A model generated the notes under the pieces. That model did no database searches. It worked only from the letters and a program-made list of their open reading frames with translations, and was not told the DNA's origin. DNA of 64,000 bases from an uncultured Akkermansia sp. (GTDB lineage Bacteria; Verrucomicrobiota; Verrucomicrobiia; Verrucomicrobiales; Akkermansiaceae). Positions 1-64,000 of the stretch are shown one piece after another (the stretch's first letter is position 1; every line of letters starts with the position of its first letter). The DNA is taken from assembly GCA_947629715.1 (NCBI GenBank), contig CANRET010000002.1, positions 1-64,000 of the forward strand. The letters run 5' to 3'. The position numbers were made by a program, and so were the translations under genes.

Positions 1-2
1 CT

Positions 3-308
3 CATGCCCCGGCTGTCATTCACTCCGTCCCAACAGGACGCTTAGTCGTATTAGAGGACGGGAAAGTGCAGCGGGAGGGTATCCAACCCTACGGTCGAGA
101 TGTCAATTCAATCATGAGGGAGGTCATGGATGTCTCCACGCGTCCCGAACCTATCAAACAGAAATTTGCTGACTATTACAGCAGGATGGACGAAGAAGAC
201 TACGAAACAGCTGAAAAGATATTGGATGATTTGGCCTCTGATCTTGGGGAAGATGATACCGAGGTAACCTCCTGCCGGGTAAGTTTACAATTGGAACGTT
301 TGCCATGA
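3..308 (+). CDS. PtuA-like AAA ATPase, C-terminal end only (cut by window edge)
   Basis: The reading frame is open from base 3, so the 80-residue ORF in the track is only the visible tail of a longer protein that begins outside the window. The tail contains YGRDVNSIMREVM followed by an acidic helical stretch (EEDYETAEKILDDL). From memory this resembles the C-terminus of the AAA/SMC-like ATPases that pair with an HNH protein in Septu and retron-Ec78-type systems. Its stop overlaps the start of the HNH gene by four bases (ATGA), indicating translational coupling. The nucleotide-binding motifs are not in view, so the ATPase assignment rests on the tail and on the partner gene. Confidence 0.6.
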   Translation, partial: HAPAVIHSVPTGRLVVLEDGKVQREGIQPYGRDVNSIMREVMDVSTRPEPIKQKFADYYSRMDEEDYETAEKILDDLASDLGEDDTEVTSCRVSLQLERLP

Positions 309-961
309 TTTACATCCGAAAGGGAAAGGAACCAAGAGAATTGCAGGAGTTCAGGAATCAAGTCGATTCTGAGTACGGGAACATGCCTGGGAAGGTGAAG
401 AAGATCCTACTTGCTGCTCTGTGTGCAGAGCAGCACGGTTTATGTGCCTATTGTACGTGCCGCATACCGGAAAAAGCTGCTGAAAAACGTCTCCAGGGAC
501 CGATGACGATCGAGCATTTTTATCCACAGCACCCGGACAACGGGAAGAGGCAGGCAGCTATGGATCTCAAGTACAAAAATATGCACGCCGTTTGCTCAGG
601 AAACCGTGGCTGTGGCAAGGAAACGGCTCTTACGTGTGATGCAAGGAAGAAGGACAAAGTAATACAACTCAACCCTTGTAATGAGGCAATTATTTCCCAA
701 CTTTATTATCAAAGTGACGGAACAATACGTGCTAGAGATCCAGAATTGGACGGTGAACTGAAGTTTGCCTTAAATCTGAATTGTCCCGAGCGATCGTTAC
801 CGCAAAATCGTAAAGCGGTTCTTACCGAGATACAAAGGAGGTTACCCCAAGATTCTGATTTCAGATCGGAATGCTCAAAGTGTTTGGATTCCTTGCTCAA
901 AAAACCGACACCTTTTTGTGGTATGGCCGTAGAATGGCTAAAGAAAAAAGCGGGGAAATAG
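305..961 (+). CDS. ptuB: PtuB-like HNH endonuclease (TIGR02646-type)
   Basis: A 218-residue protein with an HNH/McrA-type zinc-finger nuclease signature. The first CxxC pair is in GLCAYCTCRI (about residues 47-56), followed by the IEHFYPQ motif (about 73-79) that supplies the HNH His, and further cysteines in VCSGNRGCGKE. This matches the TIGR02646/PtuB family, the nuclease half of Septu anti-phage systems and of the retron Ec78 effector. The ATGA overlap with the upstream ATPase gene supports a two-gene defence operon. Length and motifs look intact, so the nuclease appears functional by sequence. Which Septu subtype, or whether a retron lies further upstream, cannot be decided from this window. 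Confidence 0.72.
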   Translation: MIYIRKGKEPRELQEFRNQVDSEYGNMPGKVKKILLAALCAEQHGLCAYCTCRIPEKAAEKRLQGPMTIEHFYPQHPDNGKRQAAMDLKYKNMHAVCSGNRGCGKETALTCDARKKDKVIQLNPCNEAIISQLYYQSDGTIRARDPELDGELKFALNLNCPERSLPQNRKAVLTEIQRRLPQDSDFRSECSKCLDSLLKKPTPFCGMAVEWLKKKAGK

Positions 962-968
962 TTTCTGA

Positions 969-1097
969 ATCCAGCTGCTGCGAGGGGAGATAAACAAAAA
1001 AATCGTTGAACAAGCAAATAAGCTGACGGAGCTTGAAAAGACAATAACCGACTTGGGAACAACTCTGACCGGGCAACCACTACACGAAAGCAACTAG
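969..1097 (+). pseudogene. possible remnant: 3' end of an unidentified gene
   Basis: A 42-codon stretch is open from a stop at 966 to TAG at 1097 and reads as a charged coiled-coil tail (KKIVEQANKLTELEKTITDL). There is no ATG and no ribosome binding site. It looks like the 3' end of a lost gene, perhaps from the same defence island. It could equally be chance. Confidence 0.25.
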
Positions 1098-1120
1098 TCC
1101 CCACAGGGAAGAGCGGTGTG

Positions 1121-2203
1121 CTATGGCGTTTCAATTACAAAAAAAGGTTTGAGCCTGGGGACAAGCCAACCTTCTATCAGATGATACTCAATGAGCACGA
1201 GAGGGACAACCGCTCCCAAAATGATCCATGCACACGTGTGCCCAGACATCCCAAAGTTGCGGTTGCAGTGGAAGTAGGCCACCAGCGCGCCTTGGGTAAG
1301 CAGTAAAGAGTATGTATAACGGGAGAGGTACGTAACTCCGCTACAGCGGTTCAGTACGGCAGAGATGATTCCCCAGCTGCGCGACGCTGAAATGAGCAGT
1401 GCAGCTACAGCCAGCTCCATCGCGATCGGGTCGTATTTCACTCGAGACGACCAACACATGTATCCCACCAGCATATATAGTGCACCCAACTCCAAGACGC
1501 TCGCAAGCACTCGCAAGAAGACCGTTCGGCGCAGGTTCCACCGCTCACTCAAATAAGCTGCCACCATACCCAGACCCATGCAGCTAATACCGCGTATTGT
1601 TCCACCCGAAAGAAACTCATAATAAAGACCATACGTTCCATTCCCTCTCCCTGCATGGGCGTTCCTCTCGATCCACCAACTTATAAGAATCCCCGCGATA
1701 AGCCAAATCCACGCGCTCTGTCGATTCATCGCAAACAGCCCAAGGATGAAGCAGCTCACGATGAAGTAAACACCCACGAACCAGTCAGACCACCCTACGA
1801 GTGCCGTCGCGACTCCGTGCCCCGCAGCCGGGAAAAACGTGAAGGGGAAGTTCCACCAAAAACGACACCCCACAGATACTAACAGAGCATAGAAGAAGAT
1901 GATCCCCGGCATCAGCCGTATCCACAGCTTACAAATGCCTTGGCATACAGTACTCGCTTCAACTTTCATCGCCTTTCGGTACAGGAAAAAACCGCCCATG
2001 ATGAAAAAATACATCACTGCCATTTGCAGACGCCACACCTGTGTATTGCACAGTCGCAGCACACTTCGCTTCAGCTCCGGATCAATCCAATCCCCCACAT
2101 GCACCAAAAATACCGATAAAATCAGAAATATTCGCAAGAACTCTACGAAATAGATACGCTTTCCTTTGGTAGTCAGTTTTTGTTCGTCACTCATTGCGTC
2201 CAT
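1121..2203 (-). CDS. acyltransferase 3 family integral membrane protein
   Basis: A 360-residue polytopic membrane protein. The N-terminal segment (IYFVEFLRIFLILSVFLVHVGDW, about residues 17-39) is typical of Acyl_transf_3 proteins, with the family His in the first membrane helix. About nine to ten further hydrophobic segments follow, and the end is basic. The family O-acylates extracytoplasmic carbohydrates or is related to such enzymes; the substrate cannot be read from sequence. ATG 2203 was chosen; a second in-frame ATG lies at 2194. The MITE described next ends 22 bp upstream of the start and may separate the gene from, or supply, its promoter. It is an accessory gene between the defence pair and an IS. 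Confidence 0.72.
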   Translation of the reverse strand: MDAMSDEQKLTTKGKRIYFVEFLRIFLILSVFLVHVGDWIDPELKRSVLRLCNTQVWRLQMAVMYFFIMGGFFLYRKAMKVEASTVCQGICKLWIRLMPGIIFFYALLVSVGCRFWWNFPFTFFPAAGHGVATALVGWSDWFVGVYFIVSCFILGLFAMNRQSAWIWLIAGILISWWIERNAHAGRGNGTYGLYYEFLSGGTIRGISCMGLGMVAAYLSERWNLRRTVFLRVLASVLELGALYMLVGYMCWSSRVKYDPIAMELAVAALLISASRSWGIISAVLNRCSGVTYLSRYTYSLLLTQGALVAYFHCNRNFGMSGHTCAWIILGAVVPLVLIEYHLIEGWLVPRLKPFFVIETP

Positions 2204-2225
2204 TTGTTAGCCACACGCGCGAGTA

Positions 2226-2412
2226 TATCTCTTTTTAAAGGAGATGTGCTTTTAAGGTTTTAGTTTGCATTGATTATAAATGTATTATGATACATTATAG
2301 TAGATAGAAAAAGTGAGTACTCCTTCTATTTTTGACGGAAAAGAAAGGCGCATCTATTGATTTTCAATAAATTAATTCATTTTAGGGTGGACATCTCCTT
2401 TAAAAAGAGATA
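2226..2412. mobile_element. 187-bp MITE-like element with perfect 22-bp terminal inverted repeats
   Basis: Bases 2226-2247 and 2391-2412 are exact reverse complements over 22 bp (the outer end reads TATCTCTTTTTAAAGG). The 143 bp between them are AT-rich and non-coding. The outermost TA at each end could be a duplicated TA target, as left by Tc1/mariner/IS630-type transposases. No transposase is present inside, so this fits a non-autonomous miniature inverted-repeat element. It separates the acyltransferase from the full IS. Other copies in the genome would confirm it. Confidence 0.65.
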
Positions 2413-2508
2413 AGCAAGGAGCTTTCCTTCTCCACGATTATGCATCAGCCCCTCCCCTTTGTTCTGTTGACCTGTTGCATTGAATTTTGCAATGCACAGG
2501 TGCCGTAA

Positions 2509-2566
2509 TGCCTCAAAAGAAAAAGTCACCGAAGGCCGATGCCTCAAAATAAACGGTCACCCGAGA
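2509..2566 (+). repeat. IS left end: terminal repeat plus a second subterminal copy
   Basis: The terminal sequence TGCCTCAAAA...GTCACCGA (2509-2535) is followed 31 bp later by a diverged copy (2540-2566, TGCCTCAAAATAAACGGTCA). The tandem arrangement is typical of multiple transposase-binding sites in an IS end. Confidence 0.6.
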
Positions 2567-2576
2567 GCATAGCATT

Positions 2577-3791
2577 TTAGTCAGGATTTGCAAGTCTTTG
2601 CTCAGAGTTGGACTCATCAAATGACTCTTCCCTTCGTTGCCTTTGTCGTTTGATGTATTCGTAGAGCTTGCTCAATGCCTCTTCTACTTTGCGACTAAGT
2701 TCAATAGGATTGAGCCCGGTGTGTTGCTCCACGAGCTTTTTATATCTCTTTGATTCCGGGTTGAGTGCGGCAAGCAGACGCTGGTAAGGCGTCTGGGGCT
2801 TGTCGTACTTGCGACTATACTTCCCGCTGCCCTTCTCCCTATGTTTTGAAACAAGTCGCGTGCTGGCATAAAAGTGATTCGTCAGCAAGTCGTGGTACTT
2901 ATACACCTCATTGAGCAATCGGACGCATCCTTGCTCGTCAAGACGATCTTTCCCCACAAGCTCGCGCACCTTGTGGCGGTTGCGTTCCTCCGCCCTGGCA
3001 TTGTCGTTCTTGTGATAAGGTCGTGAGCGCGTCACCTTAGTCCTCTTATGCTGCTTCTTCAACCAGCCCTGCAGATGATAGTTGATAAACTCCGCTCCAT
3101 TATCCGTGTTGATGCTTCGCTTAGCAAACGGCGTCTCTCTGAATATATGTCCAAAGGCTTTGCATACCCCGTACTGTCCTTTGTTCCATACGGCTCGATT
3201 GCCTGTCCAGAGCGTATAGTCATCCGTCAATGTCAGCGTCCATGCGTAGTCTCCGCTCGCATCTGAGCCTCCATGCGATACTGTATCTGCGTAGAGGTGT
3301 CCGGGCTCTGTGATGACTCGCTGAGAGTCCACCAACTCTATACTCTTCTTAAGATTGCTCAAGCTCTCCTGCTGTGCCTTGCGCGCTCCCTGCTTAATCT
3401 TTGTAGAGCGCAGCACGCGATCCAGTGTTGCTGCGGAAATCCCCAACGCCCATTCCAGGCTCTCATACTCTATGCGTTCATCTGCCGCATAAAAGGCAAG
3501 CCACTCCGGGAGCTGAGCGACCATGCGCTTCCCGCATGGCTGTCCCATCAAAAACCAGATCTTCTTGATGCCTTGAAGCTTCTTGCGGCCTATCATTTTC
3601 CGCCTCCCTCTCTTCTTCTTGCCGGGCGGCGCTTTCTTGCTGCTCAACAGACGAATGACAGTCTTCCGATTCTTGTAACCCGCGGATTGTATGATGTAAT
3701 CGATGATTCTTGCTTTCCTGTATCGAGAGGTCACCGAGGTGTATTTTTCTCTCCACACAGAAAGTAACTCTGTTCTTGCTTGTTTGCTCAT
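2577..3791 (-). CDS. IS transposase, integrase (rve) DDE superfamily
   Basis: A 404-residue transposase. The N-terminal part is basic and helix-turn-helix-like (RKARIIDYIIQSAGYKNRKT, about residues 25-45). The catalytic core carries the expected acidic triad: Asp in LYADTVSHGG (about 168), Asp in SINTDNGAEFIN (about 230), and Glu in NDNARAEERNRHKVRELVG (about 267). The spacing fits the retroviral-integrase-like transposases of the IS481/IS1202/ISNCY type. The C-terminal tail is rich in Arg and Glu. The gene is intact and lies between matched inverted repeats, so the element may still be active. The exact IS family needs a database comparison. Confidence 0.85.
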   Translation of the reverse strand: MSKQARTELLSVWREKYTSVTSRYRKARIIDYIIQSAGYKNRKTVIRLLSSKKAPPGKKKRGRRKMIGRKKLQGIKKIWFLMGQPCGKRMVAQLPEWLAFYAADERIEYESLEWALGISAATLDRVLRSTKIKQGARKAQQESLSNLKKSIELVDSQRVITEPGHLYADTVSHGGSDASGDYAWTLTLTDDYTLWTGNRAVWNKGQYGVCKAFGHIFRETPFAKRSINTDNGAEFINYHLQGWLKKQHKRTKVTRSRPYHKNDNARAEERNRHKVRELVGKDRLDEQGCVRLLNEVYKYHDLLTNHFYASTRLVSKHREKGSGKYSRKYDKPQTPYQRLLAALNPESKRYKKLVEQHTGLNPIELSRKVEEALSKLYEYIKRQRQRREESFDESNSEQRLANPD

Positions 3792-3815
3792 CTTAAATGG
3801 TATGTGTTTGATATT

Positions 3816-3901
3816 AACCCTTTATTTCTGAGTCATCAAGCTTTCAGAAAATTCTCTGCCCTCCTTTTTAACCTCCCTTCGGTGACTTTATTTTTGAGGC
3901 A
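3816..3901 (-). repeat. IS right end: terminal repeat plus a weaker subterminal copy
   Basis: Read on the minus strand, the terminal repeat (3901-3876) starts TGCCTCAAAAATAAAGTCAC. A weaker copy, TGACTCAGAAATAAAGGG, lies inside at 3835-3818. Both IS ends therefore carry two related sites. Confidence 0.5.
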
Positions 3902-3953
3902 ATGCGGCAAATGCGTTTGCCGTGGGGTTTGTCATTGCCAAACAGAGAGGAAT

Positions 3954-4619
3954 ATGGTAGGATTCAATGGCGTGGGAGAGATTATATTATACATTCTTGC
4001 GGCCTATCTCATCGGCTCGGTGCCATTTGGCTATCTGGCCGGCAGGGTGAACGGAGTGGATTTGCGAGAACACGGATCCCACAATATCGGCGCAACCAAT
4101 GCGATGCGCGTGTTGGGACGCAAGTGGGGCGTGACGGTGTTTTTACTGGATTTCCTCAAAGGATGTCTGCCGGTGCAGGTCGTTGTGCAGCAGCTGGGGA
4201 GAGAAGTGATCAATTACAGCGAGGGGCAAGTCGGGTTGTTGCTCGGGGTGCTTGCAGGTCTGGTGCTGGGACACACCTTCACATGTTTTTTAGGATTTCG
4301 AGGAGGAAAAGGGGTGGCGACGATGGCGGGGTGTTTGGCGGGAGCCTTTCCGATGGTGGCGGCGTGGGCTGTGGGGGTGTGGTTGGTCATGATGGCGATT
4401 ACCCGTTATGTATCGCTCTCCAGTATTGTGGCGGGCGTGGCGATGGTGGTGGCTGCCTGTTTTTACTATGGGCGGGCGGATGGTGTGTGGAATCCGACGG
4501 AGTGGATGATTCCGGGGGCGCTCTTCGTGATCCTGCTTCTTGTCATTTCCCGGCATCGCGAGAATTTGCGGCGCATTGCCAACGGTACGGAACCAAAAGC
4601 TTTTTCCAAAAAGAACTGA
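3954..4619 (+). CDS. plsY: glycerol-3-phosphate acyltransferase PlsY
   Basis: An integral membrane enzyme that transfers an acyl group from acyl phosphate to glycerol-3-phosphate, the first step of phospholipid synthesis. The family motifs are visible: the N-terminal AAYLIGSVPFGYLAG helix, then REHGSHNIGATNAMR (residues about 36-50), and FRGGKGVAT (about 111-119). Length is 221 residues, close to the usual 200-220. The ORF track starts at 3780 inside the IS; ATG 3954, preceded by GAGAGG, gives the normal N-terminus. The next gene, gpsA, makes the substrate glycerol-3-phosphate and starts one base after this stop, so the two form an operon. Confidence 0.93.
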   Translation: MVGFNGVGEIILYILAAYLIGSVPFGYLAGRVNGVDLREHGSHNIGATNAMRVLGRKWGVTVFLLDFLKGCLPVQVVVQQLGREVINYSEGQVGLLLGVLAGLVLGHTFTCFLGFRGGKGVATMAGCLAGAFPMVAAWAVGVWLVMMAITRYVSLSSIVAGVAMVVAACFYYGRADGVWNPTEWMIPGALFVILLLVISRHRENLRRIANGTEPKAFSKKN

Positions 4620-4620
4620 T

Positions 4621-5634
4621 ATGCACGCACCATTTAAGAAAACAGCCATTATTGGCGGAGGCGCCTGGGGAACTGCCCTCACTCTCACCGCTGCCTGCAG
4701 TCCCGGAGACGTTGTCCTGTGGACCTACCGCGAGGAAGAGGCGGCCATCATCCGCGAGACGCGTCTGAGCCTTTGCCGCGTGACGGGCGCCAAGCCTCTG
4801 CCGCCGCACGTGCAGGTGACGAGTCGTTGGGAGGATGTCGCCGGCGCTGATCTTGTGATTGTGGTGGTGCCGAGCGTGGTGATGCGGAGCGTGGCGCAGA
4901 GTTTGGCGCAGGTGGAGTTGGCGGAGGATGCCGTGATTGTGAGCTGCACGAAAGGCATCGAGAAAGACACTTGCTTGCTCATGAGCCAGATATTGAGCGC
5001 GACGCTGCCTCAGCCTGTAGGCGTGCTCTCCGGACCGAACCACGCGGAGGATATTGTGCTGGAGCTGCCGAGCCTTACCCTGATAGGCTTTGAGGACATC
5101 GAGCTTGCCACGGCTGTGCAGCAGCGCATGAGCACACCGTTCCTGCGCATCTACACCAGCACGGATATCGTGAGCATGCAGCTGGGGGGAGCTGTCAAGA
5201 ACGTGTTTGCGCTGGCGAGCGGAATATGCGCAGGACTCGGGTTGGGGGACAATGCGCGTGCCGCCCTGGTGACGCGAGGACTGGCGGAGATGACGCGTCT
5301 CGGCATGGCTCACGGCGGCAATATGGAAACTTTCATGGGGCTTTCGGGCATGGGGGATTTGGTCGTCACCTGCTACTCCGAGCACAGCCGCAACCTGACT
5401 GCCGGTCGATTGATCGCCAAGGGAATTCCGGTGTCTGAATGCCAGCAGCGTGTGGGACAGGTGGTGGAGGGCATACCCAATACCCGATCCACCTATCAAC
5501 TGGCGCGCAAGCTGGGCGTACGCACGCCCATCACCGACGCGATGTACGAGATACTCTACGAGGCAAAACCGGCTCAGCTAGCCTTGCAGGAGCTCATGGC
5601 GCGAGATTTGCGCGAAGAAAAGCCCACCGAGTGA
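4621..5634 (+). CDS. gpsA: NAD(P)-dependent glycerol-3-phosphate dehydrogenase
   Basis: Reduces dihydroxyacetone phosphate to sn-glycerol-3-phosphate, supplying PlsY. The protein of 337 residues begins with the Rossmann dinucleotide motif IIGGGAWGTAL (about residues 9-19). It has CTKGIEKDT and LSGPNHAEDI, the usual GSFA/GPN region, and the catalytic Lys region in GGAVKNVFALASG (about 190). The LSGMGDLVVTCYS segment is characteristic. ATG 4621 was chosen because the track start (4540) lies inside plsY and the Rossmann fold would otherwise be preceded by an unrelated extension. It is cotranscribed with plsY (1-bp gap); the sigma factor gene follows after 19 bp. Confidence 0.94.
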   Translation: MHAPFKKTAIIGGGAWGTALTLTAACSPGDVVLWTYREEEAAIIRETRLSLCRVTGAKPLPPHVQVTSRWEDVAGADLVIVVVPSVVMRSVAQSLAQVELAEDAVIVSCTKGIEKDTCLLMSQILSATLPQPVGVLSGPNHAEDIVLELPSLTLIGFEDIELATAVQQRMSTPFLRIYTSTDIVSMQLGGAVKNVFALASGICAGLGLGDNARAALVTRGLAEMTRLGMAHGGNMETFMGLSGMGDLVVTCYSEHSRNLTAGRLIAKGIPVSECQQRVGQVVEGIPNTRSTYQLARKLGVRTPITDAMYEILYEAKPAQLALQELMARDLREEKPTE

Positions 5635-5653
5635 GACCCACACCCAGCACGCC

Positions 5654-6265
5654 ATGCAGCAAGAGAAAAAAAACGAAGCCGCCCCGCAGGAGTCCGTTTG
5701 GTTGGCGGAAGTGTGGCAGGAACATCGGGAACGTATCGCCCGTCTGTTGACGGCGCGCATGCCCGAGAGTCTGTTGAGGCGCATGGGAGTGGATGACCTG
5801 ATGCAGGAAACCTATCTGGCATGCGGACGGAGGATGGAGTTTCTGCGCGAGCCGGGGGAACTGCCCATCTATGTGAAACTGCGGCGGATTGCTCTGCAGA
5901 CGTTGGCCGACATGGAACGCAAGCATTTGGCGGCCGGGAAACGCGATGCCATGAAGGAAGTGGACTTGACTCCGGAGGGCTCGGATCGCACGGATTACAC
6001 GGATGCCTGGGCGCAGTTTGCCGACACCATCTCCAGTCCGCGCACTCATCTGGAGCGTATGGAGCGGCTGGAGGCGACGCGGCGGGCGCTCCGGCAGATG
6101 CCGAAGAACGACCGCGAAATTTTAGAGCTTCGCCACTTTGAGGAATTAAGCAATGCCGAGTGTGCCGCCGTGCTCGAGATCACGCAGAAAACCGCCAGCA
6201 TACGTTATGTGCGGGCGTTGAAACGTTTTCGGGATTTGTTACTGCAAGTCGGAGAAGGTCTGTAG
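5654..6265 (+). CDS. ECF-type RNA polymerase sigma factor
   Basis: A 203-residue sigma-70 family protein with region 2 (VDDLMQETYLAC, about residues 45-56) and region 4 (KNDREILELRHFEELSNAECAAVLEI, about 150-175, the -35-binding helix-turn-helix). No anti-sigma gene is adjacent; instead a membrane Ser/Thr kinase starts 33 bp downstream. That pairing is common in Planctomycetes and Verrucomicrobia and suggests control by phosphorylation or partner signalling rather than by a classic anti-sigma factor (inference). It sits 19 bp after gpsA, so it may be read through from the lipid genes. Target promoters are unknown. Confidence 0.85.
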   Translation: MQQEKKNEAAPQESVWLAEVWQEHRERIARLLTARMPESLLRRMGVDDLMQETYLACGRRMEFLREPGELPIYVKLRRIALQTLADMERKHLAAGKRDAMKEVDLTPEGSDRTDYTDAWAQFADTISSPRTHLERMERLEATRRALRQMPKNDREILELRHFEELSNAECAAVLEITQKTASIRYVRALKRFRDLLLQVGEGL

Positions 6266-6298
6266 CCACCGGACCGATTTTTACCATCGCGCTGTGCC

Positions 6299-8737
6299 AT
6301 GGACCCATCGGAACCCGGCAGAGAAGAGAGAATAGCAGAACTCACGGAGCGTTTCCTTGAGCGTCTGCGTCGGGGAGATTCGGTGACGCCGGAGCAGTTT
6401 GCCGCAGAGCATGCCGACTGTGAGGATGAGCTGCTTGAGCTGCTTCCCTCGCTTGTGCAGATGGAAGATCTGGGCAAAAGCAGCGGCAGCGCCGGGCACA
6501 CAAATTTTGACTATCCGGAGACGCTCGGTGATTACCACTTGGAGGAAAAATTGGGCAGCGGGGGTATGGGAACCGTGTTTCGCGCTACGCAACAAAGCTT
6601 GCAGCGTGAGGTGGCCGTGAAGATACTTTCGCCCTCGTGGAGTTCGGATGCGCGACACAGTGAAGCTTTTGAAAATGAATCCAGGCTCATTGCCAAACTG
6701 AGACATACGAATATCGTGGAGGTGTTCGGTGCGGGGCGGGAGGGTCCATGGCGCTACTACGTGATGAGTCTCGTGCGAGGGCAGGGAGTGAAAGCCGGCA
6801 ATGTGGCGCGCGCCTTTCCCGGCATGGCTTATGAGCGTGCTGTAGCTCGGATCGGGTTGCAGGCAGCGGAGGCCCTGGCCTTTGCGCATGCGCACGGCGT
6901 GCTGCATCGTGACATCAAGCCGGGCAATTTGCTGTTGGATGATGAGGGGGTGGTGCATGTGAGTGATTTCGGTCTGGCCACGGTACTCAATGCCGGGGAA
7001 GAAGCGCCGCTGGTGACACAGACGCATGACGGCACGTTGCGTTACATGCCGCCGGAGAGACTGCTGCGCGGGGAGAACTCCTTTGCAGGGGATCAGTATA
7101 GTCTGGGGCTGACGCTTTATGAGTTGGTCACTCGGAAGCCCGTGTTCCGCGAGACGGAACCCGGAAAACTCGTGCGTCACATTTGTTCCGATCCGCTCCC
7201 TCCGCTGAGGAATGCGGGAGAACTCGGAGCTATCATCAACAAGAGCATCTCATTTCACCCTGCGGATCGTTATGCCTCCATGGCTGACATGGCGGATGAC
7301 CTCCGGCGCTATCTGTCCGGTGAGCCGGTAATGGCCCGTCCGGTGAGTTTTTTCCGTCGCTATGTCATGTGGGTGCGACGTAAGCCGGCCGTGGCGGCGT
7401 GGAGCCACGCGACAGTGATTTTATTGCTGATGTTGTTCGCCGCCATGATTACGGGTTATGTGCGGGTGCGGGCATCGCTGAGGAGTGAGAGTGAGCAACG
7501 TGAGCTTGCCGAGCGCAATGCGCGGATAGCGGATGCCTCTTTGCAGCGTATTTTCACGGGCATGATGGGCAAGGGCGGCACGGATGAAGACTTTCTGCCG
7601 CCTTCGCGCGCGGACGCTCGCCTGATTCAGGACCTCATGCCTTATTACGAACAAATCGTGGCTGATGCAGAGAGAGGATCCGTCAAGATGGCCGATGCTT
7701 GTCTCACCCTGGCATCCATTGCTCTTCAGACTGGCGACTATGTAACGGCGGAGACAAATTATCGCCGCGCGATAAGCCAGCTCACGTCTGATCCTGTTCG
7801 TCGCGTGGAGGCCTGCAATGGGTTGGCGTCCGCCCTGTATGCTCAAGAAAGGCAGGACGGCACGCACCCGAGGCGGGAGGAAGCCAATGAGATTTTGCTG
7901 AAAATGGTGGGTGAAGAGGGAGCGCAGGCGAGTGGAGAGGAGCGGCTGGAGCTGGTGCGCAGCTTGATGCTTGTAGCGTTGCACAGCGCCCCCTGCTCAT
8001 GCGGAGAGAGTACGAAGTGTCAACACACGAAGCCCGGTCGCGGCGTACTGCTGGCGCGTGCTGCGCACATGCTCGCGGGCGTGCTGCAGGAGATGCCGGA
8101 CAATCGGAAAGCGAGGCTCGAGCGAGTCGAGTTGCTTGCCATGGCGCGCAGTACTGGGCTGCAGCGGATTTTGGCGCCGCATGGCGAACAGGCAATCATT
8201 CTCCTGGATGAAATGCTGGAGAAAGAACCAGATGCCGAAGACCTGCGTCGCGTGTACCTGCGGCTCTCTTCCCATCAGCCGCCTCTCGGCAGACCTGCAT
8301 CGGATCTGCAACGAGCTCTGGAATATGCGCAGGATTTACTTGCGGCCAATCCCGGGGATAGTGAAGCCATACTGCTCTACTTTGCCGTACGTGATCGATA
8401 TATGCGCATGCTGCTCCGCGCGGGACGCATTCAAGAGGCGACTCGGGAGGGAGAACGTACGCTCGGGGTTCTCAGTTTTTTGACGGCGCGCGCCGATTTT
8501 TCACAAAAGACTCGCGAACGGTTGATTATGCTGGTGACGATGCATCCTGTGCATGAAGACGATCGGGCACGTCGGGAGGAGGAGCTGCGCACCTTGCTGA
8601 AAGATTATGACGGACGTCGCATCCGAAATCTTAAACGACGTATGCAACGCATACGCCGTGAGATAGATAAAGAGCGCGGACTGATGAGGCCGACCCACGC
8701 GAAGCCGAATGAGGCGCTGCGGCAGGAAATTACTTGA
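6299..8737 (+). CDS. transmembrane Ser/Thr protein kinase with C-terminal TPR-like region
   Basis: An 812-residue protein. An N-terminal acidic helical region (about 1-70) of the type linked to ECF sigma factors is followed by a complete kinase domain (about 75-345). The kinase has glycine loop GSGGMGTVF, ATP-binding Lys in AVKIL, catalytic HRDIKPGN (about 202), DFGLA (about 223) and the MPPERLL activation-segment end. One membrane helix follows (VILLLMLFAAMITGYV, about 370-390). The remaining 400 or so residues, presumably periplasmic, are helical with TPR-like repeats. All catalytic residues are present. The last 8 bases overlap the convergent GH89 gene. Partnership with the adjacent ECF sigma factor is inferred from order and spacing. 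Confidence 0.9.
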   Translation: MDPSEPGREERIAELTERFLERLRRGDSVTPEQFAAEHADCEDELLELLPSLVQMEDLGKSSGSAGHTNFDYPETLGDYHLEEKLGSGGMGTVFRATQQSLQREVAVKILSPSWSSDARHSEAFENESRLIAKLRHTNIVEVFGAGREGPWRYYVMSLVRGQGVKAGNVARAFPGMAYERAVARIGLQAAEALAFAHAHGVLHRDIKPGNLLLDDEGVVHVSDFGLATVLNAGEEAPLVTQTHDGTLRYMPPERLLRGENSFAGDQYSLGLTLYELVTRKPVFRETEPGKLVRHICSDPLPPLRNAGELGAIINKSISFHPADRYASMADMADDLRRYLSGEPVMARPVSFFRRYVMWVRRKPAVAAWSHATVILLLMLFAAMITGYVRVRASLRSESEQRELAERNARIADASLQRIFTGMMGKGGTDEDFLPPSRADARLIQDLMPYYEQIVADAERGSVKMADACLTLASIALQTGDYVTAETNYRRAISQLTSDPVRRVEACNGLASALYAQERQDGTHPRREEANEILLKMVGEEGAQASGEERLELVRSLMLVALHSAPCSCGESTKCQHTKPGRGVLLARAAHMLAGVLQEMPDNRKARLERVELLAMARSTGLQRILAPHGEQAIILLDEMLEKEPDAEDLRRVYLRLSSHQPPLGRPASDLQRALEYAQDLLAANPGDSEAILLYFAVRDRYMRMLLRAGRIQEATREGERTLGVLSFLTARADFSQKTRERLIMLVTMHPVHEDDRARREEELRTLLKDYDGRRIRNLKRRMQRIRREIDKERGLMRPTHAKPNEALRQEIT

Positions 8738-10934
8738 GAGCTTGCTCGGCGAGATTGAGCAGATCCCCTTTCGGTTTGTGCAGCAGGGGAATCTTAGCGG
8801 TGGGAAAAGCGAGTTCAATAGCTTCCACATTCTTATCGTCACGAATGTGGGTCACGATACGCTCACCGTTGTTGGTGACCACCGTTTCGCGAGTGCGTGC
8901 TTCCTGCAGCCCGGCGCCGTTAGCGCGGAAGAAAGCGGCCCAACGCGGCATGTAGTAATAACGAATAAGTTCTGAAAGCTGACGATGGGCGTAGTCGTTC
9001 AGCTCGGTAATGCCGGGAGTCCACGTAGTAATGAGGCGTCTCAGGTTGCGCGTCATCTCACCCCTGAAACCGGCTTCACGCTTGGCTGCGCCATCCAGGA
9101 AGCGGCCGAGCAGAAAATTCTCGTTCGTGGCAAGAATATCCGCCGTGAGTGGGAAAAGGGCCATGAACTCCGCACACTTGGTTGAAAATTCTTTCTTGTT
9201 GTGCATGGCAGCTTTGCACTGCGGCAAAATCGCGCGCGCTTTTTCGGCAAGCGCCTGACGGCATACATCCGCCAGATCGTAGCGGAAGCCGCTACTTTGC
9301 ATCAAGTTGGGATCCTTCCTGGCTGCCGCCAACATCAACCGCCCCGCCAGAAGTACATCCTCCGGATTGTAGAAGACGTTTGGGTCGCTCCAGGTGGAGG
9401 CTTTGTTGGTATCAAAGCCGGGACGAGCACAGAGGATGCTTTCCGGACAGCCTTCTCGCATACCGGTAGGAGAGTACACGCTGCCAGCCAGCAGGTTCAG
9501 GGCTTGCGCCAAGTCGGGATCAGAACTGCCGTAACGGGACAGCACGGTACGCTTCAAAAATTTATCGCGGTCAATGACATCGCGGTTGTTGATGCGTTCG
9601 AAGAAAAGTTCGTAGTAGAGGGGATTTGTTTCAAGGCCCTCGGAGAGCAGACCGAATCCGGAAGCGCCGTCAGCATTTCCTGCAGCTTTTTCTAAAATTC
9701 CGAAGCCGCCGAAAAGTCCGTGATTGCCTCCGAAATTCGCAAGTTCACACCATACGTAGGGGCGCCCCTGGTAGTTGCGCGAAAGCCCATTGCCGGAGGA
9801 CAGATTTTTCTCCAATGCCAGGATGACCGTATGTTCAGGATCCGTACCGCGTAAGAGCTCGGCCTTTGGGTTGCCGGCCCATGCCTGGAGAAACCAGACT
9901 GAACCCGGGGAGGCTTTCTGCATGGCATTCTGCACCGCTGCAGCGCATTTTTCCAAGTCAGCTCCGCCGGTGTTTCCTCCCTCGTGGAAGAGGTCGCCGC
10001 CAAAGGCCGTGGCCTTGATGCCATAGACATCCTCCAAGTTTTTGTACCAGTATTCAGCCAGTTTGACAAAGGCGGCTGAATCCGGACGGAGCACGGCCGG
10101 GCGTCTGTATCCGCCAACCCATGAGCCCTGCGGGAGGATATCCTCTGTGTACTGCGAGTAATCGTGCGGAACAAAGCCAACGTAGCCCTGCAGCACCGGT
10201 TCCATACCCAAGTCGCGGAGGCGAGTTACAATAGCACGCCCCAGTTTGGCTTCGCTTTCAATGAGAGCTGCAGACACCGGCCCTCCTTCTCCTTCCAAGT
10301 TTCCCATATTCCACCATGCGGAGTAACACGGATTGGCGATGAACGAGGAGATCGACGATTGGGCGCCTGTCTTGCTCAGAAAACCCTGCCATACTTTTTC
10401 TAAGCCTGATGTGACTAATACGTAGCGAAACCCATTTAATGCGAGGCGATCAATTTCATTCAGCCAGCGTTTCAGACTCCAGTGCGCACCGGTGTAACTG
10501 AGCGTACAGTAATTGAAGGCAAAGTTCATGGGGAGTGTTGCCGGCACATCAACAGGCTTCTTTGGCACCACAAACCTGGCTGCAGAACGGTTGTCGCCGT
10601 TCCATGAAAGGTGGACATGGGCGATGTTGCGCAGGTAATACCCGTACGCACGTGCGCACTCGCGAACGTTGGCGGCGGTGATGAGAATTCCTGCCCCTTT
10701 TGCGGAAATTATCGGATGCTCCGCACTGTTGTCAATGACAAAACTAACGCGATCCGCGTACTCCGGCGTAACGCGACTCACCAAGCCGGCGAGGGCGGTC
10801 ATGGGGGCTGTCGGGACAATTGCAGCGGACTCCTTCAGCTTCGGCGGAGCGGCGTAAGCGGACAGGCCCGCGAGAGGAAGCGTCAGGACGGCGCCTGCAC
10901 AACCTGTCAAAAGAAGAGAAAGGATCTCCCTCAT
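8730..10934 (-). CDS. secreted alpha-N-acetylglucosaminidase, GH89 (NAGLU-like)
   Basis: A 734-residue exported glycosidase. An N-terminal signal peptide (LSLLLTGCAGAVLTLPLAGLSAYA) is followed by the GH89 N-terminal domain, a TIM barrel and a C-terminal helical domain. Family hallmarks are FNYCTLSYTGAHW (about 140), FGGDLFHEGGN (about 312-322, candidate acid/base Glu), WCELANFGGNHGLFGG (about 395) and LSEGLETNPLYYE (about 430, candidate nucleophile Glu). These match human NAGLU and clostridial GH89 from memory. The family removes terminal alpha-GlcNAc from glycans such as gastric mucin or heparan sulfate. It starts 42 bp after the pseudopilin stop, so it is probably the last gene of the secretion operon. 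Confidence 0.92.
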   Translation of the reverse strand: MREILSLLLTGCAGAVLTLPLAGLSAYAAPPKLKESAAIVPTAPMTALAGLVSRVTPEYADRVSFVIDNSAEHPIISAKGAGILITAANVRECARAYGYYLRNIAHVHLSWNGDNRSAARFVVPKKPVDVPATLPMNFAFNYCTLSYTGAHWSLKRWLNEIDRLALNGFRYVLVTSGLEKVWQGFLSKTGAQSSISSFIANPCYSAWWNMGNLEGEGGPVSAALIESEAKLGRAIVTRLRDLGMEPVLQGYVGFVPHDYSQYTEDILPQGSWVGGYRRPAVLRPDSAAFVKLAEYWYKNLEDVYGIKATAFGGDLFHEGGNTGGADLEKCAAAVQNAMQKASPGSVWFLQAWAGNPKAELLRGTDPEHTVILALEKNLSSGNGLSRNYQGRPYVWCELANFGGNHGLFGGFGILEKAAGNADGASGFGLLSEGLETNPLYYELFFERINNRDVIDRDKFLKRTVLSRYGSSDPDLAQALNLLAGSVYSPTGMREGCPESILCARPGFDTNKASTWSDPNVFYNPEDVLLAGRLMLAAARKDPNLMQSSGFRYDLADVCRQALAEKARAILPQCKAAMHNKKEFSTKCAEFMALFPLTADILATNENFLLGRFLDGAAKREAGFRGEMTRNLRRLITTWTPGITELNDYAHRQLSELIRYYYMPRWAAFFRANGAGLQEARTRETVVTNNGERIVTHIRDDKNVEAIELAFPTAKIPLLHKPKGDLLNLAEQALK

Positions 10935-10976
10935 GTCATAAGCTTGATGGAATGCGGCTCAGAAACGGGGATGGGA

Positions 10977-11621
10977 TTACTTCCACGAACGCACATTGGA
11001 GATATTGTCCTCATTGGCGTTTCGATTGGTAAGTCCATTGCCTTTACCGTCCGGTCCTTGGGTAAAGATGTCAAAATCGGGGTTGATGCCCTTGCCGGTT
11101 TTGCCCTCCTTATCAGGCAGTTCGTAGCCTTGTCGGTAGCGGTAAGGATTTCCCCAGGGATCGAGGAGGATAAAGGTCTTTTTATTCCGTTTCGAGCCGG
11201 TCATGCGTACGCTTTTTTTAATGGCGGGGATGCCGTTGATGGCCTCGCGCTGTTGTTTAATTTTGGCGAGAGGAACAATGCTTTCGCAGTAGGGAGTGCG
11301 GACTTCGTTCGTCTGTTCGTCGATGTCCGGTTCACCATCGCCATTCTCATCGCAGTACAGAGCTTTGTAGAGAACGTGAGAACTCCATTCATCGCCTGTC
11401 CCGGCAGGGATGACATCTCCGAAGTCCATGCGATAGCCGTTCATACCCACTTCCAACTGGGCAATTTGGAGCTCGGCCGTTTTCGTCATCTGGCGATTGT
11501 TTACCATGCCGGACGCGACCCAGCCCATCGTGCCCAGGATGGCCAAAATGGCCATGACCACGAAAACCTCAATGAGCGTGAACCCGCCTGCGTGCTTTTT
11601 CCCGGTTTGCATGGCAGCCAT
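10977..11621 (-). CDS. gspG: type II secretion major pseudopilin, GspG-like
   Basis: A 214-residue pseudopilin with a short basic leader and a prepilin peptidase site in HAGG/FTLIEVFVVMAILAIL, with Phe at +1 and Glu at +5. The C-terminal part has the GspG signature DPWGNPYRYR and DFDIFTQGPDG. A loop DENGDGEPDIDE fits an EF-hand calcium pattern. ATG 11621 was chosen, not the track start at 11696, because it overlaps the gspF stop as TAATG and gives a normal leader. In the T2SS the protein builds the periplasmic pseudopilus. No other pseudopilin or secretin gene is nearby, so the rest of the system must lie elsewhere. Confidence 0.88.
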   Translation of the reverse strand: MAAMQTGKKHAGGFTLIEVFVVMAILAILGTMGWVASGMVNNRQMTKTAELQIAQLEVGMNGYRMDFGDVIPAGTGDEWSSHVLYKALYCDENGDGEPDIDEQTNEVRTPYCESIVPLAKIKQQREAINGIPAIKKSVRMTGSKRNKKTFILLDPWGNPYRYRQGYELPDKEGKTGKGINPDFDIFTQGPDGKGNGLTNRNANEDNISNVRSWK

Positions 11622-12913
11622 TACACGTTTTTGATGATTTCCATCATCGGTAGGAACATCGCCAGCACGATACTGCCTACCACAACGGCCAGACACACGA
11701 TCATAATCGGTTCCAACATGGCTGTGAGCGCTGTCACCGAGTTGTCCACTTCTTCATCGTACACCTCAGCCACACGCATCAGCATGTCCGGTAAACGACC
11801 AGTCTCCTCGCCTACGTCCACCATGGAAATGACCATCGGAGGGAATACCGGGCTGGTTTGCATCGGCGTGACAATGGATTCGCCCTCGCGTACGGCATCA
11901 TGTATCTTGGTCACGGAGTCTGACACAACGACGTTGCCCGACGTGTCGCGGGTGATGTTGAGGGCCTGAAGAATGGGGACGCCGGAGGAGACGAGGGTGC
12001 CGAAAGTGCGGGAGAAGCGGGCGACGGCGTTCACACGATTGAGGTGGCCGAGCTTGGGAAGTTTGAGCATCATGGAATCCACGATGCGTCCCCCCTTCGG
12101 AGTGCGACGCCACAGCGTGAGAAACACAATGATGGCGAAGACAACGAAGATGCCAACTACGGCATTCGGCACGTAGGGAATAATGGAGTCGGCCATGCAG
12201 TTGTCCGAGAAATCAAACACAAACTTCGAGAAAGCGGGCAGCTCCATGTTTTGTCCCTCGAACATTTCTTTGAACTTCGGCACAATCACCAGCATAAGGA
12301 AGGTGAGAATACCCACTGCAATTACCATGATGATCATCGGGTAGATCATAGCCGATACGACCTTGCCACGCAGTTTGCCGGCCTTTTCCTCGTATTCGGC
12401 CAAACGCTTGAGTACCACTTCCAGCACGCCGCCCACCTCACCGGCCTTCACCATGTTCACAAACAGACGGTTGAATAGCTTTGGGTAAGAGGAAAGAGCA
12501 TCCGAGAAAGTGGAACCTCCTTGCACGGCATCGCCCAGCGCACCGAGCGTAGCACGCAGATTGGGGTTGGGCTCCTGCTTGTGTAAGACCTGTAAACTCT
12601 GCAACAGCGGCAGCCCGGCGTCAATCAACGTGGCGAGCTGGCGTGTGAAAATCATAAGCTCTCTGCGGCTTATGCTGCCTCCTGCCTTGCCCTTGCCGAC
12701 TGGCTTTTTAGTCTTGGTTCCACCTTGCTTTTTCTCTTTCTCAGCCTTAGTGACCATGTTCTTTGAGGCAGCGGAGCCCGCTTCCTCACATTCGCGCACC
12801 AAAAGTCCCTGGGCACGTACCATTTCCATGGCCGCTATCTTACTGTCCGCGCTTATGACGCCGGTGGTTTCAGCGCCATTTTTGTCAAGAGCTATGTATT
12901 TAAACTTCGACAT
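11621..12913 (-). CDS. gspF: type II secretion / type IV pilus inner membrane protein GspF
   Basis: A 430-residue polytopic protein with two T2SSF repeats (about residues 95-220 and 300-425). The hallmarks are FTRQLATLIDAGLPLLQSL (about 90-108) and FSRTFGTLVSSGVPILQAL (about 298-316), each followed by hydrophobic membrane segments. A charged linker rich in Lys and Gly (about 60-85) precedes the first repeat. GspF/PilC forms the inner-membrane platform on which the GspE ATPase acts. The stop overlaps the start of gspG, so the two are translationally coupled, and gspE2 ends 44 bp upstream. Confidence 0.93.
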   Translation of the reverse strand: MSKFKYIALDKNGAETTGVISADSKIAAMEMVRAQGLLVRECEEAGSAASKNMVTKAEKEKKQGGTKTKKPVGKGKAGGSISRRELMIFTRQLATLIDAGLPLLQSLQVLHKQEPNPNLRATLGALGDAVQGGSTFSDALSSYPKLFNRLFVNMVKAGEVGGVLEVVLKRLAEYEEKAGKLRGKVVSAMIYPMIIMVIAVGILTFLMLVIVPKFKEMFEGQNMELPAFSKFVFDFSDNCMADSIIPYVPNAVVGIFVVFAIIVFLTLWRRTPKGGRIVDSMMLKLPKLGHLNRVNAVARFSRTFGTLVSSGVPILQALNITRDTSGNVVVSDSVTKIHDAVREGESIVTPMQTSPVFPPMVISMVDVGEETGRLPDMLMRVAEVYDEEVDNSVTALTAMLEPIMIVCLAVVVGSIVLAMFLPMMEIIKNV

Positions 12914-12957
12914 AAGTTGAGGTGAAAGGTGAGGGGTGTATGTAGGAAAATTTCTTA

Positions 12958-14625
12958 TCAGGTGTAACGCAGCACTTCTTCGATCGTCGTGTGTCCGTCA
13001 AATATGTTTTGAATGCCGTCTTCGCGCAGTGTGCGCATGCCCAGCTCAATGGCTTTTTGCTTCAGAGTGATGGAGGGCACGTTCTGCGTGATGAGTTCTC
13101 GGATAGGTTCGGAGGCGTTCAACAGCTCGTGAATGCCCTTGCGTCCCTTGTAGCCAGTGTTGCCGCATTTGTCGCAACGCTCGCCGGTGAAGAACTGCTG
13201 CTGGGCGAGTAAAGCCGGATTAACTCCCAGCCGGTTGAGCAAACTGCGCGACGGAGAGTAAGGGATCTTGCAGTACGGGCAGATGGTGCGCACGAGACGC
13301 TGCGCCAGCACGCCGAGCAGTGTGGCAGCCAGCAGGAAAGGCTGTACGCCCATGTCGATGAAGCGCGTTACTGCGCCTGCGGCATCGTTGGTATGCAGGG
13401 TTGAGAGCACCAGGTGACCGGTGAGCGCGGCCTGTATGGCGATTTGGGCCGTGTCCTGATCACGAATCTCACCCACGAGGATGCGGTCCGGGTCCTGACG
13501 CAGGAAAGCACGCAACACACGCGGGAAAGTTACGCCAATGCCCTCATTGATGGGAACCTGTACAATGCCGTCAATGTCATATTCCACAGGGTCCTCTGCG
13601 GTGAGAATCTTGGTGTCCTCCGTATTGATTTCTCGCAAAGCAGCGTAGAGGGTGGTCGTCTTGCCCGAACCGGTAGGACCGGTGACCACAAAGATGCCGT
13701 TGGGCATGTTCACGGTGTCGAGAATGTACTCGTGAATCATCGGGGAGAGGTTGAGGTTGTTAAGATCAAGACTCACGTTGTTGCGATCCAACACGCGCAT
13801 CACCACTGATTCCCCGTGCTGGGTGGGCAGGGAGTTTACACGCATATCCACGTTGTTGTCGCCCACGCGCATCATGATACGACCATCCTGCGGGACGCGA
13901 TGCTCGGCGATGTTCATACCGGCCATCACTTTCACGCGCGAAATGATCGGACTGGCCAGATGAATGGGCGGCGGCGCCATTTCATACAGCGCTCCGTCCA
14001 CACGGTAGCGTATCTTGAACTCGTGCTCAAAGGGTTCCAAGTGAATATCCGAGGCCTTCTCCTTGATGGCCTGAGTGATGACCAGGTTCACAAAGCGCAC
14101 AATGGGCACGGAGTTTGCCTCTTCTGAGCCATCCAGACTGTTCACACTCATGTTGGCCAGGTCTTCCATCAAGTCGCCCATGGCTGCTTCGACGCCGCCG
14201 TAGTACTCCGCTATGCGCGCGCGCACCTCATAGTCCGCCGCTACGTACAGGTAAATGTCTTTGCCGGTCACGACGCGCAGATCATCTACAGTCTGCGGAT
14301 TCAGCGGGTCTTCCAGGCAGACGTAGAGTCCTTCGCCCTCACGGTATTCGATGGGCAGAGCTCCATGCAGACGGGCTTGAGCCGCCGGCAGCATTTCAAG
14401 CACCTGTTGCGGCGGTGTGAAGCCTTCCAGTGAGATGTATTGCGCTCCGACTTCGGCGGCGATGACATTCCAGAAGTCTTCCAGGGAGGGGACAATCCCG
14501 AAGTCCAGTAAGGTTTCCCAAAGTTCCTTGCCGCTGTTGGACATTTCTTCCACAACGTCCTTCGCCATTGCTCGGTCCATAAGACCTGCGTTGATGAAAA
14601 CGTCCAGAGCCAGTTGGGTATCCAT
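12958..14625 (-). CDS. gspE: GspE/PilB-family secretion ATPase (copy 2)
   Basis: A 555-residue AAA+ motor. The N-terminal GspE_N-type domain (about 1-150) is followed by the ATPase domain with Walker A GPTGSGKTTTL (about 317), the Asp box AEDPVEYDIDG, Walker B ILVGEIRD, and the His box STLHTND. A zinc-binding CPYC...CDKCGNTGYKG module lies near 460-490. All catalytic motifs are intact. It lies between the paralogous gspE1 (47 bp upstream) and gspF. Two such ATPases in one operon may mean hetero-assembly or separate functions, as PilB and PilT have in pili; however, both copies have PilB/GspE-type N-domains and zinc motifs. Confidence 0.92.
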   Translation of the reverse strand: MDTQLALDVFINAGLMDRAMAKDVVEEMSNSGKELWETLLDFGIVPSLEDFWNVIAAEVGAQYISLEGFTPPQQVLEMLPAAQARLHGALPIEYREGEGLYVCLEDPLNPQTVDDLRVVTGKDIYLYVAADYEVRARIAEYYGGVEAAMGDLMEDLANMSVNSLDGSEEANSVPIVRFVNLVITQAIKEKASDIHLEPFEHEFKIRYRVDGALYEMAPPPIHLASPIISRVKVMAGMNIAEHRVPQDGRIMMRVGDNNVDMRVNSLPTQHGESVVMRVLDRNNVSLDLNNLNLSPMIHEYILDTVNMPNGIFVVTGPTGSGKTTTLYAALREINTEDTKILTAEDPVEYDIDGIVQVPINEGIGVTFPRVLRAFLRQDPDRILVGEIRDQDTAQIAIQAALTGHLVLSTLHTNDAAGAVTRFIDMGVQPFLLAATLLGVLAQRLVRTICPYCKIPYSPSRSLLNRLGVNPALLAQQQFFTGERCDKCGNTGYKGRKGIHELLNASEPIRELITQNVPSITLKQKAIELGMRTLREDGIQNIFDGHTTIEEVLRYT

Positions 14626-14672
14626 AGTCGATAAACGGTGGTGTAAGGGGTGATCGGGGTAGGGAGGGAGTG

Positions 14673-16295
14673 TCAGCTTGCGTCGCCGGTGGTCACGTGG
14701 ATCACCTCATCGGCAGAGGTGCGACCGGCCAGCACTTTGCGAATGCCGTCTTCGCGCAGTGTGCGCATGCCCAGCTCGCGGGCGCGCTTGCGCAGCTGCG
14801 CGGAGGAGAGATTGGAGTTAATGAGTTCGCGCACGTCGTCGGTCACCTGGAAGATTTCAAAGATGCCCATGCGCCCCTTCATTCCTTTGCCGCGACATGC
14901 CTCGCAACCGCCGGGGTGAGGAACTTTGACCACGTGACCAATGTCGATGCCCAGCAAATTGGCCTGTTTCGGGGTGAGCTTGCCGTCCACTTTGCAATTC
15001 TCGCACAGACAGCGGCAAAGGCGTTGCGCCATGATGGCGCGGACGGCGGAAGCGATGAGGAAGCGGTCCACTCCCATGTCGGCAAGACGAGCCACGGAGG
15101 AGGGGGCGTCGTTCGTGTGCAGGGTGGAAAGCACCAAGTGACCGGTCATGGCGGCCTGAATGGCGATACTGGCCGTTTCGCCATCGCGAATCTCACCGAT
15201 CATGATGATATTGGGCGCCTGGCGGAGCATGGCTCGCAAGGCGGCAGCGAAGGTCATGCCGATATCGGTGCGAATCATTACTTGGTTGATGCCGGGCATT
15301 TCGTATTCCACCGGATCCTCAGCTGTAATAATTTTCTTATCCGGTCTATTTAAGTGATTCAAGCACGCGTACAGGGTGGTCGTTTTACCGGAGCCGGTAG
15401 GACCCGTCACCAGGATAACGCCGTCAGGCAGGGTGACCAGGCGATCAAAGGTCGCTTCATCGTCCGAGAGGAAGCCGAGCTGCGGCAGTCCCAATTGCAG
15501 GGCGGACTTATCCAAAATACGCATGACCACCGATTCGCCATGGTTGGAGGGCACGGTGCTGACGCGAAGGTCAATGTGAGCTCCGTCTTTCAAGTCCATC
15601 TCAATGCGACCATCTTGGGGTATGCGTTTCTCAGCGATGCTCATGGTGGAACTCATCACTTTGATACGAGCAACCATGGAGCCAAGCAGCTTCTTGGGGT
15701 GGTTAGCCGTCTCGATGAGTCGTCCGTCCACGCGGTAGCGGAAGCGCACGCGGTCCTCCATCGGTTCAATATGGATGTCTGAGGCGCGCATCTTGTGAGC
15801 TTCGTTGAACATATTGTCGATGAGCTCAATGATGGGAGCTTCCTCATTGGCTCCGCCCGCTTTCTTTTCCGGATAGTACTTGGCGATGGCTTTCTGCAGG
15901 GTGTCCTCCGCCGCGACAAAGAAGCTCACGTCCCTCCCGAGTATCTGCGAGAGACTGTCGAGCGTCTCCATGGCAAAGGGATCTGCCACAGCCACCTGCA
16001 GGGAGTATCCGTCGTCTCCTATGGGCAGGAAATTCAGGCGGCGTACCACGTCTGGCTGTGCCTGCGCCAGGGTAGGCGGGTCAACCTCAAAAGCGTTCAG
16101 ATCGACAAACTCCAACCCCGAACTTGCCGCCGCCACTTGGGCGATGTAGTCGTACGTGAGCAGCTTTTCGTTCACCAAATGTTCTAATACACTCTCCGTA
16201 ACGCCGATTTGCGCGCGGGCGCTTTCCACGGTTTCGGCGCTGATGGCGCCATGTTCGGCCAAGAGTTCCAGCAGGTATTGTTCGTTTGAGTACAC
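14673..16295 (-). CDS. gspE: GspE/PilB-family secretion ATPase (copy 1)
   Basis: A 540-residue ATPase and the first gene of the secretion operon. The N-terminal helical domain (about 1-140) precedes the motor core with Walker A GPTGSGKTTTLYACL (about 297), AEDPVEYEMPG, Walker B IIMIGEIRD, and the His box STLHTND. A tetracysteine zinc module (CLCENC and CEACRGKGMKG, about 440-480) follows. It is paralogous to the next gene throughout. The leader is about 68 nt from a strong promoter (TTGACT/TAGAGT). The operon diverges from a large membrane protein of unknown function. Confidence 0.92.
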   Translation of the reverse strand: MYSNEQYLLELLAEHGAISAETVESARAQIGVTESVLEHLVNEKLLTYDYIAQVAAASSGLEFVDLNAFEVDPPTLAQAQPDVVRRLNFLPIGDDGYSLQVAVADPFAMETLDSLSQILGRDVSFFVAAEDTLQKAIAKYYPEKKAGGANEEAPIIELIDNMFNEAHKMRASDIHIEPMEDRVRFRYRVDGRLIETANHPKKLLGSMVARIKVMSSTMSIAEKRIPQDGRIEMDLKDGAHIDLRVSTVPSNHGESVVMRILDKSALQLGLPQLGFLSDDEATFDRLVTLPDGVILVTGPTGSGKTTTLYACLNHLNRPDKKIITAEDPVEYEMPGINQVMIRTDIGMTFAAALRAMLRQAPNIIMIGEIRDGETASIAIQAAMTGHLVLSTLHTNDAPSSVARLADMGVDRFLIASAVRAIMAQRLCRCLCENCKVDGKLTPKQANLLGIDIGHVVKVPHPGGCEACRGKGMKGRMGIFEIFQVTDDVRELINSNLSSAQLRKRARELGMRTLREDGIRKVLAGRTSADEVIHVTTGDAS

Positions 16296-16369
16296 GGGAG
16301 GGATTGGGAAAGGGAACGAGGAAGATGAGGCGCGCCGAAAGAGAGAGACTCGTCTCCCGCGCGTCCTCC

Positions 16370-16398
16370 ACTCTACACGAAAATATGCCGAAAGTCAA
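16370..16398 (-). promoter_or_regulatory. sigma-70 promoter of the gspE-gspF-gspG-GH89 operon
   Basis: On the minus strand, TTGACT (16398-16393), a 17-bp spacer and TAGAGT (16375-16370). The ATG of gspE1 is 75 bp downstream of the -10. Confidence 0.6.
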
Positions 16399-16468
16399 TC
16401 TCACAGTTAAAAAATCTCGTCACGCAGCAAAAAAAGTGAAAAAAATGAAGATCAAGAAAACTCGGAGA

Positions 16469-16497
16469 TTGCCAAACCGGTTTTTTGAGGCTATAGT
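16469..16497 (+). promoter_or_regulatory. sigma-70 promoter of the divergent membrane-protein gene
   Basis: TTGCCA (16469-16474), a 17-bp spacer and TATAGT (16492-16497). The predicted transcript start is near 16504. The purine-rich AGGAAG at 16498-16503 would then lie outside the mRNA, which favours ATG 16521 over the track's TTG at 16509. Confidence 0.65.
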
Positions 16498-16520
16498 AGG
16501 AAGACGAATTGATCACAGCT

Positions 16521-18455
16521 ATGGCAGCTCTTCCCAAGAATCCCGCCGCTTCCTTGCACCGCTCGTTGAATGTCGCCGCCGCTCCCAAAAGGATGGTACG
16601 TCTCAAAGCTTCCGACGGGCAGGCAATTGTCCCGAAGTTGAACGATACTGCTCCCGCCAAGTCCGAGCAGCCTGCGTCGGAAGCTCCTGCTGACGATCCG
16701 TCGGCTGTTCTCGATGCGGCAGAGGTCGCCGGCGTCGCCACAGAGGAGGAGGCGAGTCGATTGGCAACGTCGGAGTCTGAACGCGTGGCGGAGGAGGAAG
16801 TTGCTCAGGCTGAGAAGGAGGAACGGACAGCTGAGGAGGGACGCCGCAAGCCGACGGGCGGGGGATTGCCGCCCATGCGAGAATTGAACGCTCCTGCAGG
16901 AGCGTCCGGGCACAGCACGCCGTCTCATGAGCCCAAGAAGCAAAAGGTCTCGGGTTCGGAGACCTCCCAGAACCCTGTCGCGAAAGATTATACGAACGTG
17001 AGCGCGGTTGAACAGGCTGAGCTTTTGCACGATGTGGATGCCGAGTATGTGGAAAAGCTGCGCGCGACCATTACCAAGAAGTCCGTCTGGAAGTCCGCCG
17101 GTTTTTGGGGTATATGCGGCGCGATGGCGGTGGGCATCGGTGTGTGTGGAGTTTTGATCCTCCAGCACAACGCAGAGCAGAAAGCCAAGCTTGAGGAAAA
17201 TGCGAGAATAAACAAGATCCTCCACCGCGCTCAGGAGATCAACAAGCTGGGAATTGATACGCTCGGCGACGCTGAGAAGAAGCATGTGGATGTGCGTTGC
17301 AGTAAGGAGGAGGCGCGCTTCCTGATGGACGTGGTTGTGAATCCCGAGATGAAAGGAGTCGATGGAAAACCGCTCGGTGGCAATCACCCCGAGGGCATGG
17401 CCCAGCTCGCATGCATGCTTCTGAGTATCGCATCCGAGGCCGATGCCGACATCAGCAAGCTCGTCTTTGACCGTCTTGCCAAGGATGCCGCCAAGATCAA
17501 GCCTACCCTCTATCGCTGGCTTGTGCAGCGTCTGGCGGTGGCCAATATCGAAGGCATCAATGACAAACTTCACAAACTTGCCAAAACTCTTGCTAAAAAA
17601 TCCATCAAGAAATTTCCGAAGAGAGATGACATCCTCTCCTGTATTTGGGAGAGCATGGGATTGCGCGTCACGGAGAAAGATATTCCGATGATCACGGATC
17701 TGCTACGTAAGCCACGACTTTCCGGCGGGCTTTCGCGTACGCTCTCGCACTGCTTGGACAACATCGTGGAGCAAATGGATTCCATGGACAAAAAAAAGGA
17801 ACTCGGCGACAAAATTTTTGACTCGTTGCCTGAGGCCCAACGGCAGAACTTAATGCCCACTCTGGCTAAGTCATGTTCTCCGAAAGCGCTCGCTTATTAC
17901 AAGCAGCGCGCTGTTGACCCCAACAACTGGCGTACCGATCGCATTTTCTTTTCCAACTATGGTCAGGACGATATTTTGGATTACTTGCAGGGCGATTTAA
18001 TGTCCATCGCCGGTACGGATGAGAGAAAGAAAAAGATGGTGCAGAGTATGATCAACGGCATTGCGCGCCAGAATCGTGATCGCTCCCAGGAAGACGCTAA
18101 CAAACTTGTCTTGATGCTTTACGATAAGATAGACGAAGATACCGGAGAGTGGGCGGATGTCATGGCGCAAACCGACCCGACCGCCGCTACCTTTATCGGC
18201 AAGGATGATCCGCAATACCCCGCTCTCATGGAAAAGCGAGCCGTCCTCGAGAAATGCCGCCAGCAGAAGCTTGACTGTATCAAAATGCTCTCCGGCATGT
18301 ACGATTGGCCTTGGGTTGTTCAATTTCTGGAGAGGTTCTCCAAGGAGGGTGATAATGGCATCGTCTTTGAAGCTGAGCGTGCGCTGAACAGCGTTCGTGC
18401 CAACCGTGCCGAGAACGAACGCGTGCGCGAGGGTTATAAACAGCGCACCAAGTAA
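16521..18455 (+). CDS. unrecognised single-pass membrane protein with long helical C-terminal region
   Basis: About 644 residues, not recognised as a known family. The first 190 or so residues are low complexity (Ala, Glu, Pro, Ser) and probably disordered. One membrane helix (GFWGICGAMAVGIGVCGVLIL, about 195-215) follows. After it come about 420 residues, presumably periplasmic, that are helical and rich in Lys, Asp and Leu and could form HEAT- or TPR-like repeats; the spacing is irregular. No catalytic motif is visible. ATG 16521 was preferred because the promoter -10 ends at 16497. It is divergent from the secretion operon, with the two -35 boxes about 70 bp apart, so a role linked to secretion is possible but unproven. 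Confidence 0.7.
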   Translation: MAALPKNPAASLHRSLNVAAAPKRMVRLKASDGQAIVPKLNDTAPAKSEQPASEAPADDPSAVLDAAEVAGVATEEEASRLATSESERVAEEEVAQAEKEERTAEEGRRKPTGGGLPPMRELNAPAGASGHSTPSHEPKKQKVSGSETSQNPVAKDYTNVSAVEQAELLHDVDAEYVEKLRATITKKSVWKSAGFWGICGAMAVGIGVCGVLILQHNAEQKAKLEENARINKILHRAQEINKLGIDTLGDAEKKHVDVRCSKEEARFLMDVVVNPEMKGVDGKPLGGNHPEGMAQLACMLLSIASEADADISKLVFDRLAKDAAKIKPTLYRWLVQRLAVANIEGINDKLHKLAKTLAKKSIKKFPKRDDILSCIWESMGLRVTEKDIPMITDLLRKPRLSGGLSRTLSHCLDNIVEQMDSMDKKKELGDKIFDSLPEAQRQNLMPTLAKSCSPKALAYYKQRAVDPNNWRTDRIFFSNYGQDDILDYLQGDLMSIAGTDERKKKMVQSMINGIARQNRDRSQEDANKLVLMLYDKIDEDTGEWADVMAQTDPTAATFIGKDDPQYPALMEKRAVLEKCRQQKLDCIKMLSGMYDWPWVVQFLERFSKEGDNGIVFEAERALNSVRANRAENERVREGYKQRTK

Positions 18456-18470
18456 CGGTCCCGTCAGGGT

Positions 18471-18636
18471 ATCGCTCCGAACGCGTGCGGTTTTTAAGAA
18501 TTCCGCTTCGCGTCAGCTTTGCTTCTCCTCGGGCTTCGCCCGCCCAAGTCCCCTGACTTTGAACCCTTAAAAAGTCATTTGTTCGGAGTGATCAAAAGGC
18601 GATAACCGGCATCGCAAAACCTTTTCGGCTTATCAC
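18471..18636. other. strongly structured intergenic element, candidate RNA with alternative folds
   Basis: Nested inverted repeats: 18471-18482 pairs with 18581-18592 (12 bp, the one mismatch being G-U in RNA). Inside lie TTTTTAAG/CTTAAAAA, GTCAG/CTGAC and a CGGGC/GCCCG hairpin. A second hairpin, GTGATCAAAAGG (18588-18599) with CCTTTT...ATCAC (18620-18636), shares bases with the first stem's 3' arm, so the two folds exclude each other. The remaining gene-free DNA to 19013 is pyrimidine-rich with no credible ORF. Confidence 0.45.
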
Positions 18637-18971
18637 TTTCCCCCCCATTTGGTTCCGTTTGCTCCTTCAGTTCTCTGTTTATAGCTTCCCCCACCCTCAA
18701 CATGAGTATCCCTGATCCTTCTTTTGCGGCGCTCAAAAGACCCCTTTCATTCAATGGTCGGTTTGTGCCGCTCTCTCATGAATTGCTATCTTGCCGCTCT
18801 TCTGGACGTTTTTTTCGACTGTTTTTGCCAGTCTGTTGTTCCGCTCACCCTCCAATACACCCTGACTCATGATCACCCCCGATCTTTTTCTTTCCCGTTT
18901 CATTCGCCTCTCAATACGCCGTCTCTCTCGTTTCCTTATTTCGAGAGTTTTCAGAGATGTCAACATCATAA

Positions 18972-19003
18972 CAGGCAATCGCACTCTCTCCTGCAATTGC
19001 CTG
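18972..19003 (-). terminator. hairpin just after the M16 gene, possible terminator
   Basis: CAGGCAAT (18972-18979) and ATTGCCTG (18996-19003) are perfect 8-bp arms with a 16-base loop, ten bases beyond the M16 stop. On the minus strand only a weak T-rich tract (TTATGATGTT) follows, so intrinsic termination is uncertain. Confidence 0.35.
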
Positions 19004-19013
19004 GCATCTCACT

Positions 19014-22000
19014 TCACTTGAGCGTCTCCCCTTTCTTGAGCGAAACCTCGGGGAGGAGGATGAAGTCGCTGGTGACAATGGCGTTTTTTGTGCTGAACGT
19101 CGGGGAAGACACTTGCTTCCCGCAGGAGCGGAGCAGTATGGCGGCCGGACCTGAGTAGTTTTGCTCGGCGCGCAGGGAGACGGAGCCGTCATCCGCTCGA
19201 GTGACAGAAAGAGGGGCGTGTTTGCGCGTGCAGCTCACCAGGGCGGGGCGTGCCGGGTCTCCGTAGAAAACGAGCGCATCACGCTCCAGCACAAGTCCCG
19301 CTGCGTCGCGCGCACGGTCGGCAGTCAGGCGTACCCCGGAGTTGAGTATGTCGCGCTGCAATTCGGGACCTATTTCCTCTCCATTGGGTTCCACTTTCAT
19401 GAGTTGCGGATCTACGGCCAATGTCTTGGCGATGAGCAGTTGGTTGGAGAGAAAGACGGCCTGAGCGAGAGTTGTATCATCGGTGTGGTTCAGGAAGAAA
19501 TGGCACACGGCGGCGGCTGCCTCTCCATACCACGAGGGAAGTGTAGAGCCGACAAACTGGTGGCATCCATAGGCGGAAATAGCGGTCACAGCCAGGCTCT
19601 GGCGACTACCGGCGGCATTGCCCGCTTGTCCGGGACCGAGAGCGAGCCATACGCGCTCATTGCGGTCCGGTGTAATGGTGGGAAAATGCATGGCCTCAAC
19701 CAAGCTCTGCAAAGCTCGTGTTTTGCCCTGCATGGCGGGTTGTCGGGCGCTGGCAAAGGCGATGAGATGCTGGCAACCCACGGAGTGCAGTTTCTTGTCG
19801 GAAGAAAAAACAAGCCCCTTGCACAGGGGCATTTCCAAGTTAAATGGGGAGGATTGGGTGGCTGTAATGAGCAGTTGCGGATTTTGGGTGGAGAGCTGGT
19901 AAGAAAAGCGCATTTGTATGCCGTCCTGCAGGGCTTCCCGACCTTCAGGAGTAGAAACGTCAAAAGTCGTTGTTGAGGCCGCGTCGCCGCTGCGTTCGGT
20001 GATGGGCAAGCCCTCTTGTTCACTCATGCAGTAGCTGTGTTCAAATCGCTGGTTATCGGGACAGGCGATGGCGAGCAGACGAGAAAGCTCGAGGACACCC
20101 TGACCTTGGGCGATGCGCAGGGCGTCCTCAGCGCAGTAGCCGGTGATGATGCCCCAGATGCAGTCGCCATAGGGGTCATCATCTATTTTGCGTGTGGCGC
20201 GATGCAGGTTGTTGATGCCGACGCGTGTCACTTCTTCCGGGCGCATTACAAAGGCGACGTAGAGAGGACGCGCTTCGCGCAGGACTTTTGTGCAAGTCTC
20301 TTCGCTCAGATCAGAAGTCACGCACAATTTCGCCCCCGGATATTTGTCCAGCAGAGCCTGGGCTACGGCCTTCCATTCCGGGATGTCGGCAGTAGCGGCA
20401 GTGGTCACGACAGCATACTCACCCGGTCCCGGCGTTGGCAGGGGAGGAGGCGGTTGCTGCACATTGGCGCTGGTCTCCTCATCGGATGAATGCGGTTGTG
20501 CGTCATCTTCCGGCGTGACAAAGAAGAAGTCGGCCCGGGTATCCTTACCGAAGATTTCGCGACCGAGGGCCCGTATTTCTTCCGAGGTGATACTCTCCAC
20601 ATCCTTGGTCACCTCGCGCATAAGCGACCGCCGTTCCGGGTCGCTCTGCAGATCGAGCAGGTTATGTTCCCACCAGGTCGGCGTGATGAGGTTCTTTTGC
20701 AACATGGCGCGGTAAGGACGTATGGCGAGCTGGAACTCCTCGTCGCTGATGCTGCCTTGACCGATGCCGTTGCAGATGCTCTCCATAGCGGCTTTTACTA
20801 TGGGACGATTGCGTTTCACGCCGGCGGAGATTGTGGTAATCAGAGCGGCGTTGTCGAAATCATCATTTGCCTGCACTTGCACTTGGGGGGAGTAGCTTTC
20901 GCCCATGGCAGCACGCAACCCGTCAAAAAGCTTGTTGCGCAGGATGGAGGCGAGTACATCAAGTCGGCGGTTGCGGCGCCGATCGCGCCCATTGCCGGCG
21001 GCGTGCACGCGCGCTACGAGTGTTTTGTCCAATTGGGTGGGGTAAGGCAGGGTGATATTCTGTCCCCATGCGTGCATGTCCACGCGGCGCTTTTCAGTCG
21101 TAAGGGGCCGCGGCTCAGCCTGTCTTTGAGGCATGGCGCCAAAGGTGCGCTCCAGTATCGGCAGCGTCGCTTCTACGTCAAAGTCGCCCACCAACGTGAT
21201 TTCCATATAATTCTTCTCCAGCAGGGGACGCATGCTCTCCATCACCTCATGAGTGGTGCGTGCTTCGATATCTTCGCGCTTCGGCACGGTGAACAGCACA
21301 TTGTCCCCGAAAATGGCGCGGCGCGATTTAGTAGCGTACACTCCCCCCGGAGTCGTTTCCAGCTCGCGGTACTCGTTGTCCAGATTTCGACGCAGCAGCG
21401 TTGCACCTTCCTCCCGATAGCCGGGGTAGAGAATGGCGGCGGCAATCAATTTGCACTGCAGTTCCAAGTCTTGTGAAGAGGCATTGCCGGAGAATATGAA
21501 GCGAGTGGGGGTCATGCCAAAGTTGAGCGACACCTGTTTGGCAGCCAGAAGACGCTCCAATTCATCATAGCTGTGCTCTTGGAGACCGCCACGATTCATG
21601 ACGGCATGAATCATGTTCGCTAAGCCGGGCGTAGAGGGCAGGCTGAGCAGCCCGCCGTCCATCGCCGCTTGCACGCTGACTGTACCTTTGCGGAAATTCA
21701 CGGGTTTCAGGTTGACGCGTATGCCGTTGGAGAGGGTGAGGATGGTTACGCCCAGGTCTTCCCAGTACTCCCGATGCAGAACTACGCCGGGCATGCCGAT
21801 GGTCTCATAGGCGAAAGGCTTGAGCGCTTGTTCCTCTTTTTTTTGCACCGGGGCTTGAAGAGCTTTGTCAAAGTATTCTTCGCACAGCGCTTCCGGTGTG
21901 GCATCCTGTGGCATCCGTCCCATCATAGTCAGCCGTGCGTTTTTCAGGTCGAAAGTTTCTCGGAGCGCCTGCTGGCATAAATCGGGGTTATCCAGAATGT

Positions 22001-23366
22001 GGGCGACAGCCGGTTGCAGTGCGCGCAGGTTTTCCTGTGCATCGGTCATCACCGCTTTCTTTCCGACCGCCGCTACGATGCGGTCGGCCATGGCAGCAGC
22101 AGGTATGGTTTCCCAGGTGGCGCAGGCTTGCTGCAGATTGCTCATCAGGGCGTCTGTGGCCTCTTTCAGCTCATCGGGCGTGAACCCGTATTGCATGGCC
22201 TGGCGCAGTTCCTGTACTCCGGCCTGCAGCGCGCTGCGCCACTGTTCCGGTCGGGCGGATATTCCCAACGTTGACAGTTCCGCCGTTTCGTACAAATCCT
22301 GGTGTTCAACGTTGGCCCTGGTGAAGGGGGAGTCTGCCGTGTGGGAGATACGGCGCAGACGACGTTCCAGCATAGCGCAAGCGAGTTTGAGCGGCAGGTC
22401 CTGTGCGCGCTGTTTGGCGGTGTCGGCTTTTTCTTGGTAGGGCTTGACCACGGTGACGTACAGGGTCACATCGGCCTGCTCGTCATTAGGTATGAGCTTT
22501 GCTTTCTGCTGCGGTTCGGTGAGTTGACCGACATCTGGTCGCGCGGCGGATTCTCGCGCTTGCATGCCTTCAAAATGGCGCTTCACCCAGGCCTCGGCTT
22601 CTTCAGGGACAAAGTTACCGGTGAGAATCAGCGTCATGTTGCCGGGCGTGTAGTAGTCTCTGTAGTGCTTGCGCACGAGTTCCGGGGAACCGTGGCGCAA
22701 TACTTCTTCTTTGCCGATGGGCATGTATTTTGCTGTACGAGTGCCTTCCGTGAGCTGTTCCAGAAACTGAACATGAGCCCGCATTTCGGCGGAATCCCGT
22801 GCTTTCAGCTCGCTGATTACGATCCCGCGTTCCTTCTCAATGGCCTCATCTTCCAGCGTTGCTCCGTCCGCAAAGTCGCGCATGATGGTGAGCGCCGTGT
22901 CCACCGTTTTTTCCTGCAGATTGGGCAGATCGAGCATGTACACTGTCTCCTGCAGTCCGGTGTAGGCGTTGGCATCCCCTCCGAAGCCCAGTCCCAGTTT
23001 TTGCATCACAGGGATCAATTCCCCGCGCCTGAAGTTGCTGCTTCCGTTGAACACCATGTGCTCCAACAGATGTGAAAATCCTGTGTTTTCATCATTTTCG
23101 CTCATCGAACCCACATTCACCCGGAGTCGTACCGAGCCTCGTCCCGCCGGTTCTTTCGTAGGACGTATCACGTAGCGCATTCCGTTTTCCAGCGTTCCTG
23201 TGGTGATGAGCGGGTCCTGCCGCAGCTCCTGCTCCTGCGGGGCGCTCGCTGCTTCTGTCGGTTCTGCCTGCTGAGCCTGCGCTGTCAACATGACCGCCAT
23301 GCACAGCGTCCCCAGAGCCATTCTCCACCCCGCTACCATCGATCGGTTGCTGTTTTTAGTCTTCAT
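19014..23366 (-). CDS. giant M16-family zinc peptidase fused to an extra C-terminal domain
   Basis: A 1,450-residue exported protein with a signal peptide ending near QAQQ. The first M16 unit (about 50-500) has the inverted zinc motif HLLEH (about 102-106) and the downstream Glu region ERGIVISEL (about 175), so it should be catalytic. The second M16 unit (about 540-990) lacks HxxEH, as the non-catalytic half of M16B proteins usually does. About 450 further residues follow a Pro-rich linker (PPPPLPTPGPG). They contain a conserved-looking DDDPYGDCIWGIITGY segment and GSTLPSWYGEAA. This third part was not securely identified; the motifs recall large planctomycete and verrucomicrobial proteins, perhaps cysteine-peptidase-like. 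ATG 23366 was preferred to the track's GTG at 23372. Confidence 0.85.
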   Translation of the reverse strand: MKTKNSNRSMVAGWRMALGTLCMAVMLTAQAQQAEPTEAASAPQEQELRQDPLITTGTLENGMRYVIRPTKEPAGRGSVRLRVNVGSMSENDENTGFSHLLEHMVFNGSSNFRRGELIPVMQKLGLGFGGDANAYTGLQETVYMLDLPNLQEKTVDTALTIMRDFADGATLEDEAIEKERGIVISELKARDSAEMRAHVQFLEQLTEGTRTAKYMPIGKEEVLRHGSPELVRKHYRDYYTPGNMTLILTGNFVPEEAEAWVKRHFEGMQARESAARPDVGQLTEPQQKAKLIPNDEQADVTLYVTVVKPYQEKADTAKQRAQDLPLKLACAMLERRLRRISHTADSPFTRANVEHQDLYETAELSTLGISARPEQWRSALQAGVQELRQAMQYGFTPDELKEATDALMSNLQQACATWETIPAAAMADRIVAAVGKKAVMTDAQENLRALQPAVAHILDNPDLCQQALRETFDLKNARLTMMGRMPQDATPEALCEEYFDKALQAPVQKKEEQALKPFAYETIGMPGVVLHREYWEDLGVTILTLSNGIRVNLKPVNFRKGTVSVQAAMDGGLLSLPSTPGLANMIHAVMNRGGLQEHSYDELERLLAAKQVSLNFGMTPTRFIFSGNASSQDLELQCKLIAAAILYPGYREEGATLLRRNLDNEYRELETTPGGVYATKSRRAIFGDNVLFTVPKREDIEARTTHEVMESMRPLLEKNYMEITLVGDFDVEATLPILERTFGAMPQRQAEPRPLTTEKRRVDMHAWGQNITLPYPTQLDKTLVARVHAAGNGRDRRRNRRLDVLASILRNKLFDGLRAAMGESYSPQVQVQANDDFDNAALITTISAGVKRNRPIVKAAMESICNGIGQGSISDEEFQLAIRPYRAMLQKNLITPTWWEHNLLDLQSDPERRSLMREVTKDVESITSEEIRALGREIFGKDTRADFFFVTPEDDAQPHSSDEETSANVQQPPPPLPTPGPGEYAVVTTAATADIPEWKAVAQALLDKYPGAKLCVTSDLSEETCTKVLREARPLYVAFVMRPEEVTRVGINNLHRATRKIDDDPYGDCIWGIITGYCAEDALRIAQGQGVLELSRLLAIACPDNQRFEHSYCMSEQEGLPITERSGDAASTTTFDVSTPEGREALQDGIQMRFSYQLSTQNPQLLITATQSSPFNLEMPLCKGLVFSSDKKLHSVGCQHLIAFASARQPAMQGKTRALQSLVEAMHFPTITPDRNERVWLALGPGQAGNAAGSRQSLAVTAISAYGCHQFVGSTLPSWYGEAAAAVCHFFLNHTDDTTLAQAVFLSNQLLIAKTLAVDPQLMKVEPNGEEIGPELQRDILNSGVRLTADRARDAAGLVLERDALVFYGDPARPALVSCTRKHAPLSVTRADDGSVSLRAEQNYSGPAAILLRSCGKQVSSPTFSTKNAIVTSDFILLPEVSLKKGETLK

Positions 23367-23403
23367 CGCCACCCATACGCGCGGCGAACCCGCATGCTTT
23401 CAG

Positions 23404-23431
23404 CTTTTTTGCGTCATAATCCGCAAAAAAG
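23404..23431. repeat. perfect 10-bp inverted repeat upstream of the M16 gene
   Basis: CTTTTTTGCG (23404-23413) and CGCAAAAAAG (23422-23431) flank an 8-bp centre. It lies between the M29 stop and the M16 start. It has no trailing T-tract on the minus strand, so it could be an operator or a weak transcription barrier rather than a terminator. Confidence 0.35.
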
Positions 23432-23559
23432 TCTTTGCCGCCGCCTCTTGAATGCGCCTGTTCTTCGCCCTGCGAGCCCCGGTCATTCATTGGCGTCGCG
23501 GAGCTTGGCAAGCCATGATTCCCGCCCTCGTAAATTGGGACTTGGGCGTCACGGAGTTT

Positions 23560-24669
23560 TCAGCGTCGGGCAGGGTTGAGGATGCTGAGAGCCGGATCCG
23601 TGAAGACGCCGTCTTTACGGATGAGCTCGTCATCCAGGAAGATGGAGCCGCCGCCGTAGTCGGAACGCTGGATGCAGACGAGGTCCCAGTGAACTTGGGA
23701 ACGGTTGCCGTTATCGCAATTTTCGTAGGCGTTGCCCGGGGTGAAGTGAAACGAGCCGGCAATTTTCTCGTCAAAGAGAATATCGCGCATGGGTTGCAGA
23801 ATTTCAGGGTTGACACCGAAGGAGAATTCACCGATATAGCGGGCTCCTTCATCGGAATCGAGTATTTTATTGAGAGCGTCTTCGTTGCCGTTGCAGTGTG
23901 CCTCCACAATTTTTCCGTTGCGGAAAGAGAAAGTGACGCCATCGAAAGCGATGCCCTGGTAGATGGAGGGAGCAGTGTAGCGCACTGTGCCGTTCACGGA
24001 GTCGCGGATGGGGGCGGTGAAAACTTCGCCATCGGGTATGTTCATCTCTCCGGCGCAGGGAATGGCAGGCATCCCTTTGATGGAAAAGGAGAGATCCGTA
24101 CCCGGACCGACGATGTGCACGCGTTCGGCGCGCATCATGCGTGCGGCGAGCAGTTCCATGGCGCATTTGAGCTTGCCGTAGTCAGCCAGACAGCAACGGA
24201 AATAAAAATCCTCGAACTGCTCTGTGCTCATGCAGGCGCCCTGTGCCATGGACGGGGTGGGCCAGCGCAGAACGCACCACTTGGTGTGGCATACGCGACG
24301 TTCGTGTACCGGGTTCATGTGCTTTTGGACAAGCTTCATATCCGCAGCGGGCACGCCCGAGTTTTCGTAGGCGTTTTGGCTGCCGCGAATGGCGATGTAG
24401 GCTTGCATGGCTTTCATCTCATCAAGCTCAAATGAGGCGATGCTGCCGTACTGCGCATCGGTCGCGCCGGAAAACATTTCTGCCGTAATGCGTCCGTGGC
24501 GCAGGCGGACATGAGGAACTCCTCCGTTGGCTCGCACGGCACGGATGAGTTCGATGCCAATCTCGTCCGGAGCGTCGATGAGGTCGAGCAGTACATGCTC
24601 TCCGGGCTGAACGCGGCAGGAGTAGTTCACCAGGCTCTGAGCCAATTGAGTTGTTCGGGAATCGGTCAT
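23560..24669 (-). CDS. M29-family metallo-aminopeptidase
   Basis: A 369-residue cytoplasmic aminopeptidase of the thermophilic M29 (AmpS/AmpT) type, which needs two divalent metals. The visible family elements are PGEMNIPDGEVFTAP (about 225-240, metal-binding Glu), ARYIGEFSFG (about 300), GSFHFTPGNAY (about 325, His ligand) and SQVHWDLV (about 340, His ligand). Length is typical, slightly under the usual 370-410. There is no signal peptide. It begins 27 bp after aroB and is probably cotranscribed with it. Confidence 0.88.
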   Translation of the reverse strand: MTDSRTTQLAQSLVNYSCRVQPGEHVLLDLIDAPDEIGIELIRAVRANGGVPHVRLRHGRITAEMFSGATDAQYGSIASFELDEMKAMQAYIAIRGSQNAYENSGVPAADMKLVQKHMNPVHERRVCHTKWCVLRWPTPSMAQGACMSTEQFEDFYFRCCLADYGKLKCAMELLAARMMRAERVHIVGPGTDLSFSIKGMPAIPCAGEMNIPDGEVFTAPIRDSVNGTVRYTAPSIYQGIAFDGVTFSFRNGKIVEAHCNGNEDALNKILDSDEGARYIGEFSFGVNPEILQPMRDILFDEKIAGSFHFTPGNAYENCDNGNRSQVHWDLVCIQRSDYGGGSIFLDDELIRKDGVFTDPALSILNPARR

Positions 24670-24696
24670 GGCGTTAATAGAGGGTAAAGGTTGGTA

Positions 24697-25821
24697 TTAA
24701 GATTTGCGTAAACGCGGAGTTGTGCCTAAGTGGGCGAGAGCTTCAGCCAAGTCGTCCGATGTCACTTCTTCCGACACCACCGGCTCTCCGAGCTTCTTCA
24801 GCAGGACAAAACGTATTTTTCCTCCACGGAACTTTTTGTCCGCCTTCACGTGTTGCAGGGCCGAAGCGGGGTCCACTTTTTCGGGAAGCTGCAGGGGAAG
24901 TTGCAGTGAGGAAAGCGTGTTGAGAACTTCTGCCTCATCGCGCGCGGGAAGGCCCACATGCTTGTGCGAGAGAAAGAGAGCGGCACGTATGCCCAAGCTT
25001 ACGACCTCGCCGTGCAGCAGTTCGCCGTAAGGCACGCTGGCTTCGATGCCATGTCCCAAAGTATGACCGAAGTTGAGAAATGCGCGTACATCTGCGAGTT
25101 CCCGTTCGTCTTCTTCAACAATGCGTGCTTTGATCTCAATATTTTCCGCGATAAGGGACGGAAGACGTTCGATGCTCGACAAGGAAAAGCCTATAGGCAA
25201 TTCGTCAGCCAATTGCCGCAGTGTGACGAGCATCTTGGGGCGACGGATAGCGGCGTGTTTCACCATTTCAGCCATACCCTCACGCAGTACGCGCTCCGGA
25301 AGACTGAGCAGGGTGATAGGATCAGCCACTACAAAGCGAGGCTGATGGAAAGATCCTATCAAATTTTTGCCGCTCGGAACATCTACGGCGGTTTTGCCTC
25401 CCACGGAGCTGTCCACCTGAGCCATGACACTTGTAGGTATCTGCACATACGGGATGCCACGGTAGTACACGGATGCGACAAAGCCTGCCAAATCTCCCAC
25501 GACGCCGCCACCCAGGGCCACCACGAAGCTGGTGCGATCGTGTCCGGCACGTATCATCTCTTCCACCACGCGGCTCACTGTGTCCAGAGATTTGCTTTTT
25601 TCCCCGGCATCCACCACATGCACGCTGACGACATAGTCCGCATCCTCCAAACTGCGTTTTACACGCTCACCGTACTGTGGATAGACGTTTGTATCAGTGA
25701 TGAGGGCAGCCTTACCGCTCAAGCGGGCGCGTCTGGAAAAAAAACCGACGGAATCAAGAGAACCATTGCTCACGTGCGCATCGTACGAATGATCTCCGAG
25801 GGCTAAACTGACGGTCGGCAT
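24697..25821 (-). CDS. aroB: 3-dehydroquinate synthase
   Basis: Converts DAHP to 3-dehydroquinate, the second step of the shikimate pathway, using NAD and a divalent metal. Conserved segments are ALITDTNVYPQYG (about 40), GGGVVGDLAGFVASVYYRGI (about 100-120, nucleotide site), PTSVMAQVDSSVGGKTAVD (about 125-145), and the metal-binding region FNFGHTLGHGIE (about 245-256). The protein has 374 residues from ATG 25821. The ORF track runs far upstream, but a TTGCAC-N17-TACAAT promoter ends 7 bases before 25821 and overlaps the alternative ATG at 25830. The mRNA should therefore begin at or next to this start codon. Confidence 0.92.
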   Translation of the reverse strand: MPTVSLALGDHSYDAHVSNGSLDSVGFFSRRARLSGKAALITDTNVYPQYGERVKRSLEDADYVVSVHVVDAGEKSKSLDTVSRVVEEMIRAGHDRTSFVVALGGGVVGDLAGFVASVYYRGIPYVQIPTSVMAQVDSSVGGKTAVDVPSGKNLIGSFHQPRFVVADPITLLSLPERVLREGMAEMVKHAAIRRPKMLVTLRQLADELPIGFSLSSIERLPSLIAENIEIKARIVEEDERELADVRAFLNFGHTLGHGIEASVPYGELLHGEVVSLGIRAALFLSHKHVGLPARDEAEVLNTLSSLQLPLQLPEKVDPASALQHVKADKKFRGGKIRFVLLKKLGEPVVSEEVTSDDLAEALAHLGTTPRLRKS

Positions 25822-25828
25822 GGGGGAC

Positions 25829-25857
25829 ATTGTACGCTCGAAAGGGCAGCGGTGCAA
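25829..25857 (-). promoter_or_regulatory. aroB promoter positioned for a leaderless mRNA
   Basis: On the minus strand, TTGCAC (25857-25852), 17 bp, TACAAT (25834-25829), then 7 nt to ATG 25821. This decides the start codon. Confidence 0.65.
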
Positions 25858-26138
25858 GAGCAATTTGATCAGCAAAACGCTCGCAGGACATCCGTCCCGG
25901 GAAAATGGAATTCGAGAGCATGGAAAGTTTTTGTTGTTGCCCCCCTCAGAATACTCTTTTCTGAGAAAACAAATCAACCTTCCTTGTTCTCCTCTCTTGC
26001 CCTCCCTGATAATTTTCCCGGGGCGGATGCGCAATGTAACTGCCGGTCTCCGATTTGTCCGGGCTGCGGCAAAACGTTGCTCCGACATTGCGAACGATGG
26101 GGAAAAGTCAAAGTCCCGGAGTCACGCGACGGCGCGGC

Positions 26139-26831
26139 TTACTTTGCGCCGATCATGAGCGTGTAGAGACGGGAAAGTTCCGCCAGATAAAGAGCAGGTG
26201 TGAGAGGCGAGTCGTCTCGTTGATTGGACATGCGTCTCAGGATAGCGGTCAGAGTGGAAGACAGCGGACTTTCGGCATCAGGCAGTGATACAATCTCGCG
26301 TGCCGCAGATGTCAGATAAAGTCGCGACGACGATGCTGCTCTTTCGCCGGCCCGGACAGGGTTCATGATGCAAAAATCGTGCGCGTAGTAAAAAATGTCC
26401 TCAAGGAGGAAGCGAGAAGAAGCGATATGCTCGGCGTCAAGACGCAGGCAAAGCTTGCAAAGCAAAATCATGAGACGGCATACGTCCAGCGCCGGCAGAC
26501 GCTTACCGTCGTTCAGCGTCATATCCAGAGGATCGCCGGGAGGATTTTCGCGCACCACCATCCATGTGTCGTTGACATGCATCGCCTCCAAGACTCTTGA
26601 AACACGCGCATCCACGAATCCGGCTTGCGCCTTTGCAGAATCCAGGAAGAGTCTCACTTGACGCGGATCTTTCGCGGCGCTCTTGCGCAGGGCTTCAACT
26701 ACCACCTCACGCCGGAGTTCGCGCTGCGTTCCCCGGTACAAAATTGTATCGCTGGTTTCGCGCAGAATCGAAGCGAGCATATAGTGCTCCCCCACGAGCA
26801 TCGGCAGGTCGTAATAATCGGTCGCATCCAT
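26139..26831 (-). CDS. kinase-fold protein lacking catalytic residues (pseudokinase)
   Basis: A 230-residue protein that aligns by eye to a Ser/Thr kinase domain but is degenerate. The strand-3 segment reads VVVEALRK, with Glu where the ATP-binding Lys should be. The catalytic-loop position reads HIASSRFLLEDIF with no HRD. The DFG position reads HDFCIMN, with Cys for Gly. No membrane segment or signal peptide is visible. It starts three bases after the stop of the secreted gene, so the two form an operon. A scaffold or regulatory role, perhaps tied to true kinases such as the one at 6.3 kb, is an inference. It could alternatively be an unrelated helical protein; the family is not recognised with certainty. 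Confidence 0.6.
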   Translation of the reverse strand: MDATDYYDLPMLVGEHYMLASILRETSDTILYRGTQRELRREVVVEALRKSAAKDPRQVRLFLDSAKAQAGFVDARVSRVLEAMHVNDTWMVVRENPPGDPLDMTLNDGKRLPALDVCRLMILLCKLCLRLDAEHIASSRFLLEDIFYYAHDFCIMNPVRAGERAASSSRLYLTSAAREIVSLPDAESPLSSTLTAILRRMSNQRDDSPLTPALYLAELSRLYTLMIGAK

Positions 26832-26834
26832 GTA

Positions 26835-27719
26835 CTACTGGGTATTGATGAGCTTGATCACCGGCAGTCCTTCCACAGCCTGATCCCATATTGCAGCGGG
26901 GATGGTGAACAGCATAAAGGCGTGAGGTTCGTCCTGCCCCGGTTCTTCAACGCGGCGTACTTCTACCGTTTGCTCCGGTTGTCCGATCACTTCCGGCTTT
27001 ACGGTGTCAATCAGGTGGGCGGGAATCTTAAGCGTTACATTTTCATTGGGATGCATGACGGGACACAGCAGGTAGGTATCCCCGCTGCACGGATACGCCG
27101 TTGTTGCCTTCCAATCCTCCGGCAGCTCCAGATTCGTGGGCATCACGTCACTCACAGACTCGTTGTTTACCTGCATCCAGTGCCCGACACGCCGCAGCAA
27201 CTGCATACATTTTTCATCCGGCACGCCCTGCACATCTACTGCCAAATCCAGAGTCAGAGCTTGCTTGCCGCGCGCGATCGCCTCCTGAAGCTGGCGTATT
27301 GCCTGCTGTGCCGTGGGAAGGGCGTTTTTCCTGCGAAGGTCGATACGGGCCTGTATCTCGTTCTCATTCACAACGGCTACCCGTGCCTTGCCCGCCTCCT
27401 CCCGTAAATTTTGCTCAGCCGTTTGATCTGCCGTTACGCCTGCGATACCCACGCCGGTACAGCCCGTTTCTTTTGCCAACGACACGATTCTATGGATCGT
27501 TTCGGGACTCACAACGCTCTTTTTCTCCGAGACATCGGAAAGCACATGAGCTATCAGATACAACCCTCGGCACACGTTTTTTTCAACCTCGCGCTCTCCA
27601 TCCACATGCATGACCGTTTCGAGCGGAACAGCGTTGTCCGTCGAAGCGCCCGTCTCCGCACCCTGCCCCATTGCCCAGGGAACGAGCGCAGCAACGATCA
27701 TGGAGAGCATGATTCTCAT
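26835..27719 (-). CDS. secreted protein of unknown function
   Basis: A 294-residue protein with a short signal peptide (MRIMLSMIVAALVPWAMGQG). The mature part has no recognised domain. A helical stretch (ARIDLRRKNALPTAQQAIRQLQEAIARGKQAL, about 125-155) separates two mixed regions. The last third is Pro, Glu and Val rich with beta-like character. A consensus promoter lies immediately upstream with the ATG nine bases from the -10. It is coupled to the kinase-like gene three bases downstream. Export is likely; nothing in the sequence gives an activity. Confidence 0.65.
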   Translation of the reverse strand: MRIMLSMIVAALVPWAMGQGAETGASTDNAVPLETVMHVDGEREVEKNVCRGLYLIAHVLSDVSEKKSVVSPETIHRIVSLAKETGCTGVGIAGVTADQTAEQNLREEAGKARVAVVNENEIQARIDLRRKNALPTAQQAIRQLQEAIARGKQALTLDLAVDVQGVPDEKCMQLLRRVGHWMQVNNESVSDVMPTNLELPEDWKATTAYPCSGDTYLLCPVMHPNENVTLKIPAHLIDTVKPEVIGQPEQTVEVRRVEEPGQDEPHAFMLFTIPAAIWDQAVEGLPVIKLINTQ

Positions 27720-27728
27720 GTTACGGAC

Positions 27729-27757
27729 ATCCTACCAAAGCCGGGGGAAACTGTCAA
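27729..27757 (-). promoter_or_regulatory. promoter of the secreted protein / pseudokinase operon
   Basis: On the minus strand, a perfect TTGACA (27757-27752), 17 bp, TAGGAT (27734-27729), then 9 nt to ATG 27719. It predicts a leader of two to three bases. Confidence 0.7.
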
Positions 27758-27861
27758 TGGCATTCGGGATATGCGGTTGATATTTACGATTTGAGGTTTA
27801 GAAAAATCGACAGACAAGCGCGTTAACCCAACGCTTTGTACATGGTCCGTTCACGATTGTC

Positions 27862-28647
27862 TCACTCTCGCGAAGACTTCAAGTATTGCCAATTCAAATA
27901 CACAAAGTAGGCGGCCATAAGCGCCAGGAGGAACATCAGGTTGACCAGGAAAAAGACAAGGAGCAGCGCTGCTATTGTCACTCCCACACGCGCGGTGAGG
28001 TAGTTGCTCCGTGTTATGAGTCGGAGGGTTTGCCCTCCGTCCAGTGGAAATATGGGCAGCAGATTAAACAAACTCCACCATGTACACACGGAAAAGAGCA
28101 TGAGCAACGCATAAAACACGTACGGGGGCATTTGTCCGCTTTCAAGCATGTCCTGCAGCGGCGCAGTCACATGAACAACCATCCATGGCTCACTCAGCAG
28201 CAGATCCGGGGTCAGAGGGCTGAGCAGCGAGAAGATTAAACCGGCGCCGATGTTTTTCATTATCAATCCGAGCGCCACGCCTCCGGTTAGTCCGAGCAAC
28301 AGGGAAGCTCCCGGACCGGCAAGTACCATCGCAATATGCCCCAATCGTGTTGGCGGGGGATATTCGCTCTGCGTCATGCCACCCATGGAGCCTATATGAA
28401 CAACTGATTTTCCTCCCCCCAGCGCGCGGCACACAAATGCGTGACCGTACTCGTGCACCAGGAGGCACAACATGCCAGCCACCGCGAAAAGAATGACTTG
28501 AAACAGATTCGTTCCGCCGCTCCCATTGACCATGGAGCCAAGAAGAAGAAGCACAATCCAGGATGAGGGGTGAATAACGGTCGGCACGTTGGCAAAAGTG
28601 AAGCTGATGCACCACGGGCTTAATCCATTCTTCTGCATGAGAGGCAT
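27862..28647 (-). CDS. site-2-type M50 intramembrane metalloprotease
   Basis: A polytopic membrane protein of about 261 residues. The zinc motif is LLVHEYGHAFVCRALGG (HExxH, about residue 67 from ATG 28647), and the second metal-site motif is LLPIFPLDGGQTL in a later membrane helix. Both are intact and in the order expected of site-2 proteases. A PDZ domain is absent, placing it with the small SpoIVFB-like M50 proteins. The ORF track starts at a TTG (28674); ATG 28647 or 28638 gives the more usual N-terminus, and the choice is uncertain. The substrate is unknown; such enzymes often release membrane-tethered regulators. Confidence 0.85.
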   Translation of the reverse strand: MPLMQKNGLSPWCISFTFANVPTVIHPSSWIVLLLLGSMVNGSGGTNLFQVILFAVAGMLCLLVHEYGHAFVCRALGGGKSVVHIGSMGGMTQSEYPPPTRLGHIAMVLAGPGASLLLGLTGGVALGLIMKNIGAGLIFSLLSPLTPDLLLSEPWMVVHVTAPLQDMLESGQMPPYVFYALLMLFSVCTWWSLFNLLPIFPLDGGQTLRLITRSNYLTARVGVTIAALLLVFFLVNLMFLLALMAAYFVYLNWQYLKSSRE

Positions 28648-28879
28648 TATGCGCGGTTGAAGAAAGCGTTTCAATATGAAATCGTATCATCAAACAAAGA
28701 GTTGTGTCATTAAGCGGCGACGGCATCCGTTCACGGTTTTGGTCAAACCATGCCGACACTCTGACCTGCTTGCGCCATCTGCAGACCGATACGATGCTCT
28801 CCCGCTTCCTGGCTTTATCGCGCTTTGAAACGTCACCGGAACGCGTGCACGCATGCGTTGCAGTCAATCATCGCAAGAA

Positions 28880-30196
28880 CTAGGGTTCATGCACCATGAA
28901 TTTGAGTTCGGCTTCGCAGGTGACTTCGCCGTTGACAAGGCAGCGTCCGGTAGCCACTCCGATGGCGCCGCGCATCTTGGTAAGCTCTGTTTCGATGATG
29001 AGTACATCGCCCGGCTCCACAGGACGCCGCCATTTCACCTTGTCGCAGCTCATAAAGTAGCCGATCTTTCCTTGGTTTTCAGGGATTCGCAGCATGAGGA
29101 TGGATGCGACCTGCGCCATGGCCTCTACCTGCAGCACGCCAGGCATGACGGGGCGCCCCGGGAAATGCCCCTGGAAGAAAAGTTCGTTCATGGTGAGGTT
29201 TTTCTGCCCCACGCACTTGGTGTCCCCCTCGAACCCCAAAATACGGTCCACCAACAAGAACGGGTAACGATGCGGCAATAGCTTGAGAACCTCGGATGTG
29301 TTCAGTACAGCGTCTCCCGTCGGCAGCGCCACGGGCTTGGGACGCATGGCCTCCATACTCTCGTAGGTTTTCTGCATTTTTGCCGCCATCTGCGTATTGA
29401 TGCCATGACCGGGCATGATCGCTATCACATGGCCGAGAATGCGGCGCCCATTTAAGATGAGGTCGCCCATGAGGTCCATGGCTTTGTGGCGAGCGCACTC
29501 GTTGTGATGGCGCAAACCGCCGGCACAGATGTACTGGTCGCCTTTGATGACGATGGCATTGTCCAGTGTGCCGCCCTGAATGAGCCCTTTGTCGAGCAAG
29601 GGCTGGATGTCTTCGTAGAAACAGAAGGTGCGAGCATCCGCCAGCTCTTTCTCGTAAATTTCCGGATTGATCTCCGAGCTGAAATACTGAGTCACTCGTC
29701 CGCCCGGTCCCACCGCCGTGAGCGATATGCGAAATTTCCTGTCCGGCAGAATGACAATCTGCGAACCGTTCCTGGTCTCCACACTCATCGGCTCGCGAAT
29801 GTCCCATACCGTCAGAGAGGCATCCTGTTCCACAATGCCAGCCTGTTTGATGAGCTTCACAAACGGCGCCGCCGATCCATCGCAAATAGGCGGCTCATTC
29901 GCGTCCATCTCGATAATCGCATTATCCACTCCCATGCCAGTGAGCGAAGAAAGCACGTGCTCGACCGTGTGTACGTTGACGGAACCTTCCGCCAGCGTCG
30001 TTGCGCGCTCTACGGTCTGCACATTAGCCGCTGAGGCGTCAATAAACGGCTTGTCCGGCAAATCAATGCGCCGAAACTTCAGTCCGGTATTCGGATCTGC
30101 CGGCTTGAGCGTCAGCTTCACCGCTTGTCCGGTGTGCAATGATGTTCCTTGTATCGATGCCGCTTTGGCGAGTGTCTTTTGCTTCTCCGTGACCAT
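28880..30196 (-). CDS. lpxC-fabZ: bifunctional LpxC deacetylase / FabZ dehydratase
   Basis: A 438-residue fusion. The N-terminal 290 or so residues are UDP-3-O-acyl-GlcNAc deacetylase, the committed lipid A step, with zinc ligands in TVEHVLSSL and in ARHKAMDLMGDL and the active His in MPGHGINTQ. The C-terminal 140 are 3-hydroxyacyl-ACP dehydratase, with PHRYPFLLVDRIL (His) and GHFPGRPVMPGVLQVEAMAQ (Glu). Both catalytic sets are complete. The fusion is known from Bacteroidetes and PVC bacteria and couples lipid A and fatty acid synthesis. ATG 30196 fits a promoter ending 11 bases upstream. Confidence 0.95.
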   Translation of the reverse strand: MVTEKQKTLAKAASIQGTSLHTGQAVKLTLKPADPNTGLKFRRIDLPDKPFIDASAANVQTVERATTLAEGSVNVHTVEHVLSSLTGMGVDNAIIEMDANEPPICDGSAAPFVKLIKQAGIVEQDASLTVWDIREPMSVETRNGSQIVILPDRKFRISLTAVGPGGRVTQYFSSEINPEIYEKELADARTFCFYEDIQPLLDKGLIQGGTLDNAIVIKGDQYICAGGLRHHNECARHKAMDLMGDLILNGRRILGHVIAIMPGHGINTQMAAKMQKTYESMEAMRPKPVALPTGDAVLNTSEVLKLLPHRYPFLLVDRILGFEGDTKCVGQKNLTMNELFFQGHFPGRPVMPGVLQVEAMAQVASILMLRIPENQGKIGYFMSCDKVKWRRPVEPGDVLIIETELTKMRGAIGVATGRCLVNGEVTCEAELKFMVHEP

Positions 30197-30207
30197 AACT
30201 TGCCCGC

Positions 30208-30236
30208 ATTCTACTCTTTCCCGGCCTTTTTGTGAA
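30208..30236 (-). promoter_or_regulatory. lpxC-fabZ promoter with very short leader
   Basis: On the minus strand, TTCACA (30236-30231), 17 bp, TAGAAT (30213-30208), then 11 nt to ATG 30196. Confidence 0.6.
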
Positions 30237-30405
30237 GCGAAAAATCCGGAGAGCTGCATTTACAGCCGCGCACTCAAGTGTACTGACCTGAAAAATTGGA
30301 GCGCCTTAAATTTTGCCTTGTAACCACACGCCGCCACCTGCAGTTGTCGCCGACTTTCGTGTCATGCGATTTTCGCTTTTTTGGCGATTGGTGACAAAAT
30401 TGTAC

Positions 30406-30433
30406 TTGACATGTCCGAACAGTAGGGTACCAT
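30406..30433 (+). promoter_or_regulatory. rpmH operon promoter
   Basis: Perfect TTGACA (30406-30411), 16-bp spacer, TACCAT (30428-30433). It leaves a leader of about 40 nt before rpmH. Confidence 0.6.
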
Positions 30434-30481
30434 AGGCGCTCGCGCGCTGGGCGCGGAACCTTTCAGTTACCCGTAAAGAAT

Positions 30482-30667
30482 ATGAGCAAAAGAACCTATC
30501 AGCCTTCCAAGCGTTGCCGCAAGCGTCAGTTCGGATTCCGCGCACGCATGGCGTCTAAGAACGGGCGCGCCCTGTTGGCTCGCCGCCGCGCTAAGGGTCG
30601 CAAGCGTCTGCTGCCGAAGGGCGCCGAGGTGCATTACAAGCGCCACACTGTCCAGCATGGCGTGTAA
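30482..30667 (+). CDS. rpmH: 50S ribosomal protein L34 with C-terminal extension
   Basis: A 61-residue, highly basic protein whose first 45 residues are classic L34 ([21 protein letters not shown] and [11 protein letters not shown]). Most L34 proteins stop at about 44-46 residues; here about 16 more follow ([17 protein letters not shown]). L34 binds domain III of 23S rRNA near the exit tunnel. It is the first gene of the conserved rpmH-rnpA-yidD-yidC cluster, which in many bacteria lies near the replication origin; no dnaA is visible here. Confidence 0.95.
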
Positions 30668-30725
30668 GCCCTGGTGAGTGCGGAGCGACCCGCAGACCGG
30701 GGAACGCTGAACACGCCCACCGGAG

Positions 30726-31094
30726 ATGCAACTGAGGCGCCAGCATACCATGAAGCGAACCGGGGAGTTCGCTTACGTGCGTGCGCAAGGCAGCTCCGAT
30801 GCAGGACGCTGCTTCGTTTTGAGTACGGCGCCCATGCTGCAGGGAAAGGCGGAGCGGCATTCTCGTTTCGGCGTTATCGCAACCAAACGAATGGGGAACG
30901 CCGTGGTGCGCAACAGGCTGAGGCGCCAAGTGCGGGAACTTCTTCGGGAGCAGGGAGATGCCTTGGGCAAGGGACTTTACGTGGTGGTAGTCGTGCGGCG
31001 CGGCGCAGTCGGGGCGGATTATGAGACACTGCGCAGGGAAATGAAGAGACTGATAGCGCGCTGCGAGAAAAAAACGATGGAAAAGACATGCTGA
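30726..31094 (+). CDS. rnpA: ribonuclease P protein component
   Basis: A 122-residue basic protein that assists the RNase P RNA in tRNA 5' processing. The RNR signature is clear in FGVIATKRMGNAVVRNRLRRQVRELLRE (about 48-75). The N-terminus (MQLRRQHTMKRTGEFAYVRAQG) aligns with the usual RnpA start, so ATG 30726 was kept rather than 30750. Its last seven bases overlap yidD. Confidence 0.95.
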   Translation: MQLRRQHTMKRTGEFAYVRAQGSSDAGRCFVLSTAPMLQGKAERHSRFGVIATKRMGNAVVRNRLRRQVRELLREQGDALGKGLYVVVVVRRGAVGADYETLRREMKRLIARCEKKTMEKTC

Positions 31095-31339
31095 AGAAAG
31101 CCCTCATACTGCCGGTACGATTTTACCAGCGCTACCTGAGCAAACCGCTGCATGCGGCGTGCGGACCGATGTCCGGTTGCCGTTTCAAACCGAGTTGTTC
31201 GGCTTATTTCATTGAAGCAGTGGAGGTTCATGGAGCCTTCAAGGGAGCGGCACTGGGAGTATGGCGCATCCTGCGCTGCAATCCCTGGGGCGGATGCGGG
31301 TATGATCCGGTTCCTCCGAAAGTTCAAAAAAAACACTAA
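31088..31339 (+). CDS. yidD: YidD membrane protein insertion efficiency factor
   Basis: An 83-residue protein of the YidD family: N-terminal amphipathic helix (ALILPVRFYQRYLS), then the conserved cysteine core CRFKPSCSAYFIEAVEVHG and RILRCNPWGGCGYDPVP. It assists YidC in inserting inner-membrane proteins. It overlaps rnpA by seven bases and precedes yidC by nine, as in many bacteria. Confidence 0.94.
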   Translation: MLKKALILPVRFYQRYLSKPLHAACGPMSGCRFKPSCSAYFIEAVEVHGAFKGAALGVWRILRCNPWGGCGYDPVPPKVQKKH

Positions 31340-31348
31340 TAACACACT

Positions 31349-33241
31349 ATGGACAAAACAGGTTGGTTCGTTGTGACAATTTGTGCGATCCTGCTCGGGA
31401 TCAACTGGTATTATTCCACTCCGCAGCCACCGGACGGCTCCTCCCCTGCAGCTCAGCAGGCAATCGCTTCAGGTGATTCTGCGACCCCTGTGACGGATGT
31501 TGTCACGGAGGAGGCGGCGCAGGAAACAGCTCCCGCGCCGGAAGCTTCTGCCGATTCCGAGGCTCAGACGGTCGCCACGCTCATTTCCCGCAATTCGAAA
31601 GGGCGGGAAATCGCCAAGTTTGAGTTCCGGAACATCGGCGGCTCTGTTAGCAGCGTGGAGATGGTCGGCAAGGCAATCAACAGCACCAAAGGAGATTTGC
31701 AGGATCCCGTGAAACTCAACTCGCAGGTGCAGCAGGGCATTGGCACACTCATGTTCGGGTTGAGCGCAGACAAAGCCCCTGTGTTCGATCGCACGGATTA
31801 CCACGTTGTTCCGGAGGAGACGAATGAGAAGCAGGTGACGCTGGAAGGGCGATTGAACGACCTTCGCATTGTGAAAACGTACGCTCTCGTGCCACTTCAA
31901 GCGGGTGAAAAGACGGTAGAGGGCAATGCCTACTGCTTGCAGCTCACTGTGCAGATCCAAAACATGGGCGACAAAACTCGTCGCGCCAAAAATTGGGGTT
32001 TGTATGCAGGTGGCGCCGGTCCTATTTCGCCGACGGAGTGGTCGCAGTTCACCTATTACATCCGTAACGAGAATAAGTCATTCCACAAAGAAAGCACCGG
32101 CAGTTTCCGTCCGTGGTTCGGTAGCGCAAAAGAGCGCGTGGTGGAAAGCGGAGAAGATCCCATTGCGTGGGCAGGCGTGATGAATCAGTATTATGCCACG
32201 CTGGTGCAGCCAGGGGGCGGCAAAGGAGCGGACTCCTACTACGCTGCGCCGCTGCACAACATTATCTTACCGGGTAAGGAGCGCAAAGTCGCCGAGGGAG
32301 TGGAGAGCGCCGTGGGTATGCCGGAGTTCACTCTGGCAGCGGCGGCTCCAGGCGCAGCAGGCGGCGTGCAGACCCTCTCCTACACCATCTTTGCCGGACC
32401 GAAGCTCAACCTCATGCTCAATGAGATGATCGAAGAGATCCCCAAGATTGACCATATCATGGACTACGGAATCTTCCATGTCATCAGCTATCCCATGAAC
32501 TGGCTTATCAATGTATTCTACGGCTGGTTCGGCAACTGGGGATGGGCCATTGTAGCCATGACCTTTGTGGTTCGCCTGCTCATCTGGCCTCTCTACAGGA
32601 AGAGCTACACGAGCATGAAGAGCATGAGCCTCCTGCAGCCCAAAGTGAAAGAAATCCGCGAAAAATATGCCAATGACCAGCAGAAAGCCAGTCTGGAGAT
32701 GATGAATCTGTACCGTGAGTACGGCGTGTCGCCTTTGGGAGGTTGTCTGCCCATGTTTTTGCAGATTCCCATTTTCTTCTCATTCTTCTACGTATTGCAG
32801 ACGGCTGCAGAATTCCGGGGCGCTCCCTTCATCGGTTGGGTGCATGATTTGTCCCAAATGGACACCGTATGCATTTTGCCGATTCTCGGGTATGACTTGC
32901 CAATAAACGTGCTGCCCGTCGTGATGGCTGTCACCATGCTGCTGCAGATGCGCATGACTCCGCAAGTGGGAGGCGATCCGATGCAGCAGCGCATCATGAA
33001 GCTCATGCCGCTCTTCTTTTTCGCTTTCTGCTACTACTACCCGAGCGCGCTGGCTCTCTACTGGACCACCACGAATCTCATCTCTATCATTCAGACGTGG
33101 ATCATTCGGCGCCTGCCCCAGCCGGAGCTGCGTAAGACCTCCAAGCAGAAGGGGCCGAGGCGCAAAAGTCTTATGGAACGCATGATTGACGCTCAGAAGG
33201 CTGCTATGGCTGAGCAACAGACCCGGCAGAAGCGCGGATGA
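31349..33241 (+). CDS. yidC: membrane protein insertase YidC
   Basis: A 630-residue insertase. The N-terminal membrane anchor (FVVTICAILLGINWYY) is followed by an Ala/Pro/Glu-rich linker and a large periplasmic beta domain (about 70-365). The C-terminal 60KD_IMP core with its five membrane helices starts near 375 (GIFHVISYPMNWLINVFYGWFGNWG). Typical features are LLQPKVKEIREKYANDQQKA in the cytoplasmic loop and MTPQVGGDPMQQRIMKLMPL. The tail is basic (RKTSKQKGPRRKS), as expected for ribosome contact. Complete and unremarkable in length for a Gram-negative YidC. Confidence 0.95.
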   Translation: MDKTGWFVVTICAILLGINWYYSTPQPPDGSSPAAQQAIASGDSATPVTDVVTEEAAQETAPAPEASADSEAQTVATLISRNSKGREIAKFEFRNIGGSVSSVEMVGKAINSTKGDLQDPVKLNSQVQQGIGTLMFGLSADKAPVFDRTDYHVVPEETNEKQVTLEGRLNDLRIVKTYALVPLQAGEKTVEGNAYCLQLTVQIQNMGDKTRRAKNWGLYAGGAGPISPTEWSQFTYYIRNENKSFHKESTGSFRPWFGSAKERVVESGEDPIAWAGVMNQYYATLVQPGGGKGADSYYAAPLHNIILPGKERKVAEGVESAVGMPEFTLAAAAPGAAGGVQTLSYTIFAGPKLNLMLNEMIEEIPKIDHIMDYGIFHVISYPMNWLINVFYGWFGNWGWAIVAMTFVVRLLIWPLYRKSYTSMKSMSLLQPKVKEIREKYANDQQKASLEMMNLYREYGVSPLGGCLPMFLQIPIFFSFFYVLQTAAEFRGAPFIGWVHDLSQMDTVCILPILGYDLPINVLPVVMAVTMLLQMRMTPQVGGDPMQQRIMKLMPLFFFAFCYYYPSALALYWTTTNLISIIQTWIIRRLPQPELRKTSKQKGPRRKSLMERMIDAQKAAMAEQQTRQKRG

Positions 33242-33302
33242 AATCATGATCTGCGATTTGGGAATCATGGGCGAGAGAATGCAGAAATTTCCGGACATGT
33301 AT

Positions 33303-34298
33303 ATGAAGCATAGTGTGTACACATGGGTGACGATTGCGGCGTTGGCGCTGGCGGTCGCGGGCTGTGAGCGCAAGTCGGAATGGAGCGTAGATTACGACGG
33401 GACCATGAAGGAGGTGGCGGCGCAGGACGGTCTGGCTTTGGTGTTGGTGGATGGTCCGGGGTGGAACGCGCCGAGTGTGCAGCTGAGTCGCAACCTGCTC
33501 AAAAGTCAGGAATTCAGAGAGTTTGTGCGCGAGAATCGCATCCGTCTTATTGAAGTTGCAATCCCCGATCCTCGGGGAAGGGGAGTTAGTCCCAAGCGGG
33601 CTGAGGAGCTTGATAAGGTGGTGCTTCGGTACGACGTTCACGGGCTTCCGCATTTGGCTTTGTCGGATAGCGCAGGCTTTTCCTACGCTGTGGTGAATGA
33701 GACGAATGCGAGAGAGGGGATGAGGGTATTGCGAGAGGGGATGGAGTTTCGCAGAGCTTTTGAGACGAAGCTGACGGCTGCGAAGGCGGCTCAAGGGGAT
33801 GAACGCGTGGGATTGTTGATGCAGGCGCGTGAGATGCTGCCTGAGAATTGGCGCACCAAATATCCCGGATTGGACGACGCTATCATCGAGAGTGATCCGG
33901 AGGATAAGACCGGGTTGAAAGGAATGCGCGACCGGCGCCAACTGTTTCGGGATCAGCTGGAGGAGTTGAACAAAGAGGCAGACAAACGCATGGGAGATTT
34001 GAAGGGCGTGCCTCAGCCGGAAGCGCTGCAACGTCTGAGTACGGCGTTGATTCAGCTCTCAAGGGAAAAGACCTGGCTGCCGGAGGTGCAGTATCGCATT
34101 TTCAAAACGATTGCTATATGCTTCCTGAGTGAGAAACGCATCGGTGAGGCGCAGATCTGGTTGCAGAAGGCCGTGGATGCTGATCCGGAATCTCCTGATG
34201 CGGAGAATTTGCGCAAAGAGATTGTTCGCTTGCAAAAGGGAGAGGAGGAGAAAAAGAAGTCGTCGGATGAACCCGTCTCTCAGCCGACTGAGAAGTAA
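33303..34298 (+). CDS. lipoprotein with thioredoxin-like and TPR-like regions
   Basis: About 331 residues from ATG 33303. A lipoprotein signal ends in LALAVAGC (lipobox VAGC), predicting lipid attachment at Cys21. The next 130 or so residues resemble a thioredoxin fold (LALVLVDGPGW... and DVHGLPHLALSD), but the CxxC motif is missing, so redox activity is unlikely. The C-terminal half is helical, with a TPR-like repeat near the end (GEAQIWLQKAVDADPESPDAENL), and finishes in a charged tail. It follows yidC by about 60 bp. Earlier in-frame ATGs exist at 33246, 33267, 33279 and 33297; 33303 gives the cleanest signal peptide. Confidence 0.7.
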   Translation: MKHSVYTWVTIAALALAVAGCERKSEWSVDYDGTMKEVAAQDGLALVLVDGPGWNAPSVQLSRNLLKSQEFREFVRENRIRLIEVAIPDPRGRGVSPKRAEELDKVVLRYDVHGLPHLALSDSAGFSYAVVNETNAREGMRVLREGMEFRRAFETKLTAAKAAQGDERVGLLMQAREMLPENWRTKYPGLDDAIIESDPEDKTGLKGMRDRRQLFRDQLEELNKEADKRMGDLKGVPQPEALQRLSTALIQLSREKTWLPEVQYRIFKTIAICFLSEKRIGEAQIWLQKAVDADPESPDAENLRKEIVRLQKGEEEKKKSSDEPVSQPTEK

Positions 34299-34371
34299 AC
34301 TTCGGACGTCTGCACGTGTTCGTTCACAAGGACGGTGCGTCATGCAAAGCTCTGCTCCGGCGGTGGGGAAG

Positions 34372-35724
34372 TTATGGATGCAAACCGGCTGTCTGTCGCG
34401 CTAATTTCCAGCATGCGGCGAATGAGTTTGCAAAGTCTTGGGGGCGACGTTGCAGCCACGCGTCAATGACAGATGGAGGGAAAGGGATGACTGCTGAAAC
34501 TTCTGCGGCAGGAAAGCGAACTTTGCCGTCGAACTGGGAGGTGTAGAGCTGCACGTGCTCCATGCCGGTGGCAGGGGAAGGAGGAAGCTTAGCGACGGCG
34601 CGAAGCGGAATGCCTTCGGAGATGCCGAGTTCTTCTGCCAGCTCACGGCGCGCGGCTCTCTCGTAATCCTCTCCGGCATCGAGATGGCCTGCGGCGGAAG
34701 AATCCCATACGCCCGGGTGACGATCTTTGAGCAGGGAGCGCTTTTGCAGCAGACAATCTCCGTGTTTGTTGAACACGAGAATATGCACGGCGCGGTGGAT
34801 CAGCCCTCGTTCATGCACCTCTCGACGCGAGGCTTGTTTCAGGACGTTGTCCTGTTCATCCGCCACGTCAAAAAGTTCGTCCTCTCGCTGAGGTAGGTCT
34901 GCCAACGGGTTGGGGTCGTACTCCCGGGTGAGGTCAATCCATTGCTGCAGGTTCAGCTCCTCCGCCCGTGCGGTGGGGGAGATGCCGAGTCGGGCGGATA
35001 CTTCAGCCCAGGGAGGGGCGGGTGGCAGGTGCTTGTGCATTTGCTTCCGACGACAAGCGAAGCAGCGGCGCATAAGTTCATCCATCAGCCGACGATCATA
35101 CACCGGCATGCGGCGATGATCGCGCGGTATGAGAAGGAGGACCGCAGAGTCGATTTTCGGTTGCGGACGGAATGCAGTCGGCGGCACAAGTCGCATGAGT
35201 TTGCCTTCCCAATTCATCTGCATGCGCAGGGAGAGAAGACCGTAGGCAGAATTTCCGGGTTGCGCGAGGATGCGATCCACAAGCTCTTTTTGCAGCATGA
35301 TGACGGCGCGGCTGCAGGGGCTTTCGCCATGCAGAAAGTTTGCCAGGATGGCACCGCCTGACGAATACGGCAGATTGCCCAGGAACTTCACCGGCTGCTC
35401 TGCAAAGAGACGGCGCGGATCCCAGGTCGCAGCGTCCGCCTGATGCACTTCCACATGCGGGTCGTTTGCCCAGCGGGTGCGTTGGTAGTCCGCGAGGCGT
35501 TTATCGAACTCCACGAGGATGAGTTTGCGGCAGAGCGGGGCGACGATTTCCGTGAGAGATCCTGCGCCGGGACCCACCTCGACAATGCAATCCTCCGGCG
35601 CGGGGGCCAGTAGCTCCACGATGGCGTGCGCGATGTTTTCATCCGTGAGAAAATTTTGTCCGAGAGCCTTGGACGGAGTGATGCCGTACTGCTCCAGCAC
35701 CGCGCGTATTTGAGAGGCGTTCAT
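34372..35724 (-). CDS. rsmA: RsmA (KsgA) 16S rRNA dimethyltransferase fused to a Nudix hydrolase
   Basis: A 450-residue fusion. The N-terminal part (about 1-265) is RsmA, which dimethylates two adenosines near the 3' end of 16S rRNA: SKALGQNFLTDENIAHAI, SAM motif VEVGPGAGSLTEIVA, and FLGNLPYSSGG with the NLPY catalytic motif. After a short linker, a Nudix domain (about 300-450) has a perfect box, GHLDAGEDYERAARRELAEE continuing LG, so hydrolase activity is expected. ATG 35724 overlaps the thiL stop (ATGA). The Nudix half resembles YfcD/isopentenyl-diphosphate-isomerase-like members; its substrate is unknown. Confidence 0.92.
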   Translation of the reverse strand: MNASQIRAVLEQYGITPSKALGQNFLTDENIAHAIVELLAPAPEDCIVEVGPGAGSLTEIVAPLCRKLILVEFDKRLADYQRTRWANDPHVEVHQADAATWDPRRLFAEQPVKFLGNLPYSSGGAILANFLHGESPCSRAVIMLQKELVDRILAQPGNSAYGLLSLRMQMNWEGKLMRLVPPTAFRPQPKIDSAVLLLIPRDHRRMPVYDRRLMDELMRRCFACRRKQMHKHLPPAPPWAEVSARLGISPTARAEELNLQQWIDLTREYDPNPLADLPQREDELFDVADEQDNVLKQASRREVHERGLIHRAVHILVFNKHGDCLLQKRSLLKDRHPGVWDSSAAGHLDAGEDYERAARRELAEELGISEGIPLRAVAKLPPSPATGMEHVQLYTSQFDGKVRFPAAEVSAVIPFPPSVIDAWLQRRPQDFANSFAACWKLARQTAGLHP

Positions 35725-36620
35725 GAGCGGGGAGAGGAGGTGAAATGCTGCCACCCGCCGCTGAGAGGGGCGGACGTTTTTTGCGCGAGCCGACCGATGG
35801 CAGTGAGATTGAACCGGGCGCACAATGCCTCTGCGTCATCCGGAGGCAGGGCGAGTAACAGCTCGTAATCTTCGCCATCGTGGAGAGCCTGGGCAGGCGT
35901 GCACCCCGTATGGAGCGGCAGGCTCGCTTCGTCGATCTCATACCCGCATCCGCTCGCTGCAGCAAGGCGGGGAAGATCGGCCGCCAAGCCATCGGAGAGG
36001 TCCATGACGGCGTGTGGGCGTGGGCTGGCGAATTGCAACGCGCGCGCCAATTCAATGCGTGGAGTGAAAGTGAGGTGACGCCCGGAGGCAAAGGAACCGC
36101 CAAGAGCCCCCGAGACGCAGAGAATATCGCCGGGTTTTCCGCCGCTGCGCAGGAAGGAGCGTCCGTGCTCCACACGACCAGTGAGGGCTACATTGACGAC
36201 AAGTCCCGGCGTCGGCAGGGAACAGGTTTCACCTCCGGCGATGGAAACGCCGAAGACGGCGGCAATTTCGGACAGCCCTGCGTAGATTTCTTCCAGATCC
36301 TCCACACTGCGCTGCGGGTGTGTCACCAGGGTAATGAGAGCATGTTCCGGGATGCCGCCCATGGCTGCAATGTCCGAGAGAGCACGCGCCAGGGCTTTGC
36401 GTCCGATAAGGCGTGGCGGCGTGTCTGTGGTAAAGTGGATTCCTTCTGCCACGGCATCCGCCTTGAGCAAGGTGTCCACGTGATCGTCACGCCGCACGAC
36501 GGCACAGTCGTCCCCGGGACCGAGGAGGAGATGGTGCGTCGTCCTCGGCAGGTGGCGAAGCAGTCTGTCAAGGACCTCCTTTTCTCCGAGCTCGCGCAGG
36601 GATGTGGAAGTGACTTTCAT
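35721..36620 (-). CDS. thiL: thiamine-monophosphate kinase
   Basis: Phosphorylates thiamine monophosphate to the pyrophosphate, the active cofactor. The 299-residue protein has the PurM/ThiL features LLLGPGDDCAVVRRDD (about 30-45), KALARALSDIAAMGGIPEHAL (about 75-95), GVSIAGGETC (about 125), and VMDLSDGLAADLPRLA (about 205-220). The start at 36620 overlaps the CPBP stop (ATGA); the track start at 36938 would add an unrelated N-terminus. Part of the long minus-strand gene run. Confidence 0.92.
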   Translation of the reverse strand: MKVTSTSLRELGEKEVLDRLLRHLPRTTHHLLLGPGDDCAVVRRDDHVDTLLKADAVAEGIHFTTDTPPRLIGRKALARALSDIAAMGGIPEHALITLVTHPQRSVEDLEEIYAGLSEIAAVFGVSIAGGETCSLPTPGLVVNVALTGRVEHGRSFLRSGGKPGDILCVSGALGGSFASGRHLTFTPRIELARALQFASPRPHAVMDLSDGLAADLPRLAAASGCGYEIDEASLPLHTGCTPAQALHDGEDYELLLALPPDDAEALCARFNLTAIGRLAQKTSAPLSGGWQHFTSSPRS

Positions 36621-37465
36621 GGGGCGGATGGGGTCATGGACAGCAGCAGAGCGGCTCCCACGGAAATGGCGTTGAAGCAGAAATGCGCCAGAATGGGAGC
36701 TGCAAGAGTACGTGTTTTCACGTAAAGTCGGCATTGAAGCAGGGCAAATACGAAGAGGGAAATGAGCTGAGGCAGCGAAAAGTGGATGGCGGCAAATGCC
36801 AGCGAAGAGATGAGGGTTGCCGTGATGCCGCCCCGGCAATTGCGAAGCGCGTTGAAAAGAAAACCGCGAAAGAAGCATTCCTCGCAGATGGGAGCAATGA
36901 TGAGCGCCTGGATAATGATATAGCTGCGGAGTGTCCAATCTCCTTTCAAAATCATGACCACGGTATCCTGGTACAGCTCACTGTCGGTGGCGTCGGCAAT
37001 AGCTTTCATGCATCCGGAGGTTTCGAAAAACACGTTGAAAGCGACGGAAAGGGATACCACGGACAGCACGGGAAGCAGACGCTCTCGCAGCGGAGTCGGG
37101 CGGTGCAGCCCCATTTCATTCGTGTGCCCGGTGACATGAACCAGGCGCAGGAGGAAGGGCAGGTAGATGACCAGCATGACGACGCAGGAAATGAGCATGG
37201 ATTTTATGGAAACATCCGTCGGTTCGCTTTTTTCAACGGATGGAATGCTGGCAAGCGCCAGGAGCGTAAAAGTGAACAAGACGCTCAGTGTGTCAAATAT
37301 GTTTGGAAAAGATGAACCGGGGAAGAGAGGAATGGGAGGCAGCTTTTGTTCGGTGGAGCGGCGGCGGGATGTCAGCGTTGCAATGCCCCTCTGCACAAGC
37401 GGTAGCCAGCATAGAAGTACGGCAACGGCGATGATGGCGATGTTCCAGATGTGGTAAGCAGGCAT
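36617..37465 (-). CDS. CPBP-family intramembrane metalloprotease
   Basis: A 282-residue polytopic protein. The Abi/CPBP motifs are EECFFRGFLFNALR (EExxxR, about 190-203), FAAIHFSLPQ (about 226, His) and LAHFCFNAI (about 262, His). These form the intramembrane glutamate-type active site of the family (Rce1-like). At least six hydrophobic helices are visible. Bacterial members act in peptide maturation or in unknown envelope processes; nothing nearby shows a substrate. It lies 13 bp after the L,D-transpeptidase-like gene and overlaps thiL by four bases. Confidence 0.87.
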   Translation of the reverse strand: MPAYHIWNIAIIAVAVLLCWLPLVQRGIATLTSRRRSTEQKLPPIPLFPGSSFPNIFDTLSVLFTFTLLALASIPSVEKSEPTDVSIKSMLISCVVMLVIYLPFLLRLVHVTGHTNEMGLHRPTPLRERLLPVLSVVSLSVAFNVFFETSGCMKAIADATDSELYQDTVVMILKGDWTLRSYIIIQALIIAPICEECFFRGFLFNALRNCRGGITATLISSLAFAAIHFSLPQLISLFVFALLQCRLYVKTRTLAAPILAHFCFNAISVGAALLLSMTPSAP

Positions 37466-37478
37466 GATTGGTTCAGGG

Positions 37479-38228
37479 TCAGGGGAGATGCCACGAGGCG
37501 CGGAGGCGGGAGTATTCTGCGCGAGGCAGGAGAATGTACATCGGGTGACGTGCCGGATCGAGGCGGGCGATGATGGCCCGCAGGTTTGCTTCCGCTATGG
37601 CGGTGCAGCCGGCGGTAGGAGCCGCACCGTCCCGTCGCCAGATGTGAAAGAAGATCGAGGAGCCTGCGCCTGCTATCGGTCGCCCCGGCGTCTCCCAGGT
37701 ATTGTGGCAGATGAGCAGCTTGATGCTGTGTGCATAGTCTGTCTGCCGCATTTGTTCCTTGAGTTCCCCCGGCGTGGCGGCAGGATGATTTAAGCGGATG
37801 TGTCGATTGTAAAGTCGAGGTTGCGAGGGATCCGAGACCCAGAGATCGCACGGTCCGACACGTACTTCGGGAATGCGGCGGTGGTGTTTTATCGGAGTTT
37901 TGTTGGTCGTCCAGAGGCCCCCAATGAGAAAGACGCCGGCCGGGGAGCGACCGTCTCCTTCGCGCTTGATTGTGACGCCGCGCGGGTTGGAGTGCACCCC
38001 CAGCCCCCACGCCAGTCCGGTGCGTCCGAGTCGTCCCGGTATCGGACCCAGCACGCGCGCCCATCGACCGTCCGGCTGCTTCTCCACGAGAGAGAGGGAA
38101 ACAGTCGAGCTATTCCATCCATCGGCTATGCCGAGAACGGCCTGACTGCAATCGGTCGGCAATTGGGCGAAAGCCGCACAGAAGCTCAGCACGGCGGCAG
38201 TGAGGATGGAGAAGGCTGCCTTCATCAA
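37479..38228 (-). CDS. secreted L,D-transpeptidase-like (YkuD) protein
   Basis: A 249-residue protein with a signal peptide (AAFSILTAAVLSFCAAFA) and a YkuD catalytic domain. The active site is read in SIFFHIWRRDGAAPTAGCTAI (about 200-220): the conserved His, then the nucleophilic Cys in TAGC, a variant of the usual S/T-HGC motif. The N-terminal part (ALGIADGWNSSTVSLSLVEK) resembles ErfK/YbiS-like proteins that act on peptidoglycan. The function, cross-linking or amide hydrolysis, cannot be told. One base separates it from the upstream beta-CASP gene stop. Confidence 0.8.
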   Translation of the reverse strand: MMKAAFSILTAAVLSFCAAFAQLPTDCSQAVLGIADGWNSSTVSLSLVEKQPDGRWARVLGPIPGRLGRTGLAWGLGVHSNPRGVTIKREGDGRSPAGVFLIGGLWTTNKTPIKHHRRIPEVRVGPCDLWVSDPSQPRLYNRHIRLNHPAATPGELKEQMRQTDYAHSIKLLICHNTWETPGRPIAGAGSSIFFHIWRRDGAAPTAGCTAIAEANLRAIIARLDPARHPMYILLPRAEYSRLRASWHLP

Positions 38229-38229
38229 T

Positions 38230-39636
38230 TCAGCAACTCACGATTTCATCTTTTGCCGCGATATGCACATTCGCAGCTCCTTCATTTTCGAGAGCCTTTT
38301 GCATGGCCTGTGCGCAGTCCGGTTCGCCATGCACGAGGAATACGTGCGCTTTGCTTCCTTTCGTGTCGCGGAAGTAGCGCAGCAGCTCATCGTGATCCGC
38401 ATGACCGGAGAAGGAATCCAAAGTGCGAATCTGGGCGCGTACGGGGTAATGTCCGCCCAGAATAGGCACATCCTTAGCTCCGTCCATGATGCGTCGACCG
38501 AGCGTGTTGGCGGCGCAGAAGCCGACAAAGAGGACGGTGTTTTTAGCGTTGCCGATACCGAGCTTGAGATGGTGCAGGATGCGGCCTGCTTCACACATTC
38601 CGGAAGCGGAGATGATGATGGCGGATTTTTTGATGTCGTTGAGGTACTGGGACTCGGTGACCGTGCGGCACATGTGGAGATTGGCGAAGGAAAAAGGATC
38701 CTTGCTTGCGAACAACGAGGCATAGACGTCGGGGTTGAGACACTCGGAATGCGCGCGGAAGAGTTCCGTTGCGCTGATGGCCATCGGGCTGTCCACGTAC
38801 ACCTGCGTCTTGCCCAGCATCCCTTCTTCAAAGGCGTGATTGAGCAGGAAGAGCAGTTGCTGCGTGCGTTCCACCGCAAAGGCAGGGATGTAGATCTTCC
38901 CCCCCCGCGCCAATGCTTCCTTCACTTCGCGGAAGAAGCTCTCGTCATCACGGCTTGGAGCTTCGTGGCGTCGTCCTCCGTACGTGGTTTCCATGATCAT
39001 GATATCCACGTTTTCTACCGGAACGGGGTCTCGCAGCAGTTCATTGTTGCCGCGCCCGACGTCGCCCGAGAAGAGCAGGCGCTTGTGACGTCCGTCTTCA
39101 TGGTCATCGATGTCCAGCACGACTTGGGCGGAGCCGAGGATGTGTCCGGCGTCATAGAAAGTGAGTGCAATGCCGTCATCGATGTACATGCGGCGTTCGT
39201 AGCTGAGAGCTACGAAGGAGTCCAGGCTCTTGCGCGCATCTTCTTCGGTGTAGATGACTTCAGCCACCACACCCTCGCCGCCGGCGCGCCTGTGCATTTT
39301 TGTGAGGAAGGCGCAGTCATGCTCCTGGATTCGAGCGGCGTCGACGAGCATGATGGCGCAGAGCGAACGAGTGGCGTGCGTACAATAGACGGACCCTTTA
39401 AAGCCACGCTTTACGAGGTTGGGGATATTGCCGGAGTGGTCAATGTGGGCGTGGGAGAGGATGACGTGGTCAATTTCCTCCGGGTTGAAGAGAGGAAAGT
39501 CGCGGTTGATGCGCAGTTCATCGGCTCGGTGCCCTTGGTAGAGACCACAATCCAACAAGATTTTTTTGCCGTTAATCTCGAGGAGGTGTTGGGATCCGGT
39601 GGTGGTGCCGGCCGCGCCGCAGAAATGTATTTTCAT
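38230..39636 (-). CDS. metallo-beta-lactamase / beta-CASP ribonuclease
   Basis: A 468-residue protein of the CPSF73-like bacterial RNase group (Thermus TTHA0252-type). The zinc motif is LSHAHIDHSGNIP (HxHxDH, about 60-72), with an Asp ligand in FSGDVGRGNNE, the beta-CASP insert (about 210-350) and GMCEAGRILHHL. The final RMM-type segment has FSGHADHDELL and HGEPDCAQAM. All metal ligands are in place. Such enzymes process or degrade RNA. ATG 39636 overlaps the stop of the glycosyltransferase by four bases. Confidence 0.9.
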   Translation of the reverse strand: MKIHFCGAAGTTTGSQHLLEINGKKILLDCGLYQGHRADELRINRDFPLFNPEEIDHVILSHAHIDHSGNIPNLVKRGFKGSVYCTHATRSLCAIMLVDAARIQEHDCAFLTKMHRRAGGEGVVAEVIYTEEDARKSLDSFVALSYERRMYIDDGIALTFYDAGHILGSAQVVLDIDDHEDGRHKRLLFSGDVGRGNNELLRDPVPVENVDIMIMETTYGGRRHEAPSRDDESFFREVKEALARGGKIYIPAFAVERTQQLLFLLNHAFEEGMLGKTQVYVDSPMAISATELFRAHSECLNPDVYASLFASKDPFSFANLHMCRTVTESQYLNDIKKSAIIISASGMCEAGRILHHLKLGIGNAKNTVLFVGFCAANTLGRRIMDGAKDVPILGGHYPVRAQIRTLDSFSGHADHDELLRYFRDTKGSKAHVFLVHGEPDCAQAMQKALENEGAANVHIAAKDEIVSC

Positions 39637-40742
39637 GGTGTTTGAGTAATGTTGGTGTAAAGTTCGTAGTATTTTTTAGCGGTGTCACTGAGTTTGTACG
39701 GATAAGGGACTTCCTCCGGTGGATCAGGCGGTGCGTTGTACCACTGAGAGAGCAGGTCCGTCGCGCTGTCCACGTCTCCCACGGGCAGTACCCCCATCGG
39801 TTGCATGGCTTCCAGGTACTCCAGCACAGCCCCGTGCCCGTAGCCTGCCGTGGGACGTCCCAGAGCCAGAGCTTGCAGGGCAGTCCTGTCGTAAACGACC
39901 GGTTTCTCCGTGAGACACAGCACGGCGTGGCTCACGCAGAGGATATCGCGAAGGTCTTCCGGAGCATCGAGCCATGAAACGCATTCATCCAGCCCGGCGG
40001 AGCGGATGTCGCGGTGCAACGTCTTGAGGAAAGAAGGGTCCGCCTTTTTTATGCTGCCCGCCAGCAGCGCGTGCGCCGGGATATCCTGACTGCGCAGGGA
40101 GCTGAGCAGGGGAACGATGTGCTGTGTACACCAGGCAGAGCCGATCGGGGAGGGGAGACAGATGAGGAAGCGGTCGTCAAGTTGTGGATGCTCGACCCGC
40201 CAGCGCTGGTTCCATTCCGGGGAAGGCCGGTAGTTCGGGTGGAAGAGCATGTCGTTCGCCCCGTAGGGAATGATCCACGACTTGATGAGCGGAGGATGTA
40301 CGCTTTTGAGGTAACTGCGCAGCTCGGTGCGGATCATTGTGATGGCGTCGCAACTCATCAGTTTCGTCCTCTCGAGGAAATCCGCTTCTTTCGGGTAAGC
40401 CCCCAGAGAGGCCACAAGCGAGGGACGGCGGTCGGATGGCAGGCATGCGCAGGCACGAGTCGCCACGGACACCGCCCTGTAGCCGTAGGCATGGAGAATG
40501 TCAGGGTTCTGAGAGATGAGGAGTCTGCGAAGATGGAAGACTTCCCCCCACAGTCCGGGCAGGCTTCCCCCTTTGTAGCGCACAAATCTGAGAAGCTTGC
40601 CGATGACGGGCGTGATCAGGTCTCGATTCGGCGCCGCCACCACACTCGTCACATCGAAAATTTGCAGTGCGTAGGCTAACTCCATCGCCAGCTCATCCGG
40701 ACCGCCGATCGCCAATTCAGGAGCAAAGTGAAACACTTTCAT
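39633..40742 (-). CDS. glycosyltransferase family 4-like protein (second of two)
   Basis: A 369-residue GT-B fold protein. The N-terminal Rossmann half is diverged (FHFAPELAIGGPDELAMELAYAL), and the C-terminal half carries the GT4 donor-site region EKPVVYDRTALQALALGRPTAG. The EX7E motif is weaker than in its neighbour. It is homologous throughout to the next gene upstream and overlaps it by four bases. The position beside an ELM1 protein and a sister GT suggests lipopolysaccharide or other surface-glycan synthesis (inference). ATG 40742 was kept. Confidence 0.82.
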   Translation of the reverse strand: MKVFHFAPELAIGGPDELAMELAYALQIFDVTSVVAAPNRDLITPVIGKLLRFVRYKGGSLPGLWGEVFHLRRLLISQNPDILHAYGYRAVSVATRACACLPSDRRPSLVASLGAYPKEADFLERTKLMSCDAITMIRTELRSYLKSVHPPLIKSWIIPYGANDMLFHPNYRPSPEWNQRWRVEHPQLDDRFLICLPSPIGSAWCTQHIVPLLSSLRSQDIPAHALLAGSIKKADPSFLKTLHRDIRSAGLDECVSWLDAPEDLRDILCVSHAVLCLTEKPVVYDRTALQALALGRPTAGYGHGAVLEYLEAMQPMGVLPVGDVDSATDLLSQWYNAPPDPPEEVPYPYKLSDTAKKYYELYTNITQTP

Positions 40743-41842
40743 AGCAGGGAACGGTAGAGATTGAGGTAGGAGGAGATCATATCCTCGCGTCTGTAGGGAG
40801 CTCCGATGGGTTTGGTAAGCCGGGGAGGGTCAGTGTACCACCGCGTGAGAAGATCAGCCATGGCTTGTGTGTCTCCCACCGGCACCAACCCTTCCGGAAA
40901 AAATTGCTCGAGTTCTTCACCGACGCCGCCGTGCGCATAACCGGCTACGGGACGTCCCAGAGCGAGAGCTTCCAGGGTGCCTTTCGGACCTGCTTCGGGT
41001 TGAATGCTCAGCGCGAGGACAATGTTGCTTGCGTGGATGACCTCACGAATGTCTCGTCGCAGCCCGAGCCAGGTTACATGATGGCTGAGGCCGAGTTCGT
41101 TAAAGGATCGGACGAGTTCATCGCGGAAGGTTTCTTTGCCTTTTTTTGCCTCACCCGGGATGATGGCGTGGACAGGAATTCCTCGTGCTTTGAGAATGGC
41201 GAGGATGGGAGCAAGGTGGTGTGTGCCTTTGCCGCGCGTGATGCGTCCGGGAAGGCAGAGCAAATATTTCCCTTCCAACTCGGGATGTTCTGCATGCCAC
41301 CTGGCAAGCCAATCATCACTCGGGCGGAACCCGGGATAGTGCTCCGTGAGGTCAATCGAGTTTTGGATGGTGATAACTCGGTCAGGCGGAACCTTCGGGT
41401 ATGCGGTGAGGATGTGCCTGTGGATGCAGTCCGATACGGCAACGACTCGTTGAGCTTTGGTCATGACAGCCGAGTAGGCGTTCACCGAGTAGAAGCCATG
41501 AAAGGTTGTGACAATGCGGGGGCGTTTTCCCTTCTCCAGCAAATGCCGGGCAAGGTAGCCTACCCACGCCGGTAAGCGCGAATGAGAGTGAAGAATATCC
41601 GGGCGCTCAGTGCGCAGCAGCCGAGCTAACTTCCATACCTGCCAGAGTGTTGTCGGACTTTTCTTGCCGATGGGCAGAGTAAAGTGCCGGGCTCCGCTTT
41701 TTTCCACCTGGGACACCATCGGACCTCCGGCGGAGACTACGGAACAGCTCTCCCCCTGCTTTGCAATCCCTGCGCAGAGTTCGAGCACAACTTGCTCCAC
41801 ACCGCCGGAGGAAAGCGCCGGTAGCAGATGCATGATCTTCAT
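40739..41842 (-). CDS. glycosyltransferase family 4 protein (first of two)
   Basis: A 367-residue cytoplasmic GT-B glycosyltransferase. It begins MHLLPALSSGGVEQVVLELCAG, the classic GT4 glycine loop, and has LCLPGRITRGKGTHHLAPIL (about 205) and the EX7E-like segment SIQPEAGPKGTLEALALGRPVAG (about 290-310), which contacts the nucleotide sugar. ATG 41842 was chosen because it overlaps the ELM1 stop by four bases and the track extension to 41938 is unrelated. Order ELM1-GT-GT suggests an LPS core or surface glycan role. Confidence 0.88.
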   Translation of the reverse strand: MKIMHLLPALSSGGVEQVVLELCAGIAKQGESCSVVSAGGPMVSQVEKSGARHFTLPIGKKSPTTLWQVWKLARLLRTERPDILHSHSRLPAWVGYLARHLLEKGKRPRIVTTFHGFYSVNAYSAVMTKAQRVVAVSDCIHRHILTAYPKVPPDRVITIQNSIDLTEHYPGFRPSDDWLARWHAEHPELEGKYLLCLPGRITRGKGTHHLAPILAILKARGIPVHAIIPGEAKKGKETFRDELVRSFNELGLSHHVTWLGLRRDIREVIHASNIVLALSIQPEAGPKGTLEALALGRPVAGYAHGGVGEELEQFFPEGLVPVGDTQAMADLLTRWYTDPPRLTKPIGAPYRREDMISSYLNLYRSLL

Positions 41843-42777
41843 GAGAGGAGGGTCGGGAAGCGTTCGAGGATGTAATTTGCGGCGCGATCGGCTTCGTGCA
41901 GCGGTTCGCATGCGATGAGTTCGCGCTTGGTGAGCCATTGGGTGAAAGTAGTCACGCGACCTTCATCCACCAACTGGGCCAGTCCGCGGCTCACGCGTCC
42001 GGGGGCTTTGCCGACTCGTCCGGGATGGATGGGCATTTCCAAAATCCCCACCGGTGTGCCGCTGGAAAGAGCCTCATAGACCATGGACACGCTGTCTTGA
42101 GTAACCCACACATTCTTGGCGGAGGCCAGGTGTTCGGCTACCCAGTCCGGTCCGGTGGAATCTACGGGGACCACGCGGATGCTGGGGCAGGAGGTGTGCA
42201 GCATGCCGACAAGGTTGCGCGGCGTGCGGCGAGATGTTGTGAGCGTGATTTGTCCGACGTTGTAGCGTGCGAGAGTGGAGAGCTGAGTGATGAGGTGGTC
42301 CTCATCCCAATCAAAGTCCTTGCTTGGACCGCCGATGAGTACGAGAGTATCGCGTTTCTCGACATTCGGCGCCGGGGTGATGCTGTTGAGGGCTCCTTGA
42401 GTGAGCAGTACATTGGCGGGTGCGTCCTTTTCCCGCTCGTAGTCGTGACGCGGGATGATGCACAAGTCAAACCATGAGGTCGGCAAACTGGGCTTCATGC
42501 ATACGATGCATAAGCAGCGCATGCTGTGCGCCAGACTCAGGGCTGCCAGGTGCGTGCCGTGTCCGGCGCAGAGAATCAGATCCGGTCTGGGCAGTTTCAA
42601 ATCCTTGCCGTTGTAGCGCAATTTCTTGATCAGGTCCAGATGAGTCACATCTACCTCACGCACTTCGCAACTCGTGCCCGGCTTCAGTTCGGAAACATGG
42701 CGACTGAGAGCAAGGGCCAGACCACGCGTTTGCGAGAGGTGCCCTTTTTTTCCGTCGCTGATGATGCAGATAAGCAT
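41839..42777 (-). CDS. ELM1/GtrOC1-family putative glycosyltransferase-like protein
   Basis: A 312-residue protein matching the family named after plant mitochondrial fission protein ELM1. Recognisable parts are the start IISDGKKGHLSQTRGLALAL, then LILCAGHGTHLAAL, VLIGGPSKDFDWDE, and WVTQDSVSMVYEALSSGTPVGIL. The last resembles a GT-B nucleotide-sugar site. In bacteria these genes often sit with LPS core glycosyltransferases, as here. The catalytic role is not established by sequence. It starts 18 bp after the pyrC' stop. Confidence 0.82.
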   Translation of the reverse strand: MLICIISDGKKGHLSQTRGLALALSRHVSELKPGTSCEVREVDVTHLDLIKKLRYNGKDLKLPRPDLILCAGHGTHLAALSLAHSMRCLCIVCMKPSLPTSWFDLCIIPRHDYEREKDAPANVLLTQGALNSITPAPNVEKRDTLVLIGGPSKDFDWDEDHLITQLSTLARYNVGQITLTTSRRTPRNLVGMLHTSCPSIRVVPVDSTGPDWVAEHLASAKNVWVTQDSVSMVYEALSSGTPVGILEMPIHPGRVGKAPGRVSRGLAQLVDEGRVTTFTQWLTKRELIACEPLHEADRAANYILERFPTLLS

Positions 42778-42795
42778 GGATGGGTGTGTGGCGCG

Positions 42796-44097
42796 TCAGC
42801 GCAGAGGCAGGGTGACGGCGCCGTGAAGTTCTTGTCCGAGGAAAGGGGTGTTAAGAGCCCCGCACACAAGTGATTCTTCGGTCACAACATGGCTGACCTG
42901 TGGGTCGAAGAGCAGGAGCGGAGCAGTGCTTGGCACGCCTTCTTCCTGATCCCGGGGACAGGCGATTCCCTCCGGGTTCAGGCAACATGCCCGCACCAGA
43001 TCCCACCAGGTGAGCAGTCCCGGTTCCACCAGGTGCGTGTAGAGAGCGGGCAGGAAGGTATCCAGTCCCGTCATGCCGACGGGCGCGGTGATAAAGTCCT
43101 GCTTTTTCGAGAAGGGCGTGCAGGGGGTATGCGCACTCACGATGCAGTCGATCGTGCCGTCCTTCACTCCTTCCAGCAGCGCTTCGCAATCCGCTTTGTC
43201 GCGCAGAGGAGGAACAGTTTTGAAGACGGTGTTGTAGTCACCTATTTTCTCATGGGTGAAGAGCAGGTGTTGCAGAGCGACTTCGGCGGTAACCTTCACG
43301 CCGCGTTCTTTCGCATGGCGAATGATGCGCACGGATTCCGCCGTGCTCACGAGTTGCAGGTGCAGGTGCGCACCGGTGGCCTCTGCCAGGCGAATGAGCG
43401 TTTCTGTGCCTATTTCCTCGGCGCAGGGCGGGCAGGGGTGCAGCCCCAGCTTGTAGGCCGTGGCGCTCGGGTGGACGTAAGTGTGCTTGGTGAGCGCCGG
43501 CACATCCGCCCGCACGGCAAAGACGAGCTCCAGCTCACCGGCGTATTGCATGGCGCGGTAGAGCATGAGGATGTCAGCCGGGAAGTCGTCCCCATCGCTC
43601 AGGACGTGTACACCGCGCGTGGCTGCCAGTGTGTTGTAAGGAGCTTGTTCCAGTCCTTGCATGCCCAGTGAGATGCAGCCCGCAGGCGTCATCTCCGCTG
43701 CCGATCGTACCGAGGCTGTTTCGCGGAAGCTGTCGAGCGAGGCTCCGTTGTCGAAGCGGAAGGCGGGGGAAGGCAGGACAAGCATGCCCCACACGCCGCC
43801 TCGGATGGCGGCTTCGCCTGCGCGGATGATGCACTCGCGCTTACTGCGACCGGGCATTTCGATGTGCGTGTGCAAATCGTAAAGAGCGGGCATGAGCAGC
43901 TTGCCGGAAGCATCGATCACGTGCGCATGTTCCGGTATCTCCATGGCGCCGGAAGGACACGCCTTTTTGATGTTCGGAAGGGGAATCCCCTCGATAAGGA
44001 CGATGGTGTCAAGGCTCTCAGCCGCCGGAGCGAGGCAGAGGTCAATTTGATGACCGCCGGGCGCCCAAGTGGCATGGGTAATGTAGGTGTCAGTCAT
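42796..44097 (-). CDS. pyrC: dihydroorotase-like protein lacking key metal ligands (PyrC')
   Basis: A 433-residue class I dihydroorotase homologue. The first HxH pair is kept in YDLHTHIEMPG (H76/H78), but the usual substrate Arg after it is Glu. By eye alignment the other ligands are missing: the HAED position reads AVRAD, the CHVST position reads LQLVST, and the TDHAPH Asp position reads SAHTPC. Family framework segments (VFKTVPPLRDKAD, VGMTGLDTFLP) are intact. This pattern matches the non-catalytic PyrC' subunits that hold aspartate carbamoyltransferase complexes together. It overlaps pyrB by eight bases. A catalytic dihydroorotase should exist elsewhere. Confidence 0.85.
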   Translation of the reverse strand: MTDTYITHATWAPGGHQIDLCLAPAAESLDTIVLIEGIPLPNIKKACPSGAMEIPEHAHVIDASGKLLMPALYDLHTHIEMPGRSKRECIIRAGEAAIRGGVWGMLVLPSPAFRFDNGASLDSFRETASVRSAAEMTPAGCISLGMQGLEQAPYNTLAATRGVHVLSDGDDFPADILMLYRAMQYAGELELVFAVRADVPALTKHTYVHPSATAYKLGLHPCPPCAEEIGTETLIRLAEATGAHLHLQLVSTAESVRIIRHAKERGVKVTAEVALQHLLFTHEKIGDYNTVFKTVPPLRDKADCEALLEGVKDGTIDCIVSAHTPCTPFSKKQDFITAPVGMTGLDTFLPALYTHLVEPGLLTWWDLVRACCLNPEGIACPRDQEEGVPSTAPLLLFDPQVSHVVTEESLVCGALNTPFLGQELHGAVTLPLR

Positions 44098-45019
44098 GGG
44101 ACAAAGTGCCGGGTGTGAGGTGATAGAGGATGCTCATGCGGGCGGCGATGCCGTTTTCGACTTGATTGCAGACGAGACAATGTTCGTACTCCATGGCAGC
44201 ATCGCACAGTTCTACGCCCCGGTTCACCGGACCGGGGTGCATGATGCTCATGCCCTGAGCTTCGATGCGGCGCAGACGTTCCTCGGTCACACCGAATGTC
44301 TGATGGTAGTCCGCCGCCGGGAAGAAGGGGCTTTCAATGCGCTCATTTTGCACGCGCAGCAGGTAGATCACATCCGGCGCCCACGTGAAGACTTCCTCCC
44401 AAGTGTGCAGTCGCGCCACTCCCGTATGCTCTCCGGGCGGAACTAAGGAGCCCGGCCCCATAAAGGCGACCTGTGCCCCGAGTCGGCGCAGAATGAGACT
44501 GGTGGAGCGTGCCACACGGCTGTGCAGGATGTCGCCGACAATCACCACACGCCGTCCGGCGATTTCTCCATATTTTTCGCGGATGGTGAACGCATCCAAA
44601 AAAGCCTGGGAGGGGTGAGCGTGGGCGCCGTCGCCCGCGTTGATGACCGAGGCATTGCAATGTCGGGCGATGACGGCCGGGATGCCGCTGTTCTTGTGGC
44701 GCACGATGATGTAATCCATCTTCATGCTCATGAGCGTGTCGATGGTGTCGTGCACGCTCTCCCCTTTCACCACTGAAGATGTGGAGAGTGTGAAGGTGGT
44801 AACGTCTGCCGAGAGACGGTGAGCGGCCACCTCAAAAGAGGAGCGGGTTCGCGTACTCGGTTCATAAAAGAGCGTGAGAACCGATTTTCCCTTCAGCGCC
44901 GGCACTTTTTTGACGCTCTTGGTGAAGATCTCTTTCATCGCCACCGCGCTGTCGAGGATGGTGTGAATATCCTCATCGCTGAGCGATTCAATGGTAATGA
45001 GGTCCTTTCTGGGTTTCAT
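44090..45019 (-). CDS. pyrB: aspartate carbamoyltransferase catalytic subunit
   Basis: Joins carbamoyl phosphate and aspartate in pyrimidine synthesis. The 309-residue protein has the carbamoyl-phosphate motif FYEPSTRTRSSFEVAAHRL (about 50-68), NAGDGAHAHPSQAFLDAFTI (about 128-147), and the C-terminal MHPGPVNRGVEL (about 270). All expected catalytic residues appear present. ATG 45019 was chosen over the track's TTG at 45034. No regulatory PyrI gene is adjacent; the neighbour is the degenerate PyrC', which fits a PyrB-PyrC' complex. Confidence 0.94.
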   Translation of the reverse strand: MKPRKDLITIESLSDEDIHTILDSAVAMKEIFTKSVKKVPALKGKSVLTLFYEPSTRTRSSFEVAAHRLSADVTTFTLSTSSVVKGESVHDTIDTLMSMKMDYIIVRHKNSGIPAVIARHCNASVINAGDGAHAHPSQAFLDAFTIREKYGEIAGRRVVIVGDILHSRVARSTSLILRRLGAQVAFMGPGSLVPPGEHTGVARLHTWEEVFTWAPDVIYLLRVQNERIESPFFPAADYHQTFGVTEERLRRIEAQGMSIMHPGPVNRGVELCDAAMEYEHCLVCNQVENGIAARMSILYHLTPGTLSHD

Positions 45020-45038
45020 GATGATGTGGGGCAAGGGG

Positions 45039-45542
45039 TCAATAAATCACGGCGTCTTCTCCATCGTTTTCTTGCAAATGCACGCGCACTTTTTCGGCGC
45101 TCTCCAGCGTGAAAGCGGCGTAGTCCGCCTGAATCGGCAGCTCGCGGTGTTTGCGATCCACCAGACAGTGCAGTTCCACGCGCGCCGGACGCCCGTACTC
45201 AAAGATGGTTTCCAGCGCTGCTCGGGCCGTGCGACCGCTTTGCAACACATCATCCACCAAAATGAGATGCATGCCGTCCGTGGAGAAGGGCAAGTAGGAG
45301 CTGCGCAGTGCGGGACGTTCCTTGCGCAGGTCCAGATCATCGCGGTAGAGTGTGATGTCCAGCGCGCCGTACCGGGCTTGAACCTGGCGTTTCTCTAATG
45401 CGGCAATGAGGCGTCGGGCGAGTACGTCGCCGTGGCTGATGAGTCCCACCAGTCCCAGCGACTCGGCGTCGGCGCGCGCAGCGATGACGTCAGCCCACTG
45501 TTCAAGGGCAGTCGAGATGTCAGTGGAATTCAGCGTGGGCAT
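45039..45542 (-). CDS. pyrR: PyrR pyrimidine regulator / uracil phosphoribosyltransferase
   Basis: A 167-residue PRTase-fold protein with the PRPP-binding motif LILVDDVLQSGRTARAAL (about 95-112) and PyrR-type segments RRLIAALEKR and LDITLYRDDLDLRKERP. PyrR binds UMP or UTP and pyr mRNA leaders in Gram-positive bacteria, and has UPRTase activity. No obvious pyr attenuator was recognised before pyrB or purE, so its mode of action here is open. It lies between purE (6 bp) and pyrB (19 bp). Confidence 0.9.
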   Translation of the reverse strand: MPTLNSTDISTALEQWADVIAARADAESLGLVGLISHGDVLARRLIAALEKRQVQARYGALDITLYRDDLDLRKERPALRSSYLPFSTDGMHLILVDDVLQSGRTARAALETIFEYGRPARVELHCLVDRKHRELPIQADYAAFTLESAEKVRVHLQENDGEDAVIY

Positions 45543-45548
45543 AGAGGA

Positions 45549-45959
45549 TTACATTTGGGCGAATTGCAGGATGCGGTGAGCGGCCATGGCAGCGTTCAGG
45601 GGGGTCTTCTTGTGCAGTCCCACTGTGGTGGCCGGCACGCCGCCGGGCAGTTGGCTGACAGCCAGCAGAGCGTCCACCCCGTTGAGAGGACCGCAGGGAA
45701 CCGGCACGCCGATGACGGGCAGTTTCGTGTTCATGACGACAACGCCCGGCAAGGCGGCTGAGAGTCCCGCCACACAAAGCAGCACAGCCTTCGTCCCGGC
45801 GGCGTTCAGCTTACGCAGATACGCCAGCAGGGCCTCCAAATCCCGGTGGGCTGAATAGACGACCTCCTCGTTTTCCACTCCTTGCTCCGCGAAATATCGT
45901 CGCGCGGGTTCCATGAAGGGCAGATCGCTCTCGCTGCCGTAAATAGTGATGACTTTCAT
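45549..45959 (-). CDS. purE: N5-carboxyaminoimidazole ribonucleotide mutase / AIR carboxylase PurE
   Basis: A 136-residue PurE-fold protein; it begins ITIYGSESDLPFMEPARRYF, continues with VVYSAHRDLEALLAYL (the SAHR motif), and ends near GLHKKTPLNAAMAAHRIL. Length is shorter than the 160 or so of class I PurE and closer to class II-like forms, which use CO2 directly; no purK is adjacent. ATG 45959 is nine bases after a strong -10, so the track extension to 46037 is excluded. First gene of the long minus-strand run. Confidence 0.87.
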   Translation of the reverse strand: MKVITIYGSESDLPFMEPARRYFAEQGVENEEVVYSAHRDLEALLAYLRKLNAAGTKAVLLCVAGLSAALPGVVVMNTKLPVIGVPVPCGPLNGVDALLAVSQLPGGVPATTVGLHKKTPLNAAMAAHRILQFAQM

Positions 45960-45968
45960 GCGGCTTTC

Positions 45969-45997
45969 ATCATACCACCACGCGCCCACGCGCGCAA
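45969..45997 (-). promoter_or_regulatory. promoter of the purE-pyr-glycan-rsmA gene run
   Basis: On the minus strand, TTGCGC (45997-45992), 17 bp, TATGAT (45974-45969), then 9 nt to ATG 45959. It predicts a leader of about two bases. Confidence 0.65.
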
Positions 45998-45999
45998 GA

Positions 46000-46638
46000 A
46001 AAAACAGGCAGATGCACAGGCCACCGCAATCGGACAAAAATGGGTGTACCGAATGGGGAAAAAGAGGGCATGAGGTTTATCGCCTGGACAAAAATAGTGT
46101 ACGATTTGAATGCTGGCACGCTACGCGCGAGATTGCCGAGCCGGCGCCCAGCGGAATTCTTGAAATGATGATGCGTTGATAGGAGGAAAGTATCTGGTGT
46201 TACGCTGTGCCGGGTTCACTGCTATGCCGAATCGTCCACGGTTTGACATCTTGTCGGGCTTGCTTCCGTTGACGCCTCGTCACCACATTGCCTCAAGCTC
46301 GCCTCACGACTGTTGCTTCGGAGTCGACTCGCGACGCCTCACCCCTGCGGGGCAACCCATGCGCGCTATCCATTCGCCCTTCCCGCCCGCTGCGCGTGCG
46401 CCTTCAACGGGGCCGTCGGGCGTGTTGTCCATTGGAAGCTCATGGGAAATGGGTTGGATGAGCCCGGAGAAAATTTTATTGGGACACGGGTGCAGGTCAA
46501 CCCCATTCGGATGAAATGGAAAATTCGAGAAAACTCTCCGATCGGTAGATCATGTTTTTTCACGCCGCTTTGTAGCTATGTCCGCGCACAGCTTTATGAA
46601 TCTCCGTTCGCTGTTTTCCAGTGCGTTCGATTTATGTT
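46000..46638. other. gene-free region of about 640 bp
   Basis: No ORF here has recognisable protein character, and no tRNA, tmRNA or RNase P core was found. It contains a small CCCCTGCGGGG hairpin near 46341. A short open stretch ending at 46179 could be a decayed gene end. Confidence 0.4.
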
Positions 46639-46667
46639 TTGACAAATGAGCAGTCTCTTGGTAGGTT
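46639..46667 (+). promoter_or_regulatory. promoter of the CD225/DUF2752 pair
   Basis: Perfect TTGACA (46639-46644), 17 bp, TAGGTT (46662-46667), leaving about 18 nt before ATG 46692. Confidence 0.5.
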
Positions 46668-46691
46668 ACCGTCAAGTAACATATTGCTGCT

Positions 46692-46943
46692 ATGCCTCCG
46701 AAACCCGATAATTACCTCGTATGGTCCATCCTGGTGACCCTGTTTTGCTGCTTGCCGTTCGGCGTCGTTGCCATTGTCAAATCCTGTGCTGTCGATTCAG
46801 CGTACAACAGCGGCAACCTTGAACTCGCCCAAGCGGAAGCTGCCGCTGCCAAGAAATGGTGCTTGATTGGCGCCTGCATTGGTGCCGTGACTGGGTTCCT
46901 TTACATAGGGGTTGCTGTTCTCGCGGGCCTCTTTAGCCACTAA
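46692..46943 (+). CDS. CD225/dispanin-family small membrane protein
   Basis: An 83-residue protein with two hydrophobic segments (YLVWSILVTLFCCLPFGVVAIV, about 8-29, and WCLIGACIGAVTGFLYIGVAVLAGL, about 56-80). The intervening loop has the CD225 pattern (AIVKSCAVDSAYNSGNLELAQAEAAAAKKW). The family is named after eukaryotic interferon-induced membrane proteins; bacterial roles are not well known. It is followed 34 bp later by the DUF2752 gene, a pairing often seen. Confidence 0.85.
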   Translation: MPPKPDNYLVWSILVTLFCCLPFGVVAIVKSCAVDSAYNSGNLELAQAEAAAAKKWCLIGACIGAVTGFLYIGVAVLAGLFSH

Positions 46944-46977
46944 GCCCTTTCTGCCGATCTGCGATTCGTCCCGAGCG

Positions 46978-47376
46978 ATGCGTATTCAGCAGATTATTTG
47001 GCTGATTATAGCTCCTGCACTGGGCGGGGCGTTGGGAGTGGGGATCCTGTGGGCGCCTGAGGCATCGGCCGTCTGGCTCGGTAAGCTGCTGCCGCCCTGT
47101 ATGTTTCATCGGCTCACCGGGTTGAATTGTCCCGGTTGCGGCGGAACGCGGGCCGTGCAAGCCCTGCTGCGCGGCGATTGGTATGCCGCATGGCATTTTA
47201 ACATGTTCCTCTGGATTTCCGTTGCACTTCTCGCAGAGGAATATGTTCGCTATGGTCTCATCCTGCTCCGGGGCGAGGAGCATATATCTTCTACCCACGC
47301 CTACACGGCGCTGCTCAAACTGTACGCCTTCGCTACCCTCGCTTGGTTTATCCTGCGCAACATCGTGCACATCTGA
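46978..47376 (+). CDS. DUF2752 membrane protein
   Basis: A 132-residue membrane protein with the DUF2752 signature CMFHRLTGLNCPGCGGTRAVQALLRGDW (about 41-68), including the CPGCGGTR motif, and three hydrophobic helices. The function is unknown. ATG 46978 was chosen; the track start at 46912 lies inside the CD225 gene. From 47377 to 47524 nothing else was recognised. Confidence 0.85.
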   Translation: MRIQQIIWLIIAPALGGALGVGILWAPEASAVWLGKLLPPCMFHRLTGLNCPGCGGTRAVQALLRGDWYAAWHFNMFLWISVALLAEEYVRYGLILLRGEEHISSTHAYTALLKLYAFATLAWFILRNIVHI

Positions 47377-47524
47377 GCGCGGGGAGCTAAGCAACGCAGA
47401 CAGCTTGTCGGGGATACAGCCGGCATTCGGTTCGCCCGGCCAAAGTGGCGTCGGATGTCGCCGAAATCCGATGGCGTAATCACCACTGCCACGGCAAAAG
47501 CGATGGCTTGCTGGTAAAATCGGC

Positions 47525-47553
47525 TTGCGCTCGGCCTGCGTTTGATGTAGCAT
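47525..47553 (+). promoter_or_regulatory. promoter of the M20 peptidase gene, leaderless geometry
   Basis: TTGCGC (47525-47530), 17 bp, TAGCAT (47548-47553), then 6 nt to ATG 47560. Transcription should start at the A of the ATG or within a base of it. Confidence 0.5.
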
Positions 47554-47559
47554 GCAGCC

Positions 47560-48903
47560 ATGGCTCATTTGGATGATTTAACTGAATTTTTGAGCATCCC
47601 GAGCGTGTCGGCGGAGCCGAAGCATGCTGCGGATGTGGATCGCTGTGCGGACTACCTGGTGGGGAAATTGAGTTCTCTGGGCTTTTCCGCGAAAAAGTAC
47701 AAGACGGACATTCACCCCATCGTGGTGGCGCACAGCCCGCGCGTGGAAGGCAAGCCCACGGTGCTTATCTACGGGCATTACGACGTCATGCCCATCGATC
47801 CCATCGCGGCGTGGCAGAGCCCGCCTTTTGAACCGACCGTGCGTGAGGGGCGCATCTACGCTCGCGGCGCATCGGATGACAAAGGCGAAATCATGGCGCA
47901 TATTCTCGGCGCGCAAGAACTTATCGAGGAGCAGGGATCGCTTCCGTTGAATGTGACCTACCTCTTTGAGGGCGAGGAAGAGCGCGGCAGTTACAGTCTG
48001 CAGGAGTTTTTGAAGCGCCCGGAAGCGCAGAAAGAGCTGGCGTGCGATGTCATTGTGGTGAGCGATACCGGCATGGCTGCGCCGGACGTTCCCTCTTTTT
48101 CCTACGGGCTGAAGGGAGTGTGTTGTTTCGAGCTGGAGATTTTAGGCCCCAAGATGGACCTGCATTCCGGCATTTTCGGCGGCGCGGTTGCCAATCCCAT
48201 CACCACGCTCTGCGAGATGCTTGCGACCACGCACGATGAAAACGGCCGCATCACCGTGGAAGGTTTTTACGATGGCGTGAGCGAGATTGCGGATTGGGAG
48301 AAGGAGAGCTGGAAACGCGTGCCGGGCATGAGCGACGCCGAATTGGCGGATCTCACCGGCGTGCCCGCTCTGCGCACGGAGAAGGGCTACACCGGCGCCG
48401 AATGCGTCTATGCTCGTCCGACCTTTGAGCCGAATGGCATCGTCGGCGGCTATGTAGGCGAGGGTTCCAAAACGGTCATTCCCACCCACGCGGTGGCCAA
48501 GATCAGCTGCCGTCTGGTGCCGGGGCAGGACCCCGTGGACATCATGCGCAAGGTGGAGGCGCATTTCAAGAAGGTCTGCCCGCCGAGCGTGCGGATGAAG
48601 TTCACCATGCAACACGCCGGCGACGCGTACATGAGCGATCCGCATTCCCCCTTTGGCAAGGTGGCTCAGCGGGCCTTGGAGGAAACCTTCGGCAATCCGC
48701 CCGTGCTCGTGCGCGAGGGAGGCTCCATCCCCGTGGTGGCTTCGATGTCGAAACTGTTGGGCAAGGATGCGCTCTTCCTCGGTCTCGATTTGCCGGATGC
48801 GCGGATTCATTCGCCGAACGAGAATATGCGGCTGGATATTTTTGAGAAGGGCGTCGCGATGGCGAAGTCTCTGTTGCTCCTCATGAGTGAAGTCCGACCA
48901 TGA
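47560..48903 (+). CDS. M20-family dipeptidase
   Basis: A 447-residue cytoplasmic zinc peptidase of the carnosinase/Cys-Gly dipeptidase group. Metal and catalytic elements are visible: IYGHYDVMPID (about 70-80, His and Asp), RGASDDKGE (about 105, Asp), FEGEEERGS (about 138, Glu-Glu), and VSDTGMAAPD (about 165). The dimerisation lid domain spans about 190-340, and a late His lies in ARIHSPNENM. The nearest named type is dipeptidase (Xaa-Xaa). It is monocistronic, with its own promoter. Confidence 0.9.
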   Translation: MAHLDDLTEFLSIPSVSAEPKHAADVDRCADYLVGKLSSLGFSAKKYKTDIHPIVVAHSPRVEGKPTVLIYGHYDVMPIDPIAAWQSPPFEPTVREGRIYARGASDDKGEIMAHILGAQELIEEQGSLPLNVTYLFEGEEERGSYSLQEFLKRPEAQKELACDVIVVSDTGMAAPDVPSFSYGLKGVCCFELEILGPKMDLHSGIFGGAVANPITTLCEMLATTHDENGRITVEGFYDGVSEIADWEKESWKRVPGMSDAELADLTGVPALRTEKGYTGAECVYARPTFEPNGIVGGYVGEGSKTVIPTHAVAKISCRLVPGQDPVDIMRKVEAHFKKVCPPSVRMKFTMQHAGDAYMSDPHSPFGKVAQRALEETFGNPPVLVREGGSIPVVASMSKLLGKDALFLGLDLPDARIHSPNENMRLDIFEKGVAMAKSLLLLMSEVRP

Positions 48904-48981
48904 ACAGGTTGCACGGGGCGTGCGCGCTTCCGCTGTTGTTGTTTCCTTAAGTTGTGCTGACTCGGGGAGTTTGCAATTGCC

Positions 48982-49010
48982 TTGCCTGTCGCTGTGACCG
49001 GCGCTATATT
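48982..49010 (+). promoter_or_regulatory. promoter of the aminotransferase-like gene, leaderless geometry
   Basis: TTGCCT (48982-48987), 17 bp, TATATT (49005-49010), then 8 nt to ATG 49019. Confidence 0.6.
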
Positions 49011-49018
49011 CTGCCGCC

Positions 49019-49990
49019 ATGGATATGCTGGGAGGAGCTTTCGGTGCGGAACTCGTACGCGTAGATAACTTCCCGTACCCGGAGGGCGCGTGCTGCGCGT
49101 ACGTCAACAGTGGGCGCGCCGCTCTGGAATGCATCCTGCGCAGTCTTCCGCAGCACCCTGCTCGTGCATTCGTCCCGCGCTTCACTTGCGACACGGTGTT
49201 GCAGCCCTTTGCCCGCCTCGGCATTCCTGTCCTGCGCTACGAGATGCAGGGCGATCTTTTGATCGAGGCGCAGCCGCAGCTGCCGGAGTCTGCAGGGAAA
49301 AGCGATCTGCTGTTGCTCACTAATTATTTCGGCATGAGCAGACCGGAACGCCTGCGCGAGCTGGCGAAAGGGCACCCGGGTCCCTGTGTGGTGGACGCCT
49401 CGACGGCGCTCTTCGCTCCGCCGTTGCAAGAAACGCCGTGCTTTTACAGCTTGCGCAAGTTCGCCGGTGTGCCGGACGGCGGTGTGGCCGTGGCGCCCTT
49501 TCCCCTGCAGCTCCCGGAAGAAGAGGATCGCTCCGCCCGAGCCGCTGTGGCGCTGTGGCAGCGCACGGAGCTGGGCGCAGTCGCCTCTCTGCCCGATTTT
49601 GAGGCGTTGGAGAATCGTCTGAATACTGCACCGCGTCGCATGAGCCCGCTCACGCGCGCGTTGCTCGGCAGTATTGATTGGAAGCGCATCGCTCTCTGTC
49701 GCTGTAAAAATTATGCGGCTCTGCATGAGCGACTCGGCTCCATCAACCGCTTTTCTCTGCCGCAGGCTCCTCCTTCGGCCCCTTTTTGCTACCCGCTGCT
49801 CTCCGGCATCCCCGGTCTGCGCGACGAGCTGGTGAATGCGCACATGGCTCTCCCCCTCTTCTGGCCGGAGGTCATTCGCGACACGCCGCCGGAATCCCCT
49901 GCCAACCGTTTGGCGCGTGAACTTCTGCCCATCCCCCTCGATCAACGCTACTCAGCAGACGAATTGTGCGCCCGCTTGGGCGAGTTCTGA
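49019..49990 (+). CDS. DegT/aminotransferase-fold protein of unknown substrate
   Basis: A 323-residue protein with a PLP fold type I layout. The start SGRAALECILRSL is like DegT/DnrJ proteins; VPRFTCDTVLQPF and LLLLTNYFGM correspond to the cofactor-domain strands; VVDASTALF (about 122) supplies the pyridine-contacting Asp; and SLRKFAGVPDGG (about 142-153) has the candidate Schiff-base Lys. The usual DegT C-terminal region is short and diverged. It may act on a nucleotide sugar or another amino donor-acceptor pair. It has its own promoter and no operon partner, so context gives no substrate. Confidence 0.65.
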   Translation: MDMLGGAFGAELVRVDNFPYPEGACCAYVNSGRAALECILRSLPQHPARAFVPRFTCDTVLQPFARLGIPVLRYEMQGDLLIEAQPQLPESAGKSDLLLLTNYFGMSRPERLRELAKGHPGPCVVDASTALFAPPLQETPCFYSLRKFAGVPDGGVAVAPFPLQLPEEEDRSARAAVALWQRTELGAVASLPDFEALENRLNTAPRRMSPLTRALLGSIDWKRIALCRCKNYAALHERLGSINRFSLPQAPPSAPFCYPLLSGIPGLRDELVNAHMALPLFWPEVIRDTPPESPANRLARELLPIPLDQRYSADELCARLGEF

Positions 49991-50062
49991 GCTTTCTTCG
50001 CCGAATTTCCCGGTGCGAATCATGTCATTCTAACGGTGATGGATTCCCGGTCCGAGTTAGGG

Positions 50063-50068
50063 CATAAT
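50063..50068 (+). promoter_or_regulatory. -10 box of the ferritin-like gene
   Basis: CATAAT lies 7 nt before ATG 50076. The -35 region is weak (TGGATT at 50040-50045). The geometry is the same as in the neighbouring genes. Confidence 0.4.
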
Positions 50069-50075
50069 AGTCTGC

Positions 50076-50552
50076 ATGAATCCTGAAATTGCAGAAAATC
50101 TCAACAATCAAATCAGCCTGGAGTTCAACGTCGCCTTTCTCTTCCTCTCGCTTTCCGTGCAGCTCAAAGACTACGGCATGAGAGGGGCGGGCGGCTGGAT
50201 GCGCTCCCGATACCACGATACCTGCGAGCACACCCTGCACATCCTCGATTACCTGGAGCTTCGCCGCACTGCGGTCGTGATGCCTACAATCTCCCCCGTG
50301 GACTACACTTGGGATTCTCCGCCGGACCTCTTCCGTCTCGCGCGTGACCACGCCGTTGTCATCTCCGATGGCATCCGTCACCTTATTTCCCTTTGTCGGC
50401 GTGAGTCCGATCTCGCCACGGAGCAGCTCCTCCTGCCCCGTGTCCGTTCACAGCTCTTCCTCGAATCCCGGCTCTCCGATATGCTTCGCGACCTCCTTCG
50501 CTGCGGTCATGATTCCTCAGCTTTGCTGTGCTTTGATCACTCCCTGCGCTGA
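50076..50552 (+). CDS. ferritin-like protein with degenerate ferroxidase centre
   Basis: A 158-residue four-helix protein that aligns with bacterial ferritins (NPEIAENLNNQISLEFNVAFLFLSL, then GGWMRSRYHDTCEHTLHILDYLELRR). By eye, Glu17 and the His of the ExxH motif are kept, but the Glu of that motif is Thr (TCEH). The Glu in helix C is Ala (RDHAVV), and the last Glu after the conserved Gln is Leu (SQLFLES). Iron oxidation at a normal diiron site is therefore doubtful. It could be a structural partner of a canonical ferritin, or have another role. From 50553 to 50707 no gene is visible. Confidence 0.7.
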   Translation: MNPEIAENLNNQISLEFNVAFLFLSLSVQLKDYGMRGAGGWMRSRYHDTCEHTLHILDYLELRRTAVVMPTISPVDYTWDSPPDLFRLARDHAVVISDGIRHLISLCRRESDLATEQLLLPRVRSQLFLESRLSDMLRDLLRCGHDSSALLCFDHSLR

Positions 50553-50707
50553 AGGTTCGCGCAGACCATGCCCACTGTGCCATTCAACGGAGAAGTCGGG
50601 ATGGAAGCATGATGACGTTCGGCGGGCCATCTCTTCCGAACAGGGAGGCGTCCCATGGGGTTCCGGCGCTTCGGGGCGTAAGAGTTCCTCGTTGAGCCAA
50701 ATTCTCA

Positions 50708-50736
50708 TTGCAAGAATGAACTGATTGCGTTATGAT
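50708..50736 (+). promoter_or_regulatory. transaldolase promoter, leaderless geometry
   Basis: TTGCAA (50708-50713), 17 bp, TATGAT (50731-50736), then exactly 6 nt to ATG 50743. This excludes the track's TTG at 50725, which would lie upstream of the -10. Confidence 0.7.
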
Positions 50737-50742
50737 ACGCGT

Positions 50743-51708
50743 ATGCTCTCCCTCCTTGATCAACTGAAACAACACACGACCGTTGTGGCAGACACAGGAG
50801 ACTTCCGCCAGATGGAAGAATTTTCCCCTCAGGATGCAACGACCAACCCCTCACTCATCCTCTCGGCGGCGAAAGCTCCGGAGTATCGGCCGATTCTGGA
50901 CAAGGCGGTGTCAGATCTGCGCAATTCCCCGCTGATCGGGCGCAAGTTGGCGGACGAGCTCATGAACCGCGTGATTGTCGCTTTTGGACTGGAAATTCTC
51001 AAACGCGTACCCGGTCGTGTGTCCAGCGAGGTGGACGCGCGCCTTTCTTTCGACGCTCGGGCAACCATGGACAAGGCTCACGAGATCATTCGCCTCTACG
51101 AGCAGGGCGGAGTGGAGCGCGAGCGCGTACTCATCAAAATCGCCTCCACGTGGGAGGGCATTTGCGCAGCGCGCGAACTGGAAAAAGAGGGGATTCATTG
51201 CAATCTCACGTTGCTTTTCAGTTTGGTGCAGGCGGTGGCGTGCGCGGAGGCGGGGGTGCGCCTGATTTCCCCTTTTGTCGGACGCATTTTGGACTGGTAC
51301 AGCAAGAACACCGGCGAAAGCTACACGCCGGAGAAAGATCCCGGCGTGCTTTCCGTGCGGTCCATTTACCACTACTACAAGAAGTACGGCTACCCGGTGC
51401 AGATCATGGGCGCGTCCTTCCGCAACACGGGCGAGATTTTGGCGTTGGCCGGCTGCGACCTGCTTACCATTTCGCCTTCCTTGCTCGGGGAATTGGCTGC
51501 CGGTCAGGGCGAGGTGCACTGCGAGCTCACGCCTGCGGCATCCGCTGCCATGAACATCCCGCGCGTGCCGTCCGATGAGAGGAGTTTTCGCTTCCTGCTG
51601 AATGAAGATGCCATGGCTACGGAGAAGACGGCTGAGGGCATACGGCGCTTCTCGGCGGACATCCGCAAGCTGGAGGATCTGCTGCTGGGGATGCATGCCG
51701 ACGCGTAA
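50743..51708 (+). CDS. tal: transaldolase
   Basis: Moves a dihydroxyacetone unit between sugar phosphates in the pentose phosphate pathway. The 321-residue protein is of the classical TalB type: [13 protein letters not shown] (about 30-42), the Schiff-base Lys in [13 protein letters not shown] (about 130), [19 protein letters not shown] (about 150-168), and [11 protein letters not shown]. It is complete. ATG 50743 is fixed by the promoter. galE follows after 30 bp, so the two are probably cotranscribed. Confidence 0.95.
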
Positions 51709-51738
51709 AGATTTTCACACCAACCAACTATAACGAAG

Positions 51739-52728
51739 ATGAAAGTATTAGTGACCGGCGGAGCCGGGTATATCGGATCTCACACCGTGCGCCAGCTCGT
51801 GCGCGCAGGAGCGGATGTGACGGTGCTGGACAGTATGATTTACGGTCATCCGGCGGCGCTGGTGGATCCCGGCGTCAAGCTGGTGAAAGGCGACCTGGGG
51901 GATGCCTCGGTGGTGTACCCCTTGCTGGCGGAGGGACATTTCGATGCCGTGGTGCATTTTGCCGCCTTCATTCAAGTCGGCGAGTCGGTAAAAAATCCGC
52001 TCAAGTACTACGGGAACAACATTGCCAAGCCGCTTACCCTGCTACGCGCCATGATTCAGGCGGGCACCAGGCGCTTTGTGTTTTCCTCCACGGCGGCGGT
52101 ATTCGGCGTCCCGAAGGAGATGCCGATCCCCGAGACGGCGGATAAAAATCCCATCAACCCCTACGGCGCCTCCAAACTCATGCTGGAGCGCGTGTGCCGC
52201 GATTGCGAACAGGCATACGGTCTCAAGGCCGTGTTCCTGCGTTACTTCAACGCTTCCGGCGCGTCGGAGGATGCGGTGATCGGCGAGGACCACGAGCCTG
52301 AAACGCACCTCATTCCACGCATTCTTCTCGCCATTAAGGGCGAATGTGAAGGCATCACCGTGTTCGGCACGGATTACGATACGCCGGATGGTACCTGCGT
52401 CCGTGACTACGTGCATGTGGACGACCTGGCGGACGCCCACCTGCGTGCGCTGGATTACCTGATGAAGGGCGGCGACACGGACAGCTTCAACTTGGGAACG
52501 GGCAAGGGACTTTCAGTGAAGGAAATCATCGACGCTGCCGAAAAAGTCACCGGAAAGAAAGCTCCGGTGGTGTACGGGGCCCGTCGCGAAGGCGATCCTC
52601 CCTATCTCATTGCTGATTCGCGGAAAGCGCAGCAGAAACTTGGCTGGAAGCCTCGCTACACCCAGGCGGAGCAGATTGTGGAAACGGCGTGGCGCTGGGT
52701 GAATGGGCCGCGTGGCGGACATTATTAA
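51739..52728 (+). CDS. galE: UDP-glucose 4-epimerase
   Basis: A 329-residue short-chain dehydrogenase-fold epimerase interconverting UDP-glucose and UDP-galactose (and possibly the GlcNAc forms). It has the NAD motif VTGGAGYIGSHT (about 5-16), HFAAFIQVGESV (about 80), the catalytic Ser region VFSSTAAVFG, Tyr and Lys in INPYGASKLMLE (YxxxK, about 145), and RYFNASGA. All catalytic residues are present. It supplies surface glycan precursors; the weak TATAAC before the ATG could be a second start site. Confidence 0.94.
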   Translation: MKVLVTGGAGYIGSHTVRQLVRAGADVTVLDSMIYGHPAALVDPGVKLVKGDLGDASVVYPLLAEGHFDAVVHFAAFIQVGESVKNPLKYYGNNIAKPLTLLRAMIQAGTRRFVFSSTAAVFGVPKEMPIPETADKNPINPYGASKLMLERVCRDCEQAYGLKAVFLRYFNASGASEDAVIGEDHEPETHLIPRILLAIKGECEGITVFGTDYDTPDGTCVRDYVHVDDLADAHLRALDYLMKGGDTDSFNLGTGKGLSVKEIIDAAEKVTGKKAPVVYGARREGDPPYLIADSRKAQQKLGWKPRYTQAEQIVETAWRWVNGPRGGHY

Positions 52729-52741
52729 ACGACCTCTGATT

Positions 52742-53251
52742 ATGAAGCGCATTCTCATCATTTTACTTGCGGTTGTGATGTGTTTGCCCGTGCGGGCGGA
52801 TTCAGACGGCAAACAGGTGCTCGGCAACCTTTTCCGTGCCGGGATGCAGGCCGTGCAGAACACGCTTAAGCACGAGCAGGAAGACAAGGAGGAGCCGGGC
52901 GAGGCAAAAGGCTCCTCCTCCGATTCCTCCGAGGCGTTTAGCCGTGTCCTCATTGATTCTCTGGAGAAGAGTTTTACCGGCATTAAGGAGCGGTATAAAA
53001 AGGAGGGGCGTTCCTACGCTCGCGAACTCGGTGATATAGTTGCCGAGCGCATTGTGCGCAGTTCGCGCGTGCAATCCGTTCTCTTTACTTTACGGATGAT
53101 CTGCTGGGCAGTCATTGCGTACCTGATCCTGGTTACTATCCTGTTGCTGGTGAGCTTGCAACGCTTGCGTGCAAATGATCGCCGCATCCTGGAACTGCTG
53201 CGGGAAATCCGGCAAAAAGAAGAAAAGGAAGAGAAGGAAGACGCTCTGTGA
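52742..53251 (+). CDS. membrane protein of unknown function with coiled-coil tail
   Basis: 169 residues from ATG 52742. The signal peptide (RILIILLAVVMCLPVRA) is followed by an acidic Ser/Glu-rich stretch, a helix with Lys and Arg (SLEKSFTGIKERYKKEG), one membrane segment (MICWAVIAYLILVTILLLVSL, about 120-140), and a short coiled-coil tail ending in Glu/Lys repeats. No family was recognised. It starts 13 bases after galE and is convergent with mpl. Confidence 0.6.
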   Translation: MKRILIILLAVVMCLPVRADSDGKQVLGNLFRAGMQAVQNTLKHEQEDKEEPGEAKGSSSDSSEAFSRVLIDSLEKSFTGIKERYKKEGRSYARELGDIVAERIVRSSRVQSVLFTLRMICWAVIAYLILVTILLLVSLQRLRANDRRILELLREIRQKEEKEEKEDAL

Positions 53252-53326
53252 CATGGCGCCGGGTCCCCGTCCCGTCTCCTCTTTCTCAGCTGAAGCGGCG
53301 GTATGACAGTAAGCTTCGCTCCGCCT

Positions 53327-54733
53327 TTACTGCGCGAGAGCCGTGAGAAGCTTGCCGTGGATGCCGCCGAAGCCTCCGTTGCTCATCACGAGCAGGACGT
53401 CTCCCGGGTGGACGCGGGAGGTCACATAGCTCACGATTTCGGGGATGTCCTTGCCGATGTGACAATCTTTCCCGATGTCGGTAAGCTCACGGGCCAGCGC
53501 CTCTTCATCCAGACGTTCTTCGGCAGCGAGCTTTTTGTAGTTTTCAACCGGCGAGAGGACCACAAAGTCGGCTTTGCTGAGAGAAGCGGCGAGTTCGTGC
53601 CGGAAGAGATCGCGAATCATGGTATTGCTGCGGGGATCAAAGATGGCCCAAAGACGGCTCTTGGGAAATCTCTGACGCAATCCTGCGATGGATTGCTCGA
53701 CAGCCGTGGGATGGTGGGCGAAATCGTCCACGACGGTCACGTCGTTCACTGTGCCGCGCACTTCCTGGCGGCGGGCGACCCCCTTGAAGCGAGAGAGAGA
53801 ATGGCGAATCCGGGCCGGTTCAAGACCGGCTTCCATGGCGGCGCAAGCAGCCATGGCGGCATTGCGTACATTGAATTCGCCAACCATGGGAATGGTATAA
53901 TGCTCGCCGTCCAACACGAAAGAAGAACCATTCGGCTGCAAATTCACGCAGGTAATGCGACGCTGAGCTTCCTCGCCCATACCCACGGAGACGATTCTCA
54001 CGTGGTCGCCCAGTTCCATGCGGGCGCGGTTGAGTACATCGCGGCAATTCGGGCAATCCGCATTCATCAACGCCATGCCGTTTTGCGGCACAACGCGAAG
54101 CAGACGCGAGAACGAGAGCTTGATCTCATCCACGTTGTTGTAGATGTCCGCGTGGTCCATCTCGATATTGTTCACAATGACCACATGCGGCAGGTAATGC
54201 AAAAATTTGGATCGTTTGTCAAAGAAGGCGGTGTCGTATTCGTCTCCTTCCAGCACACAGTATTCCGAATCCGTAAACCGTCCCCCGCGTCCGAGGTTGC
54301 GGGCAATGCCGCCGATCATGAAGCTGGGGTTCAGCCCGTTGTCTTCCATGATCCACGTAAGCATGGACGTCGTTGTCGTCTTGCCGTGAGTGCCTGTCAC
54401 CACAAAGTTCTTTTTGCCCCAGAGAAAAAATTCCTTCATGGCTTCGGGCAAACTCATGTAGCGCAGCCCCCTCTCCAGAACAGCTTCCACTTCCTTGTTG
54501 CCCCGGCTCAGCGCATTGCCGATGACGGCCAGCTCCACATCGTTCCCCAGATTCTCCGCTTTGTAGCCGCTGTGTACCTCAATTCCCTCCTCTGCCAGAA
54601 AAACGGACATGGGAGGGTACACGTTTTCGTCCGATCCGGTTACTGTGTACCCTCTGCGAGCCATAGCGGAAGCGACTGCGCCCATGGCTGTGCCACAGAT
54701 GCCGAGAAAGTGGATGTGTTGTACGCTTGTCAT
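53327..54733 (-). CDS. mpl: UDP-N-acetylmuramate:L-alanyl-gamma-D-glutamyl-meso-DAP ligase
   Basis: A 468-residue Mur-ligase-family enzyme that re-attaches recycled murein tripeptide to UDP-MurNAc. It has the Rossmann-type start IHFLGICGTAMGAVASAM, the ATP motif VTGTHGKTTTTSMLTW (about 110-125), CVLEGDEYDTAFFDKRSKF (about 170-188), NNIEMDHADIY, and the C-terminal DDFAHHPTAV and FDPRSNT. The length and GDEYDTAFFD motif favour Mpl over MurC. ATG 54733 follows a promoter 16 bases upstream. Confidence 0.92.
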   Translation of the reverse strand: MTSVQHIHFLGICGTAMGAVASAMARRGYTVTGSDENVYPPMSVFLAEEGIEVHSGYKAENLGNDVELAVIGNALSRGNKEVEAVLERGLRYMSLPEAMKEFFLWGKKNFVVTGTHGKTTTTSMLTWIMEDNGLNPSFMIGGIARNLGRGGRFTDSEYCVLEGDEYDTAFFDKRSKFLHYLPHVVIVNNIEMDHADIYNNVDEIKLSFSRLLRVVPQNGMALMNADCPNCRDVLNRARMELGDHVRIVSVGMGEEAQRRITCVNLQPNGSSFVLDGEHYTIPMVGEFNVRNAAMAACAAMEAGLEPARIRHSLSRFKGVARRQEVRGTVNDVTVVDDFAHHPTAVEQSIAGLRQRFPKSRLWAIFDPRSNTMIRDLFRHELAASLSKADFVVLSPVENYKKLAAEERLDEEALARELTDIGKDCHIGKDIPEIVSYVTSRVHPGDVLLVMSNGGFGGIHGKLLTALAQ

Positions 54734-54749
54734 CGTCGGCGGTCCAGAG

Positions 54750-54778
54750 AGGGTAGCGTACCTCGCCTGACATTGCAA
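54750..54778 (-). promoter_or_regulatory. mpl promoter
   Basis: On the minus strand, TTGCAA (54778-54773), 17 bp, TACCCT (54755-54750), 16 nt before ATG 54733. Confidence 0.45.
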
Positions 54779-55060
54779 GCCCTTTTTTGTTGACGAGTGC
54801 GGTCTGTTCGCGATGATATGTCTTCGTGCGAAAAAAGGCGGCGCCATTTCCTGGAATGGGCTTGGTCGAAAATGCTGATTCTTCGTCTTGTGCGGTTGAG
54901 ATCTTTGCGGACGCCTTCTTTCGTAAGGAATCTCGGTGATGCTTGACGGGGCTTCCCCGCAAAGCGTGATGCATTGCGCACGCGCAGTCCTCGCTGAGGC
55001 TGATGAATCGGTCAAATTCGCCTTGGAATAACCCAGGGGGGCATGCCTGCCGACGGGCTG
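54779..55060. other. gene-free stretch between oprM and mpl
   Basis: About 280 bp with no ORF of protein-like composition. It contains a GGGGCTTCCCCG hairpin near 54948 that could end the efflux operon transcript; no T-tract follows on the minus strand. Confidence 0.35.
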
Positions 55061-56464
55061 CTATCTCCAGCCGCCGCCAAGCTGCGTGTACAGGGTGGGT
55101 ACACAGGCGGCGTACTGGTAGCGGTATGCAGCCAGTTGCTTTTGAGCCGGGAAGAGAAGGAGCTGCGCCTGCAGCACTTCGTAGTAGGCGGCCGCGCCTT
55201 CCTTATACCGGGCCATGGAAAGCTGCACGCTCTCGGAATAGGCTTCAACAGCTTGCTCCTGCTTGTTCATGACTTCCACAAGTTTCTCGCGTGAGGTGAG
55301 TGTGGTGGATATTTCAGCCATGGCATTGAGTACTGTCTGTTCGTAGTCCGCCTTGGCCGCGAGGAAGGCCTCGCGCTTGGCGCGCGTGTTGGCGCGCAGC
55401 TGACCGCCTTGGAAAATCGGCCCGGTGAGCGATGCTCCGATGCCCCAGCCGGAGCGGTGGGGAATGATGGCGTGGCGCAAGTCGGCGGAGGCGTAACCGC
55501 CGGCGGCTGTAAGACTGATAGAGGGGAAGTAGCTGGCAATGGCCACGCCTATGTCGGCGTTAGCCGCGCGCAGTTCCTGCTCTTTGACGCGGATATCCGG
55601 TCGGCGCGCCAGCACATCGGCGGGGATGCCTGCGGCGACCTTGCTCGCGTCCGCAAAGGCTTTCAGGTCGCTGCTGCGGGCGATGTGTCCGGGCATGCGT
55701 CCCGCCAGCGTGCTGAGCGTATTTTCCAGCTCGGCAATCTGCATTTGCAGCGCCGGTATCTCGGCCTCGGCCGCTGCCAGGGCAGCTTGGGCAGACGCCG
55801 TCTGCAACTTGTCCGCAATGCCTGCTTCGAGTTGATTTTGGAAGAGATGCAGGGATTCGCGATAGCTTTCCACGGAGGCATGGGCGATGCGAAGCTGTTC
55901 GTCGAGCATCATAAGCTGCAGGTAACCGCAAGCCGCTTGGCGCAAGAGAGAGACTCTCATGTTGTTGAGTTCCTCTTGGGCGACCTGAGCTGAAGCGGCG
56001 GCGCTTTCAACCCCTTTGCGGGTTTTGCCCCACAGATCCAGCTCCCAGGAAGCCGCCAGAGCAGCTGAGCCGGGGTTGGAAGTCAACCCGCCGGTTTGGG
56101 CGATCGCTGCGCCGCCCTGCTGATTCATGCCTTTGGAAGAGGAGGCGCTGTAGCCGATCCAGGGGAAGAGCGGGGCGCGGGCGATCGTGACGTATTGGCG
56201 TGCCTCTTCAACGTGGTGCTGCAAGGATGCCAGGCTGCGGTTGGCGTTGAAGACATCGGTAAGCAGCGCGGTCAATTTCCCGTCCCTGAGCACGGATTGC
56301 CACGGTAAGTCTGCCATGTTGCCCTGACCAAAGCTCTTGCCTCGGAACACCGCCGGCGTCTCCATCTTCGGCTTGCGCCACGCGGGACCGAAAGAACAGC
56401 ACGCCGCGGTGAAAGCCACTGCGCTGAGCAGCGCCAATGCCGTCATTCTCTTCATAGTCGTCAT
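55061..56464 (-). CDS. RND efflux outer membrane lipoprotein (OprM/TolC family)
   Basis: A 467-residue outer membrane channel. A lipoprotein signal ends in AFTAACC, and two outer membrane efflux repeats follow (about 60-270 and 290-460). Typical segments are PWQSVLRDGKLTALLTDVFNANRSL, AASWELDLWGKTRKGVESA, ARRPDIRVKEQELRAANADIGVA and GPIFQGGQLRA. This is the NodT-type partner that completes the AcrAB pump. ATG 56464, with AAGG about eight bases upstream, was chosen from several. Last gene of the marR-acrA-acrB-oprM operon. Confidence 0.92.
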   Translation of the reverse strand: MTTMKRMTALALLSAVAFTAACCSFGPAWRKPKMETPAVFRGKSFGQGNMADLPWQSVLRDGKLTALLTDVFNANRSLASLQHHVEEARQYVTIARAPLFPWIGYSASSSKGMNQQGGAAIAQTGGLTSNPGSAALAASWELDLWGKTRKGVESAAASAQVAQEELNNMRVSLLRQAACGYLQLMMLDEQLRIAHASVESYRESLHLFQNQLEAGIADKLQTASAQAALAAAEAEIPALQMQIAELENTLSTLAGRMPGHIARSSDLKAFADASKVAAGIPADVLARRPDIRVKEQELRAANADIGVAIASYFPSISLTAAGGYASADLRHAIIPHRSGWGIGASLTGPIFQGGQLRANTRAKREAFLAAKADYEQTVLNAMAEISTTLTSREKLVEVMNKQEQAVEAYSESVQLSMARYKEGAAAYYEVLQAQLLLFPAQKQLAAYRYQYAACVPTLYTQLGGGWR

Positions 56465-56496
56465 AATCATACCTTGTCGTTTAAAATGTTGCAAGC

Positions 56497-59400
56497 TCAA
56501 TTTTCATCGTTGCCATGGGCGGCGAGATACTCTCGGGCCTCCACCTCATCGGGATCTTCTCTCAATTCATGCAGTTTGAACTTGAGACGGAAGAGGCGCA
56601 TCACAAATACGTACGAGCAGGGAATCAGGAAGACGCCCACCAGCGTGGCCACTGTCATGCCGATCACCACCACCACGCCGATGGAATTGCGCGCCAGCGC
56701 GCCTGATCCGCTGGACAGAATGAGCGGGATGCAGCCCAGAATGAAGGCGAGCGACGTCATGAGAATGGGACGCAGACGCAAACGAGCCGCAGCCAACGTG
56801 GATTCCATGAGCGTCTTGCCTCGCTCCATCTCCAGATTGGCAAACTCGACAATCAGAATGGCGTTCTTGGCCGCCAACCCCACGAGCATCACCAGCCCGA
56901 CCTGCGCGTACAGATTGAGCTCCAGCCCCCAGAACCACAGCCCCGCGTACGCGCCCAGCACCGCGATCGGCACCGTCATGAAGACGGATATGGGCAACGG
57001 CCATTTTTCGTAGAGCGCCACCAGGATGAGGAACGCAAAGAGGCCGGACATGATGAAGATGGCGCCCAGGCCGGTGCTGTTGCGCACCTTGTTTTCCTGA
57101 AAACTCATATCCTGGTAATCGAAGCCCACCTTGGAGGGATCCATCGTCTGGGCATACACCTGCTCCATGGCGTCCATAAGCTGCTGGGTCGAATAGCCGG
57201 GCTTGGGCATCACGTTGATTTTAGCGGCGTTGTAACCCTGATGGTGCATCACGAATTCCGTCTCCGCAATATCCTTGACGTTCACCAGCACCGAGAGCGG
57301 CACCCGCTTGCCCTCTGCGTTGGTCACGAAAAAGCCGTCCATTTGATCCAGACTGGTGCGGTCGGCCCCCTGAGCCTGAATGTACACCTGCCATTGCTGG
57401 CCGAAGGCGTTGAAGAAGTTCACGAAGGAAGAGCCGTAGTAGGCTGCCAGCACGCCGTTGGCCGCGCTGATGTCCACCTTGTAGTACTGGCATTTTTCTC
57501 GGTCGAGTTCCAGGTACTTTTGGGGCGTGTCAGCCATCATCATGTCCATGCACATGCCTACCTCCGGCCGTTGCCGAGCTGCCTGCTCAAAGGCTTTCAC
57601 ACGTTCGTAGAGGAAGGGAACGCCTTGCCCTTCCAAATCGGTGAGCACCATCGCCACGCCATTCGCCGTGCCCACGCCGGGGATAGCCGGCGGCACAAGC
57701 ACCATGGCTGTGCCGTCCAGTCCGGCTTGCTGCACTTTAGCCATGAGTCTCTGCTGAATCTGCTGGGCGGTTTCCGGACGCTCGCTCCAATCCTTGAGTT
57801 CGACGAAAGCAATGCAGGCGCCCGGCGTTTGCACCATGTTCAGAATGTTAATGCCCACCACGGAGGTGAGGTTTTTCACCACCGAAGGGTCGTATAACGC
57901 CGCCTCCAGCTTTTTATTCTGTTCCATGGCCACTTGCAGGGAGGTCTCGGGCTTCATGACAAGCGCGGCCATGAGGAAGCCCTGGTCTTCGTCCGGCAGG
58001 AAAGCGCCCGGTACACGCTCTGCCACCGGCTTGATGGCAAACCAGAAGAGCGCCAACAGCGGCATGGAGATGATGAGCTTGCGCGCCAACCCGCCGCAAA
58101 TGCGCGTGTAGATGTTGGCCGTGCCGTTGTAGCACTTGTTGAAGAGGCGATGCAGCGGCGCGAAGATGCTCCTGTTTTGCGAACTCGGCTTGAGAAGCAG
58201 AGCGCACAGAGCCGGGGAAAGAGTGAGCGCGTTGAATGCCGATATCAGCATTGAAATCGCAATGGTGATGGCAAACTGCTTGAATAGCGTGCCTGTGATG
58301 CCCTTCAGCATCAGCGAGGGCAGGAACACCGCTGCAAGCACCAACGCGATGGCTATCACCGGCCCGCTCACTTCCTGCATGGCGGCAAAAGCGGCTACGC
58401 GCGGTTTGAGTCCCTTGTCGATATGGTGCTGCACGGCCTCCACCACAACGATGGCGTCATCCACGACCAGACCGATTGCGAGGACCATGCCCAGCAGGGA
58501 AATCGTGTTGAGCGTGAACCCGAGCAACGGGAACACGCAGAAAGTTGAAATGAGCGATACCGGCACCGCAATGAGCGGTATGAGCGTGGCACGCCAATTT
58601 TGCAGGAACATATACACCACCAACGCCACCAGGATGATCGCTTCCATGAAGGTGTGGCGTATCTCATTGATGGAGTAGCGCACGGAAGTCGTGGTGTCCA
58701 GCGCCACGGAACCGCTCACACCCTGAGGCATGGTGGCCGTTTTCTTCTCCAGCAGTTTGGTCACGCGATCCACGGTGTCGATGGCGTTGGATCCCGGCGA
58801 TTGGAAAATCACGACGGAAGCCGCCACCTGGCCGTTGCGTCGCCCCGTAGCCGAGTAGTTCTCCGAGCCGAGCTCAATCGTTGAGATGTCCTTCAAATAG
58901 ACAATTTGGTCGGCCTGCTGGCGCACGATAATTTCTTCGAACTGTCTGGGATCGGTGAGCCGTCCCTGGGTTCGCACGGTGATGGTTTTCTCCTGACCGT
59001 CGGGTACGGGATCCGCGCCGATTTTACCGCCGGGATTGGTCATGTTCTGCTTGGAAATAGCGGCGCGCACTTCATCCAGCGAGATGTTGAAGTGGCTCAT
59101 CTTTACCGTATCCAGCCAAATGCGGATGGCGTAACGCCCCGCGCCGTACACGGCCACTTCGCCCACACCTTCCACACGCTTGATTTCATCCACCAACTTC
59201 ACTTGCGCATAATTCGCCAAATCCACGGAGTTGTAACTCCCATCCGGCGAGGTGAGCCCGTAGAGCATAAGTGGCAGTCCCGGCTGCTGGCGTATCGTGA
59301 TCCCGGAGTTCATGACCTCGCTCGGCATTTGCGATTGAGCCTGGCCGTAGCGCATGTTCACGAGCATCTGGTCCAAATCCGTGTCCGAATCCGGCTCAAA

Positions 59401-59679
59401 GACGACCATGAGGTTGTACACGCCATTGTTGGACGACACAGAGGTCATGTAATCCATGTGCTGCACGCCGTTCACCTGGCGTTCCAACGGGGTTCCCACA
59501 GAATCGGCCACGGATTGGGCGTCCGCGCCGGGGAACATTGTTTGCAGCTGGATGATGCGCGGCGTTATCTCCGGGTACTGCGAAATGGGCAAGTTCAGAT
59601 AGCACACGATTCCCAGCAGTGTGGTGACCACTGCTATCACCGTGGCAATCACCGGGTGTTTGATGAAGTAGGCGCTCAT
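56497..59679 (-). CDS. acrB: RND multidrug efflux transporter (AcrB/HAE1 type)
   Basis: A 1,060-residue inner-membrane pump with twelve predicted membrane helices and two large periplasmic loops. Signatures are FIKHPVIATVIAVVTTLLGI at the N-terminus, QYPEITPRIIQLQTMFPGADAQSV, GLVVDDAIVVVEAVQHH (proton-relay Asp pair, about 405), and FILGCIPLILSSGSGALARNSIG (about 980). It exports hydrophobic and amphipathic compounds driven by protons. It starts six bases after the acrA stop. Confidence 0.95.
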   Translation of the reverse strand: MSAYFIKHPVIATVIAVVTTLLGIVCYLNLPISQYPEITPRIIQLQTMFPGADAQSVADSVGTPLERQVNGVQHMDYMTSVSSNNGVYNLMVVFEPDSDTDLDQMLVNMRYGQAQSQMPSEVMNSGITIRQQPGLPLMLYGLTSPDGSYNSVDLANYAQVKLVDEIKRVEGVGEVAVYGAGRYAIRIWLDTVKMSHFNISLDEVRAAISKQNMTNPGGKIGADPVPDGQEKTITVRTQGRLTDPRQFEEIIVRQQADQIVYLKDISTIELGSENYSATGRRNGQVAASVVIFQSPGSNAIDTVDRVTKLLEKKTATMPQGVSGSVALDTTTSVRYSINEIRHTFMEAIILVALVVYMFLQNWRATLIPLIAVPVSLISTFCVFPLLGFTLNTISLLGMVLAIGLVVDDAIVVVEAVQHHIDKGLKPRVAAFAAMQEVSGPVIAIALVLAAVFLPSLMLKGITGTLFKQFAITIAISMLISAFNALTLSPALCALLLKPSSQNRSIFAPLHRLFNKCYNGTANIYTRICGGLARKLIISMPLLALFWFAIKPVAERVPGAFLPDEDQGFLMAALVMKPETSLQVAMEQNKKLEAALYDPSVVKNLTSVVGINILNMVQTPGACIAFVELKDWSERPETAQQIQQRLMAKVQQAGLDGTAMVLVPPAIPGVGTANGVAMVLTDLEGQGVPFLYERVKAFEQAARQRPEVGMCMDMMMADTPQKYLELDREKCQYYKVDISAANGVLAAYYGSSFVNFFNAFGQQWQVYIQAQGADRTSLDQMDGFFVTNAEGKRVPLSVLVNVKDIAETEFVMHHQGYNAAKINVMPKPGYSTQQLMDAMEQVYAQTMDPSKVGFDYQDMSFQENKVRNSTGLGAIFIMSGLFAFLILVALYEKWPLPISVFMTVPIAVLGAYAGLWFWGLELNLYAQVGLVMLVGLAAKNAILIVEFANLEMERGKTLMESTLAAARLRLRPILMTSLAFILGCIPLILSSGSGALARNSIGVVVVIGMTVATLVGVFLIPCSYVFVMRLFRLKFKLHELREDPDEVEAREYLAAHGNDEN

Positions 59680-59685
59680 GGCTTC

Positions 59686-61065
59686 TTATTGCTTGGCGGT
59701 GACGGAAGGTGTGGTGGACACGGGATGCGTGTAGATAAAGGGGTGCGGATTCACCGTGCCAAATCCCTCTTTGGCGCCGGCTGCGCGCATTCCCATGTTG
59801 GCCTGCGCGTAGATGGCCGCCATCTGTCCGCCCTCCACGATGACCTGCACGTCTTTCGGGTTGTCGAATCCGAGATCCTTGAGGCTTTCTTCGAGAGGCT
59901 TCACCCGCCCCGTGATGATCTGCATGAGCATGGGCGTCGTCTTGCCGTCGCCATTGGGCATTTCCAGGGTTACTTCTTCGCCGCATGTTACATCGATGCC
60001 GTACGGCGCATTGTCCTTGCCTACCACGTAGATGAAGCGGTGGTTCATGGAGGAGACAAGCGCGCGGCTGGGCACCAGCAAGGCATTCTTCTCCACTCCG
60101 GTTTTCGCCTTCACCCGCACGGCCGCGCCGCTGCGCAGTTTCAGATCCGGGTTGGGAATGTGTCCCACAAAGTTGACGGTGCCGGTGGAGCTGTTGACGT
60201 AGCTGTCCACCGCCACGACCTTGCCTTCGCGGTCATACACCGTGCCGTCCTCCAGGACTACTTTGAAATTTTTCACCGGCGACACCATCCCCTCATCCGG
60301 ATTGTAGGTGGGCGCCAGCAGCTTGGTGAGGATCTGTTTGCCCGGCACTACAAAATCCACGCGTATGGGATCAATGGAAGACATGGTGGTGAGCGTTGCT
60401 CCGCCCGAGACAATCAGATCCCCAACGCTCACATTGGCCTTGGAGGCGACTCCCGTGAAGGGGGCTCGAATCGTGCAGCGTTTCAGGTTGATGCGTGCAA
60501 TTTCCTGCTGAGCTATGGCTTGCTGTTCAGCTGCTTTTGCCAATGCCAGCGCTGCCTGGGTGCGGCGGTGCGCATGCAAAGCGTCCGTGTAGTTTTTCTC
60601 GGAGACCGAGCCACTGTCCACCAGCTTGCTGTAACGTTCCACATCCTTGGCGGCCTGGTCGTCTGCGGCCAAAGCCTGCTCCACACTTGCCTTGGATACT
60701 GCCACGGCGGCATCCGCCTGCGACAACGCCGCCTTGTAGCTCTCCGGGTCAATCTCAAAAAGCACCTCCCCCTCCTTGCACAGCGTGCCGTCCCAGTACA
60801 CCTGGTTGAGGAGTTTTCCCGTCACTTCAGGCTTGATGCTTGCTTCCTGCACGCCGCGCAGGTGACCGAACCAGGTGCTGTACATCTCCACATCCTGCTG
60901 CTGCAGGTTCATGACGCTCACGGAGAGCGGCGCCATCCGGCGCGTTTCCGCCGCAGACTTCTGCTCCCGATTGCCGTCTTTGCACGCATTCAGCCCAACG
61001 CTCGCCAGACTCGCGCACAGCATCCATGTCATTATTTTTCCTGTTTTCATAGAGTGTTCGTTCAT
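59686..61065 (-). CDS. acrA: RND efflux periplasmic adaptor lipoprotein (AcrA type)
   Basis: A 459-residue membrane fusion protein. A lipoprotein signal ends in SVGLNAC. It has a lipoyl-type barrel split around a coiled-coil hairpin (about 110-180, KASVEQALAADDQAAKDVERYSKL) and the standard RCTIRAPFTGVASKANVSVGDLI segment (about 190). A C-terminal beta region follows. It links AcrB to the outer membrane channel. ATG 61065 overlaps the marR stop by four bases. Confidence 0.93.
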   Translation of the reverse strand: MNEHSMKTGKIMTWMLCASLASVGLNACKDGNREQKSAAETRRMAPLSVSVMNLQQQDVEMYSTWFGHLRGVQEASIKPEVTGKLLNQVYWDGTLCKEGEVLFEIDPESYKAALSQADAAVAVSKASVEQALAADDQAAKDVERYSKLVDSGSVSEKNYTDALHAHRRTQAALALAKAAEQQAIAQQEIARINLKRCTIRAPFTGVASKANVSVGDLIVSGGATLTTMSSIDPIRVDFVVPGKQILTKLLAPTYNPDEGMVSPVKNFKVVLEDGTVYDREGKVVAVDSYVNSSTGTVNFVGHIPNPDLKLRSGAAVRVKAKTGVEKNALLVPSRALVSSMNHRFIYVVGKDNAPYGIDVTCGEEVTLEMPNGDGKTTPMLMQIITGRVKPLEESLKDLGFDNPKDVQVIVEGGQMAAIYAQANMGMRAAGAKEGFGTVNPHPFIYTHPVSTTPSVTAKQ

Positions 61066-61490
61066 GAAATGTTGTCGTACATTTTTTCCAGACAGACGTG
61101 CATTTCCCGTCGCTGTTTTCTTGTAAGCCCGTGCATCACTTGCTCCTCCAACTCCTGCAACAGGGCGCTCACCCTTGCGTGATCCTTCCGTACCGTCTCT
61201 GTGAGATACACGTTTTTCACCCGCCTGTCCTGACTGTCAAAAGCCGTATGCACATACCCCTTGGCTTCCAGCCTCTCGAGCAATCCCTTCATCGTCGCAT
61301 GGCTCACCCCCATGTACTTCTCCAGTTCCCCCTGCGTCACCGGTCGTCCGCTGTGCTTTTTGGCATACATGAGCACGCGCCCTTGCGCCGCCGTCACAGG
61401 ACACTCCGCGCGTGCGGCGAACAGAGTCGCTGCCCTGTCCGTAATCATCTTCATGATAAACAACACGCTCGGCGTCTCGCCCTGTTCCAT
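61062..61490 (-). CDS. MarR-family repressor of the efflux operon
   Basis: A 142-residue winged helix-turn-helix regulator. The DNA-binding region is VTQGELEKYMGVSHATMKGLLERLEAKGYV (about 52-81), followed by the wing DSQDRRVKNVYLTETV. It is the first gene of the efflux operon and overlaps acrA by four bases. ATG 61490 was chosen; the track start lies upstream of the promoter. A palindrome over the -35 box is a likely operator, implying autoregulation relieved by a small-molecule ligand, as in other MarR systems. Confidence 0.9.
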   Translation of the reverse strand: MEQGETPSVLFIMKMITDRAATLFAARAECPVTAAQGRVLMYAKKHSGRPVTQGELEKYMGVSHATMKGLLERLEAKGYVHTAFDSQDRRVKNVYLTETVRKDHARVSALLQELEEQVMHGLTRKQRREMHVCLEKMYDNIS

Positions 61491-61521
61491 AAATGAAGTA
61501 TGCTTCCTATTTTTCGGGCGG

Positions 61522-61562
61522 ATAATACGCCGATTTATTCGGATGTCAAGTTTGAATTGACA
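61522..61562 (-). promoter_or_regulatory. marR-efflux promoter with overlapping MarR operator
   Basis: On the minus strand, TTGACA (61549-61544), 16 bp, TATTAT (61527-61522). The -35 is one arm of the 19-bp palindrome TGTCAAGTTTGAATTGACA (61544-61562). A bound repressor would block RNA polymerase. Confidence 0.7.
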
Positions 61563-61749
61563 TAAAGTTTCGTTTTCACTCGTGTCCCAACAGAAGCGCG
61601 CCCTGTCGCCGAGGTCGGGAATTGACCAAAACCATGAGGCGAAATCACTGCCACCGCCGCCCCATCGGCGGTTCGCCCCTGTCGGGACAACGCATGCACG
61701 TTGTAAATCGTAAATAGGCAAACGCGTTTTCTCATGCGCCTGCCCCGGT

Positions 61750-61903
61750 GGTTGCATCCATCCAAAATAAGGGCACGTTGAAAAAAGTTGAATTTTGCGT
61801 CAAATTTGCCCCAAATTCAACGCAAATTCAACATGCTGTCTCTGCTATCTATTGATAATCTGGCTATTCAACCATGCGAAATTCTGCGTCAATTCCCTTG
61901 ACA
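61750..61903 (+). repeat. 154-bp direct repeat, left copy
   Basis: Nearly identical to 63685-63838; only 2 mismatches were found in 154 bp. It starts with the last codons of an AlbA_2-type gene (reading GCIHPK-stop), continues through a set of GTTGAAT/ATTCAAC inverted motifs, and ends exactly with TTGACA, which serves as the -35 of the following gene. Confidence 0.9.
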
Positions 61904-61926
61904 GCATCCCCTCAGAGTGATACAGT
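61898..61926 (+). promoter_or_regulatory. promoter of the AlbA_2 gene, -35 supplied by the repeat
   Basis: TTGACA (61898-61903, the last six bases of the repeat), 17 bp, TACAGT (61921-61926). Transcription should begin near 61933. The track's GTG start (61917) is thus upstream of the mRNA. Confidence 0.7.
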
Positions 61927-61934
61927 ATGAGCTG

Positions 61935-63704
61935 ATGAAGGAGGAAACGACATTGGAGCACATCCTCTCCAAGCTGCTCACAGCGGGAGAAAATGAGGTG
62001 ATAGAGTTCAAGGAAGCCCATAAAGGGAAAGGACCGGACTTTATCGGAAAGTATGTGTCGGCTCTGAGCAACGAAGCGAATTTACGTGGGGTGGATTTCG
62101 GCTGGCTTTGTTTTGGCGTGGCGGACAAGCCAAAGGGAAACACGAGCTCGCGTCTGGTCGGCACTCATGCGATCATCGACCAAAACCTGAAGTACGAGAT
62201 ATCTCGGAATACGACCAACAACCTCACGATTCGCGAGGTTCTGGAGGGGATTGTGGAGGGAAAGCGCATCCTGATCCTCAAGATACCGGCTGCGCCGCGC
62301 GGCATGCCCATCGCTTGGGACGGCAAATTCTACGGAAGAAACGGTGATAGTCTGACCACACTATCGACTGATAAATATGATGAAATACGGAGGCAAAGCG
62401 GGATATACGATTGGTCTTCCGAAATATGCCCTCAGGCAAGCTTGGCGGATCTCGATGAGAGAGCCCTCGCTCTCATGCGCGAAAAATACGCCATCAAACA
62501 ACGCAACGAGGACTTCCAAACCCTGCCGCCGGAAAACATGCTCAGCGATCTCGACCTCATGCGCAACGGGGGCATCACCAACGCCGCAGTGATTTTAGCG
62601 GGCAGGAAAGAGTTCATCCAACAACACTACCCCAACGCGGCTATCCGCCTCGAGTACAGGGAAAGCGAAGCCGATATCGCCTTCCTCAACCGAATCGCTT
62701 ACGAAGAGGCCTTCTTCCTCTCCATCGACAAACTCTGGCACGATATCAACATCCGCAACATCAGCATCCCGATTTCTGACGGTCCCTACATTTTTCAGGT
62801 CCACTCGTTCAATGAGGCGGTCATGCGCGAGGCTATTTGCAACGCGGTCGCTCACCGGGATTACCGCATTGCCAGCGAAACTCTCATCAAGCAATATCCC
62901 CATAAAATCACCATAACGAATGCCGGAGGTTTCCCCCCGGGCGTTACAACGGACAACCTGCTCACTGTTCCCAGCACACCTCGCAACCGGCTGCTTTCTG
63001 ACGTCATGGCAAAGACAGGTCTGGTCGAACGCTCCGGTCAGGGCGTCGATAAAATCTACAGAAATACCCTCTCGGAAGGCAAGCCTGCCCCGGATTATGG
63101 AAACAGCAATTCCCAGATGGTGGAACTCGTCCTCTCAGCCGCTGTCGTCAACAAGCCTTTCGCCATCTTCATTGACGAAACGCAGCGTCGCCTCTCTCCC
63201 GAAAACAAAATGTCCGTCTTCGAGATCATCGCCCTCGATAAGGTGCGGGGTGAAGAATATGATGAAGTGCCTCGCTCCATGCTCCAAAAACTCCTCAAAA
63301 AGGGCGTCATCGAAAAAAGCGGTGCCACGAAAGGGACGAGATATTATCTCGCAAAGCGCTATTTTGAACTCGCTAATGATGTCCCCGGCTACATGAACAA
63401 GCGAAAGGACTGGGATCCCTCCCTCTCCATCCCTCTTGTCAGTGTTTTCCTGAGCGAGCATGATGGCGCCAGGTTCAAAGATATTGAAAAAGCGTTCGAT
63501 GGACATCTTTCTACCAAGCAGGTCAGAACTCTTCTCAGGAATCTTCTCCTTCAACACGTGATTTTCACCAGTGGTAAATCCTCCGGCACGCGCTATCACC
63601 TCGCCCGAGAAAATCGCATCGCCGCAGATTTATACATGGATGCTCTGAAAATTGGCATGTCTGTTCTGGAAAAACAGGCGAGCGGTTACATCCATCCAAA
63701 ATAA
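61935..63704 (+). CDS. AlbA_2/Schlafen-type DNA-binding protein with RecG-like C-terminal ATPase fold
   Basis: About 589 residues. The N-terminal AlbA_2 (Schlafen-like) domain (about 10-130) has ENEVIEFKEAHKGKG and GWLCFGVADKPKG. The middle and C-terminal parts match the COG2865 type: AICNAVAHRDYRI (about 300), KITITNAGGFPPG and RNRLLSDVMAKTGLVERSGQGVDKI (HATPase_c_4-like), then winged-helix segments. Members act as regulators or in phage defence; the exact role is unknown. ATG 61935 would be leaderless. A TTG at 61953 has a strong GAAGGAGG eight bases upstream and is an alternative. The stop lies inside the right repeat. Base composition is slightly lower in GC than neighbouring genes. Confidence 0.85.
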   Translation: MKEETTLEHILSKLLTAGENEVIEFKEAHKGKGPDFIGKYVSALSNEANLRGVDFGWLCFGVADKPKGNTSSRLVGTHAIIDQNLKYEISRNTTNNLTIREVLEGIVEGKRILILKIPAAPRGMPIAWDGKFYGRNGDSLTTLSTDKYDEIRRQSGIYDWSSEICPQASLADLDERALALMREKYAIKQRNEDFQTLPPENMLSDLDLMRNGGITNAAVILAGRKEFIQQHYPNAAIRLEYRESEADIAFLNRIAYEEAFFLSIDKLWHDINIRNISIPISDGPYIFQVHSFNEAVMREAICNAVAHRDYRIASETLIKQYPHKITITNAGGFPPGVTTDNLLTVPSTPRNRLLSDVMAKTGLVERSGQGVDKIYRNTLSEGKPAPDYGNSNSQMVELVLSAAVVNKPFAIFIDETQRRLSPENKMSVFEIIALDKVRGEEYDEVPRSMLQKLLKKGVIEKSGATKGTRYYLAKRYFELANDVPGYMNKRKDWDPSLSIPLVSVFLSEHDGARFKDIEKAFDGHLSTKQVRTLLRNLLLQHVIFTSGKSSGTRYHLARENRIAADLYMDALKIGMSVLEKQASGYIHPK

Positions 63705-63838
63705 GGCCACGTTGAAAAAAGTTGAATTTTGCGTCAAATTTGCCCCAAATTCAACGCAAATTCAACATGCTGTCTCTGCTATCTATTGATAATCTGGCTA
63801 TTCAACCATGCGAAATTCTGCGTCAATTCCCTTGACAT
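63685..63838 (+). repeat. 154-bp direct repeat, right copy
   Basis: Contains the last codons and stop of the AlbA_2 gene (GYIHPK-stop), the same hairpin-forming motif set, and ends in TTGACA. Here no -10 lies at a proper distance. Beyond it, to 64000, no gene was recognised. Confidence 0.9.
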
Positions 63839-64000
63839 ATTTACCTGTGCTACACCTTTGCCGTCGGGACAAACGCATTTGAGAGAGGTCAATCAACGGA
63901 GAAATACTCTTATTGACTGATATCACCGTTTATACGCATCAAACATCGTGACAGCAATCGCACTTGGGCAGACCCCGTTCTGCCACCGTTGTACCTCGTA

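Follow-up and report, generated by a model that had tools for sequence, protein, structure and literature searches.

Intergenic repeats of the neisserial NIME type are mosaics. MITEs of the ERIC, NEMIS, RUP, and Nezha type are non-coding, hairpin-forming elements within 70–300 bp that lie in intergenic space, and REP sequences and BIMEs, which are associated with RAYT transposases, are short, palindromic, high-copy, intergenic, and lineage-limited. By the REP/RAYT definition, GTAG or CGTC stands at the foot of the palindrome (PMC3733652).

The window, that is, the whole stretch of 64,000 nt analyzed here, contains a structured intergenic feature (18471–18636), the central part of which (18489–18561) is very probably a decayed copy of a palindromic repeat that is specific to one clade of rabbit-gut Akkermansia and dispersed through its intergenic space. 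The repeat family shares with REP sequences and BIMEs all of the properties listed above; however, inspection of the sequences showed neither GTAG nor CGTC at the foot of its palindrome. GTAG overlaps the hairpin loop in many family copies, and none is present there in the copy at 18489–18561. Furthermore, a gene for a Y1 tyrosine transposase (Y1_Tnp) was found in none of 13 genomes of the clade, in contrast to control genomes, in which such genes were found; they are also present in two other Akkermansia tested. A RAYT as mobilizer of the repeat was rejected on the absence of Y1_Tnp from the 13 clade genomes. The family resembles MITEs in its non-coding character, size, intergenic placement, and hairpin, but most copies lack a clear terminal inverted repeat of 15–30 bp—imperfect inverted ends, TTTCAAGAATTC and GAATTCCCTGAAA, occur in the G026 subfamily only—and neither a target duplication nor a parent insertion sequence was found for the family. 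By description, it is also like the mosaics of the NIME type, with head, hairpin, heptamer runs, and other modules combined variously. A literature search of titles and abstracts, with subscription journals mostly outside its scope, returned no description of such a family in Akkermansia; the family seems to be undescribed.

Setting and fold of the feature

The feature starts just 3′ of the stop codon of a 648-aa gene, the gene of unknown function that the preliminary description had placed before it, and lies 3′ to genes of both strands:

16509–18455, + strand: upstream gene, 648 aa, of unknown function (ORF)
18471–18482, + strand: 5′ arm of the outer stem, ATCGCTCCGAAC, outside the repeat core and kept neither in relatives nor in the C24 paralogue
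18581–18592, + strand: 3′ arm of the outer stem, GTTCGGAGTGAT, pairing with 18471–18482 with one G-U
18568–18635, + strand: right-hand module with the second hairpin, which has one paralogue, in the same genome (C24:231–297, 76% over 68 nt)
19014–23372, − strand: convergent neighbor, an M16-type peptidase (ORF)

The 648-aa gene, matched in 47 of 59 Akkermansia genomes, adjoins two PilB/GspE-type ATPase genes, and it and its orthologues diverge fast, from 76% to less than 30% identity within the genus. Just past the end of the M16 peptidase gene, a further hairpin, CAGGCAATCGCA/TGCAATTGCCTG (18972–19003), is a possible terminator of that gene. In the window, 558 nt separate the two convergent genes. 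Two relatives keep the pair, G020 with a spacer of about 25 nt and G070 with one of about 160 nt, and a core profile detected no repeat copy in either; the difference counts in favor of the decayed-repeat reading.

Folding agrees with the preliminary description in its geometry: the two arms of the 12-bp outer stem pair as described, with one G-U; the three inner stems and the downstream hairpin are present in the minimum-energy fold of the + strand; and the second hairpin does use part of the outer 3′ arm, with five bases common to both, in that GTGAT (18588–18592) is able to pair instead with ATCAC (18632–18636). The competing fold, when forced, is 8.4 kcal/mol weaker and opens only 5 of the 12 outer pairs. 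The folding z-score of the + strand was −3.2 on 210 nt and −2.7 on 166 nt, and that of the − strand, on which the G-U turns into an A·C mismatch, was only −1.65. In a 166-nt scan of the 64 kb, 21 of 772 strand-windows were at least as unusual by z and 434 of the 772 at least as stable; stems like the outer one number 13 in the 64-kb window versus 1–6 in shuffled sequences. The fold is only modestly unusual, and folding alone would not single out 18471–18636; the informative evidence on the feature is its sequence relatives. The most unusual fold of the same scan was observed at 2657–2822, inside a 404-aa ORF, with z of −5.0 on the − strand and −3.8 on the + strand.

A repeat core within the feature

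The starting lead consisted of two weak blastn matches, one in the window's own genome (C24) and one in G016, the latter sharing TTTAAGAATTCCGCT with the window. Forty regions examined proved to form one family with subfamilies and a common core of head, GC-rich spacer, and CGCGC hairpin. In relatives, the core spans about 67 nt, with the head TTYAARAATTCCGCT followed by a short GC-rich spacer and the hairpin; it lies within a larger element of roughly 130–150 nt, and runs of an ATCGTnn heptamer often come after it. A covariance model of 26 cores (R2), the copy at 18489–18561 not among them, was used in the searches, and the window contains the following parts of the family:

18489–18561, + strand: diverged copy of the core of the dispersed Akkermansia repeat, with the TTTAAGAATTCCGCT head, a GC-rich spacer, and a CGGGC-TTC-GCCCG hairpin (R2, nhmmer, blastn)
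18530–18544, + strand: inner hairpin of the repeat, limits approximate, with CGGGC/GCCCG here versus CGCGC/GCGCG in most copies
46102–46168, − strand: intact copy of the same core (R2, 78.8 bits, partly by construction, as this copy is among the 26 cores of the model)

Head, spacer, and hairpin, together about 67 nt, were all found in 18489–18561. R2 scored this stretch at 34.5 bits over model positions 1–67, with an E-value of 5.5e-5 in the 64 kb and of 0.0019 in its own genome, and the next, unrelated match in the window reached 11.2 bits. With nhmmer and the G026 subfamily, the match extends over 18493–18621 (E=1.4e-10), the right half of this alignment being weak, and blastn against G016:C8 gave 76% over 55 nt, the G016 match having proved to be a family member. 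In the inner hairpin, pairing has been kept though the bases changed. The copy is nevertheless a weak one, scoring 34.5 bits against 50–89 for typical copies; it is without the family's upstream 45–80 nt, and no run of ATCGTnn heptamers was seen on inspection of the sequence after 18561. At the second locus, similarity to the larger element covers 46098–46268 (nhmmer E=8.8e-47, with a model built without that copy); this well-preserved copy, on the − strand, sits between divergent ORFs.

Since the central stretch belongs to a repeat family, the feature is to be read as a relic of the repeat rather than as an RNA switch; a candidate switch is removed, and a relic of a repeat family takes its place. 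The suggestion of a mobile structured element fared better, as the central 73 nt do lie in a high-copy dispersed repeat family; mobility itself we infer. The nested fold combines the hairpin of the repeat with complementarity in the flanks, outside the repeat. At present, the 18489–18561 copy is most likely without a specific function, or serves at most as a 3′-end hairpin between convergent genes. Besides the weakness of the copy, several points weigh against a decayed repeat: it leaves the outer stem and the second hairpin unaccounted for, neither a target-site duplication nor a mobilizing enzyme was found, and the 558-nt spacer could be ancestral and have been shortened in G020 and G070.

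Outer stem, second hairpin, and alternative readings

Neither the outer stem nor the second hairpin belongs to the repeat. In the window's own genome, the only further copy of the second-hairpin module is the C24 paralogue, which was seen on inspection to lie a few dozen nucleotides past the stop codon of a gene, oriented as in the window, and which is without the left outer arm, the best candidate having 6 mismatches in 12. A 3′-end role of this module is possible because the C24 paralogue also follows a stop codon. The outer stem may be fortuitous, or it may be what is left of a terminator-like hairpin into the loop of which the repeat came.

The latter leads to the alternative that survives best, namely a terminator or 3′-end stabilizing hairpin of the 648-aa gene, with the repeat inserted into the loop of an old 12-bp outer stem; it is compatible with a decayed repeat, concerns the flanking parts, and is possible, if doubtful. 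The feature lies 3′ of a gene on each strand, and in many if not most orthologues of the 648-aa gene the stop codon is soon followed by a single strong hairpin, frequently with a T run; moreover, the right-hand module recurs after a stop codon in C24, and one weak terminator-like site was detected on the − strand (18615–18599). Between the same two convergent genes in G070 (L053, 5417–5520), a 9-bp stem, ACGAGCGAT/ATCGCTCGT, encloses inner stems in a layout like that of the window's outer stem, without clear sequence similarity, which also speaks for such a hairpin. However, no T run follows the outer stem or the second hairpin on the + strand, terminator-like sites number 3 versus a shuffled mean of 1.0 (sd 1.0), and the arms are not conserved in sequence, the left one being absent from the C24 paralogue. 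The nested pairing as a whole, for which a covariance and homology check had been proposed, was seen after the orthologous gene in none of the relatives examined, among which L017 was covered in part.

Chance folding of intergenic sequence, with a coincidental similarity to the repeat, is improbable: the 13 comparable stems in the window and the 21 of 772 equally unusual windows are what it would lead one to expect, but three methods give the same relationship in register over 55–73 nt, and about 100 control genomes, searched with strict filters for best candidates only, contain no equally good match. Least probable is a cis-acting RNA switch that would alternate between mutually exclusive folds, which the preliminary description called typical of switches or of mobile structured elements: the outer 3′ arm has two possible partners and the + strand reaches a z of −3.2, but the alternative fold is the weaker by 8.4 kcal/mol, the nested structure is not kept in relatives, Rfam gave no match, and a switch would have no gene to act on, on either strand, because the feature lies between convergent genes, 3′ to both. 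In place of the conserved aptamer upstream of a regulated gene that marks a riboswitch, there is a non-conserved structure 3′ of both genes. The Rfam search of the window, at gathering and relaxed thresholds, returned nothing relevant, and the other family copies tested matched no family, with only tRNAs nearby.

Distribution and spread of the repeat family

A search for the TTTAAGAATTCCGCT motif with one mismatch gave 9–20 matches in each of G064, G077, G026, G025, G068, and G070 and 0–5 per genome elsewhere, with reversed-pattern controls near zero; named relatives put the carrier clade among rabbit-gut Akkermansia genomes. Over the genus, R2 detected at least 60 copies apiece in eight genomes of the clade, at least 27 in G016, at least 11 in G096, at least 6 in G020, at least 4 in G014, and at least 3 in the window's own genome, these being lower bounds owing to the strict filters of the wide searches. 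Two other Akkermansia genomes gave one marginal match each, with E about 0.03. With strict filters and best candidates only, under which zeros are not absolute, R2 gave no match at E≤0.03 in a further 63 Akkermansia genomes, nor any match in the 43 genomes searched from other genera of Verrucomicrobiales. Judged by these searches, the family appears to be confined to one clade. Its density is 65–160 copies per Mb in G064, G025, G077, and G026, compared with 5–12 in G020 and in as much of the window's own genome as was sampled. Such repeats are a source of confusion for structure-based RNA searches and for assembling genomes from metagenomes. Because related genomes carry anything from a few copies to at least 60, the family also lends itself to studying how short palindromic repeats can multiply in the absence of a RAYT gene.

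Placement is predominantly intergenic: G025 and G077 gave 61 strong copies, of which 51 are located between ORFs and 7 at the ends of contigs, while only 3 fall within a predicted ORF. Copy strand showed no consistent trend with GC skew. Repeat copies also follow the orthologous 648-aa gene in three genomes, with 44.9 bits in G026 and weaker matches in G025 (19.9) and G077 (12.5), at positions other than that in the window and partly in the opposite orientation; these are likely independent events, because the three genomes are rich in the repeat. In the hairpin, five cells of the pair table were changed on both sides, above every one of 500 shuffles; given that the alignment was fitted to the structure and that one control, shifted by +2, does nearly as well on one measure, the compensatory changes support the hairpin without amounting to proof.

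Among strong copies, heptamer runs of the ATCGTnn form come after the core in 9 of 23 and in 28 of 38 cases, as against less than 1% of random places; they are thus frequent without being universal. Tandem (AAATCGT)n, as well as ATCGTCC and ATCGTAC forms, flanks many copies (L111, L112, L117, and others), and inverted ACGATnn runs occur upstream of some. At one site, a whole unit situated between two AAATCGT heptamers distinguishes G025 from G077, the flanks being 95–97% identical, which shows turnover, whether by insertion or by deletion; the indel alignments of these two genomes contain no clear target duplication. The element probably spread as a non-autonomous unit, MITE- or REP-like, or by recombination between repeats, and did so mainly into intergenic space. 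It can be proposed, tentatively, that this is an undescribed clade-specific intergenic family which reaches about 65–160 core copies per Mb without a RAYT transposase, the palindromic core of which is bounded by heptamer runs serving as insertion or exchange sites, and which has almost died out in the window's genome. In L119, L121, and L123, another recurrent intergenic module (GCTTTGACGCTTCGGTACCGCACTACCTCAGCGCCCTGCGG...) was observed to be joined to the same head, suggesting mosaic repeats.
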